Shown here: piece after piece, positions 1 to 64,000 of the stretch
Numbering within the stretch: position 1 is the first letter of the stretch
Layout of the letters: each line of letters begins with the position of its first letter
Source: Paenibacillus sp. G2S3
Lineage (GTDB): Bacteria; Bacillota; Bacilli; Paenibacillales; Paenibacillaceae
Length of the DNA: 64,000 nt
NCBI RefSeq assembly: GCF_030123105.1
Contig: NZ_CP126095.1
Span: 186,001 to 250,000 of the forward strand
Direction of reading: 5' to 3'
Program-made: the position numbers and the translations under genes
Notes under the pieces: model-generated
Told to the model about the DNA's origin: nothing
Seen by the model: only the letters and a program-made list of their open reading frames with translations
Database searches by the model: none

Positions 1-831
1 GCTGCTGGGCGTAGACTGCTTGATTTGCTAGAGCCGGTCGTTAAGAGCCTGTTTGGTCTGGATGAGCTGGAAGAGAAAATTCGGGCAACGTATGGTCTGG
101 ATAAAGTTATTGTGGTGCCGGGTGATTGTGAGTCGTCGCCGTTCACCAAACGTGAGCTTGGCCGAGCAGGCGCAAAAGCGCTGCTCAGTGTACTTCGTAC
201 AGATGATATTGTTGCTGTCACAGGTGGATCAACGCTTGCCGATATGGCTGATCAACTGACACCGCCGTTATCCCTTTCCTATAAGAACGCTTGGTTTGTT
301 CCGGCGCGTGGTGGATTAGGAGAGAGTATGGAGATTCAAGCCAATACGATTGCCTCAACAATGGCAAAACGGGTTGGAGCGAATTATCGGTTGCTGCATT
401 TACCTGATTTACTTAGTGGGGATGCGTACCAGTCATTAGCACTTGACTCTAATATTGGAGAGATTGTACAAATCATCCGCAGTTCGCGTATTATTGTACA
501 TGGGATTGGGGATGCCATTGAAATGACTCGCCGCCGCAAGCTGGATGAGGCAACTGTCTCAGAAATCCAGGGTGAGGGAGCCGTGGCTGAATCCTTTGGG
601 TATTACTTTAACGAAGATGGTCAGGTTGTCCATACGATGCTTACGATGGGGCTACGTCTAGAAGATATTGTTCGGACGGAGACAGTCATCGGTATTGCTG
701 GAGGTAAACCAAAGGCCAAAGCCATTCATGCCATGCTGCGTTTCGGACAGGAGAATATTCTCGTCACAGACGAGGCTGCTGCTGTGGAAATCGGCAAGGA
801 AATTGATAATCAGTTACAGATATCCTCGTAA
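1..831 (+). CDS. cggR: Central glycolytic genes regulator CggR (SorC family), 5' end outside window
   Basis: The reading frame is open from base 1, so the gene starts upstream of the window; about 276 C-terminal residues are present against roughly 340 in the family. What remains is the SorC-type sugar-phosphate-binding domain; visible segments are VTGGSTLADMA, VPARGGLGES and the C-terminal GIAGGKPKAKAIHAML. The DNA-binding N-terminus is missing. In Bacillus the protein represses the downstream gap-pgk-tpi-pgm-eno genes, and fructose-1,6-bisphosphate relieves repression. Its position 102 bp upstream of gap, on the same strand, fits that role. The assignment rests on both domain and context. 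Confidence 0.93.
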   Translation, partial: AAGRRLLDLLEPVVKSLFGLDELEEKIRATYGLDKVIVVPGDCESSPFTKRELGRAGAKALLSVLRTDDIVAVTGGSTLADMADQLTPPLSLSYKNAWFVPARGGLGESMEIQANTIASTMAKRVGANYRLLHLPDLLSGDAYQSLALDSNIGEIVQIIRSSRIIVHGIGDAIEMTRRRKLDEATVSEIQGEGAVAESFGYYFNEDGQVVHTMLTMGLRLEDIVRTETVIGIAGGKPKAKAIHAMLRFGQENILVTDEAAAVEIGKEIDNQLQISS

Positions 832-933
832 CTCACTAGAACATATATCTTGCATTATACTTAACATTGTTGTCATGACAGGCTTCACGGTCTGTTTTGA
901 ATAAATAAAACGAATTCTAGGAGGAACTATTCA

Positions 934-1944
934 ATGAGTGTAAAAGTTGGAATTAACGGATTTGGACGTATTGGACGCCTTGCTTTCCGCCGTATTCAAA
1001 ATGTAGAAGGTATCGAAGTGGTAGCAATCAACGACTTGACTGACGCTAAGATGCTTGCTCATTTGCTTAAATATGATACAACTCAAGGTAAATTCCAAGG
1101 TGATGTTGAAGTGCATGATGGCTTCTTCAAAGTCAATGGTAAAGAAGTTAAGGTTCTTGCTAACCGCAACCCTGAAGAATTGCCATGGGGCGACCTAGGC
1201 GTTGATATCGTACTTGAGTGCACAGGTTTCTTCACAACTAAAGAAGCAGCTGAAAAACACTTGAAAGGTGGAGCTAAGAAAGTAGTTATCTCCGCTCCGG
1301 CTACTGGCGACATGAAAACTGTCGTTTACAACGTTAACGATGACATTCTTGATGGCACTGAGACTGTTATTTCCGGCGCATCTTGCACAACTAACTGCCT
1401 AGCTCCAATGGCAAAAGTACTGAACGACAAGTTCGGTATCATTGAAGGCTTGATGACTACAATTCATGCTTACACTGGCGACCAAAATACTTTGGATGCT
1501 CCACACTCTAAAGGTGACTTCAGACGTGCTCGTGCAGCAGCTGAGAACATCATTCCTAACACTACTGGTGCTGCTAAAGCAATCGGTCTTGTTATTCCAG
1601 AACTTAAGGGTAAATTGGATGGTGCAGCTCAACGTGTTCCAGTTGCAACTGGTTCCCTGACTGAGCTTGTAACTGTTCTTGATAAGAGCGTTACTGTTGA
1701 AGAAATCAACGCAGCTATGAAAGCAGCTTCCGATCCAGACACTTATGGTTACACTGAAGATGAAATCGTATCTTCCGACATCAAAGGTATGACTTTCGGA
1801 TCCCTGTTTGATGCTACACAAACTAAAGTATTGACTGTTGGCGACAAACAACTGGTTAAGACTGTTGCTTGGTATGACAATGAAATGTCCTACACTGCAC
1901 AATTGGTTCGTACTTTGGAGAAATTCGCTAAAATCGCTAAGTAA
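934..1944 (+). CDS. gap: Glyceraldehyde-3-phosphate dehydrogenase (NAD, glycolytic)
   Basis: Oxidises and phosphorylates glyceraldehyde-3-phosphate to 1,3-bisphosphoglycerate in cytosolic glycolysis. The 336-residue length is normal. The N-terminal NAD-binding motif INGFGRIGR lies at residues 7-15, and the catalytic motif [11 protein letters not shown] places the nucleophilic Cys at residue 151. The C-terminal WYDNEMSY motif is intact. AGGAGG at 919-924 sits 9 bases before the ATG. It is the first enzyme gene after cggR, as in the B. subtilis gapA operon. Strongly biased codon choice suggests very high expression. A hairpin follows the stop and may lower read-through into pgk. Confidence 0.98.
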
Positions 1945-1969
1945 TTGACTTGATATAAGTAACATCTAT

Positions 1970-2002
1970 AGAGCGGAAACAGAAGTTCCTTGTTTCCGCT
2001 CT
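1970..2002 (+). terminator. Hairpin between gap and pgk (partial terminator or mRNA processing stem)
   Basis: An 11-bp perfect stem AGAGCGGAAAC (1970-1980) / GTTTCCGCTCT (1992-2002) with an 11-base loop is followed only by a short, broken T-run (TTCT). The strong stem with a poor T-tract suggests partial termination or a 3' stabiliser that makes gap transcripts more abundant than pgk-eno transcripts. The stem is seen; its effect is inferred. Confidence 0.6.
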
Positions 2003-2060
2003 TTCTAAATGTATTTCTTGTTTCCTGCTAGAAACAACTTTGGGTGTGGAGGAATTAATC

Positions 2061-3242
2061 ATGAACAAAAAGAGCGTCCGTGATGTAGAAGTAAAGGGTA
2101 AACGCGTATTTGTACGCGTGGATTTCAACGTACCTGTAGAAGACGGTAAGATTACTGATGATACTCGTATTCGCGAAACCCTTCCGACCATTAAATATTT
2201 GATCGAGAACGGTGCAAAGATCATTCTTGCGAGTCACATGGGTCGTCCTAAAGGCCAATTCGTAGATTCTATGCGTTTGACTACTGCTGCTGAACGTCTG
2301 TCCGAGCTTCTCGGCAAACCAGTAGCTAAAGCTGACGAAGCTGTTGGCGAAGCTGTAAAAGCAAAAATTGCTGAGCTAGGCGAAGGCGACGTACTTGTAC
2401 TTGAGAATGTTCGTTTCTACCCAGGCGAAGAAAAGAACGATCCTGAATTGGCTAAACAATTCGCTGAACTGGCTGATTTGTTCGTCAATGATGCGTTTGG
2501 TGCGGCTCACCGTGCACATGCATCGACTGAAGGTATCGCTCATTTCCTACCAGCTGTATCCGGTCTTTTGATGGAGAAAGAATTGACCGTTCTTGGTAAA
2601 GCTCTTACTAACCCAGAACGTCCTTTCACTGCGATCATCGGTGGTTCGAAGGTTAAAGACAAGATTGATGTTATTGATAACTTGTTGTCTTTGGCTGATA
2701 ACGTCCTGATCGGCGGTGGATTGTCTTATACATTCACTAAAGCACAAGGCTTTGAAATCGGTAAATCACTTGTAGATAACGACAAACTTGACGTTGCTCT
2801 TGGATTCATCGAAAAAGCTAAAGCACTTGGCAAAAACTTCATGCTTCCTGTTGATGTTGTTGTTGCTGATAAATTCGGTGCTGATGCTAACACTAAGGTT
2901 GTTAATTTCAATGAAATCCCAGAAGACTGGGAAGGACTTGATATCGGTCCTAAGACTCGTGAACTTTATGCCGATATTATCAAAAACTCCAAGCTGGTTG
3001 TCTGGAATGGACCTATGGGCGTATTCGAAATTGATAAATTCGCTGAAGGTACACTTGCAGTAGCAAAAGCTTGTGCAACTACTGAAGGTTACACTGTTAT
3101 TGGCGGCGGAGATTCCGCAGCAGCAGCAGAAAAATTCCACCTGGCTGACCAAATGGATCACATCTCCACTGGTGGCGGTGCATCCCTTGAGTTCATGGAA
3201 GGCAAGGCGCTTCCTGGCGTAGAAGCACTGAACGACAAGTAA
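2061..3242 (+). CDS. pgk: Phosphoglycerate kinase
   Basis: Transfers the acyl phosphate of 1,3-bisphosphoglycerate to ADP in glycolysis. The chosen ATG at 2061 gives [21 protein letters not shown] and 393 residues, the usual size; GGAGG at 2048-2052 sits 8 bases upstream. An in-frame start at 2040 has no ribosome binding site. Family hallmarks are RVDFNVP near the N-terminus, [33 protein letters not shown] and the C-terminal nucleotide segment IGGGDSAAA...[10 protein letters not shown]. It is followed 27 bp later by tpiA in the same operon. Confidence 0.98.
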
Positions 3243-3251
3243 GACGTATAG

Positions 3252-4022
<771 letters not shown>

Positions 4023-4023
4023 G

Positions 4024-5568
4024 ATGTCAGCTCCAAGACCTGTAGCTTTGATCATCATGGATGGTTTCGGTTTGCGTGGAACATCTGAAGGCAACGCCGT
4101 TGCTCAAGCTAACAAACCTAACTACGACCGTTACTTGAAACAATATCCTAATACTACCCTTACTGCTTGTGGTGAAGCTGTTGGTCTTCCAGAAGGCCAA
4201 ATGGGCAACTCTGAAGTAGGGCACTTAAATATTGGTGCAGGACGGATTGTATACCAGGATTTGACTCGTATCGATAAATCGATCCGTGAGGGCGAATTCT
4301 TCGATAATGAGACACTGGTAGCCGCAGTTAGAAATGCTAAGAACACAGGTAAAAAGCTTCATCTTTACGCGCTTGTATCCGACGGAGGGGTACATAGCCA
4401 TATTAACCACCTGTTTGCTATGCTTGATCTGGCTAAGAAAGAAGATATGCATGAAGTGTATATCCATGCTTTCATGGATGGTCGGGACGTACCTCCAGAT
4501 AGTGGTAAAAAGTTTGTTCAAGATCTGGTAGCTAAGATTGAAGAAGTTGGAGTAGGTACAATTGCAACGGTATCCGGGCGTTATTACGCAATGGACCGTG
4601 ACAAACGTTGGGATCGTGTAGAGAAAGCCTACCGCGCTATGGTTTATGGCGAAGGTCCAAAATACACTGACGCTCTGCAAGCTATCACTGCTTCTTATTC
4701 AAATTCCGTGTTCGATGAATTCGTTGAGCCTAGCGTGATTGTAGACAGTGAAGGCAAGCCGGTGACTCAGGTAGAGAGCGGCGATTCCGTCGTGTTCCTC
4801 AACTTCCGTCCTGACCGTGCTATTCAATTGTCACAAGTGTTCACGAATCAAGATTTCCGCGGTTTCGACCGGGGTCCTTTGTTCCCGCAAGATTTGCACT
4901 TCGTATGCCTGACTACTTTCAGCGAAACGGTACAAGGTTATGTAGCCTATTCACCGAAGAACCTGGACAACACATTGGGTGAAGTACTTGTGCAACAAAA
5001 CAAGAAGCAACTGCGCATCGCGGAAACTGAGAAGTATCCGCACGTAACGTTCTTCTTCAGTGGTGGACGTGATGAGGAACTTCCAGGAGAAACTCGTATC
5101 TTGATCAACTCTCCTAAAGTGGCAACCTATGATCTTCAACCTGAGATGAGTGCATACGAAGTGGCTGCAGCCTGCGTAGCAGAAATCGAAGCGGAAAGAC
5201 AGGATGCTATTATACTTAACTTTGCTAACCCTGATATGGTTGGGCACTCCGGTATGCTGGAGCCAACAATCAAGGCTGTAGAGGTAACGGATGAGTGTGT
5301 AGGTAAAGTAGTGGACGCAGTTGTTGCCAAGGGTGGCGTTGCGATCATTATCGCCGATCACGGTAATGCAGACATGGTATTTGATGAGAACGGTCGTCCG
5401 TTCACAGCTCATACCACTAACCCGGTTCCATTCATCCTTACGGATGAAAATGTTGTATTGCGCGATCGCGGTATCCTTGCTGATGTAGCACCAACCATTC
5501 TGGATCTGATGGGACTTCCGCAACCTGCGGAAATGACCGGTCAATCTATGATCGCTAGTCGCAAATAA
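4024..5568 (+). CDS. gpmI: 2,3-bisphosphoglycerate-independent phosphoglycerate mutase
   Basis: Converts 3-phosphoglycerate to 2-phosphoglycerate with two Mn ions and a phosphoserine intermediate, the enzyme class used by Gram-positive spore formers. The ATG at 4024 gives [16 protein letters not shown] and 514 residues, the usual length. A longer in-frame start at 3952 would overlap tpiA and has no family support. GAGGGGG at 4008-4014 is the ribosome binding site, inside the end of tpiA. Metal ligand Asp13 (IMDG) and the phosphorylated Ser63 in [11 protein letters not shown] are present, as is the C-terminal ADHGNADMV metal motif. It lies one base after the tpiA stop. Confidence 0.98.
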
Positions 5569-5621
5569 GGAAACAATACCTAAGATTAAGCTTTAACAAT
5601 CAAAACCAAAACATTGTTTAA

Positions 5622-6923
<1,302 letters not shown>

Positions 6924-6945
6924 TCTGCTTTTATAGCAGAGTACG

Positions 6946-6974
6946 AAGACCCGCCATTATGGTGGGTCTTTTTT
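6946..6974 (+). terminator. Rho-independent terminator of the glycolytic operon
   Basis: Stem AAGACCCGCC / GGTGGGTCTT with loop ATTAT, followed by TTTT, 23 bp after the eno stop codon. Confidence 0.9.
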
Positions 6975-7031
6975 AAAATGTGTGTTTATCCTAATCTTTC
7001 AAGAAAAGCTACGACTTAACAGTCTAGGCGG

Positions 7032-7060
7032 TTGTATTACCGGCACTGCTATGATAAAAT
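7032..7060 (+). promoter_or_regulatory. Candidate SigA promoter for secG
   Basis: TTGTAT (7032-7037), 17-base spacer, TAAAAT (7055-7060), located 75 bp before the secG start and after the eno terminator, so secG probably has its own transcript. Spacing and hexamers are seen; use is inferred. Confidence 0.5.
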
Positions 7061-7135
7061 AAGAATACTGTTTATGTATCGTGATAACCTCAATTACCAT
7101 AGATAGTGATGCTTAGGCGTAGGAGGTGGAAGTGA

Positions 7136-7369
7136 ATGGATATCTTTTTGAAAGTTGTGCTCCTGATTTTTTCCGTCGGTCTTATTGCGGTCGTTCTTCT
7201 GCAAAAGGGGAAAAGCGCGGGTCTTTCCGGTGCCATCTCCGGCGGTGCTGAGCATCTCTTTGGTAAAACAAAAGCTCGTGGTATGGAACTCGTACTACAA
7301 CGTGTAACAGTTGGACTTGCTGCAGGATTCTTCATTATGGCGATTCTAGCTGCTGTCTTCATTGACTAA
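7136..7369 (+). CDS. secG: Preprotein translocase subunit SecG
   Basis: Small subunit of the SecYEG membrane channel that stimulates protein export. The 77 residues form two hydrophobic segments (about 2-22 and 54-75) around a cytoplasmic loop with the family-typical [17 protein letters not shown] motif. AGGAGGTG at 7121-7128 precedes the ATG by 7 bases. It lies directly upstream of rnr, an order common in Bacillota. Two successive hairpins follow it, so read-through to rnr may be limited. Confidence 0.95.
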
Positions 7370-7381
7370 AGTACCTACAGT

Positions 7382-7424
7382 AAGCCCTCGCTCTGTTCTG
7401 AATGAATGGAGCGAAGGCTTTTTT
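7382..7424 (+). terminator. Terminator after secG
   Basis: Arms AAGCCCTCGCTC and GAGCGAAGGCTT pair with one internal mismatch and are followed by TTTT. Confidence 0.75.
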
Positions 7425-7444
7425 GTTATAATTAAAAGGGGATA

Positions 7445-7464
7445 AAGCACCTGTAGGTGCTTTT
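7445..7464 (+). terminator. Second hairpin after secG
   Basis: Stem AAGCACC / GGTGCTT with loop TGTA and a TTTTC tail, 20 bp beyond the first secG terminator. It may act as a back-up terminator. Confidence 0.65.
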
Positions 7465-7713
7465 CTTTGCATAGTAGAAAGAATTAGATTCGATATGGTA
7501 GACCCGTTATAGACTGACTTTTTCTTCGTTGTGAATGAAATTTTGTACTGCGTTTACCTTTGGATGACAGTAACAGGGATGCGCAGGATTGATTTCGTGT
7601 ATACTAGGGTATGAAGTAGGTAAAGGTAAAATTTACTTGGCATTACTACAGAGCAGGACAAGACATACATATTTGCCAGCGGCTTGGAGCCGCGGAGGGC
7701 TGGGGTGACGAAC

Positions 7714-10587
7714 ATGATAACACAAGAAATATTACTCGATTTCATGCGGGAGACTGCATATAAACCAATGACTTATGAAGAGCTGGTTAGTCATTTTGCT
7801 CTAGAAGATAGCACAGGGTTTAAAAAGTTCGAGGAACTACTCATTGATTTAGAGCAGGACGGAAGAATTGTACTAACTCGTAATGCACGTTATGGCGTGC
7901 CGGAACGGATGGATTTACTGCGAGGCCGGTTACAGGCTCATGCGAAAGGCTTCGCTTTTCTTATCCCGGATGATCGTGATCATCCTGACGTGTATATCCA
8001 TGCGAATGATCTTAAGGGAGCTATGAATGGTGATATCGTCCTTATCCGTATTACCTCTAAAAGTCCGTCCGGCGGACGTATGGAAGGCGAAGTTGAACGT
8101 ATTGTAAAACGTGGCGTATTGCAGACGGTAGGGGTGTTCCAAAACCTGGAGACCTATGGCTTTGTGCTGCCTGATGATAAACGGATTAACCGCGATATTT
8201 TTATTCCGAAGCAATCCTTTATGGGGGCTGTAGACGGTCAAAAGGTCGTTGTACGCATCGTAAATTATCCAGAAGGCCGATCAGCGGCAGAAGGTGAAAT
8301 TATTGAGATTCTAGGACATAAGGATGATCCGGGAGTTGATATTTTATCTATCATTCGTAAACATCAGCTGCCAGAGGCATTTCCGGCTGAAGTGATGAAC
8401 GAAGCGGACAACGCTCCGGATTCAATTACAGAAGAGGAAATTGCGGAGCAGGGACGACGCGATTTGCGCGGACTAAACATTGTCACGATTGATGGCGAAG
8501 ATGCTAAGGACCTGGATGATGCGGTTAATGTTCAGCGACTGGAGAACGGACATTACAAGCTAGGCGTGCATATTGCGGATGTAGGTTATTATGTGCGTGA
8601 GAGCTCTGAGCTCGATAAAGAAGCTTATGATCGGGGCTGTAGTGTGTACTTGGTGGATAGGGTGATTCCGATGCTGCCTCACCGTTTGTCTAACGGGATT
8701 TGTAGTTTAAATCCGCAGGTAGACCGCTTAACGATGTCCTGTGAGATGGAATTTAATGAACAAATGAAGGTCGTGAAGCACGATGTCTTTACAAGTGTGA
8801 TTCGCACCAAGGAAAGAATGACTTATTCCAATGTCCGCAAAATTTTGGAGGATGAAGACGCTGAATTGCTGGAGCGCTATAGTCCATTAATTGATGATTT
8901 CCGTCTTATGAAAGAATTGGCGATGAAGCTGCGTGATGCACGGATGCGGCGGGGCGCGGTTGATTTTGACTTTGAAGAAAGCAAAATCATCGTAGATGAG
9001 AACGGTAAAGCTGTAGATATTGTGAAGCGTGAGCGTTCTGTAGCTGAGCAGATTATCGAGGAGTTCATGCTCGCGGCGAATGAAACGGTTGCTGAGCATT
9101 TCCATTGGTTGAAGGTTCCGTTCCTTTACCGGATTCACGAAGATCCGGACCCTGAGAAGCTACAGAATTTTATGGCTTTTGCGGCCAATTTCGGATATCA
9201 CGTGAAGGGCCGTGGCAATTCGGTTCATCCACGTGCTTTGCAGGATCTGTTGGAGCAAATCCAAGGGACTAAAGAACAGACCGTTATTAGCACAATGATG
9301 CTGCGTTCCATGAAGCAGGCGAAATATGATGCGGAGAGCACAGGCCATTTCGGACTCGCTGCAGAATACTATTCCCACTTTACTTCTCCGATTCGCCGTT
9401 ACCCCGATCTGGTCATTCACCGTGTAATGCGTGAAGTGATTGAGAATGGAGGGGCGCTGAGCCAGAAACGACATGATTATTTGGCTGGTCGGATGCCTGA
9501 CATTGCTCAGCAGTCCTCGGAACGTGAGCGTTTGGCAGTAGAAGCAGAACGCGATACAGAGCAGCTGAAGAAAGCTGAATACATGCAGGATAAAGTAGGC
9601 GAGGAATTCGAGGCAATGGTCAGCAGTGTGACCAGCTTCGGAATGTTCATCGAGCTGGACAATACCGTCGAAGGCCTTATTCGTCTCAGTGCGATGAGCG
9701 ACGATTATTATCACTTCGACGAGGCCCATATGGCGCTCATTGGCGAGCGCACATCGCGGGTGTTCCGCATTGGCGACGAGGTTAAGATTCGAGTCGCCAA
9801 GGTAAATATGGATGACCACACGATCGATTTCGAGTTGGTCGACATGAAACCACGCGCGCCAGGTGAACATCGCGGCGGTGGTTTTGGAGGCGGCCGCGGT
9901 GGCAAAGGCGGCCGTCCAGGTGGCGGCGGCTTCAAGGCGCCAGCCGGGGGTAAAGGCGGCGGCGCGGGCAGCAAGGGCCGCGGCGGTAAAGGCAAGCCCG
10001 GCGCTGCTGTAGGCGCGGGCAAGGGTAAGCCGGGCGCTGGTGTGCGCGCCGGTGAAGGGCCGCGCGAAGCGGCCGGTGTTGGTGCACCGGGCGGACGCGG
10101 AAAGCGGAAGCGCGGGCGTGATGCCGGCGAGGATGCGAGCCGGGTAGTTGCGGCGCCGGGCGCCGAGCGCGGAGGCGAAGCTGGCGGCAACGCAGGCGCG
10201 CCACGTGAGCGCAGCGGCGGGCGAGGCCGCGGTGGAGACAACGGCGGTGCCGGTGGTGGACGCGGCATCAGCTTCGGCTTTGGCTCCGGCAAAGGCGGAT
10301 ATGGCGCTCCTGCGTCTGACTCTTCCGGCGGCGAAGTTCGCGGCCTGGACGGCAGCACGAAGTTCCGTAGCCGTGAGGATCGCGGGGGTAACTTTGGCGG
10401 TGGAGAAGGCCATGGCGGCGCTCCAACAGGTAAAGGTCGCCGGAAAAAGAAGAACAAAAGCGGAGTGTTCATCGGTCAATCCGTAACACCGGGCAACGTT
10501 CAGACGTCGGAACAAGCCACTTCCAAGCGTAGTGACACTACCGGCAGCAATCCAGACGGTCCTCCTCGTAAGAGAAAGAAAAAATAA
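7714..10587 (+). CDS. rnr: Ribonuclease R with long Gly/Arg/Lys-rich C-terminal tail
   Basis: Processive 3'-5' exoribonuclease that degrades structured RNA and, with tmRNA-SmpB, the mRNA of stalled ribosomes. The ATG at 7714 (957 residues) is preceded by GGGGTG at 7702-7707. Order: N-terminal helix-turn-helix (about 1-60), two cold-shock domains (about 65-225), RNB catalytic domain with [11 protein letters not shown] at 260-270, and an S1 domain (about 628-712). Family members are usually about 750-800 residues. Here a further 240 residues made almost only of G, R, K, A and P follow, in GC-rich DNA, ending in a lysine-rich PPRKRKKK. The tail is in frame and uninterrupted. smpB and ssrA follow, matching the functional partnership. 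Confidence 0.95.
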
Positions 10588-10632
10588 ATAAACGTTATTG
10601 GCCTACGTTTCGTAGCTCTATGACGCAAATTT

Positions 10633-10668
10633 AAGCACCGCCCCCTTTACTGGGGGCGGTGCTTTTTT
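10633..10668 (+). terminator. Strong terminator after rnr
   Basis: Perfect 13-bp stem AAGCACCGCCCCC / GGGGGCGGTGCTT, loop TTTACT, then a T-run. Confidence 0.95.
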
Positions 10669-11202
10669 CATTATTTTTCGCTGCTCAAGTGTGAAATTCT
10701 CGTTTCTGAACGAGACTATTGGTTGCCACAAGTTTGTTGAGTAATAGTCAGAAGAAGCTTTGTGCTAGCGTCGTTTTGTAACTATGACACTTGGATTGGA
10801 GCAAAGTAACCAGCGCTATCACGATGCTTATTTTTTAATTGCATAATGTGCAACTAAAGTTCCGGCGTCTCAGTAGAGGTTGAGGTTAATTGCACTTTGT
10901 ACATCTAAATCTGATCAGTATCTTCAAAACGGCATGATTTCGAGTTTTTAACTGCATAAAGTACAACTAAACGACCATCGAGCGTCTAAATATGTTGAAT
11001 AGATGTATAAAGTACAATTATATAGCTATAGCGTTAGCGTCTGGGTAGAGATTGATTAGAAAAGGTTAAAGGCGATTGGGGATGGGCATTATCGCAGCTT
11101 AAACTTATATTTATACATTAAATGTAATTATATATAACTATTGGGTTAACTTACTGACAAACAGTTGTCAAAATGGATGAGAAAGGAATGCCTGATCCTT
11201 CC
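10669..11202. repeat. Gene-free AT-rich spacer with four degenerate copies of a 19-base motif
   Basis: No credible gene lies here. Four imperfect copies of TGCATAAAGTACAACTAAA occur at about 10840-10858, 10891-10909, 10953-10971 and 11005-11020, 48-62 bases apart. A second motif (GCGTCT..GTAGAG.TTGA) follows copy 1 (about 10864-10883) and copy 4 (about 11036-11056), with a shorter trace after copy 3. The copies have drifted, so this looks like an old intergenic repeat cluster. Function is unknown. Confidence 0.55.
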
Positions 11203-11232
11203 TTGCGCTCAATCGATTCCATTTGTTACAAT
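11203..11232 (+). promoter_or_regulatory. Candidate promoter for smpB
   Basis: TTGCGC (11203-11208), 18-base spacer, TACAAT (11227-11232) with an extended -10 (TGT immediately before it), about 90 bp before the smpB start. Confidence 0.45.
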
Positions 11233-11320
11233 ATAGATCAGACGTTCGATGACTATGTCGTTTAAGATTAGAGAGACATGGTTACTTTAACTTATGAATA
11301 TGATTCAAGGAGTGATTCTC

Positions 11321-11800
11321 ATGGGTAAAAAAGCAGACGGGAAAGTACTTGCCCAGAACAAAAAAGCTTCCCATGATTATTTTATCGAGGATACTTATGA
11401 AGCTGGCTTGGTGCTGACAGGAACAGAGATCAAGTCGCTGCGTAATGGCCGCGCTAATATTGGAGATGCTTTTGCTACGATCCGTAATGGCGAGATTCAG
11501 ATTCACAACATGCATATCAGTCCTTTTGAACAAGGTAATCGTGCTAACCCTACTGACCCGACACGCACGCGTAAATTGCTGATGCACAAGGAGCAAATTC
11601 ATAAACTGCTGGGCTTGTCCAAGCGAGATGGATTTACAATTGTGCCACTTAAGGTTTATGTGCGAAATGGCTATGCGAAGCTATTGATTGGTCTTGGTAA
11701 AGGTAAGAAAGAGTACGATAAACGTGATTCTGCTGCTAAGCGTGATGCTCAGCGTGATATCCAGCGTGTATTGCGTGAGAAGCAAAAGATCGCCAGATAA
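11321..11800 (+). CDS. smpB: SsrA-binding protein SmpB
   Basis: Binds tmRNA and delivers it to ribosomes stalled without a stop codon. The ATG at 11321 gives [21 protein letters not shown] and 159 residues, normal for the family. AAGGAGTGA at 11307-11315 sets this start; an in-frame start 27 bp upstream has no ribosome binding site. Visible motifs are [38 protein letters not shown] and a basic C-terminal tail ([19 protein letters not shown]) that enters the ribosomal mRNA channel. Its partner ssrA starts 198 bp downstream. Confidence 0.98.
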
Positions 11801-11882
11801 TCTAGGTGTAGCAGACGATTCAAATGAGTTCCAGTTTCAACCTTCAATTCCTTTAACCCACGTGTTAAAGTATTGATAAATG

Positions 11883-11891
11883 TGCTATACT
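11883..11891 (+). promoter_or_regulatory. Extended -10 promoter element for ssrA
   Basis: TGC-TATACT at 11883-11891 is an extended -10, about 108 bp before the mature tmRNA 5' end; the -35 region is weak. A 5' leader of about 100 nt would be removed by RNase P. Confidence 0.45.
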
Positions 11892-11998
11892 GAGTAAGTA
11901 AGATTATTGCTTCATTACAGACTTCTTGAAGAAGAAGCTGTGGATTGGATCTCTCTTGCTTGGAAGATCCGCTTGATCCGAAGCGCCCTTTTTAATGA

Positions 11999-12360
11999 GG
12001 GGCCGTTCTTGGATTCGACGGGGGTAGTTCGAGCATGAGTAGCGAGTAGTGGGGACGCGTCCGCTTCATCAACGCTAAAGCCTATTAAACGGCAAACAAC
12101 AAAACAACTACGCTTTCGCAGCCTAAGAAACTGCGCGCGTGCTTCTACCCTGCATCGCCCATGTGACAGGGATAGGGGCTAACAAGTAGTGGGATACGCC
12201 GTCTGGTCTCCGCCTGGGGTCAACGGAAGAAGATAATCAGGCTGACCCAACGTATAGCCGGTTACGGGGCGATACTCGGGTGACATCAAAACTGTGACTA
12301 CACTCGTAGAAGCTTATGTGCCGTTATCTTCGGACAGGGGTTCGACTCCCCTCGGCTCCA
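11999..12360 (+). ncRNA. ssrA: Transfer-messenger RNA (tmRNA)
   Basis: Rescues stalled ribosomes and tags the unfinished protein for proteolysis. The 5' end GGGGCCG (11999-12005) pairs over seven positions with the 3' end CGGCTCC (12353-12359), with discriminator A at 12360; CCA is not encoded. The conserved GGATTCGACGGG follows the 5' stem, and the T-arm loop TTCGACT is near the 3' end. The tag reading frame runs 12091-12126: resume codon GGC, encoding GKQQNNYAFAA then TAA. With the charged alanine the tag ends in AFAA rather than the common ALAA. The 3' 85 bp are duplicated downstream (see the repeat entry at 13042). Confidence 0.97.
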
Positions 12361-12362
12361 TA
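12278..12362 (+). repeat. ssrA 3'-end direct repeat, copy 1 (probable attachment site)
   Basis: The last 85 bp of the functional tmRNA locus. It matches 13042-13126 at 83 of 85 positions by eye. The differences are T to A in the T-loop and T to C in the acceptor strand. tmRNA 3' ends are well-known targets of tyrosine recombinases, so this is probably the att site regenerated by an integrated element. Confidence 0.85.
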
Positions 12363-12364
12363 AG

Positions 12365-12392
12365 AAAAACCCGCTAAAATAGCGGGTTTTTT
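12365..12392 (+). terminator. Terminator after ssrA
   Basis: Stem CCCGCTA / TAGCGGG, loop AAA, flanked by A5 and T6. It lies inside the inserted segment, so it was probably brought in by the element. Confidence 0.9.
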
Positions 12393-12410
12393 GCTGTTTA
12401 GTGGTTGAAT

Positions 12411-12468
12411 TGTAGACCGAATGTAGACAAGGAATTATGGGGAACTAAAAGTGTTCATTATTGTAGAC
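12411..12468 (+). repeat. Three copies of TGTAGAC next to the ssrA junction
   Basis: TGTAGAC occurs at 12411-12417, 12422-12428 and 12462-12468, all in the same orientation and just inside the inserted segment. Short direct repeats in this position resemble arm-type binding sites of tyrosine recombinases; that reading is inference. Confidence 0.45.
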
Positions 12469-12616
12469 ATGCTGTTTACATCTAAAATTAGATCATTCAC
12501 TTTAAAGTTAATTATTAGTGGCACATTTTCCGAAACTACATCTATAAGAGCTCGAACTGATATAAGATTATGGCATTAAGCATCCAAAAACAAAAATATT
12601 CGGAGGAATTACTATC

Positions 12617-12982
12617 ATGAGCTTTACTATTGATTATGTTAAAAACAAAAACAGAATTATTGTAACATCGGACGGTATGGAAGTTGAGGATGCCCTTGCG
12701 TACGCGGAACAATTTCCGAAAGTATTGAAGAAAACTAAGCGAGGATTCACAGGTATGACTGTAATTATTGGTGGCCTGGTATTTAAGCAAGAAGTGTTGG
12801 CAATTCTTGCTCCAACTGGTGAAGATGCTGTGAAAGCTGGAATGTCTACAAAACATAAATGGGTGTATGTTGCACCTACCTCGTTCTACAAAACGCAAAT
12901 GCATCGTATGTTTAAAGATATTGCAAACTTGTACGAATCGATAGAAGAAGCTGAAGCGTATCTTGATTCTGCGGGGAATTAG
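12617..12982 (+). CDS. Small STAS/SpoIIAA-like protein of unknown function, cargo between ssrA repeats
   Basis: 121 residues with no signal peptide or membrane segment. GGAGGA at 12602-12607 gives a convincing ribosome binding site. The pattern of an N-terminal beta hairpin, an amphipathic helix (EDALAYAEQFPKVLKK), a hydrophobic strand (GMTVIIGGL) and a C-terminal strand-plus-helix ending SIEEAEAYLDS resembles single-domain STAS-like (SpoIIAA-like) proteins, but no diagnostic residue can be named. It is the only gene between the two ssrA 3' repeats, with no integrase beside it, so it is the cargo of a remnant or trans-mobilised element. Function unknown. Confidence 0.75.
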   Translation: MSFTIDYVKNKNRIIVTSDGMEVEDALAYAEQFPKVLKKTKRGFTGMTVIIGGLVFKQEVLAILAPTGEDAVKAGMSTKHKWVYVAPTSFYKTQMHRMFKDIANLYESIEEAEAYLDSAGN

Positions 12983-13041
12983 CAACTTCTAAAAATTAAA
13001 AAAACTTTATGTGAACCTTCTGGCTGGTTAGAATGCTTCTA

Positions 13042-13126
13042 GGGTGACATCAAAACTGTGACTACACTCGTAGAAGCTTATGTGCCGTTATCTTCGGACA
13101 GGGGTTCGACACCCCTCGGCCCCATA
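13042..13126 (+). repeat. ssrA 3'-end direct repeat, copy 2 (probable distal attachment site)
   Basis: 85 bp matching the 3' end of ssrA with two substitutions and no 5' portion of tmRNA upstream. It still folds as T-arm and acceptor strand; the acceptor change replaces a G-U pair by G-C. It is followed 13 bp later by an AAGACACC hairpin, which was probably the original ssrA terminator before insertion. Confidence 0.85.
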
Positions 13127-13139
13127 TGGAGTATCAGTG

Positions 13140-13165
13140 AAAGACACCTTGAAGGGTGTCTTTTT
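13140..13165 (+). terminator. Terminator of the recurrent AAAGACACC family
   Basis: AAAGACACC / GGTGTCTTT with loop TTGAAG, then T-run. It is the first of at least eight copies of this hairpin in the window. Confidence 0.9.
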
Positions 13166-13504
13166 CATATTTTCAGAGTATGATCTGGACTATGCGTGGC
13201 GGTTCAAAGAAACTGAGTATCGTGCTAGATCCAGTATCTTTCGTTTATGGAATTAAAGATTGTAGTGTAGAAGGCATGCTCGTCCCGTAATCAAAGATGA
13301 TAAGCTTTGGAAATGCTATTCATTCAGTCTTTGAGTTGATAAGACCAAAAAAATTTAAAGTTCTATATAAGGATAAAAATGGCAAACATAGGACAGGAGG
13401 AGTTAATAGGGAGATATAAATGAAAACCAGTATACTTATGCTATAATTTAATAAAGTGTTTCTGTGCTTTTAGAATAATTGGATAAAGGATGCATTGACC
13501 AACC
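13166..13504. other. Gene-free spacer with an extended -10 promoter
   Basis: No supportable gene between the ssrA repeat and the first flavoprotein gene. Short open stretches are seen but none has family character. A promoter-like extended -10 (TGC-TATAAT, 13439-13447) lies 58 bp before the next start; its -35 is weak. Confidence 0.5.
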
Positions 13505-14812
13505 ATGTATGAGAATCAGACTTCTATGCACCATAAGCTGTTTATTATCGGCGCAGGTGCTGCCGGACTAATGGCCGCTGTTACTGCGCGTGATATGGGT
13601 ATCGATACTGCCATTCTGGAGGGTAACGACCGGATTGGAAAGAAGATATTAATGACAGGTGATGGCCGCTGTAACATTACGAATGAATCCACTGCAACGG
13701 GTACGGATGAAGCAATCGCTTTATCGCGCAAGTATCACAGTAATCAGGCCGGATTTCCACTTGCGGTATTGCAGCAATTTGGCATCCGTCAGACCATAGA
13801 TTTTTTCTCCTTTCTTGGGCTTCCGCTTACAAGATTGAAGGAGGGCTTGATGTATCCAATGTCGCTGCAGGCAGCAGCGGTGCTGGATATTTTCCAGCTT
13901 GCGCTGGAGGATCGGAATGTTCCGGTATACCTCAATAACAAAGTGTTGGATGTTACTGTTTCGAAGAATCATCCGCGCTTCAAGATAAAATGCCAAACGG
14001 AGACAGAGGAGGAGGTTGTTTATACTAGCGACTATCTACTTCTATCTGCGGGTGGCCTTGCCGGTCCAAATGCGGGAAAAGAACCTCCTGGGTATACACT
14101 TGCCGAACGTCTGGGACACACCCTAATTGAGCCTTTGCCGGCCATTGTGCAATTGAAGCTGCAATATCCGAACATGAGGGCACTGTCCACTATCAAATCT
14201 CAGGGACAAGCTCATATCATTGTGAACGGTAAAGTCATCTGCAGTGAACAGGGCGAAATTGCCTTCACGGATTATGGTATTACCGGCCCGCCAATTCTTC
14301 AGCTAAGCAGGAAGGCTGCGTATCATCTTGCAAGAGGAGAACAGGTAACATTGTCGGTTGATCTGATGCCGGGCCGCACGGAGGAAGAGTTAGTTGAGTT
14401 TTTAGAAAGGCTCTGGGAGACCTTTAGACACCGGACTGTGGCGGATTGCCTTGTTGGCATCTTCAATAAGAAGCTTGTTTCTGTCCTACTAAAAGAGACT
14501 GGCTTAGATCAACAGCCAGAGCTGCTTTGCCAGGATCTATCGATGAAAACCAAGGGGAAATTTTATCGAATCTTGAAGCGTTGGGAATTTAAAGTGACGG
14601 ATACCAATGGCTTTACGAATGCGCAAGTGACAGCCGGCGGCATTGATACGTCGGAACTCATCGAAGGAACGCTGGAATCCAAGCTGGTGCCTGGGCTGTA
14701 TTTGGCTGGCGAAGTGATGGATGTCGACGGAGATTTCGGCGGCTATAACCTGCAATGGGCCTGGAGTTCCGGATATGTGGCCGCGATGGCGCTAGCTAAG
14801 TCAATTCAATAA
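13505..14812 (+). CDS. BaiN/HI0933-family FAD-dependent oxidoreductase, first of tandem pair
   Basis: Predicted flavoprotein of 435 residues. The N-terminal dinucleotide motif GAGAAG (residues 16-21) follows a hydrophobic strand. GRIGKKILMTGDGRCNITN is the hallmark FAD-contact segment of the HI0933-like family, and the C-terminal DVDGDFGGYNLQWAWSSG motif is typical. Members include BaiN of bile-acid-metabolising clostridia; the substrate here is unknown. The ribosome binding site is weak (AAGGA, about 12 bases upstream). The next gene, 31 bp downstream, is a close paralogue, about 80% identical in the first 60 residues, so the pair arose by tandem duplication. Confidence 0.88.
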   Translation: MYENQTSMHHKLFIIGAGAAGLMAAVTARDMGIDTAILEGNDRIGKKILMTGDGRCNITNESTATGTDEAIALSRKYHSNQAGFPLAVLQQFGIRQTIDFFSFLGLPLTRLKEGLMYPMSLQAAAVLDIFQLALEDRNVPVYLNNKVLDVTVSKNHPRFKIKCQTETEEEVVYTSDYLLLSAGGLAGPNAGKEPPGYTLAERLGHTLIEPLPAIVQLKLQYPNMRALSTIKSQGQAHIIVNGKVICSEQGEIAFTDYGITGPPILQLSRKAAYHLARGEQVTLSVDLMPGRTEEELVEFLERLWETFRHRTVADCLVGIFNKKLVSVLLKETGLDQQPELLCQDLSMKTKGKFYRILKRWEFKVTDTNGFTNAQVTAGGIDTSELIEGTLESKLVPGLYLAGEVMDVDGDFGGYNLQWAWSSGYVAAMALAKSIQ

Positions 14813-14843
14813 ATTTATTAGGAAAAGGGATGCATCAATTAAC

Positions 14844-16160
14844 ATGTATAAGGATCAGACTTCTAAGCACCACGAGCTGTTCATTATCGGTGGGGGTGCT
14901 GCAGGTCTAATGGCTGCAGTTACAGCGAGGGATCAAGGTATTGATACAGCAATTATTGAAAGCAATGACCGGCTTGGGAAGAAAATAATAACGACGGGTA
15001 ACGGGCGTTGCAACATTACGAACCAATCCACCGCCACTGGTACGGATGAAGCGGCCGCTTTATCACGCAAGTATCACAGTAATCAGGAAGGATTCCCAAT
15101 ACATGTATTGCGGCAATTCGGTGTCCGCCAAACGATCGAATTTTTCTCCTCGCTCGGGCTTCCTTTTGTAAGCTTGGAGAATGGCCGGATGTATCCGATG
15201 TCGCTGCAGGCGGCTTCGGTGCCGGGTGTATTTAAGCTGGCGCTGGAGGATCGGAATGTTCCCGTATATTATAAACATAAAGTGTTGGATGTTACCGTTT
15301 CGGAGGGACATCCGCGGTTCGCGATAACCTGCCAGACGGAGACAGAGGAACAGGTTGTGTATACCAGCGACTATCTTTTTCTATGTGCAGGCGGCCTTAC
15401 CGCTCCCAAAACGGGAACGGACGGCTCCGGTTATACGCTTGTCCAACGTCTGGGGCACACCCTGATCAACCCGGTGCCAGGCATTGTACAATTGAAGCTG
15501 GATTATCCGTATTTGAAGGAACTATCGGGCATCAAATTTGAGGGAGAGGGCCATGTTATCGTAAACAATGAAGTCATCCGCACTGAGTCTGGTGAGATTC
15601 TTTTTACGGACTATGGTATCTCGGGCCCGCCCATACTTCAGCTCAGCAGAAAGGCTGCGTATAATCTCGGAATAGGAGAATCGGTGACATTGTCGGTTGA
15701 TTTAATGCCGGAGCGCACGGAGGAAGAGTTAATTGATTTTCTGGAGATCCACTGGGGGATCTTCGGACACCGGACGGTTGCCGATTCTTTTGTGGGCATC
15801 GTCAGCAAGAAACTGATTCCAGTTCTGCTGAAGGAGGCTGGAATTGATCAACAGCCGCACTTGCTTTGTATGGATTTATCATGGAAAACCAAGAAAATAT
15901 TTTATCGAATCTTGAAACGTTGGGAATTTAAAGTGACCGATACCAACAGCTTCACGAATGCACAAACAACAGCCGGTGGCATCGATACGACGGAGCTAAT
16001 CGAAGGAACGTTAGAATCTAAGTTAGTCCCTGGGCTGTATTTGGCAGGTGAAGTGATGGATGTCGATGGAGATTGCGGCGGCTATAACCTGCAATGGGCC
16101 TGGAGCTCCGGCTATGCTGCCGCGATGGCGCTTGCTAAACGACGTGTTAGCGCCACGTAA
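14844..16160 (+). CDS. BaiN/HI0933-family FAD-dependent oxidoreductase, second of tandem pair
   Basis: 438 residues with the same architecture as its neighbour: nucleotide motif GGGAAG near residue 16, GKKIITTGNGRCNITN FAD segment, and C-terminal DVDGDCGGYNLQWAWSSG. The leaders also resemble each other: both have an A/G-rich AAAGG(G)ATGCAT stretch shortly before the start, so the duplication included the leader. Substrate unknown. It probably forms one transcript with the upstream copy and ends before the hairpin at 16276-16303. Confidence 0.88.
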   Translation: MYKDQTSKHHELFIIGGGAAGLMAAVTARDQGIDTAIIESNDRLGKKIITTGNGRCNITNQSTATGTDEAAALSRKYHSNQEGFPIHVLRQFGVRQTIEFFSSLGLPFVSLENGRMYPMSLQAASVPGVFKLALEDRNVPVYYKHKVLDVTVSEGHPRFAITCQTETEEQVVYTSDYLFLCAGGLTAPKTGTDGSGYTLVQRLGHTLINPVPGIVQLKLDYPYLKELSGIKFEGEGHVIVNNEVIRTESGEILFTDYGISGPPILQLSRKAAYNLGIGESVTLSVDLMPERTEEELIDFLEIHWGIFGHRTVADSFVGIVSKKLIPVLLKEAGIDQQPHLLCMDLSWKTKKIFYRILKRWEFKVTDTNSFTNAQTTAGGIDTTELIEGTLESKLVPGLYLAGEVMDVDGDCGGYNLQWAWSSGYAAAMALAKRRVSAT

Positions 16161-16275
16161 AAGGATAGATGGTTGCTGACTCTTGGCATGTTGCGGTGGA
16201 AATACTTGCATGCCCTAGAACACACGGCGGCTAATGGATTTGCCATGCCACGCCTCGGTTCCATATGGAGTAAAT

Positions 16276-16303
16276 AAAAGACACCTTGAGAGGTGTCTTT
16301 TTT
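16276..16303 (+). terminator. AAAAGACACC-family terminator, bidirectional
   Basis: AAAAGACACCT / AGGTGTCTTTT with loop TGAG and T-run, between convergent genes. The preceding CCATATGGAGTA matches the segment before the copy at 13140, a faint echo of the ssrA downstream region. Confidence 0.9.
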
Positions 16304-17292
16304 CAATTAATTCTTATTCCAATATTGCCAGACTGCTGCCCTTGTTGCATTCGCTGAAAGGCTTGAATGGTGTCTTGTAAGGGATACACACTGTCAATGA
16401 TAGGGCGTATCGAGTGAAATTCCATAAATTCAAGCATCGCAATAAACTCTTCACTGCTTCCCATTGAGGTGCCGATGATACTGATTTGGGGGTAAAATAT
16501 GGATCGTGCAGCTATTTCTATTCGATCTCCTGAGCTTGCTCCAAACGTAACAATCCGGCCATTTGGCTTAATGATATCAAAGTACTGTTGGAACGTAGCT
16601 GGCCCGATACTGTCCAAGATGAGATCCATTGTTTCTCCTTTCATACTTTCCTTCCAATTACTATGACTGTCAAAGGCATGATCTGCCCCATGTGCAAGAG
16701 CAAGTTGCCTTTTTGATTCACTTCGTGATGTGACACTGACTCGTGCACCCGCTGCTGAAGCCATAAGCATGGCATAAGTTGCCACACCGCCACCAATACC
16801 TGGAATAAGGATATGTTCGCCTTGCTGTAAGCGACCTCTCGTAAACAAAGCCCGATAGGCTGTCAAAGCAGACAAGGGCAACACGCCCGCTTCTTCCCAA
16901 GATAAATAAGCTGGCTTGCTGATGGCATTTTGCGCAGGGATGATGATAGACTCGGCAAATGTACCATTTGAAGGGCCGCCCACTATGGCCGGAACGTTCG
17001 GGACATCATGGGTGATTTCCCATCCGATACACGGATTAATAATTACATCGGTACCTACAGTAAGGGATGTTACGCCTTCACCTACCGCTTCAATTATACC
17101 CGCGCCATCGGAACCCATAATCAGGGGAGCATCCTTATTTATTCGATCTGCCATGAGAAATAAGTCTCGATGATTTAACCCTGCGGTTTTCAGCCTTACT
17201 TTTACTTCGCCGAAGCCTGGCTCTTTTTCAACAACGTCTTCATATGTCAAGCTCTTCAAGCCGTTCATCCCAGCATGTACGATTGCTTTCAT
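16303..17292 (-). CDS. Medium-chain dehydrogenase/reductase, quinone-oxidoreductase-like
   Basis: 329 residues from the ATG at 17292, chosen because GGAGG lies 8 bases before it; an in-frame start 18 bp further upstream would sit before this site. N-terminal GroES-like domain ([25 protein letters not shown]) and a Rossmann domain with [11 protein letters not shown] near residues 150-160. The structural-zinc cysteine cluster of alcohol dehydrogenases is absent, so it belongs with NADPH-dependent quinone reductases or YogA-like proteins. It is transcribed divergently from a LysR regulator 129 bp away, which probably controls it. Substrate not predictable. Confidence 0.88.
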
Positions 17293-17386
17293 TCTAACGC
17301 CTCCAGTCATTCTTATTTCGATGAATCTACCTTGAATTGTACAGAGTGGGAATCATACAGTAAAATGAACAAAACTGAATGTGAGT

Positions 17387-17398
17387 ATCATAAATGAT
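17387..17398. promoter_or_regulatory. Candidate LysR operator in the divergent promoter region
   Basis: ATCAT-AA-ATGAT is an inverted repeat 23 bp before the lysR start, in the 129-bp region between the two divergent genes. A second imperfect repeat, CAGT-N12-ACTG, lies just upstream (about 17358-17377). Autoregulation by the LysR protein is inferred. Confidence 0.4.
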
Positions 17399-17421
17399 CA
17401 TACCAAGCAGGTGACATAGAA

Positions 17422-18276
17422 ATGGAAAGTGGAGATTTAAGAATATTTCAAGCTGTAGCTCGAGAGGGGAGCATAACCAAGGCTGCGCAAATGTTGAACT
17501 ATGTACAGTCTAATGTGACGACTCGAATTCAGTATCTTGAGGCTCAGTTGAAAACCCCCCTTTTTCGGAGATCCAATCGAGGAATGATATTAACTCCGGC
17601 TGGCGAGAATTTACTGGGATATGCGGATAAAATACTGACTCTGATGGACGAAGCTGTGAAAACTACACAATACTCGGACCATCCTGCAGGGCCTCTTCGG
17701 ATAGGTTCCATTGAAGCGACTGCAGTCATTCATCTGACTCCTCTATTGGCCGAGTATCAATCACGATATCCGGATGTTAATGTATCGCTCACTACGGGTG
17801 TGACACATGCGCTCTTACAAAAGGTGTTGGATTACGAGCTAGATGGAGCGTTTGTCTATGGTCCTATTGATAATCCAGATATAGAACATATCGCGGCTTT
17901 TGAAGAGGAGCTGGTGTTGATCTCTGAGCCGGGAAAAAGCGAAATGTATGAGTTACTCATGAAGCCGATGTTGTTCTTTGACGTTGGCTGTACGCACCGG
18001 GCAAAAGCAGAAAGCTTTCTGAGAGGCACTGGCCTGACCAATTATCAGATTATGGAGTTTGGCACATTAGCAGTTATTCTAGATGGGGTTTCTTCTGGAC
18101 TTGGTGTGTCTATGCTGCCACAATCATCGATTGCCAAGGCGGAAGAAAGGGGCATCATCGCTTCCCACCGCTTGCCTGAAGAGTACCGAGATTTGCAGGT
18201 ATGGTTTGTGCATAGACATGACTCGATATACTCAAGCGCGTTGACAAGGTTAATCCAATTAGTTGAAACAAAGTAA
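17422..18276 (+). CDS. LysR-family transcriptional regulator
   Basis: 284 residues. Winged helix-turn-helix at about 1-60 (RIFQAVAREGSITKAAQMLN, then SNVTTRIQYLE), followed by a periplasmic-binding-fold effector domain (about 88-284; LRIGSIEATAVIHLTPLL). AGGTGA at 17409-17414 precedes the ATG. It is divergent from the quinone-oxidoreductase-like gene, the classical layout for a LysR regulator and its target. The effector is unknown. Confidence 0.93.
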   Translation: MESGDLRIFQAVAREGSITKAAQMLNYVQSNVTTRIQYLEAQLKTPLFRRSNRGMILTPAGENLLGYADKILTLMDEAVKTTQYSDHPAGPLRIGSIEATAVIHLTPLLAEYQSRYPDVNVSLTTGVTHALLQKVLDYELDGAFVYGPIDNPDIEHIAAFEEELVLISEPGKSEMYELLMKPMLFFDVGCTHRAKAESFLRGTGLTNYQIMEFGTLAVILDGVSSGLGVSMLPQSSIAKAEERGIIASHRLPEEYRDLQVWFVHRHDSIYSSALTRLIQLVETK

Positions 18277-18367
18277 TAATAGTTAATTCGCAACGATCGA
18301 TAGCATCGAATGTTAGTGCTATTACCCTTTCATCAAACAACTAAGTAACACACAGCAGGAGGAAATG

Positions 18368-19621
18368 ATGAATTTTATAAAAGATCAACTAGCAGGATAC
18401 GGTGTAAGCGAACAAATGACAGGTTATCTTTCGAATATTATCATGGTCTTATTTATAGCACTACTCTCTATATTGGCCAATTTTTTAGTCAAAAAAATCG
18501 TGTTGAAGACAATTATTCATATCATCAATAACAATCGTTATACGTGGGATAATATCATTTTGGAGAAAAAAGTATTCCATAAGCTGTCGCATCTCGCACC
18601 AGCCTTCATCATCTATTACTCTGCGTCTATCTTTCCGCTATATCAGGCTTTTATTGAAAAATTGGCCTTAACTTATATGATTATCGTAACTATCACGGTG
18701 TTTAATGCACTACTTAACGCCATCGATGCTATTTATCGCTCGTTTGAGATCTCCAAGATTAGACCGATCAAGGGGTACATTCAGGTAGCAAAGATTATTC
18801 TATTTATCATTGGTGCTATTGTGGTGATCTCTAACCTCATTGGTCAGAATCCTCTGATTATTCTTAGTGGGTTAGGTGCCTTATCCGCTGTTTTTATGCT
18901 AATTTTCAAAGACTCTATATTGGGATTGGTGGCAGGTGTTCAATTATCATCGAATGATATGGTGCATGTAGGTGACTGGATCGAAATGCCTAAATATAAT
19001 GCGGATGGTGATGTAATTGACATTACATTAAATACGGTAAAGGTTATGAATTTCGATAAAACAATTACCATGATTCCTAGCTACGCCCTCATTTCAGACT
19101 CGTTCAAAAATTGGAGGGGCATGCAAGTATCTGGCGGCAGAAGGATTAAACGAAGCGTCCATATCGATACAAGCAGCATATGCTTTTGTACAAAAGAAAT
19201 GCTGGAGGAATTCCAGAAGATTCACTACCTTACCGATTTTATAAAGACAAGATTAAATGAAATTAACGTCTATAATATTGAACATCAAATCAATACCGAG
19301 AGTAAAGTAAACGGAAGACATCTTACGAATGTGGGTGTATTCAGAGAATATATCCATGAATATCTGAGGAATCATCCTAAAATTCATAAGGATATGACGC
19401 TGATTGTCAGACAGTTAGCACCAGAGGATAATGGACTGCCCTTAGAAATCTACGCGTTTAGCAATGATATTAACTGGGTGGTGTATGAATCGGTTCAGGC
19501 GGATATCTTTGATCACATTTTTTCGGTCATGCCGACATTTGGACTTCGTGCTTTTCAAAATCCAACTGGCCATGATATCGTCCATCTAAAAGAGCGTGCG
19601 CAATTTTCGCGAGAATATTGA
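18368..19621 (+). CDS. YbdG-type mechanosensitive channel (MscS family)
   Basis: 417 residues from the second of two adjacent ATGs; AGGAGG at 18357-18362 is 5 bases before it and only 2 before the first. Hydrophobic segments at about 20-40, 70-90, 95-115, 135-155 and 160-180 form the membrane part. The MscS beta domain follows, with VHVGDWIEMPKYNADGDVID and SFKNWRGMQVSGGRRIKRS. Length and these segments match E. coli YbdG (about 415 residues), which contributes to osmotic-shock channel activity. No operon partner. Confidence 0.9.
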   Translation: MNFIKDQLAGYGVSEQMTGYLSNIIMVLFIALLSILANFLVKKIVLKTIIHIINNNRYTWDNIILEKKVFHKLSHLAPAFIIYYSASIFPLYQAFIEKLALTYMIIVTITVFNALLNAIDAIYRSFEISKIRPIKGYIQVAKIILFIIGAIVVISNLIGQNPLIILSGLGALSAVFMLIFKDSILGLVAGVQLSSNDMVHVGDWIEMPKYNADGDVIDITLNTVKVMNFDKTITMIPSYALISDSFKNWRGMQVSGGRRIKRSVHIDTSSICFCTKEMLEEFQKIHYLTDFIKTRLNEINVYNIEHQINTESKVNGRHLTNVGVFREYIHEYLRNHPKIHKDMTLIVRQLAPEDNGLPLEIYAFSNDINWVVYESVQADIFDHIFSVMPTFGLRAFQNPTGHDIVHLKERAQFSREY

Positions 19622-19684
19622 GATACAACGGAGATAAGCTGAAGCGATTGTAAGGGGAGCACCCCCTCTTGCCTCCACCATCCT

Positions 19685-19718
19685 ACACACCATCCGCCCG
19701 AGGATGGTGTGTTTGTAT
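19685..19718 (+). terminator. Terminator after the mechanosensitive channel gene
   Basis: Perfect stem ACACACCATCC / GGATGGTGTGT with loop GCCCGA, then TTTGTATTT. Confidence 0.85.
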
Positions 19719-19742
19719 TTGCTAGTAATGCATTCCGTATAC

Positions 19743-19759
19743 TTTCAGCGAACTTTCAG
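19743..19759 (+). promoter_or_regulatory. 11-bp-spaced direct repeat, candidate OmpR/PhoB-type operator
   Basis: TTTCAG occurs at 19743-19748 and 19754-19759, start-to-start 11 bp, within ACTTTCAGCGAACTTTCAGT. One-helical-turn direct repeats are the usual layout for OmpR/PhoB-family response regulators. It lies 78 bp upstream of the SLH-protein start. The regulator is not identified. Confidence 0.45.
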
Positions 19760-19836
19760 TTCCATATAAGCTTTGTTTAAGAATAGAAAGGTAAACTAAG
19801 CGTGTATTAAAATCTATTGAAAGGAAGTGATATAGT

Positions 19837-22032
19837 ATGCTGAAGCGTACAATGTCTCTTATGCTTGTCTTAATCCTGGCAATGACTAGTGTAGTGGGGG
19901 TTGCTTCTGCTAGTACAACCACCAAGGAAACGGTTATTAATCTTTCGGATACAGCAGTAACCGTTGATGGACAGAAGGCGTCAACGAGTTCATCTGCTGC
20001 TGTGTATACGGGTGCTAGTATTGTGTATTATGAGGACGGACATGACAGTAGCTATGGAGAAGGTACAGACTCAGATGCGCACAGTGTGGAGGAAGCAGCT
20101 AAGCATACAGTTGTGACTATTACCAAGCCTGGCGTTTATCGTGTATCGGGCAAGCTATCGAAAGGACAGCTTGCAATTGATCTTGGAGAGGATGCGGCTT
20201 CTGACCCTACAGCAGTCGTGACACTTATTCTAGATGGAGCAGATATTACGAGTACAGTTGCTCCGGCAGTTATTTTCTACAATGTGTATGAACCATACAC
20301 CAATACAGAGGACACAAAAGGAATTGTCGAGCTTAGCCAGGCAGGCGCACAGGTTATATTAGCAGATGGCTCTGTCAACACTATAAACGGCTCTTATGTG
20401 GCACGAATTTATAAAGAGGGTACAACGAAAAAACTGCATAAATATGATGGAGCCTTCTATTCTAAAATGTCCATGAACATTTCTGGAGAAGCTAAAGGAA
20501 CAGGAGAGCTACATATTACTGCTGCAAACGAAGGGCTCGATTCTGAGCTGCATTTGGCTCTCAATGGCGGAAAGATTTATATTGAAGCCCAGGATGATGG
20601 AATCAATACGAATGAGGATGGAATATCGGTTACTAGTATCAATGGTGGATATCTACACGTGAATGCAGGTCTTGGAGCAGAAGGTGATGGGATTGACTCC
20701 AATGGCTACTTAACGATTAACGGAGGAACTATTGTTACTATGGCTAACGACCGTAGTCCTGACGGCGGTATCGATGCAGATAAGGATATTACCATTAATG
20801 GAGGTACAGTGCTTGCACTAGGAACGCGTAATGATGCGACTTCTTCTACATCCAAACAGCCGTTTATGGAGCTTTCTTTTGCTACGACACAAGCGAAGGG
20901 AAGTATAATTTCATTAAAAGACTTGGCAGGAAATGAATTGCTAAGTCATACTTCAGAAAAAAACTTTCAAAGCGTAACCTTCTCATCTGCTGACCTCAAG
21001 CTCAATACTGAATATCAGCTTTACATTAATGGAGTACAGCAGCAATATACAGGAAACTCATTTGGCATGATGGGTGGCGGCTTTGGTGGCAATCGCCCTA
21101 CCGGTGATAACGGTCAAGGTACTCCTCCAACAGGAGAGCGTCCTACGACTGGTGAAAAACCAGAAGGTGGTTTTAATCCAAATGGACAAAACACAACAGA
21201 CACAACAGTAAGCGGTGAAGGTTCTACGGCATTCAAAATAACGGAAGCTATTCATAGCTTTTCAGGTATTTCCGAGGCAATAAATAATAGTGGCAAAACA
21301 AAAGTTACCTTTACTGTCAACGAAGGTGCTGGCATTCAAAGTGTAGCTTCTGGGAAAAGTGTTGTATTGAACGGAGTTACAGCAAGTGCAGATGTTCCTG
21401 AGAGTGATATTCAGCTAACAGTAACGGACGTACCTTCAGAGAACTATTCCGAAACGTATCTTTTATCTGAGCTGAAAGATGATTTTTCCAAAATCATGCC
21501 TGAGGAGGATGGGCAATACCGTCTTACTATTGCGGTAGCATCCTCTAATGAAACCTACACTGGGGTATCACAATGGCAATTTGCAATTGGTATGCTGCCC
21601 TTCACGGATGTGAAGTCAAACGACGCTTCTTATAATGCCATTAAGACTTTATATGAAAAGGGAATTATGATTGGAACGAGCTCGAATCAATTTTCACCAA
21701 ATTCACCAGTAACACGTGCAACTGCGATTACAACTCTGGGCAGACTTCTTAATATAGAGCAAGCTCAATCTAATGCCTTCAATGATGTTGTGAAAAATAG
21801 CTGGTATAGTGGATATGTTGGTTGGGCAGTGGAAAATGGACTTGTTATTGGCGATGGAAAAGGTAATTTCATGCCAAACGCTAATCTGACTGCTGAGCAG
21901 ATGAAAGCTGTTATATCGAGATATGTAGAACTGAATGGATTAAAAATTGCGGTAGACGAGCTTTTTCCAAATACTCTTACGGGTACAATGACTCGCGCAG
22001 ATCTTGCGTCTCTATTAAGCAAGCTACTATAG
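19837..22032 (+). CDS. Secreted carbohydrate-binding beta-helix protein (Cthe_2159-like) with SLH anchors
   Basis: 731 residues. Signal peptide of about 26 residues ending GVASA. Residues about 30-400 show the repetitive right-handed beta-helix pattern of the Cthe_2159/DUF4353 family (ITKPGVYRVSGKL, TLILDGADIT, then repeated INGG/NGGT turns and GGIDADKDITINGG). Cthe_2159 is reported to bind acidic polysaccharides such as polygalacturonate. A Gly/Pro/Thr-rich linker follows (about 410-455), then a beta domain. The C-terminus has two S-layer-homology repeats (FTDVKSNDASYNAIKTL; FNDVVKNSWYSGYVGWAVE) and a degenerate third, so it is probably anchored to the cell wall. AAGGAAGTGA at 19821-19830 is the ribosome binding site. 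The pectate lyase downstream fits a plant-polymer niche. Confidence 0.85.
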   Translation: MLKRTMSLMLVLILAMTSVVGVASASTTTKETVINLSDTAVTVDGQKASTSSSAAVYTGASIVYYEDGHDSSYGEGTDSDAHSVEEAAKHTVVTITKPGVYRVSGKLSKGQLAIDLGEDAASDPTAVVTLILDGADITSTVAPAVIFYNVYEPYTNTEDTKGIVELSQAGAQVILADGSVNTINGSYVARIYKEGTTKKLHKYDGAFYSKMSMNISGEAKGTGELHITAANEGLDSELHLALNGGKIYIEAQDDGINTNEDGISVTSINGGYLHVNAGLGAEGDGIDSNGYLTINGGTIVTMANDRSPDGGIDADKDITINGGTVLALGTRNDATSSTSKQPFMELSFATTQAKGSIISLKDLAGNELLSHTSEKNFQSVTFSSADLKLNTEYQLYINGVQQQYTGNSFGMMGGGFGGNRPTGDNGQGTPPTGERPTTGEKPEGGFNPNGQNTTDTTVSGEGSTAFKITEAIHSFSGISEAINNSGKTKVTFTVNEGAGIQSVASGKSVVLNGVTASADVPESDIQLTVTDVPSENYSETYLLSELKDDFSKIMPEEDGQYRLTIAVASSNETYTGVSQWQFAIGMLPFTDVKSNDASYNAIKTLYEKGIMIGTSSNQFSPNSPVTRATAITTLGRLLNIEQAQSNAFNDVVKNSWYSGYVGWAVENGLVIGDGKGNFMPNANLTAEQMKAVISRYVELNGLKIAVDELFPNTLTGTMTRADLASLLSKLL

Positions 22033-22046
22033 ATATGGATAAAAAC

Positions 22047-22073
22047 AAAAGACACCCTTTGAGGTGTCTTTTT
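22047..22073 (+). terminator. AAAAGACACC-family terminator, bidirectional
   Basis: AAAAGACACC / GGTGTCTTTT with loop CTTTGA. It lies between the SLH protein and the convergent 58-residue gene. Confidence 0.88.
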
Positions 22074-22078
22074 CATTT

Positions 22079-22255
22079 CTAATGAAAGTTCCCGGTTTCA
22101 TTTTCCGTGAATTTGCCATCGCTGTCATGCTGAGCTTGTTTGCGGCGATCATTACGGGCTTGTTGCTGCTGTTGGGCTTCCAGGCTGTTTACGGGCGTGG
22201 CTTCCAGTTCTTTTACTGTATTGATTAGATTCTTATCTGGTTGATTTGCACTCAA
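22079..22255 (-). CDS. Small hydrophilic protein, 58 residues, TTG start
   Basis: A short gene supported by its signals. AAGGAGG (complement of 22265-22271) lies 9 bases before a TTG start at 22255, and the frame ends at a TAG directly beside a shared terminator. The product begins MSANQPDKNLINTVKELEAT and continues with a Gln/Arg-rich stretch (QQQQQARNDRRKQAQ). It is charged, lacks hydrophobic segments and has no motif I recognise. A spore-associated or stress-type small protein is possible, but nothing in the sequence proves it. Confidence 0.7.
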   Translation of the reverse strand: MSANQPDKNLINTVKELEATPVNSLEAQQQQQARNDRRKQAQHDSDGKFTENETGNFH

Positions 22256-22591
22256 TTGATAATTCCTCCTTGATTGTCTAATGGTTGTGAGTTTTATTAT
22301 GCGCTGGCCACTATGGAGCTATTCGTATTGTATTTTCGCATGAGCCTAGGATGCATTGCTGAGAGTACGGGTGTATCAATGTTCTGTCCTATAATCATTA
22401 ACTCAGAAAGCAGTCAGCTGACGGAGATATGAGAAAATGATTGTTTCGGAACTGATTTCTGTTCTGATATGTTGAGGATGTTTTAGTTCCATAAAATGTA
22501 ATATTTTTAGGAGGTGAAAAGAGAAACTTTATATTTTATTGCAAGCGGTTACAATTCTATCTGCAACAAATTAGAATCAGGAGGGAATAAA
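22256..22591. other. Intergenic region between the 58-residue gene and pectate lyase
   Basis: Holds the ribosome binding site of the minus-strand small gene at its left end and the cre site and leader of the pectate lyase gene at its right. A further AGGAGGTG at about 22509-22516 precedes an in-frame GTG at 22514, but it is too close to serve it. No gene is seen. Confidence 0.5.
22540..22553 (+). promoter_or_regulatory. Catabolite-responsive element (cre) upstream of pectate lyase
   Basis: TGCAAGCGGTTACA matches the CcpA consensus TGNAARCGNWWWCA at every fixed position. It lies 39 bp before the start codon, inside the 5' leader, where CcpA usually represses by roadblock. Confidence 0.75.
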
Positions 22592-24697
22592 ATGAAAAAA
22601 AGTATTGCCAAGGTAATCAGTATTGGTGTGTTGTTTTCTCTTGCACTTTCTTTGATAGCAGGTGGATGGACAAATACAGTAGTACATGCTGCTGGTCTTT
22701 CGATAACAGGCAGTGGAGGCTGGAATGAAGCGGCATATGTGGAATGGTCACCTGTAAGTAATGCGACAGGATATAACGTATATGTTAAACAGGCAAGCGC
22801 ATCAGATTCGGGATATCAACAGATTAATAATGAATTGATCCGCAAATATTCTTCCTATTGGAGAGCGGATGCTGTAGGGCTTGCAGCTGGAAGTTATGTA
22901 ATGAAGGTTGAAGCTACCCTGTCAGGGGGAGGAATGGCAAGTGCGGTATCAAATACGCTATCCGTAACGTCGTATGATCGATCAGGATTTTCTTTTTCAG
23001 CAAGCTCGCCATATGGTACAGGTTCAGGTGCTTATAATGAGAATGGAACCCTCAAGAATGGTGCTCAAGTGCTGTATATAACATCTCAGAATGCGAATAC
23101 CGTAACACTTGATGTGAAAATCAACAGCTCAGGCGCTCTACAAACAGGCGTTGGTCTGGGTAGCATCTTGGCTCTGAGACAAAAGGGTTATGATACAACC
23201 CCACTTGCCATCCGAATTATCGGTAAAGTTACAGCTGCTGATCTGAGTGGACAGCTTAACGGCAGTGGATATCTTGAAGTTAAAGGTAAAAACAATTATT
23301 CGGAAATGAATATTACAATCGAAGGTATCGGAAAAGATGCTTATGCATACGGTTGGGGATTGCTTCTTAGATATGTTGGTAATTTGGAAGTAAGAAATCT
23401 GGGTGTCATGTTATTTCCTGACGATGGTATTTCAATGGATACAGGCAATGCGAATGTATGGGTGCATAATAATGATATCTTCTATGGATCTGCAGGGAGC
23501 GATACGGACCAAGCCAAAGGCGACGGATCTACGGATCTCAAAAAAGGATCAACGTATATTACCATCTCGTACAACCACTACTTTGATTCCGGAAAAGCTG
23601 CTCTAGTCGGACTTAGTGAGTCTGCAGAATTCTTTGTTACCTTCCACCATAACTGGTTCGATCATTCGGACTCCCGTCATCCGCGGATCAGAGTGGCTTC
23701 TGTTCATGTCTATAATAACTTCTATGATGGAGTCTCGAAATATGGTGTCGGCGTTACAACCGGAGCTTCGGCCTTTGTGGAATCCAATGTTTTTAGAAAT
23801 ACTAAAGACCCAATGCTTAGTTCCTTACAGGGTACAGATGCTTTAGGTGAGGGTACGTTCTCGGGTGAAAATGGAGGTATGATTAAAGCTTATAACAATC
23901 TAATTGTTGATGCTTCAAGTCTTATCTATGCTAACTCCAATACAGGGACGGCCCCTGCTAATGCAACCTCATTTGATGCCTACTTAGCCTCGTCGAGAAA
24001 TGAAACCGTCCCAACCTCATACAAAGCATTAAAGGGCGGAACAGCCTACAATAACTTCGATACAAACGTCCAAACCGGAGTGAACGTATCGAATATTGAC
24101 AACGTAAGCAATGTAGAACAGGTTGTTACGGCAAAAGCCGGACGTCTAAATGGCGGAGACTTCACATGGGAATTTAATGATTCAGTGGATGACGCATCGT
24201 ATGCGCTGAATACTGTACTGATGTCTGCAATCAGAAGCTACACAACGGGGCTCGTCTCTGTAGGGGGCAATTTAAACCCAACGAGCCCTACGCCGACTCC
24301 ATCAGCAACACCTGTGCCAACAGCGACTCCATCTCCAACAATAACACCAACACCTGTACCGACAGCGGGAGCAACCGTTCATAACTTTACCACTGATGGA
24401 ACAACGAGCAGCTTCTTCAATATCCAAGGAAATCTCTCAACAAGCAAGGGAACTGTGACATATCAGGGGTTAACCCTAACTCAATGTCTAAAAATCGAGA
24501 GTGCAACCAGTATTCAGTTCACAGCTGCCAAAGCTTCAAACCTAACCCTAGTGTTCAATACAGAAGGAACTAAAATCAAAGTGGATGGAACAAGTTATCC
24601 TATAACGAATGGCATTGCCACTGTCTCCTTTGCGGCGGGCGCACATACCATTACGAAGGATAGTACGGCAAATCTGTATTATATGAAGTTGGAATAG
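22592..24697 (+). CDS. Secreted pectate lyase (PL1) with N-terminal FnIII-like and C-terminal binding domain
   Basis: Cleaves polygalacturonate by beta-elimination outside the cell. The ATG at 22592 (701 residues) is set by AGGAGGG at 22579-22585 and by the signal peptide that follows it (about 33 residues, ending VVHAA). Order: fibronectin-III-like domain (about 36-127), PL1 beta-helix (about 130-545) with Ca-binding MDTGNANVWVHNND and catalytic segment HSDSRHPRIR (Arg365 or Arg367), a Pro/Thr linker (about 563-592), and a C-terminal beta-sandwich of about 105 residues that is probably a carbohydrate-binding module. A cre site lies just upstream and a terminator follows. Confidence 0.95.
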   Translation: MKKSIAKVISIGVLFSLALSLIAGGWTNTVVHAAGLSITGSGGWNEAAYVEWSPVSNATGYNVYVKQASASDSGYQQINNELIRKYSSYWRADAVGLAAGSYVMKVEATLSGGGMASAVSNTLSVTSYDRSGFSFSASSPYGTGSGAYNENGTLKNGAQVLYITSQNANTVTLDVKINSSGALQTGVGLGSILALRQKGYDTTPLAIRIIGKVTAADLSGQLNGSGYLEVKGKNNYSEMNITIEGIGKDAYAYGWGLLLRYVGNLEVRNLGVMLFPDDGISMDTGNANVWVHNNDIFYGSAGSDTDQAKGDGSTDLKKGSTYITISYNHYFDSGKAALVGLSESAEFFVTFHHNWFDHSDSRHPRIRVASVHVYNNFYDGVSKYGVGVTTGASAFVESNVFRNTKDPMLSSLQGTDALGEGTFSGENGGMIKAYNNLIVDASSLIYANSNTGTAPANATSFDAYLASSRNETVPTSYKALKGGTAYNNFDTNVQTGVNVSNIDNVSNVEQVVTAKAGRLNGGDFTWEFNDSVDDASYALNTVLMSAIRSYTTGLVSVGGNLNPTSPTPTPSATPVPTATPSPTITPTPVPTAGATVHNFTTDGTTSSFFNIQGNLSTSKGTVTYQGLTLTQCLKIESATSIQFTAAKASNLTLVFNTEGTKIKVDGTSYPITNGIATVSFAAGAHTITKDSTANLYYMKLE

Positions 24698-24821
24698 AGG
24701 ATAAAGTGTATTATACCAAGGGGACCATTCATGAGTATGATATAGCAGAAAAAAAGCGAAATTGTGCAGGAGAGTGTTGCGAGAAGAATTGAGGCTTACG
24801 AAGAGCTTTTAAGTAGAGAAG

Positions 24822-24875
24822 AAGAATCAAGCCGTGAGCATCTTTTCGATGATCCACACGGTTGATTCTTTTTTT
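24822..24875 (+). terminator. Terminator after pectate lyase
   Basis: AAGAATCAA and CCGTG pair with CACGG and TTGATTCTT around a single bulged G, followed by T5. Confidence 0.8.
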
Positions 24876-24910
24876 ATTACAAAATGATTCAATGGAGGCA
24901 GCTCTTGAAG

Positions 24911-25156
24911 ATGAACCCACAACTGCTACGAGATTTCCCATTCTTCGAACACCTTGACGATGAGTATTTAGCTGAAATTTCCAAGTTATGTAGCGAACGT
25001 ACTTATATAAAAGGAGAGTCAATTTTTTTGAAGGTGATTTCTTTGGAGCAAGTGAAGCCGATGACGCAGGAGCTTTATTGTGAAGGCTGCGGGTCAATGT
25101 CTCCTCAGGGGACCCGTTACTGTGCACGCTGTGGCCGGGCATTAAGGATAAAATGA
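24911..25156 (+). pseudogene. Truncated cyclic-nucleotide-binding-like N-terminus joined to a zinc ribbon
   Basis: An 81-residue frame. Residues 1-40 (MNPQLLRDFPFFEHLDDEYL, then LAEISKLCSERTYIKGESIF) look like the first helices and strand of a Crp/cNMP-binding domain, which should run on for about 80 more residues. Instead the sequence passes into a C-terminal zinc ribbon with two CxxC pairs (CEGCG and CARCG). An internal deletion joining two parts of a longer gene is the simplest reading; a genuine short protein cannot be excluded. GGAGG at 24894-24898 serves either the TTG at 24905 or the ATG at 24911. Confidence 0.5.
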
Positions 25157-25180
25157 TAATTAATTCTAACGTAGAGCCAA

Positions 25181-25208
25181 AAGCTCCATTCCAAGAAGAA
25201 TGGAGCTT
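25181..25208. terminator. Bidirectional terminator between convergent short genes
   Basis: AAGCTCCATTC / GAATGGAGCTT with loop CAAGAA. A T-run follows on the minus strand, serving the collagen-like gene. Confidence 0.75.
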
Positions 25209-25222
25209 GTTTGCGTGTTCAT

Positions 25223-25573
25223 TTAGAAGCATGTAAAGGATTGGATGGACTGCAAGCTCAATCCTGTATACACCCAAAATCTTCCGTTCCACTGAAATCC
25301 TGCAACTGAGGTGCGCCCTACGAAAACCGGGTAAAACCAGAATTGATTTCTATTTACGAGCCAAACGTACGTATTACGAAACAAACAGCCAGCAATTGCT
25401 CCCGGGTCGACAGCAAGGGGCGAGACTGCAGATTGCTGAGGGATGAGTTCCGGGGGAGGTGAACTGGGTGCCGTGAGTCCCGGTTGCCCTGGTTGTCCTG
25501 GTTGCCCGGGTTGCCCTGGCAATCCTGGGAAGCCTGGGAATCCTGAGGGGCTTGGCGGTGGTAAAAATGACAT
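25223..25573 (-). CDS. Small collagen-like (Gly-Pro-rich) protein
   Basis: 116 residues from the ATG at 25573, chosen because AAGGAGTGA lies 8 bases upstream; the in-frame extension to 25663 has no such site. After MSFLPPPSPS comes a short run of Gly-X-Y triplets rich in GQP, then a Pro-rich spacer. The conserved-looking C-terminal domain of about 50 residues starts CLFRNTYVWLVNRNQFWFYP and is rich in aromatics. Short collagen-like proteins with such domains are often spore-surface components in Bacillaceae; that role is inferred. No signal peptide. Confidence 0.75.
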   Translation of the reverse strand: MSFLPPPSPSGFPGFPGLPGQPGQPGQPGQPGLTAPSSPPPELIPQQSAVSPLAVDPGAIAGCLFRNTYVWLVNRNQFWFYPVFVGRTSVAGFQWNGRFWVYTGLSLQSIQSFTCF

Positions 25574-25663
25574 GATCTTGTCACTCCTTAATGGATAGGC
25601 TAAAACATTGTATGTAGGAGCGGAGAAAAGTGAATGGGCGCATCGAATATTCTCATAATACAT

Positions 25664-26033
25664 TTCGCGGAGGGATGAAATTTTTCATGTGGAAGCTCTG
25701 CTTAGTCAATAGTGAGTGGAATTTAAGGATTGGAAAGAGGCAAAGAAATCATGAATGTGAGGGGATAGTTCATTGCAAGAACGAGTGGCTCCGGAAGAAT
25801 AGAGGACAGGAACAACTGAATCCCTCACATTCAACGCATTGAGGATATTATTTCCTCTATAAATTAAGCGCATGAAGAAACCATGGAGGTTATAATAGAT
25901 ACAAAGAAGAACCGATGCTTAATAACCAACAGTACAATAGACCCCGTATCTTACGATGGGTGGGGTCTATTTTTTTTGGCATAAGGCAGTTATGAGAAAG
26001 CTGAGAAGTCGGTATTATTGAAAGGTGATTTAA
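25664..26033 (+). other. Intergenic region with a possible small transcript
   Basis: No convincing gene. A TATAAT hexamer at 25891-25896 and a strong terminator at 25936-25977 would delimit a transcript of roughly 75 nt. The -35 is poor. A 26-codon ATG frame inside it lacks a ribosome binding site and overlaps the terminator. Confidence 0.35.
25936..25977 (+). terminator. Strong terminator with no obvious gene
   Basis: AATAGACCCC / GGGGTCTATT with a 16-base loop and a T8 tail. No gene directly upstream explains it. Confidence 0.85.
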
Positions 26034-26921
26034 ATGTTAAAAGCTTATGGTTGGCTCACTTTTTGTGTAGTCGTATGGGGTAGCAATTTTGTGTTTGGAA
26101 AGATCTTAGTTGAGGACTTTTCCCCTGGTCTATTAACTTCACTGAGACTTTTATTTATAGTGTTATGTCTAGTTGGAATAACGGCTTACAAAAAGAATTT
26201 TAAGCTGGTGAGTAAATCGGATGTATTACTAATTTTATTTCTAGGTATTATTGGTGTGTTTATTAATCAATGGTCCTTTTTTAAAGGGCTGCAAACAGCT
26301 GATCCAACAACATCTGCAATCATTTTAGCTATGACTCCTATTTTAACGGGTTTGTTAGCGGCAATTTTTTTAAAGGAAAGATTAACGATCCGTATGTTGA
26401 TGGGATCCACTCTAGCGATCATAGGCATTTATTTTGTCGTTGTAAAAGGTGGATCGTCCTCTTTGCAATTTGATAAAGGACTACTGTGGATTGTTGTAAC
26501 GATGATAACCTTCGCAATTATGATTATTATGACTAGGGTACTCTCGCAAAGAATAGATCCGCTCACGATTACTGTATATTCGAATCTGGTGGGCTTAATT
26601 GTATCGATCCCGTTTGCCTTTATGCTAGATACACCTTTACGAATGAGCTCGAATATTACGGATTGGACTCTTCTGATCGGAACCGCCGTTGTTGTACACG
26701 GCATAGCCACACTGATTTGGAATAACAACATTCGACATGTTGATGCTTCAAAAGCATCTGTATTATCTAATTTAGAGCCTTTTGTAGCTATGATCATGGG
26801 ATTGATATTACTGCACAAACCCATTACAGGTGTAGAAATATTAGGGTCGCTGTTCATTCTAGCAGGAGTTATGCTATCTACGTATCAACGAAAAATACGA
26901 TATAAGCAAACACTGGGCTGA
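26034..26921 (+). CDS. EamA-family (DMT) transporter
   Basis: 295 residues with about ten hydrophobic segments and two EamA repeats (about 5-137 and 148-285). Typical motifs are VVWGSNFVFGK at the N-terminus, ILAMTPILTGLLAAIFLKERL at the end of the first repeat and VLSNLEPFVAMIMGLILLHKPIT in the second. The family exports metabolites such as amino acids or nucleobases; the substrate is not predictable. AAAGGTGA at 26021-26028 is the ribosome binding site. It stands alone. Confidence 0.92.
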   Translation: MLKAYGWLTFCVVVWGSNFVFGKILVEDFSPGLLTSLRLLFIVLCLVGITAYKKNFKLVSKSDVLLILFLGIIGVFINQWSFFKGLQTADPTTSAIILAMTPILTGLLAAIFLKERLTIRMLMGSTLAIIGIYFVVVKGGSSSLQFDKGLLWIVVTMITFAIMIIMTRVLSQRIDPLTITVYSNLVGLIVSIPFAFMLDTPLRMSSNITDWTLLIGTAVVVHGIATLIWNNNIRHVDASKASVLSNLEPFVAMIMGLILLHKPITGVEILGSLFILAGVMLSTYQRKIRYKQTLG

Positions 26922-27021
26922 TTTTCTAAGTCTTTTGATGTTCTGAAGTTAATCAAGCAAATAAAACCATTTTATGGTATGTTTTTTGCGATGGATGTTA
27001 TAACTTGGGAGCTGCATAAGG

Positions 27022-27669
27022 ATGATAGGGAATACGACAGGGAAAGAACGGACGATATTTGATCATATCGGAAATACGATCAAGACGGAAGATCGAGAGA
27101 TTCGAATTCTTGCCAAGTATGAGGAACCGCTGGTTGTCTTGCTAGGAAATGTGCTTAGCGATGAGGAATGCAATGAGCTAATTGAATATTCTAGGGAACG
27201 TTTGCAACGTTCAAGGATAGGCGAAGACCATGCGGTTAATTCAATTAGAACGAGCAGTGGTGTGTTCTGTGAGGAGAATGAGACGGTTACAAGAATTGAG
27301 AAACGATTCTCTCAAATTATGAATATTCCTATCGAGCATGGTGATGGCCTGCAAGTTCTGCAGTATATCCCTGGCCAAGAGTATCTACCCCATCATGATT
27401 TCTTCACACAAACGAGTCGAGCAAGTAGCAATAATCGAATTAGTACACTTGTGATGTATTTGAATGATGTGGAGGAAGGTGGAGAAACAGCTTTCCCTAT
27501 GCTTAATTTAACAGTGAGTCCTAACAAAGGTATGGCGGTCTACTTTGAATATTTTTACGATAATCATGAATTAAACGATTCCACCTTGCATGCAGGTACA
27601 CCAGTGATCAAAGGCGAAAAGTGGGTTGCAACGATGTGGATGAGAAGACAAGTCCTTCGCTCATCATAG
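27022..27669 (+). CDS. 2-oxoglutarate/Fe(II) oxygenase, prolyl 4-hydroxylase-like
   Basis: 215 residues. The double-stranded beta-helix has the iron ligands His124-x-Asp126 (in YLPHHDFF) and His190, and the 2-oxoglutarate-binding Lys200 (LHAGTPVIKGEKW). VEEGGETAFPMLNL is the P4H signature. Bacillus prolyl-4-hydroxylases of this size act on Pro-rich or collagen-like peptides. A small collagen-like protein is encoded about 1.5 kb upstream, which is suggestive but not proof of a substrate link. The ribosome binding site is weak (GGGAG about 10 bases upstream). It ends at a shared terminator. Confidence 0.9.
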   Translation: MIGNTTGKERTIFDHIGNTIKTEDREIRILAKYEEPLVVLLGNVLSDEECNELIEYSRERLQRSRIGEDHAVNSIRTSSGVFCEENETVTRIEKRFSQIMNIPIEHGDGLQVLQYIPGQEYLPHHDFFTQTSRASSNNRISTLVMYLNDVEEGGETAFPMLNLTVSPNKGMAVYFEYFYDNHELNDSTLHAGTPVIKGEKWVATMWMRRQVLRSS

Positions 27670-27707
27670 AGGTATGAACATGTACTAAGTTCCACATGGA
27701 GTATCAG

Positions 27708-27736
27708 AAAAGACACCTTAAAGGGTGTCTTTTTTC
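27708..27736 (+). terminator. AAAAGACACC-family terminator, bidirectional
   Basis: AAAAGACACC / GGTGTCTTTTTT with loop TTAAAG. It is preceded by TCCACATGGAGTATCAG, almost the same as the segment downstream of the second ssrA repeat (13122-13137). Confidence 0.9.
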
Positions 27737-27751
27737 GTTTAACTGCTATGT

Positions 27752-28360
27752 CTACTCTACCAAAACACCATTAATGAACGTCATAGTTTTATCTTTGAAT
27801 TCAAGGATAAACTTGTTTGGAAAATCCAGATCGGTTTGAATCTCCGTCCCCAACATAACTTTTTTTCCTACATCATCAAAGGGATTGTGAATCAAGCCTC
27901 TAGGGGTATATCTTGTTTCGGAACCGATCACATTATTATTTTCATCGCGGATAAATTTACTTTTCCCTGAGAACACCAAGTCCTTGCCATTTTCCAAAGT
28001 TAGATGAATCTCCAGACGAGTCTTTGTCTTCTGATAATCGATGCTCACATCTTTAGAGGATATAGGGAAACCAATCACAAAAAGTCCAATAAGAGCTGCC
28101 GCCAGTATGATTACCGATAAGATGGAAAGAACGATAATCTTTATATTTGTTGTTTTCACCTTTTTAAAATAATTAAGTTTATTAACCTCTTCTTTATCAA
28201 CAATAGGCACAATTAGATCTGCTGTTGCGGTCATTTCTTTATATGACTGAAGGCAGCTTTCGCAAGTTTGCAGATGTTTCTCAATCTCTTCGTTGCTATG
28301 TAAAGAGGTTAGCTTTTCGATATAGGAGGGCAATAAATCTTGAATAATCTCGCATTTCAT
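27752..28360 (-). CDS. Anti-sigma factor with zinc-finger domain (ZAS type)
   Basis: 202 residues. The N-terminal zf-HC2 motif His29-x3-Cys33-x2-Cys36, with Cys3 upstream, is the anti-sigma zinc fold. A single transmembrane helix lies at about 74-96. An extracytoplasmic domain of about 105 residues follows, with no motif I recognise. Its start overlaps the end of the sigma factor gene by 4 bp (ATGA), so it is translationally coupled and probably sequesters that sigma factor at the membrane. Confidence 0.9.
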   Translation of the reverse strand: MKCEIIQDLLPSYIEKLTSLHSNEEIEKHLQTCESCLQSYKEMTATADLIVPIVDKEEVNKLNYFKKVKTTNIKIIVLSILSVIILAAALIGLFVIGFPISSKDVSIDYQKTKTRLEIHLTLENGKDLVFSGKSKFIRDENNNVIGSETRYTPRGLIHNPFDDVGKKVMLGTEIQTDLDFPNKFILEFKDKTMTFINGVLVE

Positions 28361-28839
28361 GAAGATCTTCCTTTCATTAATTTTTGTTTTCCACGGTAAA
28401 AGGTAACTCTTGCCCAGGTCTCATCTCTTCCGAGAATTTCGCCAATTTCCCGAAAGCTGAATTCTCCGGTCAAACGCAGATACAATACTTCCTTGGTATT
28501 AGGATCAAGTAAATGAAGCTGTTTAAATAACTCCATTTTGTCTTGAGCTAAAATGAACTCAGTTTCTGTTGAATTTTCGTTAGAAAAAGGAGGGTCTTCT
28601 AATTCACAAGTTTTCCTTTTGTTCTGCTTGTCCAGTTCCTGATACCACACATGCTTAGCAATCTGACAAAGCCATACATATACTTTACAGGTTCCATCAT
28701 ATTTGTGTATGGACTTTATAGCTCTATAAAAGGTCTCTTGGGTGATTTCTTCTGCCAGTATATGATTATGACAAAAACTAAATACGAATTTATATACTTG
28801 GGTTGAATATTCCCTGTATAATTCCTCGTTGTCCTGCAT
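28357..28839 (-). CDS. ECF RNA polymerase sigma factor
   Basis: 160 residues with sigma-70 region 2 (about 5-72; AEEITQETFYRAIKSIHKYDG) and region 4 (about 100-155; LRLTGEFSFREIGEILGRDE). AGGAGGTGA precedes the ATG closely. It is co-transcribed with the membrane anti-sigma gene downstream. A TGTAAC element upstream suggests autoregulation. The signal and regulon are unknown. Confidence 0.93.
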   Translation of the reverse strand: MQDNEELYREYSTQVYKFVFSFCHNHILAEEITQETFYRAIKSIHKYDGTCKVYVWLCQIAKHVWYQELDKQNKRKTCELEDPPFSNENSTETEFILAQDKMELFKQLHLLDPNTKEVLYLRLTGEFSFREIGEILGRDETWARVTFYRGKQKLMKGRSS

Positions 28840-28882
28840 CCGTTCACCTCCTCAAGTTATATATCCTTAAAATGCTATAAAC

Positions 28883-28888
28883 GTTACA
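28883..28888 (-). promoter_or_regulatory. Candidate ECF-type -35 element (TGTAAC)
   Basis: On the minus strand TGTAACG lies about 44-50 bp before the sigma gene start, with an AT-rich GATATAT about 17 bases later. Many ECF promoters have an AAC-containing -35 element. Autoregulation is inferred. Confidence 0.35.
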
Positions 28889-28897
28889 GCCTATAGT

Positions 28898-28931
28898 AAA
28901 AAGAACGGACATCATTGGATGTCCGTTCTTT
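28898..28931 (-). terminator. Terminator of the permease/guanine deaminase operon
   Basis: AAAGAACGGACATC / GATGTCCGTTCTTT with loop ATTG (minus-strand CAAT), followed by a T-run on the minus strand. Confidence 0.88.
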
Positions 28932-28943
28932 CGTTCGTTCTTT

Positions 28944-30296
28944 CTATTTTCCACTTGGCAGTAGTTTATTCAATAAGATCGCTGCTAATGAAGCAGCTAG
29001 AATAGGTGAGCCTAATAAATATTGCACGAATGAAGGTAAGGAATGCAAGTAGTCGCCAGGAATGAGTACCAAAGCTAATGTGATAATCATCGGTATTGCG
29101 ATAATATACATTTCTTTTTCGCCAATCGTTACATTCTTCATCACCTGCACACCATTAATTGCGATGATCCCGCACACGATAGCGAAGACGCCGCCAATTA
29201 CAGCGGATGGAATGGAAGAGATCAGAGCAGCTAATTTACCAGAACAACCGAAGAGGACAAACCATCCTCCTACAGCGAGGAAAACTCGACGGCTGGCTAC
29301 ACCTGTGATGGAGATAATACCGGCATTGGTTGAATAGCCTGTAACAGGCGTCGATCCGAGAGCAGAAGCGATAAGACAGCCAATCCCCTCACCAATAACC
29401 CCTTTGTTAATATTTTCGTCTGTTAAAGGCTTATTGATTACGTTGCTGACAGCAAACCAGGTACCTGTTGTTTCAGCTAGCAGTACGAGATAAATAATGA
29501 CCATGGTGATAATAGCAGAAAAGTTGAAAGAGAATCCGAAATCTACAAAAGCGATACGCGGCATGCTAAACCAGTTCGCTTTGCTAATCGCTGAGAAATC
29601 TAACACACCCATCATATTAGCAGAAATACATCCAACTACTAATGCCATCATGACGGAAATAATTCGGAAGATCGAACCCTTATTACGGAACATAGAACCG
29701 AGAATTACGAATAAAAGGAGTGTACCCGCTGAAATAAGGGCTAACAAAACGTTCTGATTGATTGAAGCGCCTGAAGCTCCATAGATATTGTCTCTTATAG
29801 CAACAGGTAATAAAGAAAGACCAACTATGAATATGATCGTACCACCTACAATGGGTGGGATAAAGTTCTTAACGATTTTATTAAAGATCCCGACATAGCC
29901 CAAAATAATAACTAGAACCGCACCGATTAAGCTGGCACCTAACACGGAGCTCCAACCCAGCTCCCCGCCGCCACTAGCGGCATAAATACTGACAATCGCA
30001 CCAAGCGGAACATAAGATGGACCTTGCGCGATAGGAAGCTTCATACAGAAATAAGTCTGCACAATCGTTGCAAGTCCAGCAGCAATAAATGTGGATTGAA
30101 TTAACGCGCTTGACTGATTCGGTTGTAAGCCGATTAACATGGCAATCAGGAAAGGAACCACATAAACGTCCATTGCCAAAACATGTTGAAAGCCTAGGAT
30201 GATGGATTTACTGAATGATACTTTTTCATCGGGATGAACGGTTAATAGTTGTGACTTTAATGGCGCTTGATCCTGCACGTTTGCTTGTGTTTCCAC
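28944..30296 (-). CDS. Nucleobase:cation symporter-2 family permease (purine uptake)
   Basis: 450 residues with about 12-14 membrane segments and the NCS2/xanthine-uracil permease pattern: IVQTYFCMKLPIAQGPSYVP in the substrate region and VLLAETTGTWFAVSNVI, where the conserved Glu sits. GTG start at 30296 with AAGGTGG 8 bases upstream. It directly follows guanine deaminase on the same strand (38 bp apart), so guanine, hypoxanthine or xanthine are the likely substrates; exact specificity is not visible. Confidence 0.9.
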   Translation of the reverse strand: METQANVQDQAPLKSQLLTVHPDEKVSFSKSIILGFQHVLAMDVYVVPFLIAMLIGLQPNQSSALIQSTFIAAGLATIVQTYFCMKLPIAQGPSYVPLGAIVSIYAASGGGELGWSSVLGASLIGAVLVIILGYVGIFNKIVKNFIPPIVGGTIIFIVGLSLLPVAIRDNIYGASGASINQNVLLALISAGTLLLFVILGSMFRNKGSIFRIISVMMALVVGCISANMMGVLDFSAISKANWFSMPRIAFVDFGFSFNFSAIITMVIIYLVLLAETTGTWFAVSNVINKPLTDENINKGVIGEGIGCLIASALGSTPVTGYSTNAGIISITGVASRRVFLAVGGWFVLFGCSGKLAALISSIPSAVIGGVFAIVCGIIAINGVQVMKNVTIGEKEMYIIAIPMIITLALVLIPGDYLHSLPSFVQYLLGSPILAASLAAILLNKLLPSGK

Positions 30297-30334
30297 TCAG
30301 ATGCCCACCTTATATTTTCTAGTTTTATCGATCC

Positions 30335-31699
30335 TTAACGTGAATGAACCCTTTCACCCTGTACCCAGACTTCACGGATATTCTCAGGTCGAGCTAGATA
30401 CATCATTTTTTGAAACACGTCCTCTAAATCTTCATTTCCATCAAAGAGTGGCAATCTAGCCGATGGTATTTTCGTATCAATAATTTGTACATCCCATGCA
30501 TAGTTTTCTTGGATACGACCGATAGGTAAGCTTAGACTTTCACCACCGCCAGCAGTAGCAAGATAGAAGGATTCATCAATCGTAATCCGTGATCCTAGTA
30601 ATCCGCGTTCTTGTGCAGGAAGGGAAGGATTAACGCCATCCTCTAGCATTCTTGAAGACATTACAGCCTGTCTTATGTTATCGAAGAGACTAGGTGAAAA
30701 ACCTCCGGAAATATCAGACCCTAAGCCAATCTCCACACCCTTGGAGTGGAAATGAGCGATAGGGATGACACTATTGGCAAAATAAGCGTTCGATATCGGA
30801 CAATGCGCAATAGCCGTTCCTGTCTCCGCAAATAAAGCTACATCGTCTTCCTCTAAAAAATTGCAATGTGCCATTACAGATTTATCACGGAGCAGACCGA
30901 AATCATGTAAGGCAAAAGCATCGTTCTTCTGGAATCGTTCTTGTACATATCCGTGCGCCCAATCACTTTCACTACAGTGCGATTGAATATGAGTATCATA
31001 TTTGGCGGCTAAGTCTCCTAAACCTTGCAAAGCCTCATTTGTACAGCTAGGAATGAACCTAGGTGTCACTACTGGATAAACGCCTTGCTTAGTAGATTTG
31101 GCGAGTTCTTTTACCGCTAGGATAAATTCTTCCGTATCTTTAAGGGCGGTGTCAGTGTCAGTGTCGCGATAATTTTCTGGATTTCCTTGAGGATCGTCCA
31201 TTACCACTTTTCCAACGAGTCCGCGTTGCCCTTTATACGCACAGATTTGGGCTAATAATAAACTGGCTTCCTTATGCACCGTTGCAAAATAAAGTGCTGT
31301 AGTGGTTCCGTTTGCGAGTAAGGTATCAACCACATCATCGTAGACTTTTTTGGCAAAATCCAGGTCTGAAAATTTAGACTCCAATGGGAAGGTGTACGTA
31401 TTTAACCAATCATAGAGTGGAATATCTAATGCAGTTCCAGATTGAGCCCACTGCGGGGCGTGAACATGCAAGTCGATAAAGCCAGGCAAAAAATACTGGC
31501 CTTCAGCTAATCGATGGAAGTTGTCTTGGTCTTGATAAGTATCTAATAGAGGCTGATAGTCGGGCTCTTCTGGTGAAACGATCTTTTCTATCATTCCATC
31601 TGTATTAATGCAGTAGAGGTGGTCTTTTAAAATTTGAATTTCCTTCGGTGATTTGCTTGAAAATGAAGTGCCTAGGAATATTTGCATATATTCAGTCAT
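30335..31699 (-). CDS. guaD: Guanine deaminase (amidohydrolase family)
   Basis: Hydrolyses guanine to xanthine and ammonia. 454 residues from the ATG at 31699, with AAGGTGG 6 bases upstream; the GTG nine bases earlier lies in that site. Amidohydrolase metal motif PGFIDLHVHAPQW (HxH), then QSHCSE, MAHCNFLEEDD and the Asp in GLGSDISGG. The PQW after HVHA is typical of GuaD rather than other amidohydrolases. It is the first gene of a two-gene unit with the purine permease, which would import the base it degrades. Confidence 0.93.
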   Translation of the reverse strand: MTEYMQIFLGTSFSSKSPKEIQILKDHLYCINTDGMIEKIVSPEEPDYQPLLDTYQDQDNFHRLAEGQYFLPGFIDLHVHAPQWAQSGTALDIPLYDWLNTYTFPLESKFSDLDFAKKVYDDVVDTLLANGTTTALYFATVHKEASLLLAQICAYKGQRGLVGKVVMDDPQGNPENYRDTDTDTALKDTEEFILAVKELAKSTKQGVYPVVTPRFIPSCTNEALQGLGDLAAKYDTHIQSHCSESDWAHGYVQERFQKNDAFALHDFGLLRDKSVMAHCNFLEEDDVALFAETGTAIAHCPISNAYFANSVIPIAHFHSKGVEIGLGSDISGGFSPSLFDNIRQAVMSSRMLEDGVNPSLPAQERGLLGSRITIDESFYLATAGGGESLSLPIGRIQENYAWDVQIIDTKIPSARLPLFDGNEDLEDVFQKMMYLARPENIREVWVQGERVHSR

Positions 31700-31739
31700 T
31701 ATATCCACCTTAATGTTCGTCTTTTGGTGTTCTTTTGTT

Positions 31740-31768
31740 ATTATAATCTGTAAAAAATGATAAGTCCA
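31740..31768 (-). promoter_or_regulatory. Candidate SigA promoter for guaD-permease
   Basis: On the minus strand TGGACT (31768-31763), a 17-base spacer and TATAAT (31745-31740), about 41 bp before the guaD start. I looked for a purine riboswitch in this leader and found none. Confidence 0.5.
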
Positions 31769-31934
31769 TACCTAAAGTCGAACAAAGACGGACGTTGGGC
31801 GTTAAGTTATGCTCTAAATAGATCGAAAGGTATGAGTATACATACTCTCTTCGGCAAGCTAATTTAGACACTTCGAGGATAATGTCCTTTTTCGCCTGTT
31901 ATCCTTACGTAAAATGTATGCGGTTACTTACTTA

Positions 31935-31943
31935 TGCTATAAT
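31935..31943 (+). promoter_or_regulatory. Extended -10 promoter for the 62-residue membrane protein
   Basis: TGC-TATAAT at 31935-31943, 58 bp before the start. The 14 bases ACTTATGCTATAAT are identical to those of the promoter before the first BaiN-like gene (about 13434-13447). Confidence 0.5.
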
Positions 31944-32000
31944 ACTTGTAGATTAATTAGGTTACGCGTTTAAGAAAAATGGGTTAGGAGTGTTACTGAA

Positions 32001-32189
32001 ATGAGAAGATATAACATTTGGCGTCCGATCATGCTAATTATTGTCGCGCTGCTTACGAGAAGCTTGGTTACTAACTTATGTATTTTGTTTGGTATGCAGA
32101 CTGAAGTAGCGAGTAGTATAGGTACGCTGGGCATGGTTATCGCCGGTTTAGTGATGTATAATCGCATGAACATTCGTCGTCGAAAGTAA
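32001..32189 (+). CDS. Small membrane protein, 62 residues
   Basis: Two hydrophobic helices (about 8-30 and 36-53) with a basic C-terminus NRMNIRRRK. AGGAG at 31986-31990 is correctly spaced before the ATG, and an extended -10 promoter lies upstream. No family is recognised. It sits alone between the divergent guaD and nucleoside operons. Confidence 0.65.
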   Translation: MRRYNIWRPIMLIIVALLTRSLVTNLCILFGMQTEVASSIGTLGMVIAGLVMYNRMNIRRRK

Positions 32190-32448
32190 CGAAACTTAGA
32201 GTCGAAAATTAGATCCTGGTGGTTTGTCTGACGAGAAGTTTGATCAAATTTTCACAAATAGTAAACCAGTTATCTTCGCTTTCCACGTATGAATGGCGAC
32301 ATCGATTTAAAGCATATTGTAATGAGTGGAGTAAAGTAGAGGACATCTTGGGGTGTCTTTTATTTTTGTTTTACGGTTGTTTGAATATCGACCATTCTAA
32401 CCAGTGGAAATGGCTCCCGCATACTCCTATTCATGCAAATTATTACCT
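32190..32448 (+). other. Gene-free spacer with a decayed terminator
   Basis: No supportable gene. GGACATCTTGGGGTGTC followed by a T-rich tail (about 32341-32368) looks like a degenerate member of the AAAGACACC terminator family, again preceded by TGGAGTA. Confidence 0.4.
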
Positions 32449-32477
32449 TTGACAGAATGAATACGATTTCATATAAT
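32449..32477 (+). promoter_or_regulatory. Consensus SigA promoter of the nucleoside operon
   Basis: TTGACA (32449-32454), 17-base spacer, TATAAT (32472-32477): an exact consensus promoter. Confidence 0.85.
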
Positions 32478-32481
32478 ATGT

Positions 32482-32493
32482 GTAACCGGTTAC
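32482..32493. promoter_or_regulatory. Palindromic operator GTAACCGGTTAC at the transcription start
   Basis: A perfect 12-bp palindrome with central CG, typical of LacI-family operators, placed 5 bp after the -10 hexamer and so over the expected start site. Probably bound by the adjacent LacI protein. Confidence 0.75.
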
Positions 32494-32557
32494 CGAAGGT
32501 TTGAAAATTATAAAATCACATCTTGTATCCCAACGTATGGAAAGTAGGTCTCTTGAT

Positions 32558-33526
32558 TTGACGACAATTTATGACGTTGCAAAATATGCAAAGGTTTCAG
32601 TAGCTACGGTCTCTAGAGTCCTGAATAATCAAGGTTACGTGGGAGCGGATAGTCGGGCAAAAGTGGAACAGGCAATAGAAGCTTTAAATTATAGTCCCAA
32701 TGCCGTAGCTAGGAGTCTCTATAAAAAGCAGTCGAAATCTATTGGCTTTATTATTCCAGACATTACAAATCCGTTTTTTCCACAATTATTTAGAGCTGTT
32801 GAAAAAACGCTAATTAGTCAAGGGTATTCTGCTTTGTTGTTCAATAGTGATGACCAATTGGACCGTGTCTCTGATTTTATTGAAACGATGAAAACAGGAT
32901 ATGCAGCTGGTCTTATTATCGTATCTGACAAGATTAAGGAAGAACATTTAGCAAAGTTATCGATGCCAATTGTCGCGATCGATAGAATTATCAGTGACAA
33001 TATTCCATCTATTACAGTCAACAATTATAAGAATGCTCGCGAGGCGGTAAGCTACCTAGTTCAGCAAGGCTGCTCAAAGATTGCTCATGTAAAGGGACCA
33101 GATGGTGTTTACACCTCTGAAGAACGGCTCCGCGGCTATTGCGATGAAACATCTGCGCAAGGATTATCACAAATTATAGCGTATGGTAATTATGAATTAA
33201 TGACTTCGTTTCAGGCCATCATAGATTTATTAGCTGAGAATCCAGACATTGATGGGATTTTCGCAGGAAATGACATAATGGCCGTGGGTATCATAAAAGC
33301 TTTAGCCAAACTAAGAATTAAAATTCCAAAACAAATTAAAGTCATTGGCTTTGATGGAATCGAATGGGGTACAACAATTACTCCTGAACTAACCACCATG
33401 GAGCAACCGATTGAGCAGATTGGTATTAAAAGCGGTGAACTACTGCTTGATATTATTGAGGGGAATACCAAAGGCCCACAACACTTTAGTTTTGATGCAA
33501 AACTTATTGTAAGGGATTCAACATAA
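32558..33526 (+). CDS. LacI-family repressor of the ribonucleoside operon
   Basis: About 322 residues from the TTG at 32558, giving (M)TTIYDVAKYAKVSVATVSRV, the usual LacI N-terminus; AGTAGG lies 9 bases upstream. In-frame starts at 32501 (TTG) and 32537 (ATG) are possible but poorly supported. Helix-turn-helix at 1-55, then a ribose-binding-type effector domain (SIGFIIPDITNPFFPQLFRA, GFDGIEWGTTITPELTTMEQ). It heads an operon with ribokinase and nucleoside hydrolase, so ribose or a nucleoside is the likely effector. The operator at 32482-32493 implies autoregulation. Confidence 0.92.
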   Translation: MTTIYDVAKYAKVSVATVSRVLNNQGYVGADSRAKVEQAIEALNYSPNAVARSLYKKQSKSIGFIIPDITNPFFPQLFRAVEKTLISQGYSALLFNSDDQLDRVSDFIETMKTGYAAGLIIVSDKIKEEHLAKLSMPIVAIDRIISDNIPSITVNNYKNAREAVSYLVQQGCSKIAHVKGPDGVYTSEERLRGYCDETSAQGLSQIIAYGNYELMTSFQAIIDLLAENPDIDGIFAGNDIMAVGIIKALAKLRIKIPKQIKVIGFDGIEWGTTITPELTTMEQPIEQIGIKSGELLLDIIEGNTKGPQHFSFDAKLIVRDST

Positions 33527-33541
33527 AAGGAGACAAAAATA

Positions 33542-34408
33542 ATGATTACAGTAATTGGTAGTTTGAATATGGATTTCACATCTATTGTAGATCGATATCC
33601 GGGACTTGGCGAAACCGTTATCGGCCGGGAATTTCATCATCAATTTGGTGGTAAAGGAGCAAATCAAGCGGTAGCGGCTTCTAGATTGGGCGGCTCGGTT
33701 CATATGATTGGCCGTGTAGGTGGGGATAGTTTTGGTGAACAATACTTGTCGCACCTTAAAGAAGAATCTATTTTTTTCAAGAATGTGGAACCGGTTACAC
33801 ATTCATCTACAGGAGTTTCATCCGTCATTATTTCAGAAGGGGATAATTTAATTATTGTTGTTCCGGGAGCTAACTACGAGCTGACCCCCCAAGACATTGA
33901 AGCTTGTAGAGAGCAGATCGAGAATAGCGATGTAGTTGTACTTCAATTAGAAATTCCGATGAATAGTGTTGAGAAGGCTTTAGAGATTGCTTCCAATAAA
34001 GGGATAACTACGATACTTAACCCTGCTCCATATCATGAGTTTCCATCCGAATGGTGGCCAATGATAACATATCTGACTCCGAATGAGCATGAAGCAGAAC
34101 TGCTTATGAAGTCCCCTGGTTTCCGCGAAGAGTACAAAGAAAAGCTAATTATCACAAACGGAAAAGATGGAATTGCTTATTACAAAAATGGGGAAAGTAC
34201 TTTTATCAAAGCTCCAAAGGTTCAAGCAGTAGATACTACGGGTGCAGGGGATACATTTAATGGCGCCTTAAGCTATTTTCTTGATAAAGGGTATGACTTT
34301 CATGATGCTTGTTATCATGCGACTTATGCAGCCAGCCTTTCTGTAACGAAATTTGGTGCTCAAGGAGGGATGCCCTCATTAGAAGAGCTGAAACAATTCA
34401 TGGACTGA
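33542..34408 (+). CDS. rbsK: Ribokinase (PfkB family)
   Basis: Phosphorylates ribose to ribose-5-phosphate. 288 residues with N-terminal GSLNMDF, the GGKGANQAVAASRLG substrate motif and the C-terminal DTTGAGDTFNGAL ATP/anion-hole motif with the catalytic Asp. AAAAGGAGA at 33525-33533 overlaps the stop of the LacI gene. Next to a nucleoside hydrolase its job is probably to capture the ribose that enzyme releases. Confidence 0.92.
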   Translation: MITVIGSLNMDFTSIVDRYPGLGETVIGREFHHQFGGKGANQAVAASRLGGSVHMIGRVGGDSFGEQYLSHLKEESIFFKNVEPVTHSSTGVSSVIISEGDNLIIVVPGANYELTPQDIEACREQIENSDVVVLQLEIPMNSVEKALEIASNKGITTILNPAPYHEFPSEWWPMITYLTPNEHEAELLMKSPGFREEYKEKLIITNGKDGIAYYKNGESTFIKAPKVQAVDTTGAGDTFNGALSYFLDKGYDFHDACYHATYAASLSVTKFGAQGGMPSLEELKQFMD

Positions 34409-34433
34409 GGGTATACAAGGAGGCGATTCTTGA

Positions 34434-34844
34434 ATGCTTAGGAAAGAACCAAACGCATTAACACCCCAGATGTATGCTGAGCTACGCCAAAAAGTCGATT
34501 TCCAAGAATATTCATTAGAAGATGTTGCACAGGCATTAGAAAAAACGCTATTTTCAGTTGTTATATTTGATGATGATAAACCAATTGGAATTGGTCGAAT
34601 TGTAGGAGACGATAGAATTGTGTTCTTCATTAAGGATGTAGTAGTTGATCCTGAGTACCAGAAACAATCGATAGGTTATACTATCATGCATTCCTTAATG
34701 ACTTACATTCAGGAAAAAGCGTGTGAGAATGCCTATATAGGTTTAATGGCTACTCCGAATACGGAGAAATTCTACGAGAAATTCGGATTTATTCAACGTC
34801 CTAATAAGGATTTTGGCCACGGAATGGTTAAATTTGTGAATTGA
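34434..34844 (+). CDS. GNAT-family N-acetyltransferase
   Basis: 136 residues with acetyl-CoA-binding motif A (VVVDPEYQKQSIGYTIMHSLM, where the usual Q/RxxGxG/A is QKQSIG) and the C-terminal NTEKFYEKFGF segment. AAGGAGG at 34417-34423. It sits between ribokinase and nucleoside hydrolase in the same operon. No target can be deduced, and its role in nucleoside use is unclear. Confidence 0.88.
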   Translation: MLRKEPNALTPQMYAELRQKVDFQEYSLEDVAQALEKTLFSVVIFDDDKPIGIGRIVGDDRIVFFIKDVVVDPEYQKQSIGYTIMHSLMTYIQEKACENAYIGLMATPNTEKFYEKFGFIQRPNKDFGHGMVKFVN

Positions 34845-34881
34845 TTATATAAAATTGAGAACCAATTGGAGGATGAATTAT

Positions 34882-35802
34882 ATGTTGAAAAGACCGATTA
34901 TTATTGATACTGATCCTGGGATTGATGATGCAGTCGCCATAGCCATTGCTTTGTACAGTGAAGAGCTTGATGTCAAGCTGATCACAACTGTAGCAGGGAA
35001 TGTAGGAGTAGACAAAGTAACAAATAATGCATTAAAGCTGCTGAAATATTATAAAAAGGAAGTTCCGGTTGCTATGGGAGCGGCTTCCCCGCTGATTAAA
35101 CCACTGAAAGATGCTAGTAATGTGCACGGTGTTAGCGGAATGGAAGGTTTTGATTTTGAAGAGCCTACAAATGATCTTCTGCTTGAAGATAATGCGGTCA
35201 ACGCAATGTATAAAGTGATTAAAGAAAGTACAACCCCGATTACGCTGGTTCCGATTGGACCGCTTACTAATATCGCGTTACTGTTTAAAATTTACCCAGA
35301 AGTGAAAAATAACATTCAAGAAATCGTTCTAATGGGGGGATCAGCTACAAGAGGGAATATGGGTGTAATGTCTGAATTTAATATTCATGTGGATCCGGAA
35401 GCTGCGAAAATTGTTTTTGATAGTGGACTTCCGATTGTTATGGCTGGTTTAGACGTTGGATGGAAAGCGCTTGTATTACCAGAGGACTCTGCTCAATTAG
35501 AAAATATGAACGATGTCGGAAAAATGATCCACAGCCTCTTTAAGCGGTACCGTGGCGGCAGTATGAAGACGGGATTGAAAATGTATGATAGCTGTGCAAT
35601 TGCCTATTTGTTAAAGCCAGAAATGTTTGAAACGGTTGATACCCACGTGGATATAGAACTGAACGGTAGTATGACAGCAGGAACTACAATTGTTGATTTG
35701 AAGGGATATTTAGGTAAGCCTAATAATGCCAAAGTATGTCTTGATATCGATCAACAATTATTTCGAGAATGGCTACTAGATAGCTTGAGAAAATGTAACT
35801 AA
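34882..35802 (+). CDS. Ribonucleoside hydrolase (inosine-uridine preferring family)
   Basis: Splits nucleosides into base and ribose. 306 residues from the ATG at 34882, with GGAGG at 34868-34872. N-terminal Ca-binding motif IIDTDPGIDDAVAIA, then VLMGGSATRGNMGVMSEFN and the catalytic-region HVDPEAAKIVF. The exact Rih subclass (purine or pyrimidine) is not decidable by eye. With ribokinase upstream and a permease downstream it forms a complete nucleoside-to-ribose-5-phosphate route. Confidence 0.93.
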   Translation: MLKRPIIIDTDPGIDDAVAIAIALYSEELDVKLITTVAGNVGVDKVTNNALKLLKYYKKEVPVAMGAASPLIKPLKDASNVHGVSGMEGFDFEEPTNDLLLEDNAVNAMYKVIKESTTPITLVPIGPLTNIALLFKIYPEVKNNIQEIVLMGGSATRGNMGVMSEFNIHVDPEAAKIVFDSGLPIVMAGLDVGWKALVLPEDSAQLENMNDVGKMIHSLFKRYRGGSMKTGLKMYDSCAIAYLLKPEMFETVDTHVDIELNGSMTAGTTIVDLKGYLGKPNNAKVCLDIDQQLFREWLLDSLRKCN

Positions 35803-35841
35803 AGAATTAACCAACTAACCAATTAGATGGGGGACACTGTG

Positions 35842-37257
35842 ATGGACATAATCATGTACGGCTCAGCGATTCTGGCGATTTTTATTATTGTATATATGTT
35901 AATTAAGCAAATGGATATTAAAATTACACTATTCTTTATCGGTATTGTACTAATGTTCATTGCGATACTAATGGGTAATGGAATTAGTGCTAAAGGTTTT
36001 GAATCTTCGGGTGCGCTATGGTTAGATCCATTAGTAGCCATTGCAGACCAGTTTAAATCGTCACTCACTTCTGCTGGTTTCATCATTCTTATTCTTGGTG
36101 GATATACAGCATACATGTCCTATATTAATGCGAATGATGTGACCGTCAATGTATTAACGAAACCACTGGGCAAAATTAAATCGGTATATATTCTTGTGCC
36201 TGTGGTTTTCTTACTAGGAAATCTGTTGTCTCTTGTTATACCTAGTGCCTCAAATCTAGCTATAATTTTACTTGCAACCTTATTCCCTGTATTGAAAAAA
36301 GCAGGAATGACAACGTTATCCGCAGCAGCGATCATTGCTACATCCGCGACTATCGTACCAACCCCAATGGGTGGGGATAACGTTGCAGTAGCAACTGAAT
36401 TAGCACAGTATGCTAACTATGCCGGTATGACCGTAACTGATTATGTATTCCGTTACCATGCGTTAGTGTCCATCCCTACTTTATTAGTAATGGCTGTTGT
36501 ACATTATTTCTGGCAAAAACGTATGGATAAAAAGATGGGTGTCGACACAGAACATGCAGAAGTTGAATTAAAGGATGTTAAGCTAGTGGAAGGTGGAAAA
36601 CTGTTTACAACGGTTTACGCTTTGTTGCCAGTGCTTCCTATTCTGTTTCTAATCGTAGTATTTATACTTCAATCTGCCTCCAGTATGACTATCAATATAA
36701 GCGTTGAGGTAGTAGCCTTATTATCTTTCGCTATTGCAATTGTTTGTGAATTAATCCGTAAAAAGAATACAAAGCAAGTGTTGGATGGTACAGAGCATTT
36801 CTTTAAAGGTATGGGCAGCGCAGTTCCAATTGTTGTTCTGTTGGTTGCGGCATCTGTATTCGTTACAGGCTTGAAATCGATTGGACTTATCGAATCCTTG
36901 GAAACAGCGATGACTGGTATTCACGGCTCCAGCCTTGGATTTATTCTTCCACTCATTCTCGTTGGTTTGACTGCACTAATCGTTATTTTGAGTGGTAGCG
37001 GTACGGCGCTCTTCTATTCGATGATTCCTCTATTGGTTCCTCTCGCTAATGCTGCGGGTATTAACCCAATTGCAGTTACAGTACCAATGGGTCTTGCAGG
37101 TAACCTGTTTAGAGCGGTATCTCCAGTCGCGGCCGTTGTTCTTATTGTAGCTGGCTCCGTTAAGAAGAATCCGATTGAGATTGTAAAACGCACATCAGTA
37201 CCAATGATTGTAGGTGTAGTATTTATGTTCATCCTTTCCATGATCGTATTTTTGTAA
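35842..37257 (+). CDS. DcuC-family permease, probable nucleoside or ribose transporter
   Basis: 471 residues from the ATG at 35842 (GGGGGA 8 bases upstream; an in-frame ATG at 35827 lacks a site). About 12 membrane segments. Motifs such as VIPSASNLAIILLATLFPVL, TIVPTPMGGDNVAVA and ILSGSGTALFYSMIPLL place it with anaerobic C4-dicarboxylate carriers of the DcuC type. Its operon position after nucleoside hydrolase and ribokinase argues that it carries nucleosides or ribose instead of succinate; this is inference. It is the last gene of the operon. Confidence 0.85.
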   Translation: MDIIMYGSAILAIFIIVYMLIKQMDIKITLFFIGIVLMFIAILMGNGISAKGFESSGALWLDPLVAIADQFKSSLTSAGFIILILGGYTAYMSYINANDVTVNVLTKPLGKIKSVYILVPVVFLLGNLLSLVIPSASNLAIILLATLFPVLKKAGMTTLSAAAIIATSATIVPTPMGGDNVAVATELAQYANYAGMTVTDYVFRYHALVSIPTLLVMAVVHYFWQKRMDKKMGVDTEHAEVELKDVKLVEGGKLFTTVYALLPVLPILFLIVVFILQSASSMTINISVEVVALLSFAIAIVCELIRKKNTKQVLDGTEHFFKGMGSAVPIVVLLVAASVFVTGLKSIGLIESLETAMTGIHGSSLGFILPLILVGLTALIVILSGSGTALFYSMIPLLVPLANAAGINPIAVTVPMGLAGNLFRAVSPVAAVVLIVAGSVKKNPIEIVKRTSVPMIVGVVFMFILSMIVFL

Positions 37258-37311
37258 TCAGGAATTCCGGTGTAGCATAGGTGCTGCTATTCAGTTCCAT
37301 TGAGTGTTCAG

Positions 37312-37361
37312 AAGGGGATGTCCAATAGTCATTTTTCATGGCTATTAGGACATCCCCTTTT
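37312..37361 (+). terminator. Terminator of the nucleoside operon
   Basis: AAGGGGATGTCC / GGACATCCCC with inner ATAG/CTAT pairing and TTTT. Confidence 0.88.
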
Positions 37362-37458
37362 GCTATTTTTCATACGTTAAGTTGGAATTCCTTATGTTGC
37401 TGTTGAATTTTTTGGCGTTTGGATGATACGAAATCTGTAACTATACTCCCATAGATTG

Positions 37459-37488
37459 TGGTAATATATTACAATTAGATCATTACCA
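37459..37488. promoter_or_regulatory. Inverted repeats before the sugar symporter
   Basis: GTAATATATTAC (37461-37472) is a perfect palindrome. TGGTAAT (37459-37465) also pairs with ATTACCA (37482-37488) across 16 bases. Both lie within 50 bp of the start codon and may bind a regulator. Confidence 0.4.
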
Positions 37489-37504
37489 TATGGGAGGTAT
37501 GTGA

Positions 37505-38827
37505 GTGAAACATAAATGGATGAACTCGCCGTACACCTTTGCTTTAGGGATGTTTGCGATGATGGTTCCCAGTCAGGCTTTTAGTTCTTTTTACAGTTAT
37601 TTTTATGTGGAGAAATTGGGCTTGGGCATTGGACTTGCTACACTGGCCAGAACAATCTTTCTGATCTGGGATGCGGTGAATAATCCGCTGTTTGGATACT
37701 GGTCAGACCGCACAAATACCCGCTATGGTCGGCGTAGACCCTGGGTGTTCGGCTCGATTCCGTTATTTATGCTGGCGTTTGTGCTAGTGTTTTCCCCACC
37801 GGGCGGATTATCGGAGAATGGACTTTTCACTTGGTTTTTAGTGACACTTATTTTCTATGAGGCCGTGGCTACGGTCTTGTGGGTGAACTATGGTGCACTG
37901 CTTCCAGAGCTTTTCCGTGGAGATCGTATTCGGGCAAAAGCCTCTGCGATTCAGCAAGGGTATCAAGTGGTTGCCCTGTTAATTGGTACTGCTTTAACGC
38001 CAATTCTTTTCGCAGCGATTAACTTCTCTAATATGGCTATCGTGTATGCCTGTGTCTTCGGTGTGTTTATGTTTTTATGTATGATGAATGTCCAAGAGAA
38101 GAAAGAGACCACTAAGACTGAACCGTTGAAGCTCATCCCGGCTTTTCGGGAAACGATTCGGAATAAGAAGTTCTGGGTGTTTAATATTTCGAACTCTTTT
38201 GCCCAAACGGTTAATGGACTTGTAAGCTCGATGATTCCCTTTTATGCAAAATATGTTCTACATATTTCAGAAGCACAGGTATCTATTATGCTCGCGGCTG
38301 TCTTTGTGTCGGTCATTCCATTAGTGTTCGTGTGGTATTGGATTATTCGTAAGATGGATGGGGTCAAGGCATGGCGGCTATCGCTTATCCTATATGCTTT
38401 ATCTGTCATTCCGCTATGGTTCGGTTATGATCTTGTAAGTGGTGTGGCCGCTGGCATTGTTGTTGGTTTCGGACTAGCAGGATTTCTAGTAACCCCGGCA
38501 ATCGTAGGTGGAAAAATTATTGATGAGGATGCGGAGAAGACAGGTCTGAGAAGAGAAGGCATCTATACCGCGGTAAGTGGATTCATCACTCGCTCGAGCG
38601 GATTAATCTCGGCGCTGGCTTTTTTCATTGTAGGGATGATCTTTGGTTACAAGGGTGGCGATGACCCAGGGTCTGATCCAGAAGCAACGTTCCGATATTT
38701 AATAAGCGTGGTGCCGTTATGTCTGCTAGCGATATCTGTTGTCATATCTTTTACTATTAAATTTACATTTACGGGGCAACTGAGAGGTGATGCTGACTAT
38801 GAGCAAAAGATTAATCATCAATTGTGA
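37505..38827 (+). CDS. GPH-type glycoside/pentoside/hexuronide:cation symporter (MFS)
   Basis: 440 residues with about 12 membrane segments. The N-terminal motif IWDAVNNPLFGYWSDRTNTR, then RRRPW, is the cation-site and loop signature of the GPH family (MelB, XynP, UidB). GTG start with GGGAGGT at 37492-37498. It overlaps the downstream ChbG-type gene by 29 bp, so a deacetylated or acetylated oligosaccharide is a reasonable substrate guess. Confidence 0.9.
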   Translation: MKHKWMNSPYTFALGMFAMMVPSQAFSSFYSYFYVEKLGLGIGLATLARTIFLIWDAVNNPLFGYWSDRTNTRYGRRRPWVFGSIPLFMLAFVLVFSPPGGLSENGLFTWFLVTLIFYEAVATVLWVNYGALLPELFRGDRIRAKASAIQQGYQVVALLIGTALTPILFAAINFSNMAIVYACVFGVFMFLCMMNVQEKKETTKTEPLKLIPAFRETIRNKKFWVFNISNSFAQTVNGLVSSMIPFYAKYVLHISEAQVSIMLAAVFVSVIPLVFVWYWIIRKMDGVKAWRLSLILYALSVIPLWFGYDLVSGVAAGIVVGFGLAGFLVTPAIVGGKIIDEDAEKTGLRREGIYTAVSGFITRSSGLISALAFFIVGMIFGYKGGDDPGSDPEATFRYLISVVPLCLLAISVVISFTIKFTFTGQLRGDADYEQKINHQL

Positions 38828-39713
38828 TGATTTTGGGCAAAGCCCTGCCATGAATCAGGCGATTATGCATCTATTAGAAGAGGGAAAAGTATCTTCAGCG
38901 ACGATCATGGCGGTGGCCCCTGGATTCGAGGAGGCTGCTGCATGGTGTAGCCGTAGGCAACAACGAAATGTGGGCCTTCATTTGACAATGACCAGTGAGT
39001 TTGAGGCTTTACGCTGGAGCAGCCTGACGGGGGACTCTTCATTACATGACGATGGCGGGCATCAGTATAAGACGGTAAAAGAGTTCGAGCAGGGAGCGCA
39101 GACAAAAGCTGTGCTAAAGGAGATTGTTGCGCAGTACGAACGAGTGAAGCAAGCCGGAATAATGATTAGTCATGTAGACAACCATATGGGAAGTTTATAT
39201 GGCATGGAAACGGGACGTAGCCTGCTTCCGCAGACGTTGTGGAGAATTTCACGCTGGGGATTGCCATCACGATTCTTTCGATACATCCATCCAGAGGATC
39301 CCCTTCTAGGATCACTGAAAAATATTGAACGTCCTGTTGCACTTGGATCTGGGCTGGCCGATACACTGGGAGTCCCGATTCCTGATTATTTGTTGTCCCA
39401 TCCTTTTGGTGTGGAGGAAGGTGAGACGTATGATCGTTTTAAACAATCCATCATCGCCAAGCTGTATTCGCTACCTGATGGCGTTAGTGAAACCTATATT
39501 CATCCCGGAATCGACGATCCATGGATGCTTGCAAATATACCACATTGGGAGAAGCGAGTCTGGGAATATCGCCTACCCTTTGATAATGATTTTGCCTATG
39601 CGATCCGTGATGCTAGAGTTGAATTGACGGATTATCGCTATGTACAGGAGCATTTAAAGCGCCCACGAATAAGATCTGCGGGGAGACTTTTGAAGAAACT
39701 GATAAGTTCATGA
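38799..39713 (+). CDS. ChbG/YdjC-family carbohydrate deacetylase
   Basis: 304 residues from the ATG at 38799, with AGAGGTGA at 38783-38790 inside the symporter gene. Metal-binding Asp10-Asp11 (INCDDFG), His125 and His129 (HVDNH) and a C-terminal YIHPGIDDP segment define the family, which removes acetyl groups from chito-oligosaccharides. Overlap with the symporter gene implies coupled translation and one pathway: import, then deacetylation. Confidence 0.92.
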   Translation: MSKRLIINCDDFGQSPAMNQAIMHLLEEGKVSSATIMAVAPGFEEAAAWCSRRQQRNVGLHLTMTSEFEALRWSSLTGDSSLHDDGGHQYKTVKEFEQGAQTKAVLKEIVAQYERVKQAGIMISHVDNHMGSLYGMETGRSLLPQTLWRISRWGLPSRFFRYIHPEDPLLGSLKNIERPVALGSGLADTLGVPIPDYLLSHPFGVEEGETYDRFKQSIIAKLYSLPDGVSETYIHPGIDDPWMLANIPHWEKRVWEYRLPFDNDFAYAIRDARVELTDYRYVQEHLKRPRIRSAGRLLKKLISS

Positions 39714-39722
39714 GAGAAAATA

Positions 39723-39748
39723 AAAAGACACCTTGAGGGGTGTCTTTT
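39723..39748. terminator. AAAAGACACC-family terminator, bidirectional
   Basis: AAAAGACACC / GGTGTCTTTT with loop TTGAGG, between convergent genes. Confidence 0.9.
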
Positions 39749-39750
39749 GA

Positions 39751-40173
39751 CTATCCCATTAAACCTTTTAGTCCATTCAGGAAGGGGGATATAGATTTAA
39801 TCATGTTGTAGCCCATCTTCATAACCGGCATAGTTTTTTGTATCATCCCTACAAAACCCATAATTCCACCGAATCCTGAAGAACCTGGACTTGCGGCTCC
39901 GGCAGCCCCCGCGGCTCCAGCGGCCCCGCCTCCCAGTCCGAACAGTGAGCCAAATAGCGGCATGAGTCCAGATACATTCGCTTTCCGGGAGTGAGAAGAA
40001 GAGTGTTTTTTTGATTTTTTGTTTTTATTTTTACGTGGTTTGGAAAGGGTCAATCCATCCTTATCGAGGCCAGTTATCCATCCTACATACGTGCGTCCAT
40101 CATGAAGCGTAACGCACACAGGTCTACCCTTGAGCTGTTCAGCTCGCTTGCGAATCTTTGCTCTGTTTGACAT
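39751..40173 (-). CDS. Hypothetical protein with SH3/LSm-like N-terminus and Gly/Ala-rich hydrophobic tail
   Basis: 140 residues. Residues 1-45 (KIRKRAEQLKGRPVCVTLHD, then GRTYVGWITGLDKDGLTLS) have the strand pattern of a small SH3/LSm-like barrel. A lysine/serine-rich linker (KNKNKKSKKHSSSHSRK) follows. The rest is glycine/alanine-rich (GAAGAAGAAG) with moderately hydrophobic stretches. GAGGTGA lies 8 bases before the ATG. No function known; the mix suggests a surface or spore-coat-associated protein, which is only a guess. Confidence 0.7.
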   Translation of the reverse strand: MSNRAKIRKRAEQLKGRPVCVTLHDGRTYVGWITGLDKDGLTLSKPRKNKNKKSKKHSSSHSRKANVSGLMPLFGSLFGLGGGAAGAAGAAGAASPGSSGFGGIMGFVGMIQKTMPVMKMGYNMIKSISPFLNGLKGLMG

Positions 40174-40326
40174 TTGTGGATCACCTCATTGGTCTATTTA
40201 ATTCTATATTACTCAGATATTCTGGTGTTGCTTGTGCGGGTTCATCATTAATATGAAAAGAAAGTCCAAAAATTGATGGGGAGAGGTTATACGATTCGAA
40301 TACCAATTAGTGAAGGGGGTGGAAGG

Positions 40327-40407
40327 ATGTTATCTGCATGGATTGGGAGCATTGCTTTTGCGGGAGCGGTGATTCTTTACATATTACTGTCTTTAGGAAT
40401 ACCTTAA
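40327..40407 (+). CDS. Tiny single-pass membrane protein, 26 residues
   Basis: Starts at the ATG at 40327, directly after the purine-rich GGGGGTGGAAGG. The product is MLSAWIGSIAFAGAVILYIL ending in LSLGIP: one hydrophobic helix and nothing else. It resembles small regulatory membrane peptides in general but matches no family I can name. Confidence 0.5.
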   Translation: MLSAWIGSIAFAGAVILYILLSLGIP

Positions 40408-40419
40408 GGTGAATTTGCA

Positions 40420-40509
40420 ATGGGTGGGAAACATAAAATCATGCCTTCACAAATGAGAGTGACGTGTGCGATTTGTTTTGGGTTTACTGCCATCATGAGT
40501 GGGTCTTGA
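40420..40509 (+). CDS. Tiny protein, 29 residues, coupled to the preceding one
   Basis: AAGGTGA (40406-40412) overlaps the stop of the 26-residue ORF and is 7 bases before the ATG at 40420. The product has a basic N-terminus (MGGKHKIMPSQMR) and a short hydrophobic end with a CxxC pair (CAIC). A terminator follows at 40571-40595, so the two tiny ORFs may form their own transcript. Function unknown. Confidence 0.4.
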   Translation: MGGKHKIMPSQMRVTCAICFGFTAIMSGS

Positions 40510-40570
40510 GAGAGTTATCATCAGATAAAGATTCGACGTGTTTTGACCTTATGTATGCGCTTTCTTAGGG

Positions 40571-40595
40571 CACATCTGTATAAGATGTGTTTTTT
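40571..40595 (+). terminator. Terminator after the tiny ORF pair
   Basis: CACATCT / AGATGTG with loop GTATA and T6. Confidence 0.85.
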
Positions 40596-40665
40596 GTATG
40601 TCTAGAGACTATTGATCTAATAAAAATAGAATATGACCTAGGTCTTTCTTCATACGTTAATATAT

Positions 40666-40733
40666 TTAACATAGATTTATATTAATTTTACAATACTATA
40701 CTTTTTCGTCATGTTTGTGTGATATAATATCAC
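40666..40733 (+). promoter_or_regulatory. Promoter of the YfkN-like gene with palindrome and Pho-box-like repeats
   Basis: TATAAT at 40723-40728 lies inside the perfect 15-bp palindrome GTGATAT-A-ATATCAC (40719-40733). Upstream, TTAACA (40666-40671), TTATAT (40677-40682) and TTTACA (40687-40692) have about 11-bp phasing like PhoP boxes. The -35 hexamer is poor, as expected for an activated promoter. Elements are seen; the regulators are inferred. Confidence 0.5.
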
Positions 40734-40770
40734 CGAAATTATGTGAAAATACTAGGGGGAATAAATCTTT

Positions 40771-43700
40771 ATGGGATGGAAGACACGATGGAACAAGCCT
40801 CTCGCTTCTGTACTAGCAACTGCAGTGCTTTCAGCACAGGTACTAGGTGGAGTCGTTTTGGGTACGGTTTGGAGTCCGGACAAAGTAGCTGCTGCACCTG
40901 CTACACCTGCTTCTGGAGCCAAGGTTGAGCTCCGTTTGATGAGCACAACGGATGTGCACACTAATGTGTATGGTTGGGATTATTTTAAGGGTGCACCATC
41001 TGTAACCGTCGGTCTTGACCGCACGTCAAGTCTGGTGAAACAAGCGAGAGCTGAAGAACCCAACAACCTCCTGCTTGATAATGGTGACTTGATTCAAGGA
41101 ACTCCGCTGGGTACGTACGTGGCGAAGAAATCGGAACTGAAAGATCCGAATGAGATTCATCCGATGATTGCGGCTATGAATGCTATGGGATATAACGCTG
41201 CGACTTTTGGAAATCATGAATTCAATTATGGTTTGCAATTTTTAGATCGTACTATAAATGGTAGCGATGGTAATGAGTCAACTACCGGTGCAAATTTTGA
41301 TTATGTGAATGCGAACATTTATAAAACAGATGGCACGAATGCCTTTGAACCCTTTGTTATCATACCTAAAACAATAAAAGACAGTAATGGTCAAGAACAA
41401 ACGATTCAAGTCGGTCTAATTGGCCTTGTTACCCCCCAAATCATGGAGTGGGATAAGGTTAATCTGGAGGGCAAAGTAGTCGTTGAAGATATTGCTGCAA
41501 CGGCAGAGAAATTTGTTCCTAAAATGCAAGCTAAAGGAGCAGATGTCATTGTTGCTATGGCCCATACAGGGTTTGATATCAACGCTGTTATAGGTGATGG
41601 TTCTGAGAATGACATTAACGCCTTGAGTAAGGTTCCGGGTATCGATGCGATCACATTCTCACATACCCATAAGGTATTTCCAACGGGAAATGACAGCACA
41701 CTGGATGCTTTGTTCAAAGATCCGGATACTAAAAAGCCTTACAATAACGATAAGGCTGTGATCGATAATGTGAATGGTCACATTAATGGTACGCCTGCTG
41801 TACAAGCTGGCTACGGCGGTGCTTATTTAGGTCTAATTGATCTGGATATTGTATACGGTGATAAAGGCTGGGAAGTAGATAAGAAGAGCTCAAATGCTTC
41901 AACTCGTTCTATCTATAAGACAGAGAATAAAGTGAATTATCCAACGGTCGAACCTGATCCAGCTGTAGATGATGCTGTTGCGGCAGCGCATAAAGCTACT
42001 ATTGCTTATACTGAACAGAAGCTGGGTGTTACAACGGCTCCAATGAACAGTTATTTTGCAATGGTTCAGGATGATCCTACGGTTCAGCTCGTAACGTATG
42101 CACAGAAGTGGTATGTTCAGAAGTATATTGATGTCAATGTTCCTCAATATAAGGACCTGCCGATTCTGAGTGTCGGCGCTCCATTTAAAGCAGGACGTAA
42201 CGGCCCAGAAGAATACACTAGTATTGATGAAGGCAACTTGACTATCCGTAGCGCAAGCGACCTCTATCTATACGATAACACGCTCAAAGCGATCAAGGTT
42301 AAGGGTTCTGTTGTTAAAGAGTGGTTGGAGATGAGCGCGGGTGCATTTAACCGCATCAAACTTGGAATCTCGACTCCGCAGTCTCTGTTGAATCCGGAGT
42401 TCCAAGTCTTTAATTTTGATGTGATTGATGGGGTCCAATATAAAATTGATGTAACGAAAAACGCGAAGTACAATCCGGATGGCTCCATTAATGATGCTTC
42501 GTCGAGTCGTGTGACGGAAGTGACTTACAATGATCAGCCTTTAGATCTTGATCAGGATTTCATTGTTGTCACTAACAATTACCGTGCAAGCGGTGGTGGT
42601 AACTTCCCGGGTGTTAAAGGCTCAGAGTTGGTAGTGGACTCTCAAGATGAAAATCGTCAGGTCTTGATGGACTATATCAGTGAAGCTGGAACGATTGATC
42701 CTACTGCTGATGGTAACTGGTCCTTGGCACCTATTAAGGGTAGTGTGAAAGTAACGTTCACTACAACGCCTAAAGCAGCGAGTGTACTTCCGGCGAACAT
42801 ATCCGATACGGGTCAGCAAAATGATAAAGGCTTCGGAATTTTCGAACTGGATCTAAGTGTGAAAACTCCTGCGCCAACTGCAGATGTTGAAGTTCACCTT
42901 ATTGGAATTAATGACTTCCATGGTCAACTAGACACAGTTTCTACAGTGAGCAATAAGTCTGTAGGCACAGCAGCTTACCTCGCGACTTACTTGAAACAGG
43001 CTCGTGCAAAGTACGAGAACTCCTTGCTCTTCCATAACGGTGACTCCGTAGGAGCATCGGCACCTGTATCTTCGCTTGAGCGCGATGAGCCGACTCATGC
43101 TTGGATGAATATGATGAAATTTGATGTAGGTTCCTTGGGTAACCATGAGTTCGACCAAGGTGTTGATGCGCTAATGACACAGCTTTATGGTGGTGCTGAT
43201 CCAAAGAACAAAAAAATTATCCATGCTGGCTCTGATTTTGATTATGTCAATGCCAATGCAGTGTATGCCAAAAACGGCGAGCCCATTATCAATCCTTATG
43301 TAATCAAAGAAGTCGGTGGTGTGAAGATCGGGTTTATAGGTCTTGTAACCAAATCTACACCAAGTAAAGTTGCACCTTCCGGAACGGTTGGCGTAAAATT
43401 CCTTTCGGCTGATGAAGAAGTAACGGCTGTTGAGACATATGCCAAAGAGCTGCAAGAGAAGGGCGTAGAAACGATCATCGTGCTTGCGCATGATCCAGCC
43501 TCTACTAAAGATGGCGTAACTACAGGTGAAGCGGCTGATCTGGCCAAAGCGCTTCCTGCGGATTCCCCAGTTGACGTTATTGTTGCTGGTGATAACCATG
43601 CGCTGGCAAACGGAACGGTAAACGGAAAGTTGATTGTACAAGCATACTCTTACGGCATGGCATTTGAAGATATTAAGCTGATCATTGATCCTAAAACAGG

Positions 43701-45102
43701 TGATGTGAAGAGTAAATCTGCTGTAGTAACGTCCACCTTCCATGACGGTGTAACACCGGATCCGGAGAGTGTGGCACTGGTAAATGCTTACCTTGAGAAG
43801 CATCCTGAACTTACCCAACCAGTGGGTACAACTGATGGAACTGTAACTCGTACGGATGCTTATACCAAAGAAGCTGCCCTCGGTAACCTAATTGCTGATT
43901 CTATGCGTGCTGCTGATTTTGGTGATGGCGCAAAGTCTGCTGATTTTGCCTTTATGAATCCGGGTGGTATCCGTGCGGATCTTCCGAAGGGTGATGTAAC
44001 CTTTGGCGATTTGGCTAAAGTTCAGCCGTTCGGCAACACACTTGTGAAGCTGACACTAACTGGAGATCAGATCAAAACGTTACTTCAGCAGCAATGGAAT
44101 GTAAAGGTTGACGGAACAGCAGATATCAAAACGTTGCAAATTTCTGGACTGAAATATACAGCGATTATGAATCTACCAGTGAAAGATCGCATTACGAGCC
44201 TTACGCTAACTAATGGTACACCAATTAATCCTAATCAGAAATATACGGCAGTAGTGAATAACTTTATGGCTGCGGGTGGGGATAACTACACGGTTCTGAC
44301 TCAAGCGAGTGATTCACTGGCTGGTCCTATTGATTTGGATGTATTCTACGATTACATTGTGAAGACGTTTGATCGCAAAGAGATCAAGGCGGCAATTGAA
44401 GGTCGTATTACTAACAAAGAGAAGGCTGATGAAACGGGATCAGGCAGTGGCAGTGGAGGTTCTAATGTTGTAACTCCAACACCTACTCCAACTGTAAAAC
44501 CATCAGCAACGCCAGCTCCAACAGCAACACCAGCACCAACTACTGCCCCAGCAGCAAGCTTCAAAGATCTGGGTAAGGTAGTCTGGGCACAAGAGGCTAT
44601 TCAAGCATTGGCTGCTAAGGGCATTATTAAAGGATTGGATGCAAATACTTTTGCACCAACCAAAACAGTGACTAGAGCAGAGTTTATTACAATGCTGGTA
44701 CGTGCACTGAATCTGACGGGTTCGGCAACAACCAGTTCATTCAGCGATGTTAAACAAGGAGTTTGGTACACGGATTCTATCGCCCTTGCGGTGAAGGCTG
44801 GACTTGTACAAGGCTCTGGAAATGGTAAATTTGAACCGGGTCGTGAAGTGACTCGTGAAGAAATGGCCATTATGATTGCTAATGCATTGAAAGATAAACT
44901 ACAGCCGATTGATAAGAATGCAGCGCTGGGCAAGTTTGCAGACAAGTCCAGTATTGCTCCTTACGCACAGGACGCTATAGCACAACTGACCCAATTGGGA
45001 ATCGTTAACGGTGTTGAGGGTGGCAAATTTGCACCTAAGGGTATAGCTAACCGTGCTCAAGCGGCAGTCATTATCTACCGTATGCTTGAACAAGCTTCAT
45101 AA
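40771..45102 (+). CDS. yfkN: Secreted two-module nucleotide phosphoesterase (YfkN-like) with SLH anchor
   Basis: 1443 residues. Signal peptide of about 41 residues (VAAAP). Module 1 (about 52-690): metallophosphoesterase with DVHTNVYGWDYF (Asp61, His63) and GNHEFNYG (147-154), then a 5'-nucleotidase C domain, as in 2',3'-cyclic-nucleotide phosphodiesterases. Module 2 (about 706-1215): NDFHGQLD (Asp715, His717) and GNHEFDQG (790-797) with its own 5'-nucleotidase C domain, as in UshA. A Pro/Thr linker (about 1234-1260) leads to three S-layer-homology repeats. B. subtilis YfkN (about 1460 residues) has the same two modules but a sortase anchor. It would release phosphate and nucleosides outside the cell. 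AGGGGGA at 40754-40760 is the ribosome binding site. Confidence 0.95.
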   Translation: MGWKTRWNKPLASVLATAVLSAQVLGGVVLGTVWSPDKVAAAPATPASGAKVELRLMSTTDVHTNVYGWDYFKGAPSVTVGLDRTSSLVKQARAEEPNNLLLDNGDLIQGTPLGTYVAKKSELKDPNEIHPMIAAMNAMGYNAATFGNHEFNYGLQFLDRTINGSDGNESTTGANFDYVNANIYKTDGTNAFEPFVIIPKTIKDSNGQEQTIQVGLIGLVTPQIMEWDKVNLEGKVVVEDIAATAEKFVPKMQAKGADVIVAMAHTGFDINAVIGDGSENDINALSKVPGIDAITFSHTHKVFPTGNDSTLDALFKDPDTKKPYNNDKAVIDNVNGHINGTPAVQAGYGGAYLGLIDLDIVYGDKGWEVDKKSSNASTRSIYKTENKVNYPTVEPDPAVDDAVAAAHKATIAYTEQKLGVTTAPMNSYFAMVQDDPTVQLVTYAQKWYVQKYIDVNVPQYKDLPILSVGAPFKAGRNGPEEYTSIDEGNLTIRSASDLYLYDNTLKAIKVKGSVVKEWLEMSAGAFNRIKLGISTPQSLLNPEFQVFNFDVIDGVQYKIDVTKNAKYNPDGSINDASSSRVTEVTYNDQPLDLDQDFIVVTNNYRASGGGNFPGVKGSELVVDSQDENRQVLMDYISEAGTIDPTADGNWSLAPIKGSVKVTFTTTPKAASVLPANISDTGQQNDKGFGIFELDLSVKTPAPTADVEVHLIGINDFHGQLDTVSTVSNKSVGTAAYLATYLKQARAKYENSLLFHNGDSVGASAPVSSLERDEPTHAWMNMMKFDVGSLGNHEFDQGVDALMTQLYGGADPKNKKIIHAGSDFDYVNANAVYAKNGEPIINPYVIKEVGGVKIGFIGLVTKSTPSKVAPSGTVGVKFLSADEEVTAVETYAKELQEKGVETIIVLAHDPASTKDGVTTGEAADLAKALPADSPVDVIVAGDNHALANGTVNGKLIVQAYSYGMAFEDIKLIIDPKTGDVKSKSAVVTSTFHDGVTPDPESVALVNAYLEKHPELTQPVGTTDGTVTRTDAYTKEAALGNLIADSMRAADFGDGAKSADFAFMNPGGIRADLPKGDVTFGDLAKVQPFGNTLVKLTLTGDQIKTLLQQQWNVKVDGTADIKTLQISGLKYTAIMNLPVKDRITSLTLTNGTPINPNQKYTAVVNNFMAAGGDNYTVLTQASDSLAGPIDLDVFYDYIVKTFDRKEIKAAIEGRITNKEKADETGSGSGSGGSNVVTPTPTPTVKPSATPAPTATPAPTTAPAASFKDLGKVVWAQEAIQALAAKGIIKGLDANTFAPTKTVTRAEFITMLVRALNLTGSATTSSFSDVKQGVWYTDSIALAVKAGLVQGSGNGKFEPGREVTREEMAIMIANALKDKLQPIDKNAALGKFADKSSIAPYAQDAIAQLTQLGIVNGVEGGKFAPKGIANRAQAAVIIYRMLEQAS

Positions 45103-45116
45103 TCCGATAGTTCTTC

Positions 45117-45162
45117 TAAAAAGTGTATCGATGATCCCTAATAGGGACTCGGTACACTTTTT
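45117..45162 (+). terminator. Terminator after the YfkN-like gene
   Basis: AAAAAGTGTA / TACACTTTTT arms enclose a smaller CCCTAATAGGG stem. Confidence 0.85.
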
Positions 45163-45240
45163 CTTTTTGCATTAGGTATTGCCCTTTGCGCTAATATATG
45201 ATAATTTAGTTCTGCACTGCATGAGTCTTTTATATTTTGT

Positions 45241-45324
<84 letters not shown>

Positions 45325-45361
45325 TACCTAAGTGCATATAAATTAGCTGTACTTTTGAATT

Positions 45362-45386
45362 GCTCTTCAACCTGAAGAGCCTTTTT
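45362..45386 (+). terminator. Terminator after tRNA-Leu
   Basis: GCTCTTCA / TGAAGAGC with loop ACC, then CTTTTT. Confidence 0.88.
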
Positions 45387-45444
45387 CTATTTATAAGGAT
45401 ATTTCAAATTTGGATAACTCTAATGTAAAAGAAGTGAAGCGAAG

Positions 45445-46839
45445 ATGGAACCTAATGTAAATGTCAATACGAAGCGAAGTGTGCGGTTTCTTGAGAAATA
45501 TTTTTCAGGAGAATCGTTAGACTATCGCCATATGATTGCTTTATTCATCCCTATTCTGGTAGATCAGGCCTTTATAGTGGGGTTAAATCTAGTAAATACA
45601 GCGATGATCAGTTCGTCCGGGGTGGCGGCTATCAGTGCGGTGAATATGATCGATTCCCTCAATCTTTTTCTCATTAGTGTGTTTATCGCGGTATCAACGG
45701 GTGGTACGGTTGTCGTAGCGCAGTACAAAGGAAGCGGCAATAGTCTTATGGTGTCAAAGGCTACCGCAGGCGCGACTTCGTCGGTTTCCCTAATGGCTTT
45801 TATTATTGGTATGTTTGGTATTCTTTTTCACAAGCCGCTGTTGAACGTACTATTTGGAGCGGCCTCACCAGAGGTAATGCACAACGCCCGAACCTATCTG
45901 ATTGGGAGCTGCATCTCCTATCTTGGTATAGCTGTAGTAGAGGCAGTGTGTGGTGCTCTTCGGGGAATCGGAAGGACGAGAGCCTCGCTTGCGCTATCGC
46001 TCATTATGAATTTAGTTTACGTCCTCTTGAATCTCGTATTTATTAACCTTTTGCATATGGGCGTTCTAGGGATGACCATTTCTATAAATATAGCTCGATA
46101 TTTGGGCGCGATATGCGCTCTGTATTATCTGTTCCGGATGGACAATGAGCTGCATATTCGAATTCGTGACTTATTGGTGGTTCAATTCTCCATGCTCAAA
46201 AAAATAATGTTCATAGGTATGCCGTTTGCGGCGGAGCAAATGTTCTTTAATGGTGGTAAGATTCTGACACAAGTCTTTATCGTCAGTCTCGGTACCTACG
46301 CGCTTGCTACTAACGCTATTGCCTCTTCCTTTGCAGGGATTATGCAAATTCCGGGTAATGCGCTGTCTTTGACGATTATCACAGTAGTTGGACAATGTAT
46401 GGGAAGCAATAATGTTAAGGATGCTCGGAAATTTATTAAATCGTTCCTAGTAGCATCTTCCCTTTCCTTTGTGGTGATGGGATTGTTAGTTATGCCTTTC
46501 TTCAATCCGCTAGTTTCGATGTTCCATCCACCTGCGGAGATAGTGAGAGATATCTTCATAATTGTACTTATCAATACAATCGTACAAATACCGCTGTGGT
46601 CTATTAGCTTCATAACACCGTCAGCGCTTAGAGCAGCGGGTGATTCCAAGTTTACATCCATGGTGTCAATGCTGAGTATGTGGTTGTTCCGCGTAGTACT
46701 CGGGTATATCTTAGGTATTGTTCTGGATTTCGGTCTTCTTGGGGTTTGGTTAGCTATGAACTGTGAGTGGGGAATCAGAGGATTCATATTTCTACGGCGC
46801 TTCATGGGTAAGAAGTGGGTTCAGCATCGTGTTATATAG
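45445..46839 (+). CDS. MATE-family efflux transporter
   Basis: 464 residues with about 12 membrane segments in two MatE repeats (about 30-190 and 255-420). Visible family segments are NLVNTAMISSSGVAAISAVN, VCGALRGIGRTRASL in the first half and ITPSALRAAGDSKFTSMVSM in the second. It exports cationic drugs or metabolites in exchange for Na+ or H+; the substrate is unknown. The ribosome binding site is weak (AAGTGA). Its terminator was split by the IS element immediately downstream. Confidence 0.92.
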   Translation: MEPNVNVNTKRSVRFLEKYFSGESLDYRHMIALFIPILVDQAFIVGLNLVNTAMISSSGVAAISAVNMIDSLNLFLISVFIAVSTGGTVVVAQYKGSGNSLMVSKATAGATSSVSLMAFIIGMFGILFHKPLLNVLFGAASPEVMHNARTYLIGSCISYLGIAVVEAVCGALRGIGRTRASLALSLIMNLVYVLLNLVFINLLHMGVLGMTISINIARYLGAICALYYLFRMDNELHIRIRDLLVVQFSMLKKIMFIGMPFAAEQMFFNGGKILTQVFIVSLGTYALATNAIASSFAGIMQIPGNALSLTIITVVGQCMGSNNVKDARKFIKSFLVASSLSFVVMGLLVMPFFNPLVSMFHPPAEIVRDIFIIVLINTIVQIPLWSISFITPSALRAAGDSKFTSMVSMLSMWLFRVVLGYILGIVLDFGLLGVWLAMNCEWGIRGFIFLRRFMGKKWVQHRVI

Positions 46840-46848
46840 TAAAACAAA

Positions 46849-46871
46849 AAGACACCCCGATGGGGTGTCTT
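46849..46871. repeat. Left 23-bp target-site duplication, an entire terminator hairpin
   Basis: AAGACACCCC-GAT-GGGGTGTCTT, identical to 48430-48452. It keeps the stem but has lost its T-tail, because the IS begins directly after it. Confidence 0.88.
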
Positions 46872-48429
46872 CAGAGTGTCGAGAAACCCAGGTTATTTTA
46901 ATATCTTGGGTTTCTTTTCATGTTTAGGTGGCTGTAAAATCGGGAAAGTAGGGGGATTACCCCTGCTTTTCCAGGCGATCCAGGTGGATCGCCATCTTCT
47001 TCATGTTCTGCACGGCTGCCGTCATCAGTGCTTGTTCCCTGACGTTCCGGAGTCCGCGCAAACGGCAATAGCGAAACCCATGGAGCTCTTTAGCATCCGC
47101 GAAGCTTCGCTCAATCGTTACTTTTCGTTTGCGGTACAGCTGTTTGCCAGACTTGCTGAGCCTGTTGTTCCGAACCCAATCTTTACTGTCCTCCCAAACG
47201 TGCCGGGTTACCACCTTTCGATGATTTCGGGACTGTGTACATTGACCCAGCAACGGGCAACTCTTGCAATACTCCGGATTGGAAGCATACTGTCGGTAAC
47301 CTTTGCGGTCTGTGGTTCTGTATTTCAATTCGTGACTCGCTGGACAAACATATAGATTACGTTCGGGATCAAAGGTAAACTTCCACTTTGGAAACAAGCC
47401 TTGCTTGGGGTGAAACCTCCGGTGAGCAATCACGGCAAAAATCTTTCGACTTTGTAGCCCCCGACAAATCGGTGTAGTCAAATATCCTGAATCGAGTGTA
47501 ACAGCCTCAACTGCAAACCCAAAACGATCTTGCTGGCGATCTAAACGCGACAAATAGGGCACGGAATCATGGACATTTCCGGGCGTTACGTGCACATCGA
47601 TAATGAGGTTGTACTTGGTATCGACCGTACGGTGGTCCAAATAAAAGAAGCCTTCTGGTTTGCCATCACGAATCATATATCCACTGTCTGGATCAGTTGT
47701 GCTCACTTTAATTTCTTTCTCTTCGTTCACTTCCTCTCTGGGTTTTAGGGCTTTTTTCCATGTTCTTTCCGGTCATCAGCCACGGCGATATTGAGTTCGT
47801 CAATGTAATCTTTGGTATTTTGTAGTACTTGTTGTTTGGTATAGTGATGTTTATTCGCATTGGCTTTCACATGGGTCGAATCGGTCACGAGAACACGTCC
47901 GCCAATCATTCGGTGCGAAATACCTTGGAGAACAATCTCATCGAAAATATCATGAAAAATCGTTGTATCTTTAAACCGGGTCCGCCGGTTCCAGCTAATC
48001 GTTGTATGGTCAGGAACCTTGTCGCTAAGCCCTAGACCCAAAAACCAACGATAGGCCAAGTTGGTTTGGATTTCTCGTTCCAATTGACGTTCGGAACGAA
48101 TACCGTAAAAGTATCCAAGAAAAATCATCTTAAATAAAATAACTGGATCTATAGCTGGGCGTCCGTTATCGGCGCAGTATAGCGGTCGAACCATTTCATC
48201 AATAAAAGAAAAATCGATATATTTATCCACCTTACGAAGCAAGTGGTCTTCGGGGACCAAATCTTCTATGGAAACAAATTCGTAAGATTGTTGTCTTTCT
48301 CGGTTGGAACGTAACATTCAACACACCATCCGTTCTATAAATAGTTACATATATTATACAACATTAACGCGGTGTCGTCTTAAATAATTAGGGCATAAAG
48401 AAGGCTGTCGAGACTTTCTCGACAGCCTG
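46872..48429 (-). mobile_element. IS1182-type insertion sequence, 1558 bp, complete ends
   Basis: Bounded by 15-bp terminal inverted repeats, CAGAGTGTCGAGAAA (46872-46886) and, on the minus strand, CAGGCTGTCGAGAAA (48429-48415), 13 of 15 identical. It is flanked by an exact 23-bp direct repeat that is the host terminator. Each end also carries a hairpin: GAAACCCA/TGGGTTTC at the left and GGCTGTCGAG/CTCGACAGCC at the right, which would block outside transcription into the transposase. The transposase lies on the minus strand in two overlapping frames. Long target duplications and insertion at palindromes are known for this family. Confidence 0.92.
46957..48317 (-). CDS. IS1182-family transposase, two frames joined at an A AAA AAG heptamer
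   Basis: Frame 1 (48317-47745, 190 residues) holds the N-terminal domain and the first catalytic Asp (VLVTDSTHVKANANKHHY). It reads into HGKK, then Pro and a stop. Frame 2 (-1 relative, open from well before 47757 to 46957) holds the second Asp (VTLDSGYLTTP), the cysteine cluster (CPASHELKY, YCKSCPLLGQC) and the catalytic Glu (KVTIERSFADAKELHGF). The frames overlap at complement 47757-47751, which reads A AAA AAG in frame 1, so a -1 slip gives KK-ALKPREEVNEEKEIKVST. This may be programmed frameshifting or the loss of one A from an A7 run. Confidence 0.88.
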
Positions 48430-48452
48430 AAGACACCCCGATGGGGTGTCTT
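48430..48452. repeat. Right 23-bp target-site duplication, terminator hairpin with T-tail
   Basis: Identical to 46849-46871 and followed by TTTGTTTG, so it remains a working terminator. Removing the IS and one copy rebuilds an intact hairpin with A-rich and T-rich flanks. Confidence 0.88.
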
Positions 48453-48474
48453 TTTGTTTGCTCTGCATGTAATG

Positions 48475-49815
48475 TTATTCTTTGATCTGTGAGAACAAAT
48501 CATTCAAAGCTTCACTCATTGTAGGGTGAGTAAAGATATGATCTCTCAAAAAGGTAAAATCTTGCCCTGTTTGTATAGCCATGCTTACGATATTAATCAC
48601 TTCACTGGACTCCGCACAGAATAATGTAGCTCCGAGGATTTTATTGGTTTTTGCATCCACAATTGCTTTTAGGAAGCCCTCGGTTTCGTTAATTAAGCGG
48701 GCACGTGGAATAGCTGCAGCAGGCAACTTAGCGACTTTAATTTCAAGTCCTTGCTCGACGGCTTCCTCTTCACTTATTCCTACTCTGGATAGTGGGGGAT
48801 CAATAAATACACAATATGGAACAGCGTCACGGTCATTTGCGGTATAGGAATGCTCGCCGAAAAGATCATTTCGTACAATTCTATAATCATCTAATGAGAT
48901 GTAGGTAAACTGTAATCCGCCTTTGACATCTCCAAGGGCCCATATATGTGGAACAGTAGTTTTTAGGGAAGGGTCCACCTTAATAGCGCCCCGATCTGTC
49001 ACTTTTACACCGGCTGCTTCTAAATTTAATCCCTCAATGTTTGGTTTTCTACCTGTAGCAACTAGAACGGCATCGACTTTCAACTCTTGAATAGCACCAT
49101 CTATAGTGTAGGAGATGACTGTTCCATCATTAGCATCCTTCAGTCCTGTTACCTTTGCCTTCAGCTTGACCTCAATGTTCTTCTCGGTAAAGGATTGGAG
49201 GACGGCGTCCGCGACATCGCGGTCTTCTTTAGGAATGAATTTCGAGGAACCCTCCAGCACCGTAACCTGTGAGCCGAATTGACTGTAGATCGACGCGAAT
49301 TCCAATCCAATATAACCACCACCAATGATAGCTAGTTTAGTTGGGAGCTCCTTAAGATCCATAATGGATGTGCTGGTATATACGAACTTACTATCTTGTA
49401 TCCCATCAATCGTAGGAATGATTGTCTCAGCGCCCGTATTAATGAAGATTTTGTTCGCGGCTATGATCCTAGTCTCCCCGGCATCTTTTACTTGAACTTC
49501 GTGGTCGGATAAGAAGGAAGCTTCTCCATTGATGATTTCTATATTTTCGTTCTGATTTAGATTATCGAAATTTTTCTGGCGTAAAGTTGAAATGAGTTGA
49601 TCCTTGTTATGAACCGCTTCTTTATAATTTTTGCCTTGATGGGCTTGATAAGCTAAGGATTTCGTTGGGATACAGGCGATGTTAATGCAAGTCCCACCGT
49701 ACATTTCCTTAGAGCGTTCAATCACGGCTACTTTCCATTTTCGATTAGCTAGTTCTGTGGCAAGGGTCTTTCCGCCTTTACCGAAACCAATAATAATAGC
49801 GTCGAACTTGTTCAT
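48475..49815 (-). CDS. RclA-like pyridine nucleotide-disulfide oxidoreductase
   Basis: 446 residues. FAD motif IIIGFGKGGKTLA at the N-terminus, redox-active pair Cys43/Cys48 in GGTCINIACIPTK, NAD-binding IIGGGYIGLEFAS (about 170-182) and the C-terminal HPTMSEALN. GGTCINI-x-CIPTK with an FGKGGKTLA start matches E. coli RclA, which reduces hypothiocyanous acid, better than lipoamide dehydrogenase or mercuric reductase. CGGAGG precedes the ATG. It ends next to the IS-derived terminator. Function in this organism is inferred. Confidence 0.85.
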   Translation of the reverse strand: MNKFDAIIIGFGKGGKTLATELANRKWKVAVIERSKEMYGGTCINIACIPTKSLAYQAHQGKNYKEAVHNKDQLISTLRQKNFDNLNQNENIEIINGEASFLSDHEVQVKDAGETRIIAANKIFINTGAETIIPTIDGIQDSKFVYTSTSIMDLKELPTKLAIIGGGYIGLEFASIYSQFGSQVTVLEGSSKFIPKEDRDVADAVLQSFTEKNIEVKLKAKVTGLKDANDGTVISYTIDGAIQELKVDAVLVATGRKPNIEGLNLEAAGVKVTDRGAIKVDPSLKTTVPHIWALGDVKGGLQFTYISLDDYRIVRNDLFGEHSYTANDRDAVPYCVFIDPPLSRVGISEEEAVEQGLEIKVAKLPAAAIPRARLINETEGFLKAIVDAKTNKILGATLFCAESSEVINIVSMAIQTGQDFTFLRDHIFTHPTMSEALNDLFSQIKE

Positions 49816-49928
49816 TGAAATACCTCCGAGTCACACAGGATGTTATAAATTATGCGTTAAATAGCATGTTACTTTAGTATTACCCTAATTCCGAAGGCCA
49901 TTATACGAATGATAAAGAGATTTGAAGA

Positions 49929-49961
49929 CAAAAAAGAGATCTCCTATAAAGGAAATCTCTT
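49929..49961 (-). terminator. Terminator after the SDR gene
   Basis: On the minus strand AAGAGAT...ATCTCTT, with inner TCC/GGA pairing, followed by a T-run. Confidence 0.75.
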
Positions 49962-49986
49962 GATAATCCACATGATAGCGTATAAA

Positions 49987-50742
49987 TTAACGTAATTTAA
50001 TCGATCCGCCATCGACCATGATGGTTTGACCCGTAATATAGTCGGAGTCTTCGCTAGCCAAGAATACTGCAACACGGCCGATATCACTTTCCAGCTCGCC
50101 CAGTCTTCTCAAAGGAATCTTTGAAATCATACTTTGGTAGTACTCTGGGTTTGCTTCTGCCCATTGAATCATGCCAGGCGAATTAGCGATTGGAGAGATA
50201 ATGTTTACATTGATACCAAATGGACCAAATTCATTAGCGGCTACGCGAGTAATTCCGCGGATGGCTTCTTTTGCAGCAGCATAGGAGCCTTGATTCACAT
50301 CGCCATTGATCCCAGCGCCTGAAGAAAAGTTAATGATTTTTCCTTTAGTTTCTTTCAAATAAGGCAGTGCAGCTTGCATGAAATAGAAGGTAGGATAGAA
50401 TCCAGTGTTAAAAGATAAATCCAAATCTTCTGGTGTCATTTCTTCGATCGAACTCATTCTAGATGCGTGTGCGTTGTTGACTAAAATATCAATTTTTCCA
50501 AACTTTTCAGCCACCTGCTGTGTAATGCCTGCCAGTTTATCGTGCTCCATTAGATTGGCTTGAATGAAGATCGATTCGGGTTGATAAGCTTGTAATTCCT
50601 TAATCGTTTGGTTACCAGCTTCTTCGTTGAGGTCGATAATAGCTACCTTGGCGCCTTCTTTAACAAATGCCATGGCCATTCCTTTACCGATACCGCCAGC
50701 TCCGCCTGTAATGATTGCAATTTTTCCTTCGAGTCTGTTCAT
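49987..50742 (-). CDS. Short-chain dehydrogenase/reductase (SDR)
   Basis: 251 residues. Cofactor motif TGGAGGIGKG (about 13-22), NNAHA, and the catalytic Ser (INFSSGAG) with Tyr-x3-Lys (GSYAAAKEA). Asp in AIIDLNEEAG after the second strand favours NAD(H). The C-terminal DSDYITGQTIMVDGGS is standard. AAAGGAGA lies 10 bases before the ATG. Substrate not predictable; closest in feel to glucose-1- or 3-oxoacyl-type reductases. Confidence 0.9.
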   Translation of the reverse strand: MNRLEGKIAIITGGAGGIGKGMAMAFVKEGAKVAIIDLNEEAGNQTIKELQAYQPESIFIQANLMEHDKLAGITQQVAEKFGKIDILVNNAHASRMSSIEEMTPEDLDLSFNTGFYPTFYFMQAALPYLKETKGKIINFSSGAGINGDVNQGSYAAAKEAIRGITRVAANEFGPFGINVNIISPIANSPGMIQWAEANPEYYQSMISKIPLRRLGELESDIGRVAVFLASEDSDYITGQTIMVDGGSIKLR

Positions 50743-50878
50743 GGTGTGTGGTCTCCTTTGGTGTAATTTATAGCAGATATATTTTAGTGAGTAACTTATA
50801 TACTTATGGTAATTCTTATGATGAATTGTGTCAACGTTGTGAATAAACGAACTAGATGTTCGCTCGACCTAAGACTGT

Positions 50879-52243
50879 CTAGGTAGGAGAGAGTGTAGGG
50901 AATCCCATAGTGATCACTGCACCGCCATCTTTACGGTTCCCTGCTGTAATCAGACCTCCGGAGCGCTCGACGATCGCACGGGATATGGCTAGTCCTAATC
51001 CTGATTCACCATCTTTTCCTTTTACAAATCGGTGGAACAGGTATGGAAGCAGGTCTTCTGAAATGCCAGGACCATCATCGCTAACCGAGAGCAGAACCTG
51101 GTCATCTTTAACCGAGGCATGAATGTAGATATGCTGGTTGGCATAACGAGTTGCATTAGAAACTACATTAAGAAGTGCTTGCAACAGCTTATCTCTATCG
51201 GCCCGGACCGTAAGTGGCTCGCAATCATCGTAGGATACATGTAGGGTCAGCCCTTTTTTCATCAAAAGAGGGTTCATGCGTTCAATCGTTTCTACGACTA
51301 AATCGTCCAGTGAGATCTCGCTAGTTCTGAATATATCTTCTTCACTATCCAGCTTCGCAAGCAGGGTCATTTCCGTAACAAGCTTCTTCAGACGCCCACT
51401 CTCACTCATAATAATATCCAGACCTTTATCGATGCCCTCCCCCTCGAAGATACCATCCTTAATCCCTTCAGCATAACCAGAGATAGACATTAGTGGGGTC
51501 TTTAATTCGTGTGAGGCATTCTGAAAAAATTGCTTCTGCACGTGATTGAATCGATTCAATTCGCCAGCCATGTCATATACCGATTGCGCGACAGCGCCAA
51601 TCTCTCCACCAGCTTTGATCAGCCTAACGTCTGAAAAGTGGCGTTCCTTTACCTTTTTCAGCTCTTGCTGCAGCTTCATTAGAGGTTGGATTAGCTTTTT
51701 CGTGATAAATAGTCCAAACAGGAGCATAAATGCGCCTGCTGCACCGAAAACGATTAGTAGTCTTTTGAACAGAGCTTGTTCAATGGTTGTTACTGCGCTC
51801 ATAGGTGTAAGCAGAGTTAGCGTGCCTATTGGCGTAACATTCACTTCTGTTATATATCTTGCATCTGTTCCATTCCATATATTCTGGAGGTCAGAGGTTT
51901 GATCTGCGACAAACTGCGTATTGGAGTTTATCGAGATTGAACTCATATTCGATGTGGTGGACAATACTTTTCCTGTCTCATCGCTAAGAATGGCCTCGAC
52001 GCTTGCCGTGCCTACAGAAGGCATGATCGCGGGCAGCGCATGGAGCTCAGTTTCGAAGTTTGCCTTGGATGCGGTTCCCTGAATCATAGTGGCTGACATG
52101 GCAGAACTAATGGTTCGTAATTCCGCCTTTTGTGTTCCGACAAAATGATTGAGCAGCACAAAGTGGATCACAACAGCGGTAATCGACAGGAGTAATACCA
52201 AGGCAATACTAAAGGCTAAATTAATCTGATGTGCTAGCTTCAT
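50879..52243 (-). CDS. Sensor histidine kinase (two-component system)
   Basis: 454 residues. Transmembrane helices at about 9-31 and 161-180 enclose an extracytoplasmic sensor of about 125 residues. HAMP linker (about 182-235), HisKA domain with phospho-acceptor His245 (NASHELKTPLMSISGY), and an HATPase domain with NVVSNATRYA, SVSDDGPGIS and GESGLGLAIS. Its start overlaps the response-regulator gene by 23 bp. The signal is unknown. Confidence 0.95.
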   Translation of the reverse strand: MKLAHQINLAFSIALVLLLSITAVVIHFVLLNHFVGTQKAELRTISSAMSATMIQGTASKANFETELHALPAIMPSVGTASVEAILSDETGKVLSTTSNMSSISINSNTQFVADQTSDLQNIWNGTDARYITEVNVTPIGTLTLLTPMSAVTTIEQALFKRLLIVFGAAGAFMLLFGLFITKKLIQPLMKLQQELKKVKERHFSDVRLIKAGGEIGAVAQSVYDMAGELNRFNHVQKQFFQNASHELKTPLMSISGYAEGIKDGIFEGEGIDKGLDIIMSESGRLKKLVTEMTLLAKLDSEEDIFRTSEISLDDLVVETIERMNPLLMKKGLTLHVSYDDCEPLTVRADRDKLLQALLNVVSNATRYANQHIYIHASVKDDQVLLSVSDDGPGISEDLLPYLFHRFVKGKDGESGLGLAISRAIVERSGGLITAGNRKDGGAVITMGFPTLSPT

Positions 52244-52961
52244 CGATCTCCACGCCCCCCTCTATACGCATACGATAGCCATGTCCCCATACAGCTTCTA
52301 TCGGCAGCAGGTCTAGCTTTTTCCGCATTCGTTTAATTAAATGGTCCACGGCACGGTCGCTCCCGAAATAGTCATCTCCCCAAACATAGGTTAACAGCTC
52401 ATCTCTTGTAAATGCGCGGTTGGGAGAAGCTGCGAATACTTTTAGAAGGGTGAATTCTTTGCTGGTGAGTTCAATCTCATTCCCGTGCCAGAACACACGT
52501 CTTTCCTCCAATAATAACTGTAGATGGCTAACTTCAATATGCGTCGATGTGTGTGGGCTACTACTTGCGGGTTCCACTGGATTACTCATTTTATACCAGC
52601 GTTGTAACTGGCGCTTAATGCGAGCAACTAACTCCCGGGGGCTAAATGGCTTGACCAGATAATCATCGCTGCCTAGCTCCAATCCTAATATTTTATCCAC
52701 TTCATTATCTCTTGCAGAGATCATAATAATCGGTACCTCGGCTTCATTGCGAATCCGCCGACAAAACTCGTACCCGTCCATGCCGGGCAGCATTACATCG
52801 AGCACCCACATATCCGGTGGATTTGTCTGCCATAAGGTCCATGCTTCCTCAGCGCTGCTAAGGCCGATCGTGCGATAATTTTCTTTTTGTAAATAAGCTT
52901 CTACAAGATTACGTATATGTTGATCATCGTCTACTACGGCAATGAGATAGTTGGTATTCAT
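52221..52961 (-). CDS. OmpR/PhoB-family response regulator
   Basis: 246 residues. Receiver domain with acidic pocket DDD (11-13), phospho-acceptor Asp55 (VLDVMLPGMDGYE) and Lys in DDYLVKPFSP. A winged-helix DNA-binding domain follows (about 145-235; ELTSKEFTLLKVFAASPNRA, then YVWGDDYFGSDRAVDHLIKR). GGAGG precedes the ATG. It is co-transcribed with the kinase and divergent from a small secreted protein gene that is an obvious target candidate. Confidence 0.95.
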   Translation of the reverse strand: MNTNYLIAVVDDDQHIRNLVEAYLQKENYRTIGLSSAEEAWTLWQTNPPDMWVLDVMLPGMDGYEFCRRIRNEAEVPIIMISARDNEVDKILGLELGSDDYLVKPFSPRELVARIKRQLQRWYKMSNPVEPASSSPHTSTHIEVSHLQLLLEERRVFWHGNEIELTSKEFTLLKVFAASPNRAFTRDELLTYVWGDDYFGSDRAVDHLIKRMRKKLDLLPIEAVWGHGYRMRIEGGVEIDEASTSD

Positions 52962-53119
52962 TTAGTTACCTCCAGATTATTCTTTTACAAGTATATCAAT
53001 CCACAGATGGGTATAGGGGTCTGCCATCGTTTTTCCACAAATTAACCAATGTTATGCCACACCCATTTTGTAAGCTTGGACTTGTAAGATCATTCAAATC
53101 GACGAGGAGTGTTGTATTT

Positions 53120-53782
53120 ATGAATCAACAGATGATATTTAAAAAGTTAGCGTTGTCCGCCCTACTGGTGTCCGCAGTTGCCGCACCCACTGCAGTGAAC
53201 GCAGCTAGTGGAGCTAACGATCAAAGCGCGAAAGCCACAGCTGCAGCCGTGGTTACTCCAGCAAATAGTGGATCACTTTCTGCAAGCTTAATAAGCTTTG
53301 ATTGGGCAGATCCCCTTGAACTGGCTAAAACATACGCGCCGAATACGCTAGAAGACTGGAAGAAGACTTTGGATCAATATTACAAGGCTGCTGGATTTAG
53401 TATAACCGCGGTTTCCGAGCTAGTACCTTCTGAGCAGGCGGAGGGAGTTCAATTATCGAAAGAAATTGTATCAGCTGAAGCTCTGCCCGTCAGTTACATT
53501 GAAGCGGGTCGCAACGTTGATATCCAATTACCTGAAGCTCAGAAGATGGAGAGTGTTGTTTCTACTTCAATTAAAGGTGTAGCGGCAATTGCGGCTGTAG
53601 AAGCGACTGGAGCTACGATTTCAGTTCAAGAACTTAGTGAGGCTGATAAAGCTTTCTTCAAAGCCCAAGAGGATCTGAATAGTGCGGCTAAAACCAAAGA
53701 TTCCACTGTGATTAAGGAAGCTTTAACTAAACTGTTGGATCAATATAAAGAGAAGATTAAGGCGTTAGAAGCAACGAAGTAA
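53120..53782 (+). CDS. Secreted protein of unknown function, divergent from the two-component system
   Basis: 220 residues from the ATG at 53120, chosen for GAGGAG at 53104-53109 and because it starts a clean signal peptide (about 29 residues, ending AVNAA); the in-frame extension to 53054 would hide it. The mature part is Ala/Glu/Lys-rich with likely alpha-helical stretches (WADPLELAKTYAPNTLEDWK; C-terminal LTKLLDQYKEKIKALEATK). No family is recognised. It lies 158 bp from the divergent response-regulator gene, so regulation by that system is plausible. Confidence 0.75.
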   Translation: MNQQMIFKKLALSALLVSAVAAPTAVNAASGANDQSAKATAAAVVTPANSGSLSASLISFDWADPLELAKTYAPNTLEDWKKTLDQYYKAAGFSITAVSELVPSEQAEGVQLSKEIVSAEALPVSYIEAGRNVDIQLPEAQKMESVVSTSIKGVAAIAAVEATGATISVQELSEADKAFFKAQEDLNSAAKTKDSTVIKEALTKLLDQYKEKIKALEATK

Positions 53783-53835
53783 CAGGCTTAGTGCGCGGTT
53801 TCTTACAGAAAAGAGATATTGAAAAGGCAAAAAAT

Positions 53836-53863
53836 AAAAAGACACCTCGAGGGGTGTCTTTTT
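53836..53863. terminator. AAAAAGACACC-family terminator, bidirectional
   Basis: AAAAAGACACC / GGTGTCTTTTT around TCGAGG, between convergent genes. Confidence 0.9.
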
Positions 53864-53887
53864 GTGTTCTTGTATTATTGTTGTTCT

Positions 53888-54826
53888 CTAGTCCAACCCA
53901 ATCTCTTTTTTTGCTTGAATCCTTGCTCTTTTTCGCCAATTCACTCCGATTACCCCAGCGATGATCATCACCGTACCGGTCCAATGATACCATTCCAGCT
54001 GTTCATTCAGCAGGAGTACACCACCAAGAATAGAGACAACCGTCGAAAGACTGCCGAAGATGCTCACGCGTGAAGCCTCCATTCGAGATAAAGCGTAGTT
54101 GGAGAGGAAAGAGGTCACGAGGGAAGAAAGCACACCGAGATAAATCATGGAGAATATGAATTTTGGCTCCTGAAAAGGTGTGAAATATTGATTCAAGGTT
54201 CCTGCCGAACCATGCTTAATGATCGACAATCCATTAAAAAATATGAATCCGAATAAAGTGATCATATAGGTAAGTTCCTTGGGGCTCCAGGTACGTGTTA
54301 GCTTCCGCGCCGCGACATTATAACCGGCAAGGGATAGCGCTGAGATTAGGATGAGTAAGACGCCCCACAGACTAGAGGAGGAAATACTCACACCCGGAAT
54401 GGCAAAGATAAGAATGATGCCTGCAACCGAGATTAAGGTGGAGATCTTCTGGAAGCCGCTCGTGGTTTCCTTCAAGAACATTGCCGCCAAAATGATGGTG
54501 AAGATAGGCATGGTCGCCTGAATAATGCCCGCTACAGCAGATGTTGTATGCAGAAGCCCAAAGGCTTGAAGCGTAAAGTACAACGATGGGTATAGTAGAG
54601 CAAGTGGGATTACCACTGCTGCTTTGGATAGTCCAAACTTCACCCGCCCCCACCCAGGAAAAGTAAATACCGAAGCGGCCAGGAAAGATAACGTGAAGCG
54701 GTGGGCTAACGTATCGAATGGGTCCGAGACGGTTAAAGCCATTTTTACAAATATAAAAGAAAACCCGACAATAATAGCATTCAAGACAGCGGCTACTATC
54801 GCTTTTTGAGTAGAAGATGTATTCAT
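53888..54826 (-). CDS. EamA-family (DMT) transporter
   Basis: 312 residues with about ten hydrophobic segments and two EamA repeats (about 10-140 and 155-295). Segments such as VAGIIQATMPIFTIILAAMF and the SRMEASRVSIFGSLSTVVSI block are typical. GGAGG lies 8 bases before the ATG. It is divergent from a MocR-type regulator, a layout often seen for amino-acid or vitamin exporters controlled by a PLP-binding sensor. Substrate unknown. Confidence 0.92.
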   Translation of the reverse strand: MNTSSTQKAIVAAVLNAIIVGFSFIFVKMALTVSDPFDTLAHRFTLSFLAASVFTFPGWGRVKFGLSKAAVVIPLALLYPSLYFTLQAFGLLHTTSAVAGIIQATMPIFTIILAAMFLKETTSGFQKISTLISVAGIILIFAIPGVSISSSSLWGVLLILISALSLAGYNVAARKLTRTWSPKELTYMITLFGFIFFNGLSIIKHGSAGTLNQYFTPFQEPKFIFSMIYLGVLSSLVTSFLSNYALSRMEASRVSIFGSLSTVVSILGGVLLLNEQLEWYHWTGTVMIIAGVIGVNWRKRARIQAKKEIGLD

Positions 54827-54857
54827 CTATAAGACCTCCAAAGTGTTGCGCGCATTT

Positions 54858-54939
54858 AGGACCGGTCCTGTTATGCTCTTTATTCTAAGGCTAGAATAGC
54901 TGTGCTACAATGTAATTATTGTTCATCTGTACCGGTACA
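54858..54939. promoter_or_regulatory. Three palindromes in the EamA/MocR divergent region
   Basis: AGGACCGGTCCT (54858-54869), TATTCTA-AGGC-TAGAATA (54881-54898) and TGTACCGGTACA (54928-54939). The outer two share the ACCGGT core, 70 bp apart, one near each gene. A TGC-TACAAT extended -10 (about 54902-54910) lies between the second and third. These are likely MocR binding sites. Confidence 0.6.
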
Positions 54940-54957
54940 AAATAGACTTGGGGGAAG

Positions 54958-56310
54958 GTGAAGGCTATATATAAGTATTCGGAGTTAATCAACGATCTGG
55001 AATTACAAATCGCTGAAGACACATATCGTGAGGGCGACAAGTTACCCTCTATTCGAGAGCTAGCGCTACGTTATGACTGCAATAAGAGCACGGTTATTCG
55101 TGCACTCCAAGACCTTCAGGATAAACACCTAATCTACGCGGCTTCAAAGAGCGGATATTATGTCATGAAACGCAGTGGGGAGCGAAAAGAAGAGGGGGCG
55201 CACTGGATTGATTTTACGGCATCTGCACCGGACCCGGATATTTTTCCGTATCTGGATTTTCAACATTGTATTAATAAAGCGATCGATATGTACCGTAAGG
55301 ATTTGTTTATCTATGGAACGCCGCAGGGGTTGCCGTCTCTGATCCGTGAAATGCAGCGACAATTGGCGTCTTATCAGGTATTTGCTGATCCGAAGCAGAT
55401 ATTTATTACCTCTGGTGTACAGCAGGCACTTGGACTCTTAACCCGTATTCCTTTTCCGAATGGCAGGGAGCGTGTGTTGATTGAACAGCCGAGTTACCCA
55501 CTGTTTATGGAGTATTTGAAGACGTACGACATCGAGACAGAGGGGATACAGCGTTCGGATGACGGGGTGGATTTGAATGAATTAGAGCGGTTATTTAAGA
55601 CGGGCGAGTTCAAATTCTTCTATACCGTACCACGGTTTCACAACCCGCTAGGCGTTTCCTATACCCGCAACCAGAAGAAGGCGATAGCCCAGCTTGCAGC
55701 TAAATACGATGTGTATATTGTTGAGGATGACTACATGGCAGATCTGGAGCAAGATACGAAGCAAGATCCGATTTATGCCTATGACAATACATCACATGTG
55801 ATCTATTTAAAAAGCTTCTCCAAGATTATATTCCCGGGTCTGCGCGTTGGTGTGGCTGTACTTCCTGAGGCGCTCTGTGAGTCCTTTAACCGATTTAAAA
55901 GACTGATGGATATAGATAGCTCTATGCTATCTCAAGCTGCTCTGGAGTTGTATTTGAAAAGTGGGATGTTTGAGCGCCACCGTAAAAAGATGCGTTCCTG
56001 CTACGGAAAAAGATCAAGGCTCCTCCATGATTCGATTATGAGGGAAGCAAATGCAGCGTCTGAACAGCATTATTCCTATGTTCCTGCCAGTCAGTTAGGC
56101 GTGCATACGTATCTGAAATTAGAGGATAACCTTAGAGCAGAGCAGATGATCAAACGGCTGCAAAAAAAGTCCATTCGAGTGGAGATGGCGGATAGCGGAT
56201 ACCTGCCCTATTTTGCTAAAAAAGAGAGAATTCTAAAGCTCAACGTATCTAGTGTAAAAGAACCTGATATCTCCTCTGGCATTGAACAGGTGATTCGAGA
56301 AATTCGATGA
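54958..56310 (+). CDS. MocR/GntR-family regulator with aminotransferase-like domain
   Basis: 450 residues, GTG start with GGGGGAA just upstream. N-terminal GntR winged helix (about 5-72; EGDKLPSIRELALRYDCNKS) joined to a fold-type-I aminotransferase-like domain (about 100-450). The PLP-binding Lys289 is in LKSFSKIIFPGLRVG, and other PLP contacts are visible (PRFHNPLGVS, VEDDYMADL). Such proteins sense an amino compound or PLP and regulate adjacent genes. It is divergent from an EamA transporter, 131 bp apart, with palindromic sites between. Confidence 0.93.
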   Translation: MKAIYKYSELINDLELQIAEDTYREGDKLPSIRELALRYDCNKSTVIRALQDLQDKHLIYAASKSGYYVMKRSGERKEEGAHWIDFTASAPDPDIFPYLDFQHCINKAIDMYRKDLFIYGTPQGLPSLIREMQRQLASYQVFADPKQIFITSGVQQALGLLTRIPFPNGRERVLIEQPSYPLFMEYLKTYDIETEGIQRSDDGVDLNELERLFKTGEFKFFYTVPRFHNPLGVSYTRNQKKAIAQLAAKYDVYIVEDDYMADLEQDTKQDPIYAYDNTSHVIYLKSFSKIIFPGLRVGVAVLPEALCESFNRFKRLMDIDSSMLSQAALELYLKSGMFERHRKKMRSCYGKRSRLLHDSIMREANAASEQHYSYVPASQLGVHTYLKLEDNLRAEQMIKRLQKKSIRVEMADSGYLPYFAKKERILKLNVSSVKEPDISSGIEQVIREIR

Positions 56311-56786
56311 AGTAGCAGGAATAGTGGGGGTAATCATTTAATACTCCTCTAAGTCATTACTCATATAATAGGACAATAGCTTTCGTGAGTAACGTTCAAT
56401 GGCATAGATCTCTTCCGGTGCTTTGAAAGTGTGGAAGAGCGTCGTTGGATTAAATCATGCTTGTACTTATGAGACTGCTATAGGACACAGCTGACCTTAT
56501 GCGCAGCTTTTTCCCGTATTTGGAGTACTATCGGACCCAAATGCAGCTATTAGCAAGAAAAACACCTAATATGAACCACTACCTATGGAATAGCGCCGCT
56601 GGAGTCCGAAACCCTGCCCCCAAAGGCTAAAAACGAGCGAATAACGTCATCTGGGTCCGTAAGAGGGCGTAAAGGCTCCGTAAAGGCTCCATGAATGACT
56701 GAGCTGGAAGTCGCGTTGGATAATGATAGAGGAACCGGAATCTGATTTTCCGCCATTGCTGAGAGAATAGCCATTACCTAGAACAC
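56311..56786. repeat. Gene-free spacer with degenerate GGACCC-type units
   Basis: No credible gene. Short related segments recur: CTATAGGACACAGCTG, CTATCGGACCCAAATG, GGAGTCCGAAACC and ATCTGGGTCCGTAAG, spread over about 200 bp in both orientations. GTAAAGGCTCC is also repeated in tandem near 56668-56690. It has the look of an intergenic repeat cluster. Function unknown. Confidence 0.35.
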
Positions 56787-56821
56787 AAAAGAGCGATCCG
56801 CCAATGATGGCGGATCGCTTT
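56787..56821. terminator. Bidirectional terminator
   Basis: AGCGATCCGCC / GGCGGATCGCT with loop AATGAT, and A- and T-runs outside. It closes the minus-strand amino-sugar cluster. Confidence 0.9.
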
Positions 56822-56870
56822 TTGTACCACAAGACGTACTATCTATTCAGTAGGTATGAATTATACCGTC

Positions 56871-57968
56871 TTATTGATCTTCTACTATCTCTGACTGCCA
56901 GCCTAGCTGTCTGCACATCTCGCTCATTTTGCGAATATTCAGCCTAGCCTCAATCCGGGTTAAGCCCAGTCTGATTGAAGTATCCGCGGCCCAGCGAAGT
57001 AAGTATACCAAGGTATCAGCCTGCGCTTCTTTAGCTGCATAGTCTAATAATACAAGGGTATTGTCTACGACACCGGCGCGTACATATCCCCAATAGCTGC
57101 CATCAAATTGTCGTATGGTAAACAACTCACGATCCTCTGTAACCTGAGCCTCTTCTAGCGGACTTTCCAGATGCTCCAGCCACTCCTTTTCAGAAGTGAA
57201 ATGCAGTGTATATTGCGGAATGTTCCACTCGGTAGTCTGGGTCGCGAGGTCGGCCAGCTGCTTACTATTTTCTAAAGGCACCCATTTTTCCACGGGATGA
57301 TCTAACTCCGCAGGAACGTCTACGACTATTTTCCAAGGTCTGTAGTTTACTTCTGCGCCAATGGATCCTAGGATCTCAGGTACGCCGACACTTTCCAAGC
57401 CTCTTTGCTTGGCGATCTGAATAAGTGTTCTCAGTGCATCCGGTGAACCCTTTGCAACATCATTACTATGCATGACTACAATGGTTCCATTCTCAAGCGT
57501 AGGTTCAACTCTGGCAACGATCTCTTCTGCAGAAATACCTGACCAATCTCCGCAATCAACGCCTTCAATATCCAGATAACCGCCCCATTCTATCAGCCAA
57601 TCGAGATTCTCTTCCCGGTAGGAGCAGTATGGAAACCGCATGAAATTGGGAGAAGGAAGACCCGTTGCATCCTGATAGGCCAGCTCAGTCAGCTTCAGCT
57701 GCTCTAAGAATACCCCCTTTGGCACTTGGGCCATTCGCCGATGATGATACGTATGCGGAGCAAGCACATGACCCCGGGACAGGATTAATCTTGCCTTCTC
57801 TGGATACCGATCCATCCATTCCCCAGTGAAGAAGAAGGTGCCTACAGCATCTTCCTCCTCCAAAACATCAAGCCATAATTCAACGGGAAGCTGAGAAGGC
57901 CCATCATCAAATGTAAAGGCGCATAGTGCTTGGTTGATATCGCCTTTCCAAACTGCTTTAGATGACAT
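56871..57968 (-). CDS. Polysaccharide deacetylase (NodB/CE4) with extra C-terminal domain
   Basis: 365 residues. CE4 catalytic domain (about 10-205): TFDDGP with Asp21-Asp22, His72 and His76 in HTYHH, and RFPYCSYREEN. There is no signal peptide, so it acts in the cytoplasm. The remaining 150 residues end in a segment (LVYLLRWAADTSIRLGLTRI, then EARLNIRKMSEMCRQLGW) that resembles the last part of a GNAT acetyltransferase fold. It follows the GH4 gene by 21 bp in the amino-sugar operon, so it probably deacetylates an imported oligosaccharide. GAGG lies about 7 bases before the ATG. Confidence 0.85.
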   Translation of the reverse strand: MSSKAVWKGDINQALCAFTFDDGPSQLPVELWLDVLEEEDAVGTFFFTGEWMDRYPEKARLILSRGHVLAPHTYHHRRMAQVPKGVFLEQLKLTELAYQDATGLPSPNFMRFPYCSYREENLDWLIEWGGYLDIEGVDCGDWSGISAEEIVARVEPTLENGTIVVMHSNDVAKGSPDALRTLIQIAKQRGLESVGVPEILGSIGAEVNYRPWKIVVDVPAELDHPVEKWVPLENSKQLADLATQTTEWNIPQYTLHFTSEKEWLEHLESPLEEAQVTEDRELFTIRQFDGSYWGYVRAGVVDNTLVLLDYAAKEAQADTLVYLLRWAADTSIRLGLTRIEARLNIRKMSEMCRQLGWQSEIVEDQ

Positions 57969-57989
57969 ATTGACGCCTCATTTCTATGG

Positions 57990-59300
57990 TTATTTGACAA
58001 AGAAGTTCGGTAAGAAGTCCTTATTGGCTTCCAGCATTTCATCCAGCATACGAACCGCCACATCTACAGATGGAACGAGTGGATGATGTACCATTGCCTG
58101 AAGAGCAAGCGCGCGATCACCGGTTACAGCGGCATCAATAGCTAGCTGCTCATAAGTTTTGACCGCATGAATGAGTCCTTTAGCCATCGTTGGAATCTTG
58201 GTCAGTGGTAGAGGCAGTGGGCCGTTCTTGGTGACAACACAGTTGACTTCGATGCTTGCGTCATCTGGCAGGAAGTCCAGTATGCCTCGGTTAGCAACAT
58301 TGAGGGTCTGGATGTCGTTTGATCCGTTATGGAGCGATCTCATGAGATTAACTGCTGCTTCTGAATAGAAAGCACCACCGCGTTGCTCAAGTTGTTTTGG
58401 TTTCTCGCTCAGCTCTAAGTTGGCGTATAGCTCAAATAGCTCTTCTTCTACGCGTTTGACGACTTCAGCACGGTTGATGCCTTGCTTAAACGATTCCATC
58501 TGCTCTTCGAGCATGGCATCTGTCATATAGAAATATTTCAAATAGTAGGAAGGCACGGCGCGAAGCGATTGTAGGAATTCTGGATTCCACTCTCTAGCGG
58601 GTACATTCTTGGCACTGTAACCATCTGTGAGCATGTCATCCAGCTTATCTTCACCTTCAACATCGATTCGAGTAATCCAGTGCAAGTGATTCAGACCAAC
58701 AAATTCGGCATAAACACGGTCAGCAGCTACGTTATACTTGGCAGATACTTGCTTGATCAGGCCGATAGGTGCATTACAGAGACCGATACTCTTTACTTTG
58801 GAGTATTTCAGAACAGCCTCAGTGACCATTCCTGCAGGGTTAGTGAAATTGAGCAGCCATGCGTTAGGAGCCAGCTCTTCAATATCACGGCACACATCTA
58901 GAATGACAGGGATCGTACGCAGTGCTTTCATCATTCCGCCAGGGCCCGTCGTTTCTTGACCAATAACACCATATTTAAGAGGAATCGATTCATCACGTGC
59001 GCGGGCATCAAGCATGCCGACACGCATCTGAGTACTGACAAAGTCCGCACCTTCGATAGCCTTCCGTCGGTCTGTAGTGAGATGAACCTCAATTGGAAGC
59101 CCGGATTTCTCAACCATACGCTTAGCGAGGTTTCCGACGATATTCAGTTTGCGTAGTCCAGGCTCAATGTCTACAAGCCATAGTTCACGAACAGGAAGCT
59201 CCTTGTAATGAAGAATAAATCCCTCTACCAATTCGGGTGTATACGAAGAACCCCCACCGATAACTGCGATCTTTAATCCTTGATTAGTTGCCAAGATCAA
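57990..59300 (-). CDS. GH4 glycosidase, 6-phospho-beta-glucosidase/chitobiase type
   Basis: 436 residues. NAD motif IAVIGGGSSYTPELVEG (11-27), metal ligands Cys175 (GLCNAPIG) and His205 (GLNHLHW), and NFTNPAGMVTE define family 4, which hydrolyses 6-phospho-glycosides with NAD and Mn. TTG start at 59300 (AGGAGTGA just upstream), with a second TTG at 59294 also possible. It overlaps the kinase gene by 17 bp. Paired with a BadF-type sugar kinase and a deacetylase, a 6-phospho-chitobiose-like substrate is reasonable but unproven. Confidence 0.9.
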   Translation of the reverse strand: MILATNQGLKIAVIGGGSSYTPELVEGFILHYKELPVRELWLVDIEPGLRKLNIVGNLAKRMVEKSGLPIEVHLTTDRRKAIEGADFVSTQMRVGMLDARARDESIPLKYGVIGQETTGPGGMMKALRTIPVILDVCRDIEELAPNAWLLNFTNPAGMVTEAVLKYSKVKSIGLCNAPIGLIKQVSAKYNVAADRVYAEFVGLNHLHWITRIDVEGEDKLDDMLTDGYSAKNVPAREWNPEFLQSLRAVPSYYLKYFYMTDAMLEEQMESFKQGINRAEVVKRVEEELFELYANLELSEKPKQLEQRGGAFYSEAAVNLMRSLHNGSNDIQTLNVANRGILDFLPDDASIEVNCVVTKNGPLPLPLTKIPTMAKGLIHAVKTYEQLAIDAAVTGDRALALQAMVHHPLVPSVDVAVRMLDEMLEANKDFLPNFFVK

Positions 59301-60297
59301 TCACTCCTGTCTTATTTGTTTGTTTGATAGATTCATAATCTTGAAACTGCCGCATTCTATCATAGACTTCACTACTAAGGGTCAAACCGTCTTGATCCAT
59401 CGCGGACCATACGGCCCCTACTACAGGCTCTGTAGCAAGGGTTACCACAGTTGCTTGTGGAGCCGCGGCTTGTACAGCCTTCTCAATAGGTCCGCGAATC
59501 CAGCCGCGATCCCCACGGGTTAGCAGACTTCCCGCCAAAACCACATCGAAGGTATCCTGCTCCATGCCAAGCTTGTGTATGACTGCAGCAGCCGACTTTC
59601 CTAACTCAACGCCTTGCCGATTTAGAATCTCTAAGGCTACGGCATCTCCCTCAGCTGCCGCTTCAAAGAGTAGGCGGGCAGCGTGTACGGGCACTTGTTT
59701 CCAGTGATCGAGGAAATCGTGAAACATTTGTCCAACTTCCTCATAACCTAGTAAATTGAGCAAAAGCCCGGTTAAGAGAGTAGGCTGCTCTCGTCCGTCC
59801 CAAGCTCTTATGACAGAGCGAAAGACTTCAATGTTGAGTGCGCCGCCCCCGCCGAAGTCACCGTACATGTAGTCGAAGCCGCCACATTGATAGTGCTCTC
59901 CATGCGTGTTTCTGCCTGCCGAATTGGTGCCCGTGCCGCAGATTAGTGCAACTCCATAAGGGCGAGTCGTCCCTGCGCGTAATCCGATCATAGTGTCACA
60001 GTTAATGGTGTAATTGATAAATCCGATTTCGCGTATCATTGGGTGGAGTATGGCATAATCGGCCTCGCGATCGGCACCGGCAAGCCCTAGATAGGCATGC
60101 TTGATGTCCTCCAATCGGAGCCCAGCTTCTGTCAGTGCTCCGAATGTGGCCTCTCGAATGCTGTTGGCTGCCTCCAGGGCGCCAGTCTGGTGGTTACCGT
60201 TACCACTCTTACCTTTACCGAGAACATTACCAAGTTCATCGCATAGCAGAGCATAGGTTTTGGTACCTCCACCATCGATCCCTAAGTAGTAAGTCAA
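59284..60297 (-). CDS. BadF/BadG-type sugar kinase (N-acetylglucosamine kinase-like)
   Basis: 337 residues of the ASKHA fold. Phosphate motif 1 LGIDGGGTKTYALL at the N-terminus, ALICGTGTNSAG in phosphate 2, and the adenosine-region VVLAGSLLTRGD. Members phosphorylate GlcNAc or related amino sugars. TTG start at 60297 with AGGAGTGA 8 bases upstream. It lies between the LacI regulator and the GH4 gene. Substrate assignment is inferred from context. Confidence 0.88.
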   Translation of the reverse strand: MTYYLGIDGGGTKTYALLCDELGNVLGKGKSGNGNHQTGALEAANSIREATFGALTEAGLRLEDIKHAYLGLAGADREADYAILHPMIREIGFINYTINCDTMIGLRAGTTRPYGVALICGTGTNSAGRNTHGEHYQCGGFDYMYGDFGGGGALNIEVFRSVIRAWDGREQPTLLTGLLLNLLGYEEVGQMFHDFLDHWKQVPVHAARLLFEAAAEGDAVALEILNRQGVELGKSAAAVIHKLGMEQDTFDVVLAGSLLTRGDRGWIRGPIEKAVQAAAPQATVVTLATEPVVGAVWSAMDQDGLTLSSEVYDRMRQFQDYESIKQTNKTGVIDLGN

Positions 60298-60328
60298 TGG
60301 TCTTCACTCCTAGTGTATGGTATTTAAT

Positions 60329-61318
60329 CTACTTGGCTGCGGTAGATTCACGTACGATAAGCTCTGGATCAATCCGCATCCCGGCCCCGCGCTTCATCTT
60401 GCCAGAGATGCGTTTGAGCAGCATATCTACCGCTGCGAGCCCTATTTTGTCCGCAGGCTGACGTATCGTTGTCAGATGTGGATGAAGCTGTGAAGCAATA
60501 TAATGATCGTCATAGCCGACCACCGCTACCTGTTCAGGGACTTGAATGCCCGCTTCCATCAAGGCATTGATGACCCCGAGGGCGATATTGTCATCGCCGG
60601 CGAAGACGGCGGTGGGCAGCTTTCCTTCTTTCAGCCAACGCTTGCAGGTATCGTAGCCCATCTCAATATCGAAATCCCCATGCACGACCTCAAATGGGGT
60701 TAGTCCTTGTTCCTGAAGCGCTTGTAGAAATCCGCTGCGCCGCTCCCGCGTACTCCGGAACATTTCCTGTCCGCAGAGATGAGCAATTGAAGTATGTCCT
60801 TGCTCTAGCAGATGACGCGTAGCTGAATATCCGCCCTTGAAGTTGTCGATTGTGATGGAATAGTTGTCATTCTCGGGCTGCTGATTATCTATTAGCACAT
60901 AAGGGATACCCCGCCGTTTTAATTCCACAATATAATTATCCTCTTCCATCGGAGAGAGCAGAAACAAACCGTCTACACGATCCTCCTGAATTAAATAATG
61001 GCTGTCATCCGATTCGATGCCTGTTGAGATGGAGATGGCTAAAAAATAACCATGCATTGCTAAGACTTCATTCAGCTCTTTGACCACTGCGTCAAAAAAG
61101 GAATCCTGCAGGGTCGTGACAATAATCCCGATAATGCCCGTCTTACCGCTTGCCAGACTGCGTGCCGCTGCATTAGGGCGGTAATCCAGCTCTTTAATGG
61201 CCTCCAGCACCTTCTGGCGATTATTCTCACGTACGGATTCGGCCCCGTTTAAGACCCGGGATACGGTTACCACCGATAATCCTGATTTTTTGGCTACATC
61301 AAAAATACTCACTTTCAT
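60329..61318 (-). CDS. LacI-family repressor of the amino-sugar cluster
   Basis: 329 residues. Helix-turn-helix at 1-55 (SIFDVAKKSGLSVVTVSRVL, then NGAESVRENNRQ) and a periplasmic-binding-type effector domain (GIIGIIVTTLQDSFFDAVVK, VVGYDDHYIASQLHPHLTTI). GAGGAGA precedes the ATG closely. It lies within the same-strand cluster between the transporter genes and the catabolic genes, so it probably controls both. Effector unknown. Confidence 0.93.
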   Translation of the reverse strand: MKVSIFDVAKKSGLSVVTVSRVLNGAESVRENNRQKVLEAIKELDYRPNAAARSLASGKTGIIGIIVTTLQDSFFDAVVKELNEVLAMHGYFLAISISTGIESDDSHYLIQEDRVDGLFLLSPMEEDNYIVELKRRGIPYVLIDNQQPENDNYSITIDNFKGGYSATRHLLEQGHTSIAHLCGQEMFRSTRERRSGFLQALQEQGLTPFEVVHGDFDIEMGYDTCKRWLKEGKLPTAVFAGDDNIALGVINALMEAGIQVPEQVAVVGYDDHYIASQLHPHLTTIRQPADKIGLAAVDMLLKRISGKMKRGAGMRIDPELIVRESTAAK

Positions 61319-61418
61319 CTCTAGTTCTCCTCGCGGCAGATTTTCCGATCCTGTTTGCTACCTTCAGTATACAGGGTTGGCAGACTGTCCGCTAAACGTA
61401 TGATTTCATGCAGGCATA

Positions 61419-61436
61419 CCGTCCCTAAAGGGACGG
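61419..61436. terminator. Intercistronic hairpin between the binding-protein and LacI genes
   Basis: CCGTCCC / GGGACGG with loop TAAA, extended by GGCA/TGCC. No T-run follows on the minus strand, so it is more likely an mRNA-stabilising or attenuating stem that raises binding-protein mRNA than a full terminator. Confidence 0.5.
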
Positions 61437-61451
61437 CATAGCTGCCAAACA

Positions 61452-62837
61452 TTAACGATGAATGATCTCCGTAACTTTTTTCTGAATCGTCGTCATCACC
61501 TCTTCCACCGTCTTATGTCCGGTTTCTACAGGCTGCAATTCATTAATGAACATGTCATTAATTTGCGAGTAGTTGGTGATCAAATGGTTGTAGGATTCGA
61601 AGCCATACTTCACAGCCCCCTCGTAGACATTTTTGATATCCTGTGGATCGATACCGTCAAAATGTTTATAGTAAGCTTCAGCAGCTTCTGTGTTGACTGG
61701 TGGATTACCGCCACTAAGCTCAATGGATTTCTCCTGTACTTCGGTTGTGATCAAGTATTTGATCCATTCAAAAGCTTCCTTCGGATGCTTGGAATCCTTC
61801 AAGATCAGCAGTGGATCGACGTAAAGTGTGCTGCGTACCTTATCGTTGCCTCCCCAAGGCACAGCGGCTACGCCGATTTTGAAGGGGAAGTCATTCGCAC
61901 CTGCAAGGTTCCATGAGCCGCCGATAGACATGCCGATTTTGCCTGCAACAAACGGATCACCGTTCTGTCCCGCTACGCTTTTGCTCCACTCGGAGGAAGG
62001 AGAGACTTTATCTTTGAAGACGAGATCAAAGAGCTTGTTGTAGGCGGCAATCACTTCAGGCGAATCAAAATAAGTCTCGGAAGGCACGCCGCCATTAGTC
62101 CATGTATCTTCTGAATAAGGCTGCGCTCCAAAAAATAATGGCCGCATATCGCGTTCGGACCAGGTGAAGTCTACGCCATATTGTGTTTTGGCAATATCGT
62201 CGGAGACGAGAGTCATTTGTTTAGCCTGGTCGACCATCTTTTCAAACGTCCAGTTCTTATCTTCATAATCACTTGTTGGGTAAGTCAGGTTGGCAGCGTC
62301 AAACATGTCTTTGTTATAGAGCATCAAGGTGACATACATATTGACTGGGATACCATAAGTGTGATCCTTAACCTTATAGATGTTCATCAGATTCTCTGGA
62401 ATGTTGTAATCCGCTGCCTTGAAACCATCCTCTTTTATTAGATCGGTCAAATCGAGCAGCATATCCTTGTTGTAGTATTCTGCGAAACCTCCATAACCCC
62501 AGTGACTTGTCACATCGGGTGATTTGCCACCGGCAATTAGCGTTTGCAGCTTGCTGTCGAACTGCTCATAAGGTGCCTTTTCCACTTTTACTTTAATGCT
62601 TGGATGCTGCTTCTCGAAATCAGGGATTAATTTCTCAACAAATGTCCGGTCTTCTGAATCTATTGTGTAATGGGTGATGGTTACCGTTTCTGCTTTGCCT
62701 CCTGAATTGGTCGAGCCACCGTTTCCTTCAGATAGCGCGTTACCCGCCGATTTGCCGCCACTACAGCCTGACAATGCCAGAACAACGAGCATGGTTGTTG
62801 CAAGGACAAGCGCACTACTTTTTCTGTTCTTGTTCAT
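61452..62837 (-). CDS. ABC transporter sugar-binding lipoprotein (family 1 solute-binding protein)
   Basis: 461 residues. Lipoprotein signal peptide with lipobox LSGC, Cys25 being the lipidated residue, then a Gly/Ser/Asn-rich tether (about 26-47). The binding domain begins VTITHYTIDSEDRTFVEKLI and contains GKIGMSIGGSWNLAG, typical of oligosaccharide-binding proteins. GGAGGG lies 8 bases before the ATG. It is encoded directly after two permease genes. No ATPase gene is seen in the window; a shared MsmX-type ATPase may serve it, as in many Bacillota. Confidence 0.93.
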   Translation of the reverse strand: MNKNRKSSALVLATTMLVVLALSGCSGGKSAGNALSEGNGGSTNSGGKAETVTITHYTIDSEDRTFVEKLIPDFEKQHPSIKVKVEKAPYEQFDSKLQTLIAGGKSPDVTSHWGYGGFAEYYNKDMLLDLTDLIKEDGFKAADYNIPENLMNIYKVKDHTYGIPVNMYVTLMLYNKDMFDAANLTYPTSDYEDKNWTFEKMVDQAKQMTLVSDDIAKTQYGVDFTWSERDMRPLFFGAQPYSEDTWTNGGVPSETYFDSPEVIAAYNKLFDLVFKDKVSPSSEWSKSVAGQNGDPFVAGKIGMSIGGSWNLAGANDFPFKIGVAAVPWGGNDKVRSTLYVDPLLILKDSKHPKEAFEWIKYLITTEVQEKSIELSGGNPPVNTEAAEAYYKHFDGIDPQDIKNVYEGAVKYGFESYNHLITNYSQINDMFINELQPVETGHKTVEEVMTTIQKKVTEIIHR

Positions 62838-62890
62838 TAGCTAAACCCTCCATGATTTCAAGTTTATTTGGCCGCTCGGGTGGCGGATTA

Positions 62891-63769
62891 TTACTTAATC
62901 CCTGTAAGTACAATCCCTTCGACGAACTGTTTCTGAGCTACAGCGAACAGTGTAACGATTGGAACCATAGCCAGAACCGAAGCGACCATCAGCAGATGCC
63001 AAGGTGGAATACGGAACCTCGATGAGGTGAGAGAAGCCATCCCGACGGGTAGTGTGAACTTCTCTGATGAGCTTAGATAAAGCACCGGTGTAAGCAGATC
63101 ATTCCAATTGTAGATAAAAGCAAAAATAGCTACAGTTGCAAGGGCAGGTTTGGAGAGTGGGAGTGCTATAGTAGCCCACATCCGTATTTCGCCGCATCCA
63201 TCAATGCGCCCGGCATCAAACAGCTCTTCAGGCAACGTGGAGAAGAATTGCCGCAGCAGGAAAATATTATAGGCTGAACCGAAGAAAGCAGGCACGATCA
63301 AGGGTAAAAAGGTGTCGATCCAGTTCATTTGCGAAAAGAGTACAAATTGCGGAATCATAATGGCCGGATAAGGCAACATCATAGTGCTCAGTAGCAGGAT
63401 GAACCACAGCTGATTACCTTTGCCTCTGAAACGGGCGAAGCCATAGGCGACCAGCGCCGAAGAGATCAAGGTGCCTACAACGCTGAGACCGGCGATAATT
63501 AAACTGTTTTTGTAAAGCGTACCGAACTGCAGGGTATCAAATATTTCTGTGTAATTGCTCCACTGCCAGCTCTCTGGAAGAAAGGTGGGTGGGAACTTCA
63601 GCATCTCACGTTTGGACTTAAGTGAAGTGGAGACCATGAAGAACAAAGGAAGCAGCATCAGAAATGTTGTAACTACTAAAGTAATGAAACTGAAAATCTT
63701 AACAGGCTCCACTTTCCGGCGGCGTCTTGTTCCTTTAGTCTGGGGGCTTAGCGTTGGAAGAGTACTCAT
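62891..63769 (-). CDS. ABC sugar transporter permease (MalG type)
   Basis: 292 residues with six membrane segments. The EAA loop EELFDAGRIDGCGEIRMWAT is the contact with the ATPase, and the family-typical FAVAQKQFVEGIVLTGIK ends the protein. Its start overlaps the stop of the preceding permease by 4 bp (ATGA), so the pair is translationally coupled. Confidence 0.93.
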   Translation of the reverse strand: MSTLPTLSPQTKGTRRRRKVEPVKIFSFITLVVTTFLMLLPLFFMVSTSLKSKREMLKFPPTFLPESWQWSNYTEIFDTLQFGTLYKNSLIIAGLSVVGTLISSALVAYGFARFRGKGNQLWFILLLSTMMLPYPAIMIPQFVLFSQMNWIDTFLPLIVPAFFGSAYNIFLLRQFFSTLPEELFDAGRIDGCGEIRMWATIALPLSKPALATVAIFAFIYNWNDLLTPVLYLSSSEKFTLPVGMASLTSSRFRIPPWHLLMVASVLAMVPIVTLFAVAQKQFVEGIVLTGIK

Positions 63770-64000
63770 TTTCGTCCGCCTCCTTCGTAGTGAACATAAC
63801 GGTTAGATAATTTCATGATTAGTGCGGTGCACAGCATAACTACGATGAGGAGCACCCATGCCAAGGCGGAGGAATAACCGGCACGATATTCTTTAAAAGC
63901 ACTGGTGTAGAGATTATAGACATAGAACCAGGTAGAGTAATTCGGACCTCCTTGAGTCATGACAAACGCTTGGGTAAAGACTTGGAAGGAATCGATCAGT
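63766..64000 (-). CDS. ABC sugar transporter permease (MalF type), 5' part outside window
   Basis: Only the C-terminal 77 residues are present. The frame stays open to the window edge (LIDSFQVFTQAFVMTQGGP is visible upstream of an internal Met), so an ATG at 63960 is not the true start. The motif is characteristic of the first permease of sugar ABC operons, and one membrane helix (about SALAWVLLIVVMLCTALIM) follows. Confidence 0.9.
   Translation of the reverse strand, partial: LIDSFQVFTQAFVMTQGGPNYSTWFYVYNLYTSAFKEYRAGYSSALAWVLLIVVMLCTALIMKLSNRYVHYEGGGRK

Follow-up and report, generated by a model that had tools for sequence, protein, structure and literature searches.

The closest precedent for the locus described here is the series of tandem islands behind ssrA in Dehalococcoides, where direct repeats of the ssrA 3' end, 20 bp long, form the boundaries and the integrase, DsiB, is of the serine type (PMC3146451). 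In that work, 15 of 31 such islands carry no integration module and were proposed as possible cis-mobilizable elements, which contradicts the premise of the first-pass annotation of our sequence that known islands at this site encode their integrase. Elements of the CIME and accretion type have att-like flanking repeats, have lost their integration genes and stack with other elements (PMC5704250). Islander collects islands in tRNA and tmRNA genes and rejects candidates that lack an integrase or are shorter than 2 kb (PMC4383910). Literature searches on Paenibacillus tmRNA or ssrA together with integrases, including broader ones, gave no publication on the subject among the matches listed, subscription journals being mostly outside their coverage.

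The window, a 64,000-nucleotide stretch of DNA from Paenibacillus sp. G2S3 (G000:C1:186001-250000), contains an intact ssrA gene followed by a short interval that ends in a second copy of the ssrA 3' end. The features are as follows.

11999..12363, + strand: ssrA (tmRNA gene), intact (ARAGORN; Rfam RF00023)
12275..12362, + strand: proximal repeat copy, the 3' end of the functional ssrA (sequence repeat; 85-nt core 12278-12362)
12364..12392, + strand: new terminator-like hairpin of the CCCGCT..AGCGGG type (type also present after the ssrA ends of integrase islands)
12411..12480, + strand: putative integrase arm sites, TGTAGAC three times and a decayed inverted copy (TGTTTACA) (motif scan, comparison)
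12617..12982, + strand: 121-aa gene (ORF121), predicted STAS fold (purifying selection in six genomes)
13039..13126, + strand: distal repeat copy, a displaced ssrA 3' end (85-nt core 13042-13126)
13139..13164, + strand: displaced ssrA terminator, probably the original one (AAGACACCTT..GGTGTCTT type; directly after ssrA in 40 of 95 loci)

The two 85-nt cores differ at two positions, as had been noted from the sequence, and degenerate similarity of the distal copy reaches back to about 13026; the right copy is about 88–100 nt long. The repeat is real: no other place in the window is identical at more than 38 of the 85 positions (maximum of 43 of 85 in 20 shuffles). The 678 bp between the copies are AT-rich (1.1 percentile of the window) and hold a single gene-like ORF; similarity to integrases was not found within them at E ≤ 1 and no integrase pseudogene is left, in agreement with the earlier description of one enclosed gene and no integrase. 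The arrangement resembles the islands of Islander in that an intact tmRNA gene marks one end and a displaced 3' fragment, oriented alike, marks the opposite one, and differs from them in its size and in lacking an integrase, so that the filters of that program would reject it. It resembles a CIME in being flanked by att-like repeats, stacked and integrase-less while keeping an arm of an integrase family; in the positions that would correspond to attL and attR, three arm motifs are intact, one is decayed and the right copy is of unusual length. The label CIME-like is used here for these sequence features, apart from conjugative descent and cis mobilization. Downstream of the distal copy are two adjacent similar genes (13505-14812 and 14844-16160; 435 and 438 aa), presumably flavoprotein-like, whose first 157 nt are 78% identical and which occur as the same pair downstream in several relatives. 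A tRNA-Thr(agt) at 29918-30012 on the minus strand was called by ARAGORN only, is absent from Rfam and is probably spurious.

Comparison within the genus supports insertion at the tmRNA 3' end, as had been proposed. A close relative of ORF121 is present at ssrA in only six of 100 genomes, an outcome different from the one named beforehand as fatal to the insertion model, namely the same arrangement in every relative. In G044 the ssrA gene is identical to that of the window and is directly followed by a terminator of the type at 13139-13164; this genome, 72% complete and with a contig of 4.9 kb, yielded no close ORF121 relative. In the outgroup G005, ssrA lies 425 bp upstream of the gene that also follows in the window, and the DNA between them contains no ssrA copy. 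The hairpin at 12364-12392 is of another type, one that occurs with integrase islands. The terminator types and these two genomes together indicate that the proximal end arrived with the element and that the original ssrA end is the one now found at the distal position, which bears out the earlier proposal that the proximal copy restores tmRNA and supplies a new terminator. An exact empty site with the flank of the window was not found among the same-genus genomes compared. The contents of the six carrier loci differ, with no exceptions of the G033 type: in G039 another module of 0.73 kb lies between ssrA and the ORF121 element, the distal copy is followed by ∼1.5 kb of additional DNA in G057 and G081, and it has been lost from G038. 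The window element is 91.1% identical to that of G039, compared with 90.2% for the core (∼7 kb upstream of ssrA), as expected under vertical descent.

The DNA behind the functional ssrA can be assigned, on sequence comparison, to the left arm of a family of tmRNA-targeting tyrosine-integrase islands. Its first 135 bp match L041 (83%) and L086 (81%), with shorter matches at other loci, and contain TGTAGAC at 12411, 12422 and 12462 and the decayed inverted copy at 12473. Stretches with at least two TGTAG(A/C/T)C motifs were compared between ssrA-linked and background DNA: such motifs are present in 19 of 190 stretches behind ssrA 3' ends and in 23 of 7261 background windows. An arm 20-mer, with one mismatch allowed, has 13 matches, distributed over 10 of the 100 whole genomes; ten immediately follow an ssrA copy, one is ∼8 kb further down an ssrA region and two are unlinked (G035), and the reversed control gave one match. 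We infer that the TGTAGAC repeats are integrase arm sites. The distal copy reads GCTTCTA where the proximal one has GATACTC, an apparent attP mark that was discarded because the same variant occurs in the functional ssrA of other species and is thus an ssrA allele, not an attachment-specific signature.

The integrase of L040 contains PF00589 and a SAM-like N-terminal domain. Its relatives (at least 55% identity) occur in six of 100 genomes, each at most 12 kb downstream of ssrA, with the next best match at 40%. Intact, broken or remnant copies are present around ssrA in nine of 100 loci, and three ORFs (L040, L041 and L066) reach at least 370 aa. The gene starts 110–213 bp behind an ssrA end in L040, L075, L078 and L035 and is a remnant 213 bp behind one on the opposite strand in L114, and in the full-size islands L041 and L066 it lies ∼11 kb further on, adjoined in L041 by a resolvase-like gene. 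The L041 integrase also has a small DNA-binding protein encoded beside it, a putative excisionase. Six elements combine a TGTAG-type arm with a short right copy, which starts at about nt 330–336 in five of them and at about nt 314 in L072; L040 and L041 have an intact integrase and L116 a truncated one, and none was found in L072, L086 and L120. The genome of the window has eight PF00589 matches, the best of which is 27% identical to the L040 protein, so a cognate integrase of the ssrA family was not found there, nor was a PF07508 match. The same genome contains four tyrosine-recombinase genes in a row (G000:C1:763108-766905). A search for other recombinases in the modules, with a tyrosine-recombinase profile (23 seeds, from 38 loci offered) and phmmer, recovered only the one ssrA family. 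A regular-expression search located an HTLRKT-containing ORF of 187 aa in L038 (12838-13401) and L102 (3997-4560; oriented coordinates), downstream of the arrays and outside bounded modules, which is possibly a tyrosine recombinase consisting of the catalytic domain only. A prophage origin was considered and rejected: an ssrA-plus-arm query matches 16 phage records in short tmRNA-end pieces only (one annotated as integrase and one as SsrA), all 2396 phage records matching the integrase are below 60% identity, and six exact peptide patterns of the integrase occur on no viral contig.

The window interval is one unit of a genus-wide system of stacked cassettes behind tmRNA. ssrA and up to 17.6 kb of downstream DNA were fetched for 96 genomes, the window being the 97th of 100 (G012, G022 and G089 are outside the fetched set), which gave 100 loci, some of them ended by contig ends. 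Copies were catalogued mechanically, with only nhmmer matches better than E 1e-3 and intervals of at least 100 bp retained, so that very short ssrA copies are under-counted. A full ssrA is present in 96 of the Paenibacillus genomes; within ∼17.6 kb, 65 of these show one to four further same-strand copies (one in 35 loci, two in 18, three in nine and four in three) and 31 have none. Across all 100 loci, 117 partial copies lie on the same strand and three on the opposite strand. Inverted fragments in L056 (1520-1627) and L114 (1482-1591) are located just upstream of a common 585-aa ORF (81% identical) that lies within the first module at both loci. Consecutive copies bound 112 intervals in 67 loci, of which 39 do not exceed 1.1 kb, 59 do not exceed 2.2 kb and 32 are longer than 5 kb; one bounded module has an intact integrase of the ssrA tyrosine family and one a fragment. 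Right copies that reach nt 355 (n = 95) start before nt 110 in six cases, at 110–250 in 32, at 251–300 in 49 and later in eight, from nt 52 upward. In a family search of other genera, 102 of 175 genomes gave at least two ssrA-end matches, a rough count since three candidates were scored per genome and matches anywhere in the genome were counted.

In the cargo of the arrays, 68 protein clusters recur in at least two modules. From modules of no more than 3.5 kb, 137 ORFs were picked, and a Pfam scan of 117 of their proteins, leaving aside shadow ORFs and very short ones, found PDDEXK_2 (15 of 117), Fic/Doc (six), Zeta toxin (five) and Glyoxalase (five) to be the commonest families, and PADLOC matches also occur among small-module proteins. 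A PDDEXK_2 gene, which we take to be Rpn-like, is a frequent first module ∼100 bp behind ssrA (L039, L064, L080, L075 and others). Compared with Dehalococcoides, the integrase family is of the tyrosine (PF00589) and not the serine (DsiB) type, the repeats measure from ∼28 to more than 300 nt and many modules are only ∼1 kb with one or two genes. Integron cassette arrays are also small one- or two-gene units behind a single insertion site. The ssrA units share with them toxin-antitoxin-like, glyoxalase-like and uncharacterised genes, and differ in that they end in tmRNA 3' ends and each carry their own terminator.

Some integrase-less modules appear to have moved between species. Module identity was compared with that of ∼7 kb of DNA upstream of ssrA, and in the following pairs, chosen because of their visible likeness, the module is the more conserved: the 0.73–0.76-kb unit of G039/G009 (91.4 versus 82.1%, homology stopping at the right copy), an HNH unit (G031/G052, 92.2 versus 82.1%; G031/G066, 91.5 versus 82.9%; G052/G066, 97.5 versus 88.7%), a deaminase unit (G027/G037, 91.5 versus 81.2%), a zeta-like unit (G071/G031, 95.0 versus 82.9%; G033/G031, 94.9 versus 83.4%; G033/G071, 99.6 versus 90.7%) and a VOC unit (G090/G049, 92.9 versus 81.8%, with an upstream alignment of only 1.8 kb). 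An excess of 8–12 points in several integrase-less modules supports horizontal movement. The C57 unit (89.4% for the module, 91.5% upstream) matches vertical descent. Among 263 module gene pairs compared with smpB, the median excess is 3.0 points, with 52 pairs more than 10 points above and 52 more than 5 below. Relatives of the 120-aa C26 protein at 81% identity or more occur in 11 genomes, nine of which have the gene on the ssrA contig at most 28 kb downstream of ssrA. L119 and L124 have two neighbouring modules in common, so homologous transfer of longer array pieces is possible. The first-pass description of a single mini-island was sound as to insertion and overlooked both the tandem array and the movement of comparable modules.

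A second mini-element is L120 (G096), ∼0.66 kb in total and without an integrase. Behind ssrA it consists of an arm, in which TGTAGAC occurs three times, a single gene for a 155-aa protein and a repeat that matches the final 28 nt of ssrA perfectly. Its terminator stem differs in sequence from that of the window, and a second arm of the same kind comes next. G096 has no match to the ssrA-family integrase at E 1e-20. The 155-aa cargo protein has full-length relatives at 59–67% identity and some fragments, with matches in 15 of 100 genomes overall, the sole ssrA-adjacent one being that of G096 itself.

The window interval is, with reasonable probability, a CIME-like remnant of a tmRNA-targeting tyrosine-integrase island that has lost its integrase and is now a single module within a stack. 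An island of the L040/L041/L066 family would have recombined into the T-arm part of ssrA, and its own ssrA 3' end and terminator would have restored the tmRNA gene, displacing the old 3' end and terminator downstream. A deletion that preceded the split of the six sampled species would then have removed the integrase, bringing the left arm next to what are now the cargo and the right copy; the element would since have been inherited vertically, with selection maintaining the STAS-fold gene. We infer the responsible recombinase, the deletion-fusion and the present immobility from this comparison, and an old, fixed, integrase-deleted element is the most likely description. The length of the right copy argues against the remnant reading, as most integrase-type elements have ∼30 nt; a deletion that joined the island left arm to the cargo and right end of an older module is a candidate explanation. 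The lack of an integrase pseudogene in the interval, and of an exact empty site with the window flank among the genomes compared, also counts against it. The first-pass annotation had left decay and movement in trans side by side. A non-autonomous, MITE-like mini-element, with a passenger gene between ends recognised by the ssrA integrase family, is suggested by the same design in L120 and by the identity excess of other integrase-less modules of 0.6–1.2 kb. We consider it unlikely for the window copy, while allowing it an appreciable chance: this element tracks its hosts, its inverted arm site is decayed, and its genome, like G096, has no cognate integrase (E ≤ 1e-20; none above 27% identity in the genome of the window). 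The left arm together with vertical inheritance favours decay.

Two explanations dispense with a specific recombinase at present. Homologous recombination between ssrA copies, by RecA and with DNA from relatives, could add and remove modules with no integrase now acting; it would account for the scattered starts of right copies, for the variation of their length within one module family and for the adjoining modules shared by L119 and L124. As a full account it is improbable, because the TGTAGAC arm is tied to ssrA ends and integrase genes, many copies begin at similar positions and foreign cargo must still become joined to an ssrA end somehow. A simple tandem duplication of the 3' end of ssrA, combined with a separate origin of the enclosed gene, is compatible with the direct repeat by itself; the terminators of the two copies differ, the interval contains an integrase-island arm, and comparable structures with differing contents are present in the 65 genomes described above. 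The terminator swap in particular disfavours duplication, which we regard as very improbable.

For the genus as a whole, it is conceivable, though we put it forward only tentatively, that the tmRNA gene of Paenibacillaceae hosts integron-like cassettes of one or two genes that are inserted in trans by a rarely present tyrosine integrase (or through recombination of ssrA copies with one another), pass from species to species and are reordered, with tmRNA restored each time. Structures of this kind lie behind ssrA in 65 of 96 Paenibacillus genomes, yet a search demanding an integrase and at least 2 kb, as Islander does, would miss the class. The small modules, if they move in trans, would make a minimal vehicle for gene cassettes, with toxin-antitoxin-like, HNH, nuclease, VOC and uncharacterised genes as their load.

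The product of the cargo gene in the window is predicted to adopt a STAS fold, in line with its initial description as STAS-like. The gene is under purifying selection, with pN/pS of 0.06–0.40 across 15 pairs from the six carrier genomes. The protein matches no family in Pfam or PADLOC at E 0.001 and has two chance-level matches only in Pfam at E up to 1. An antibody domain was suggested by a single marginal PDB sequence-profile match (E 0.0017), with nothing convincing, and was dismissed. A search with exact peptide patterns located the gene in one named record, Paenibacillus sp. VTT E-133291, at 93% identity.
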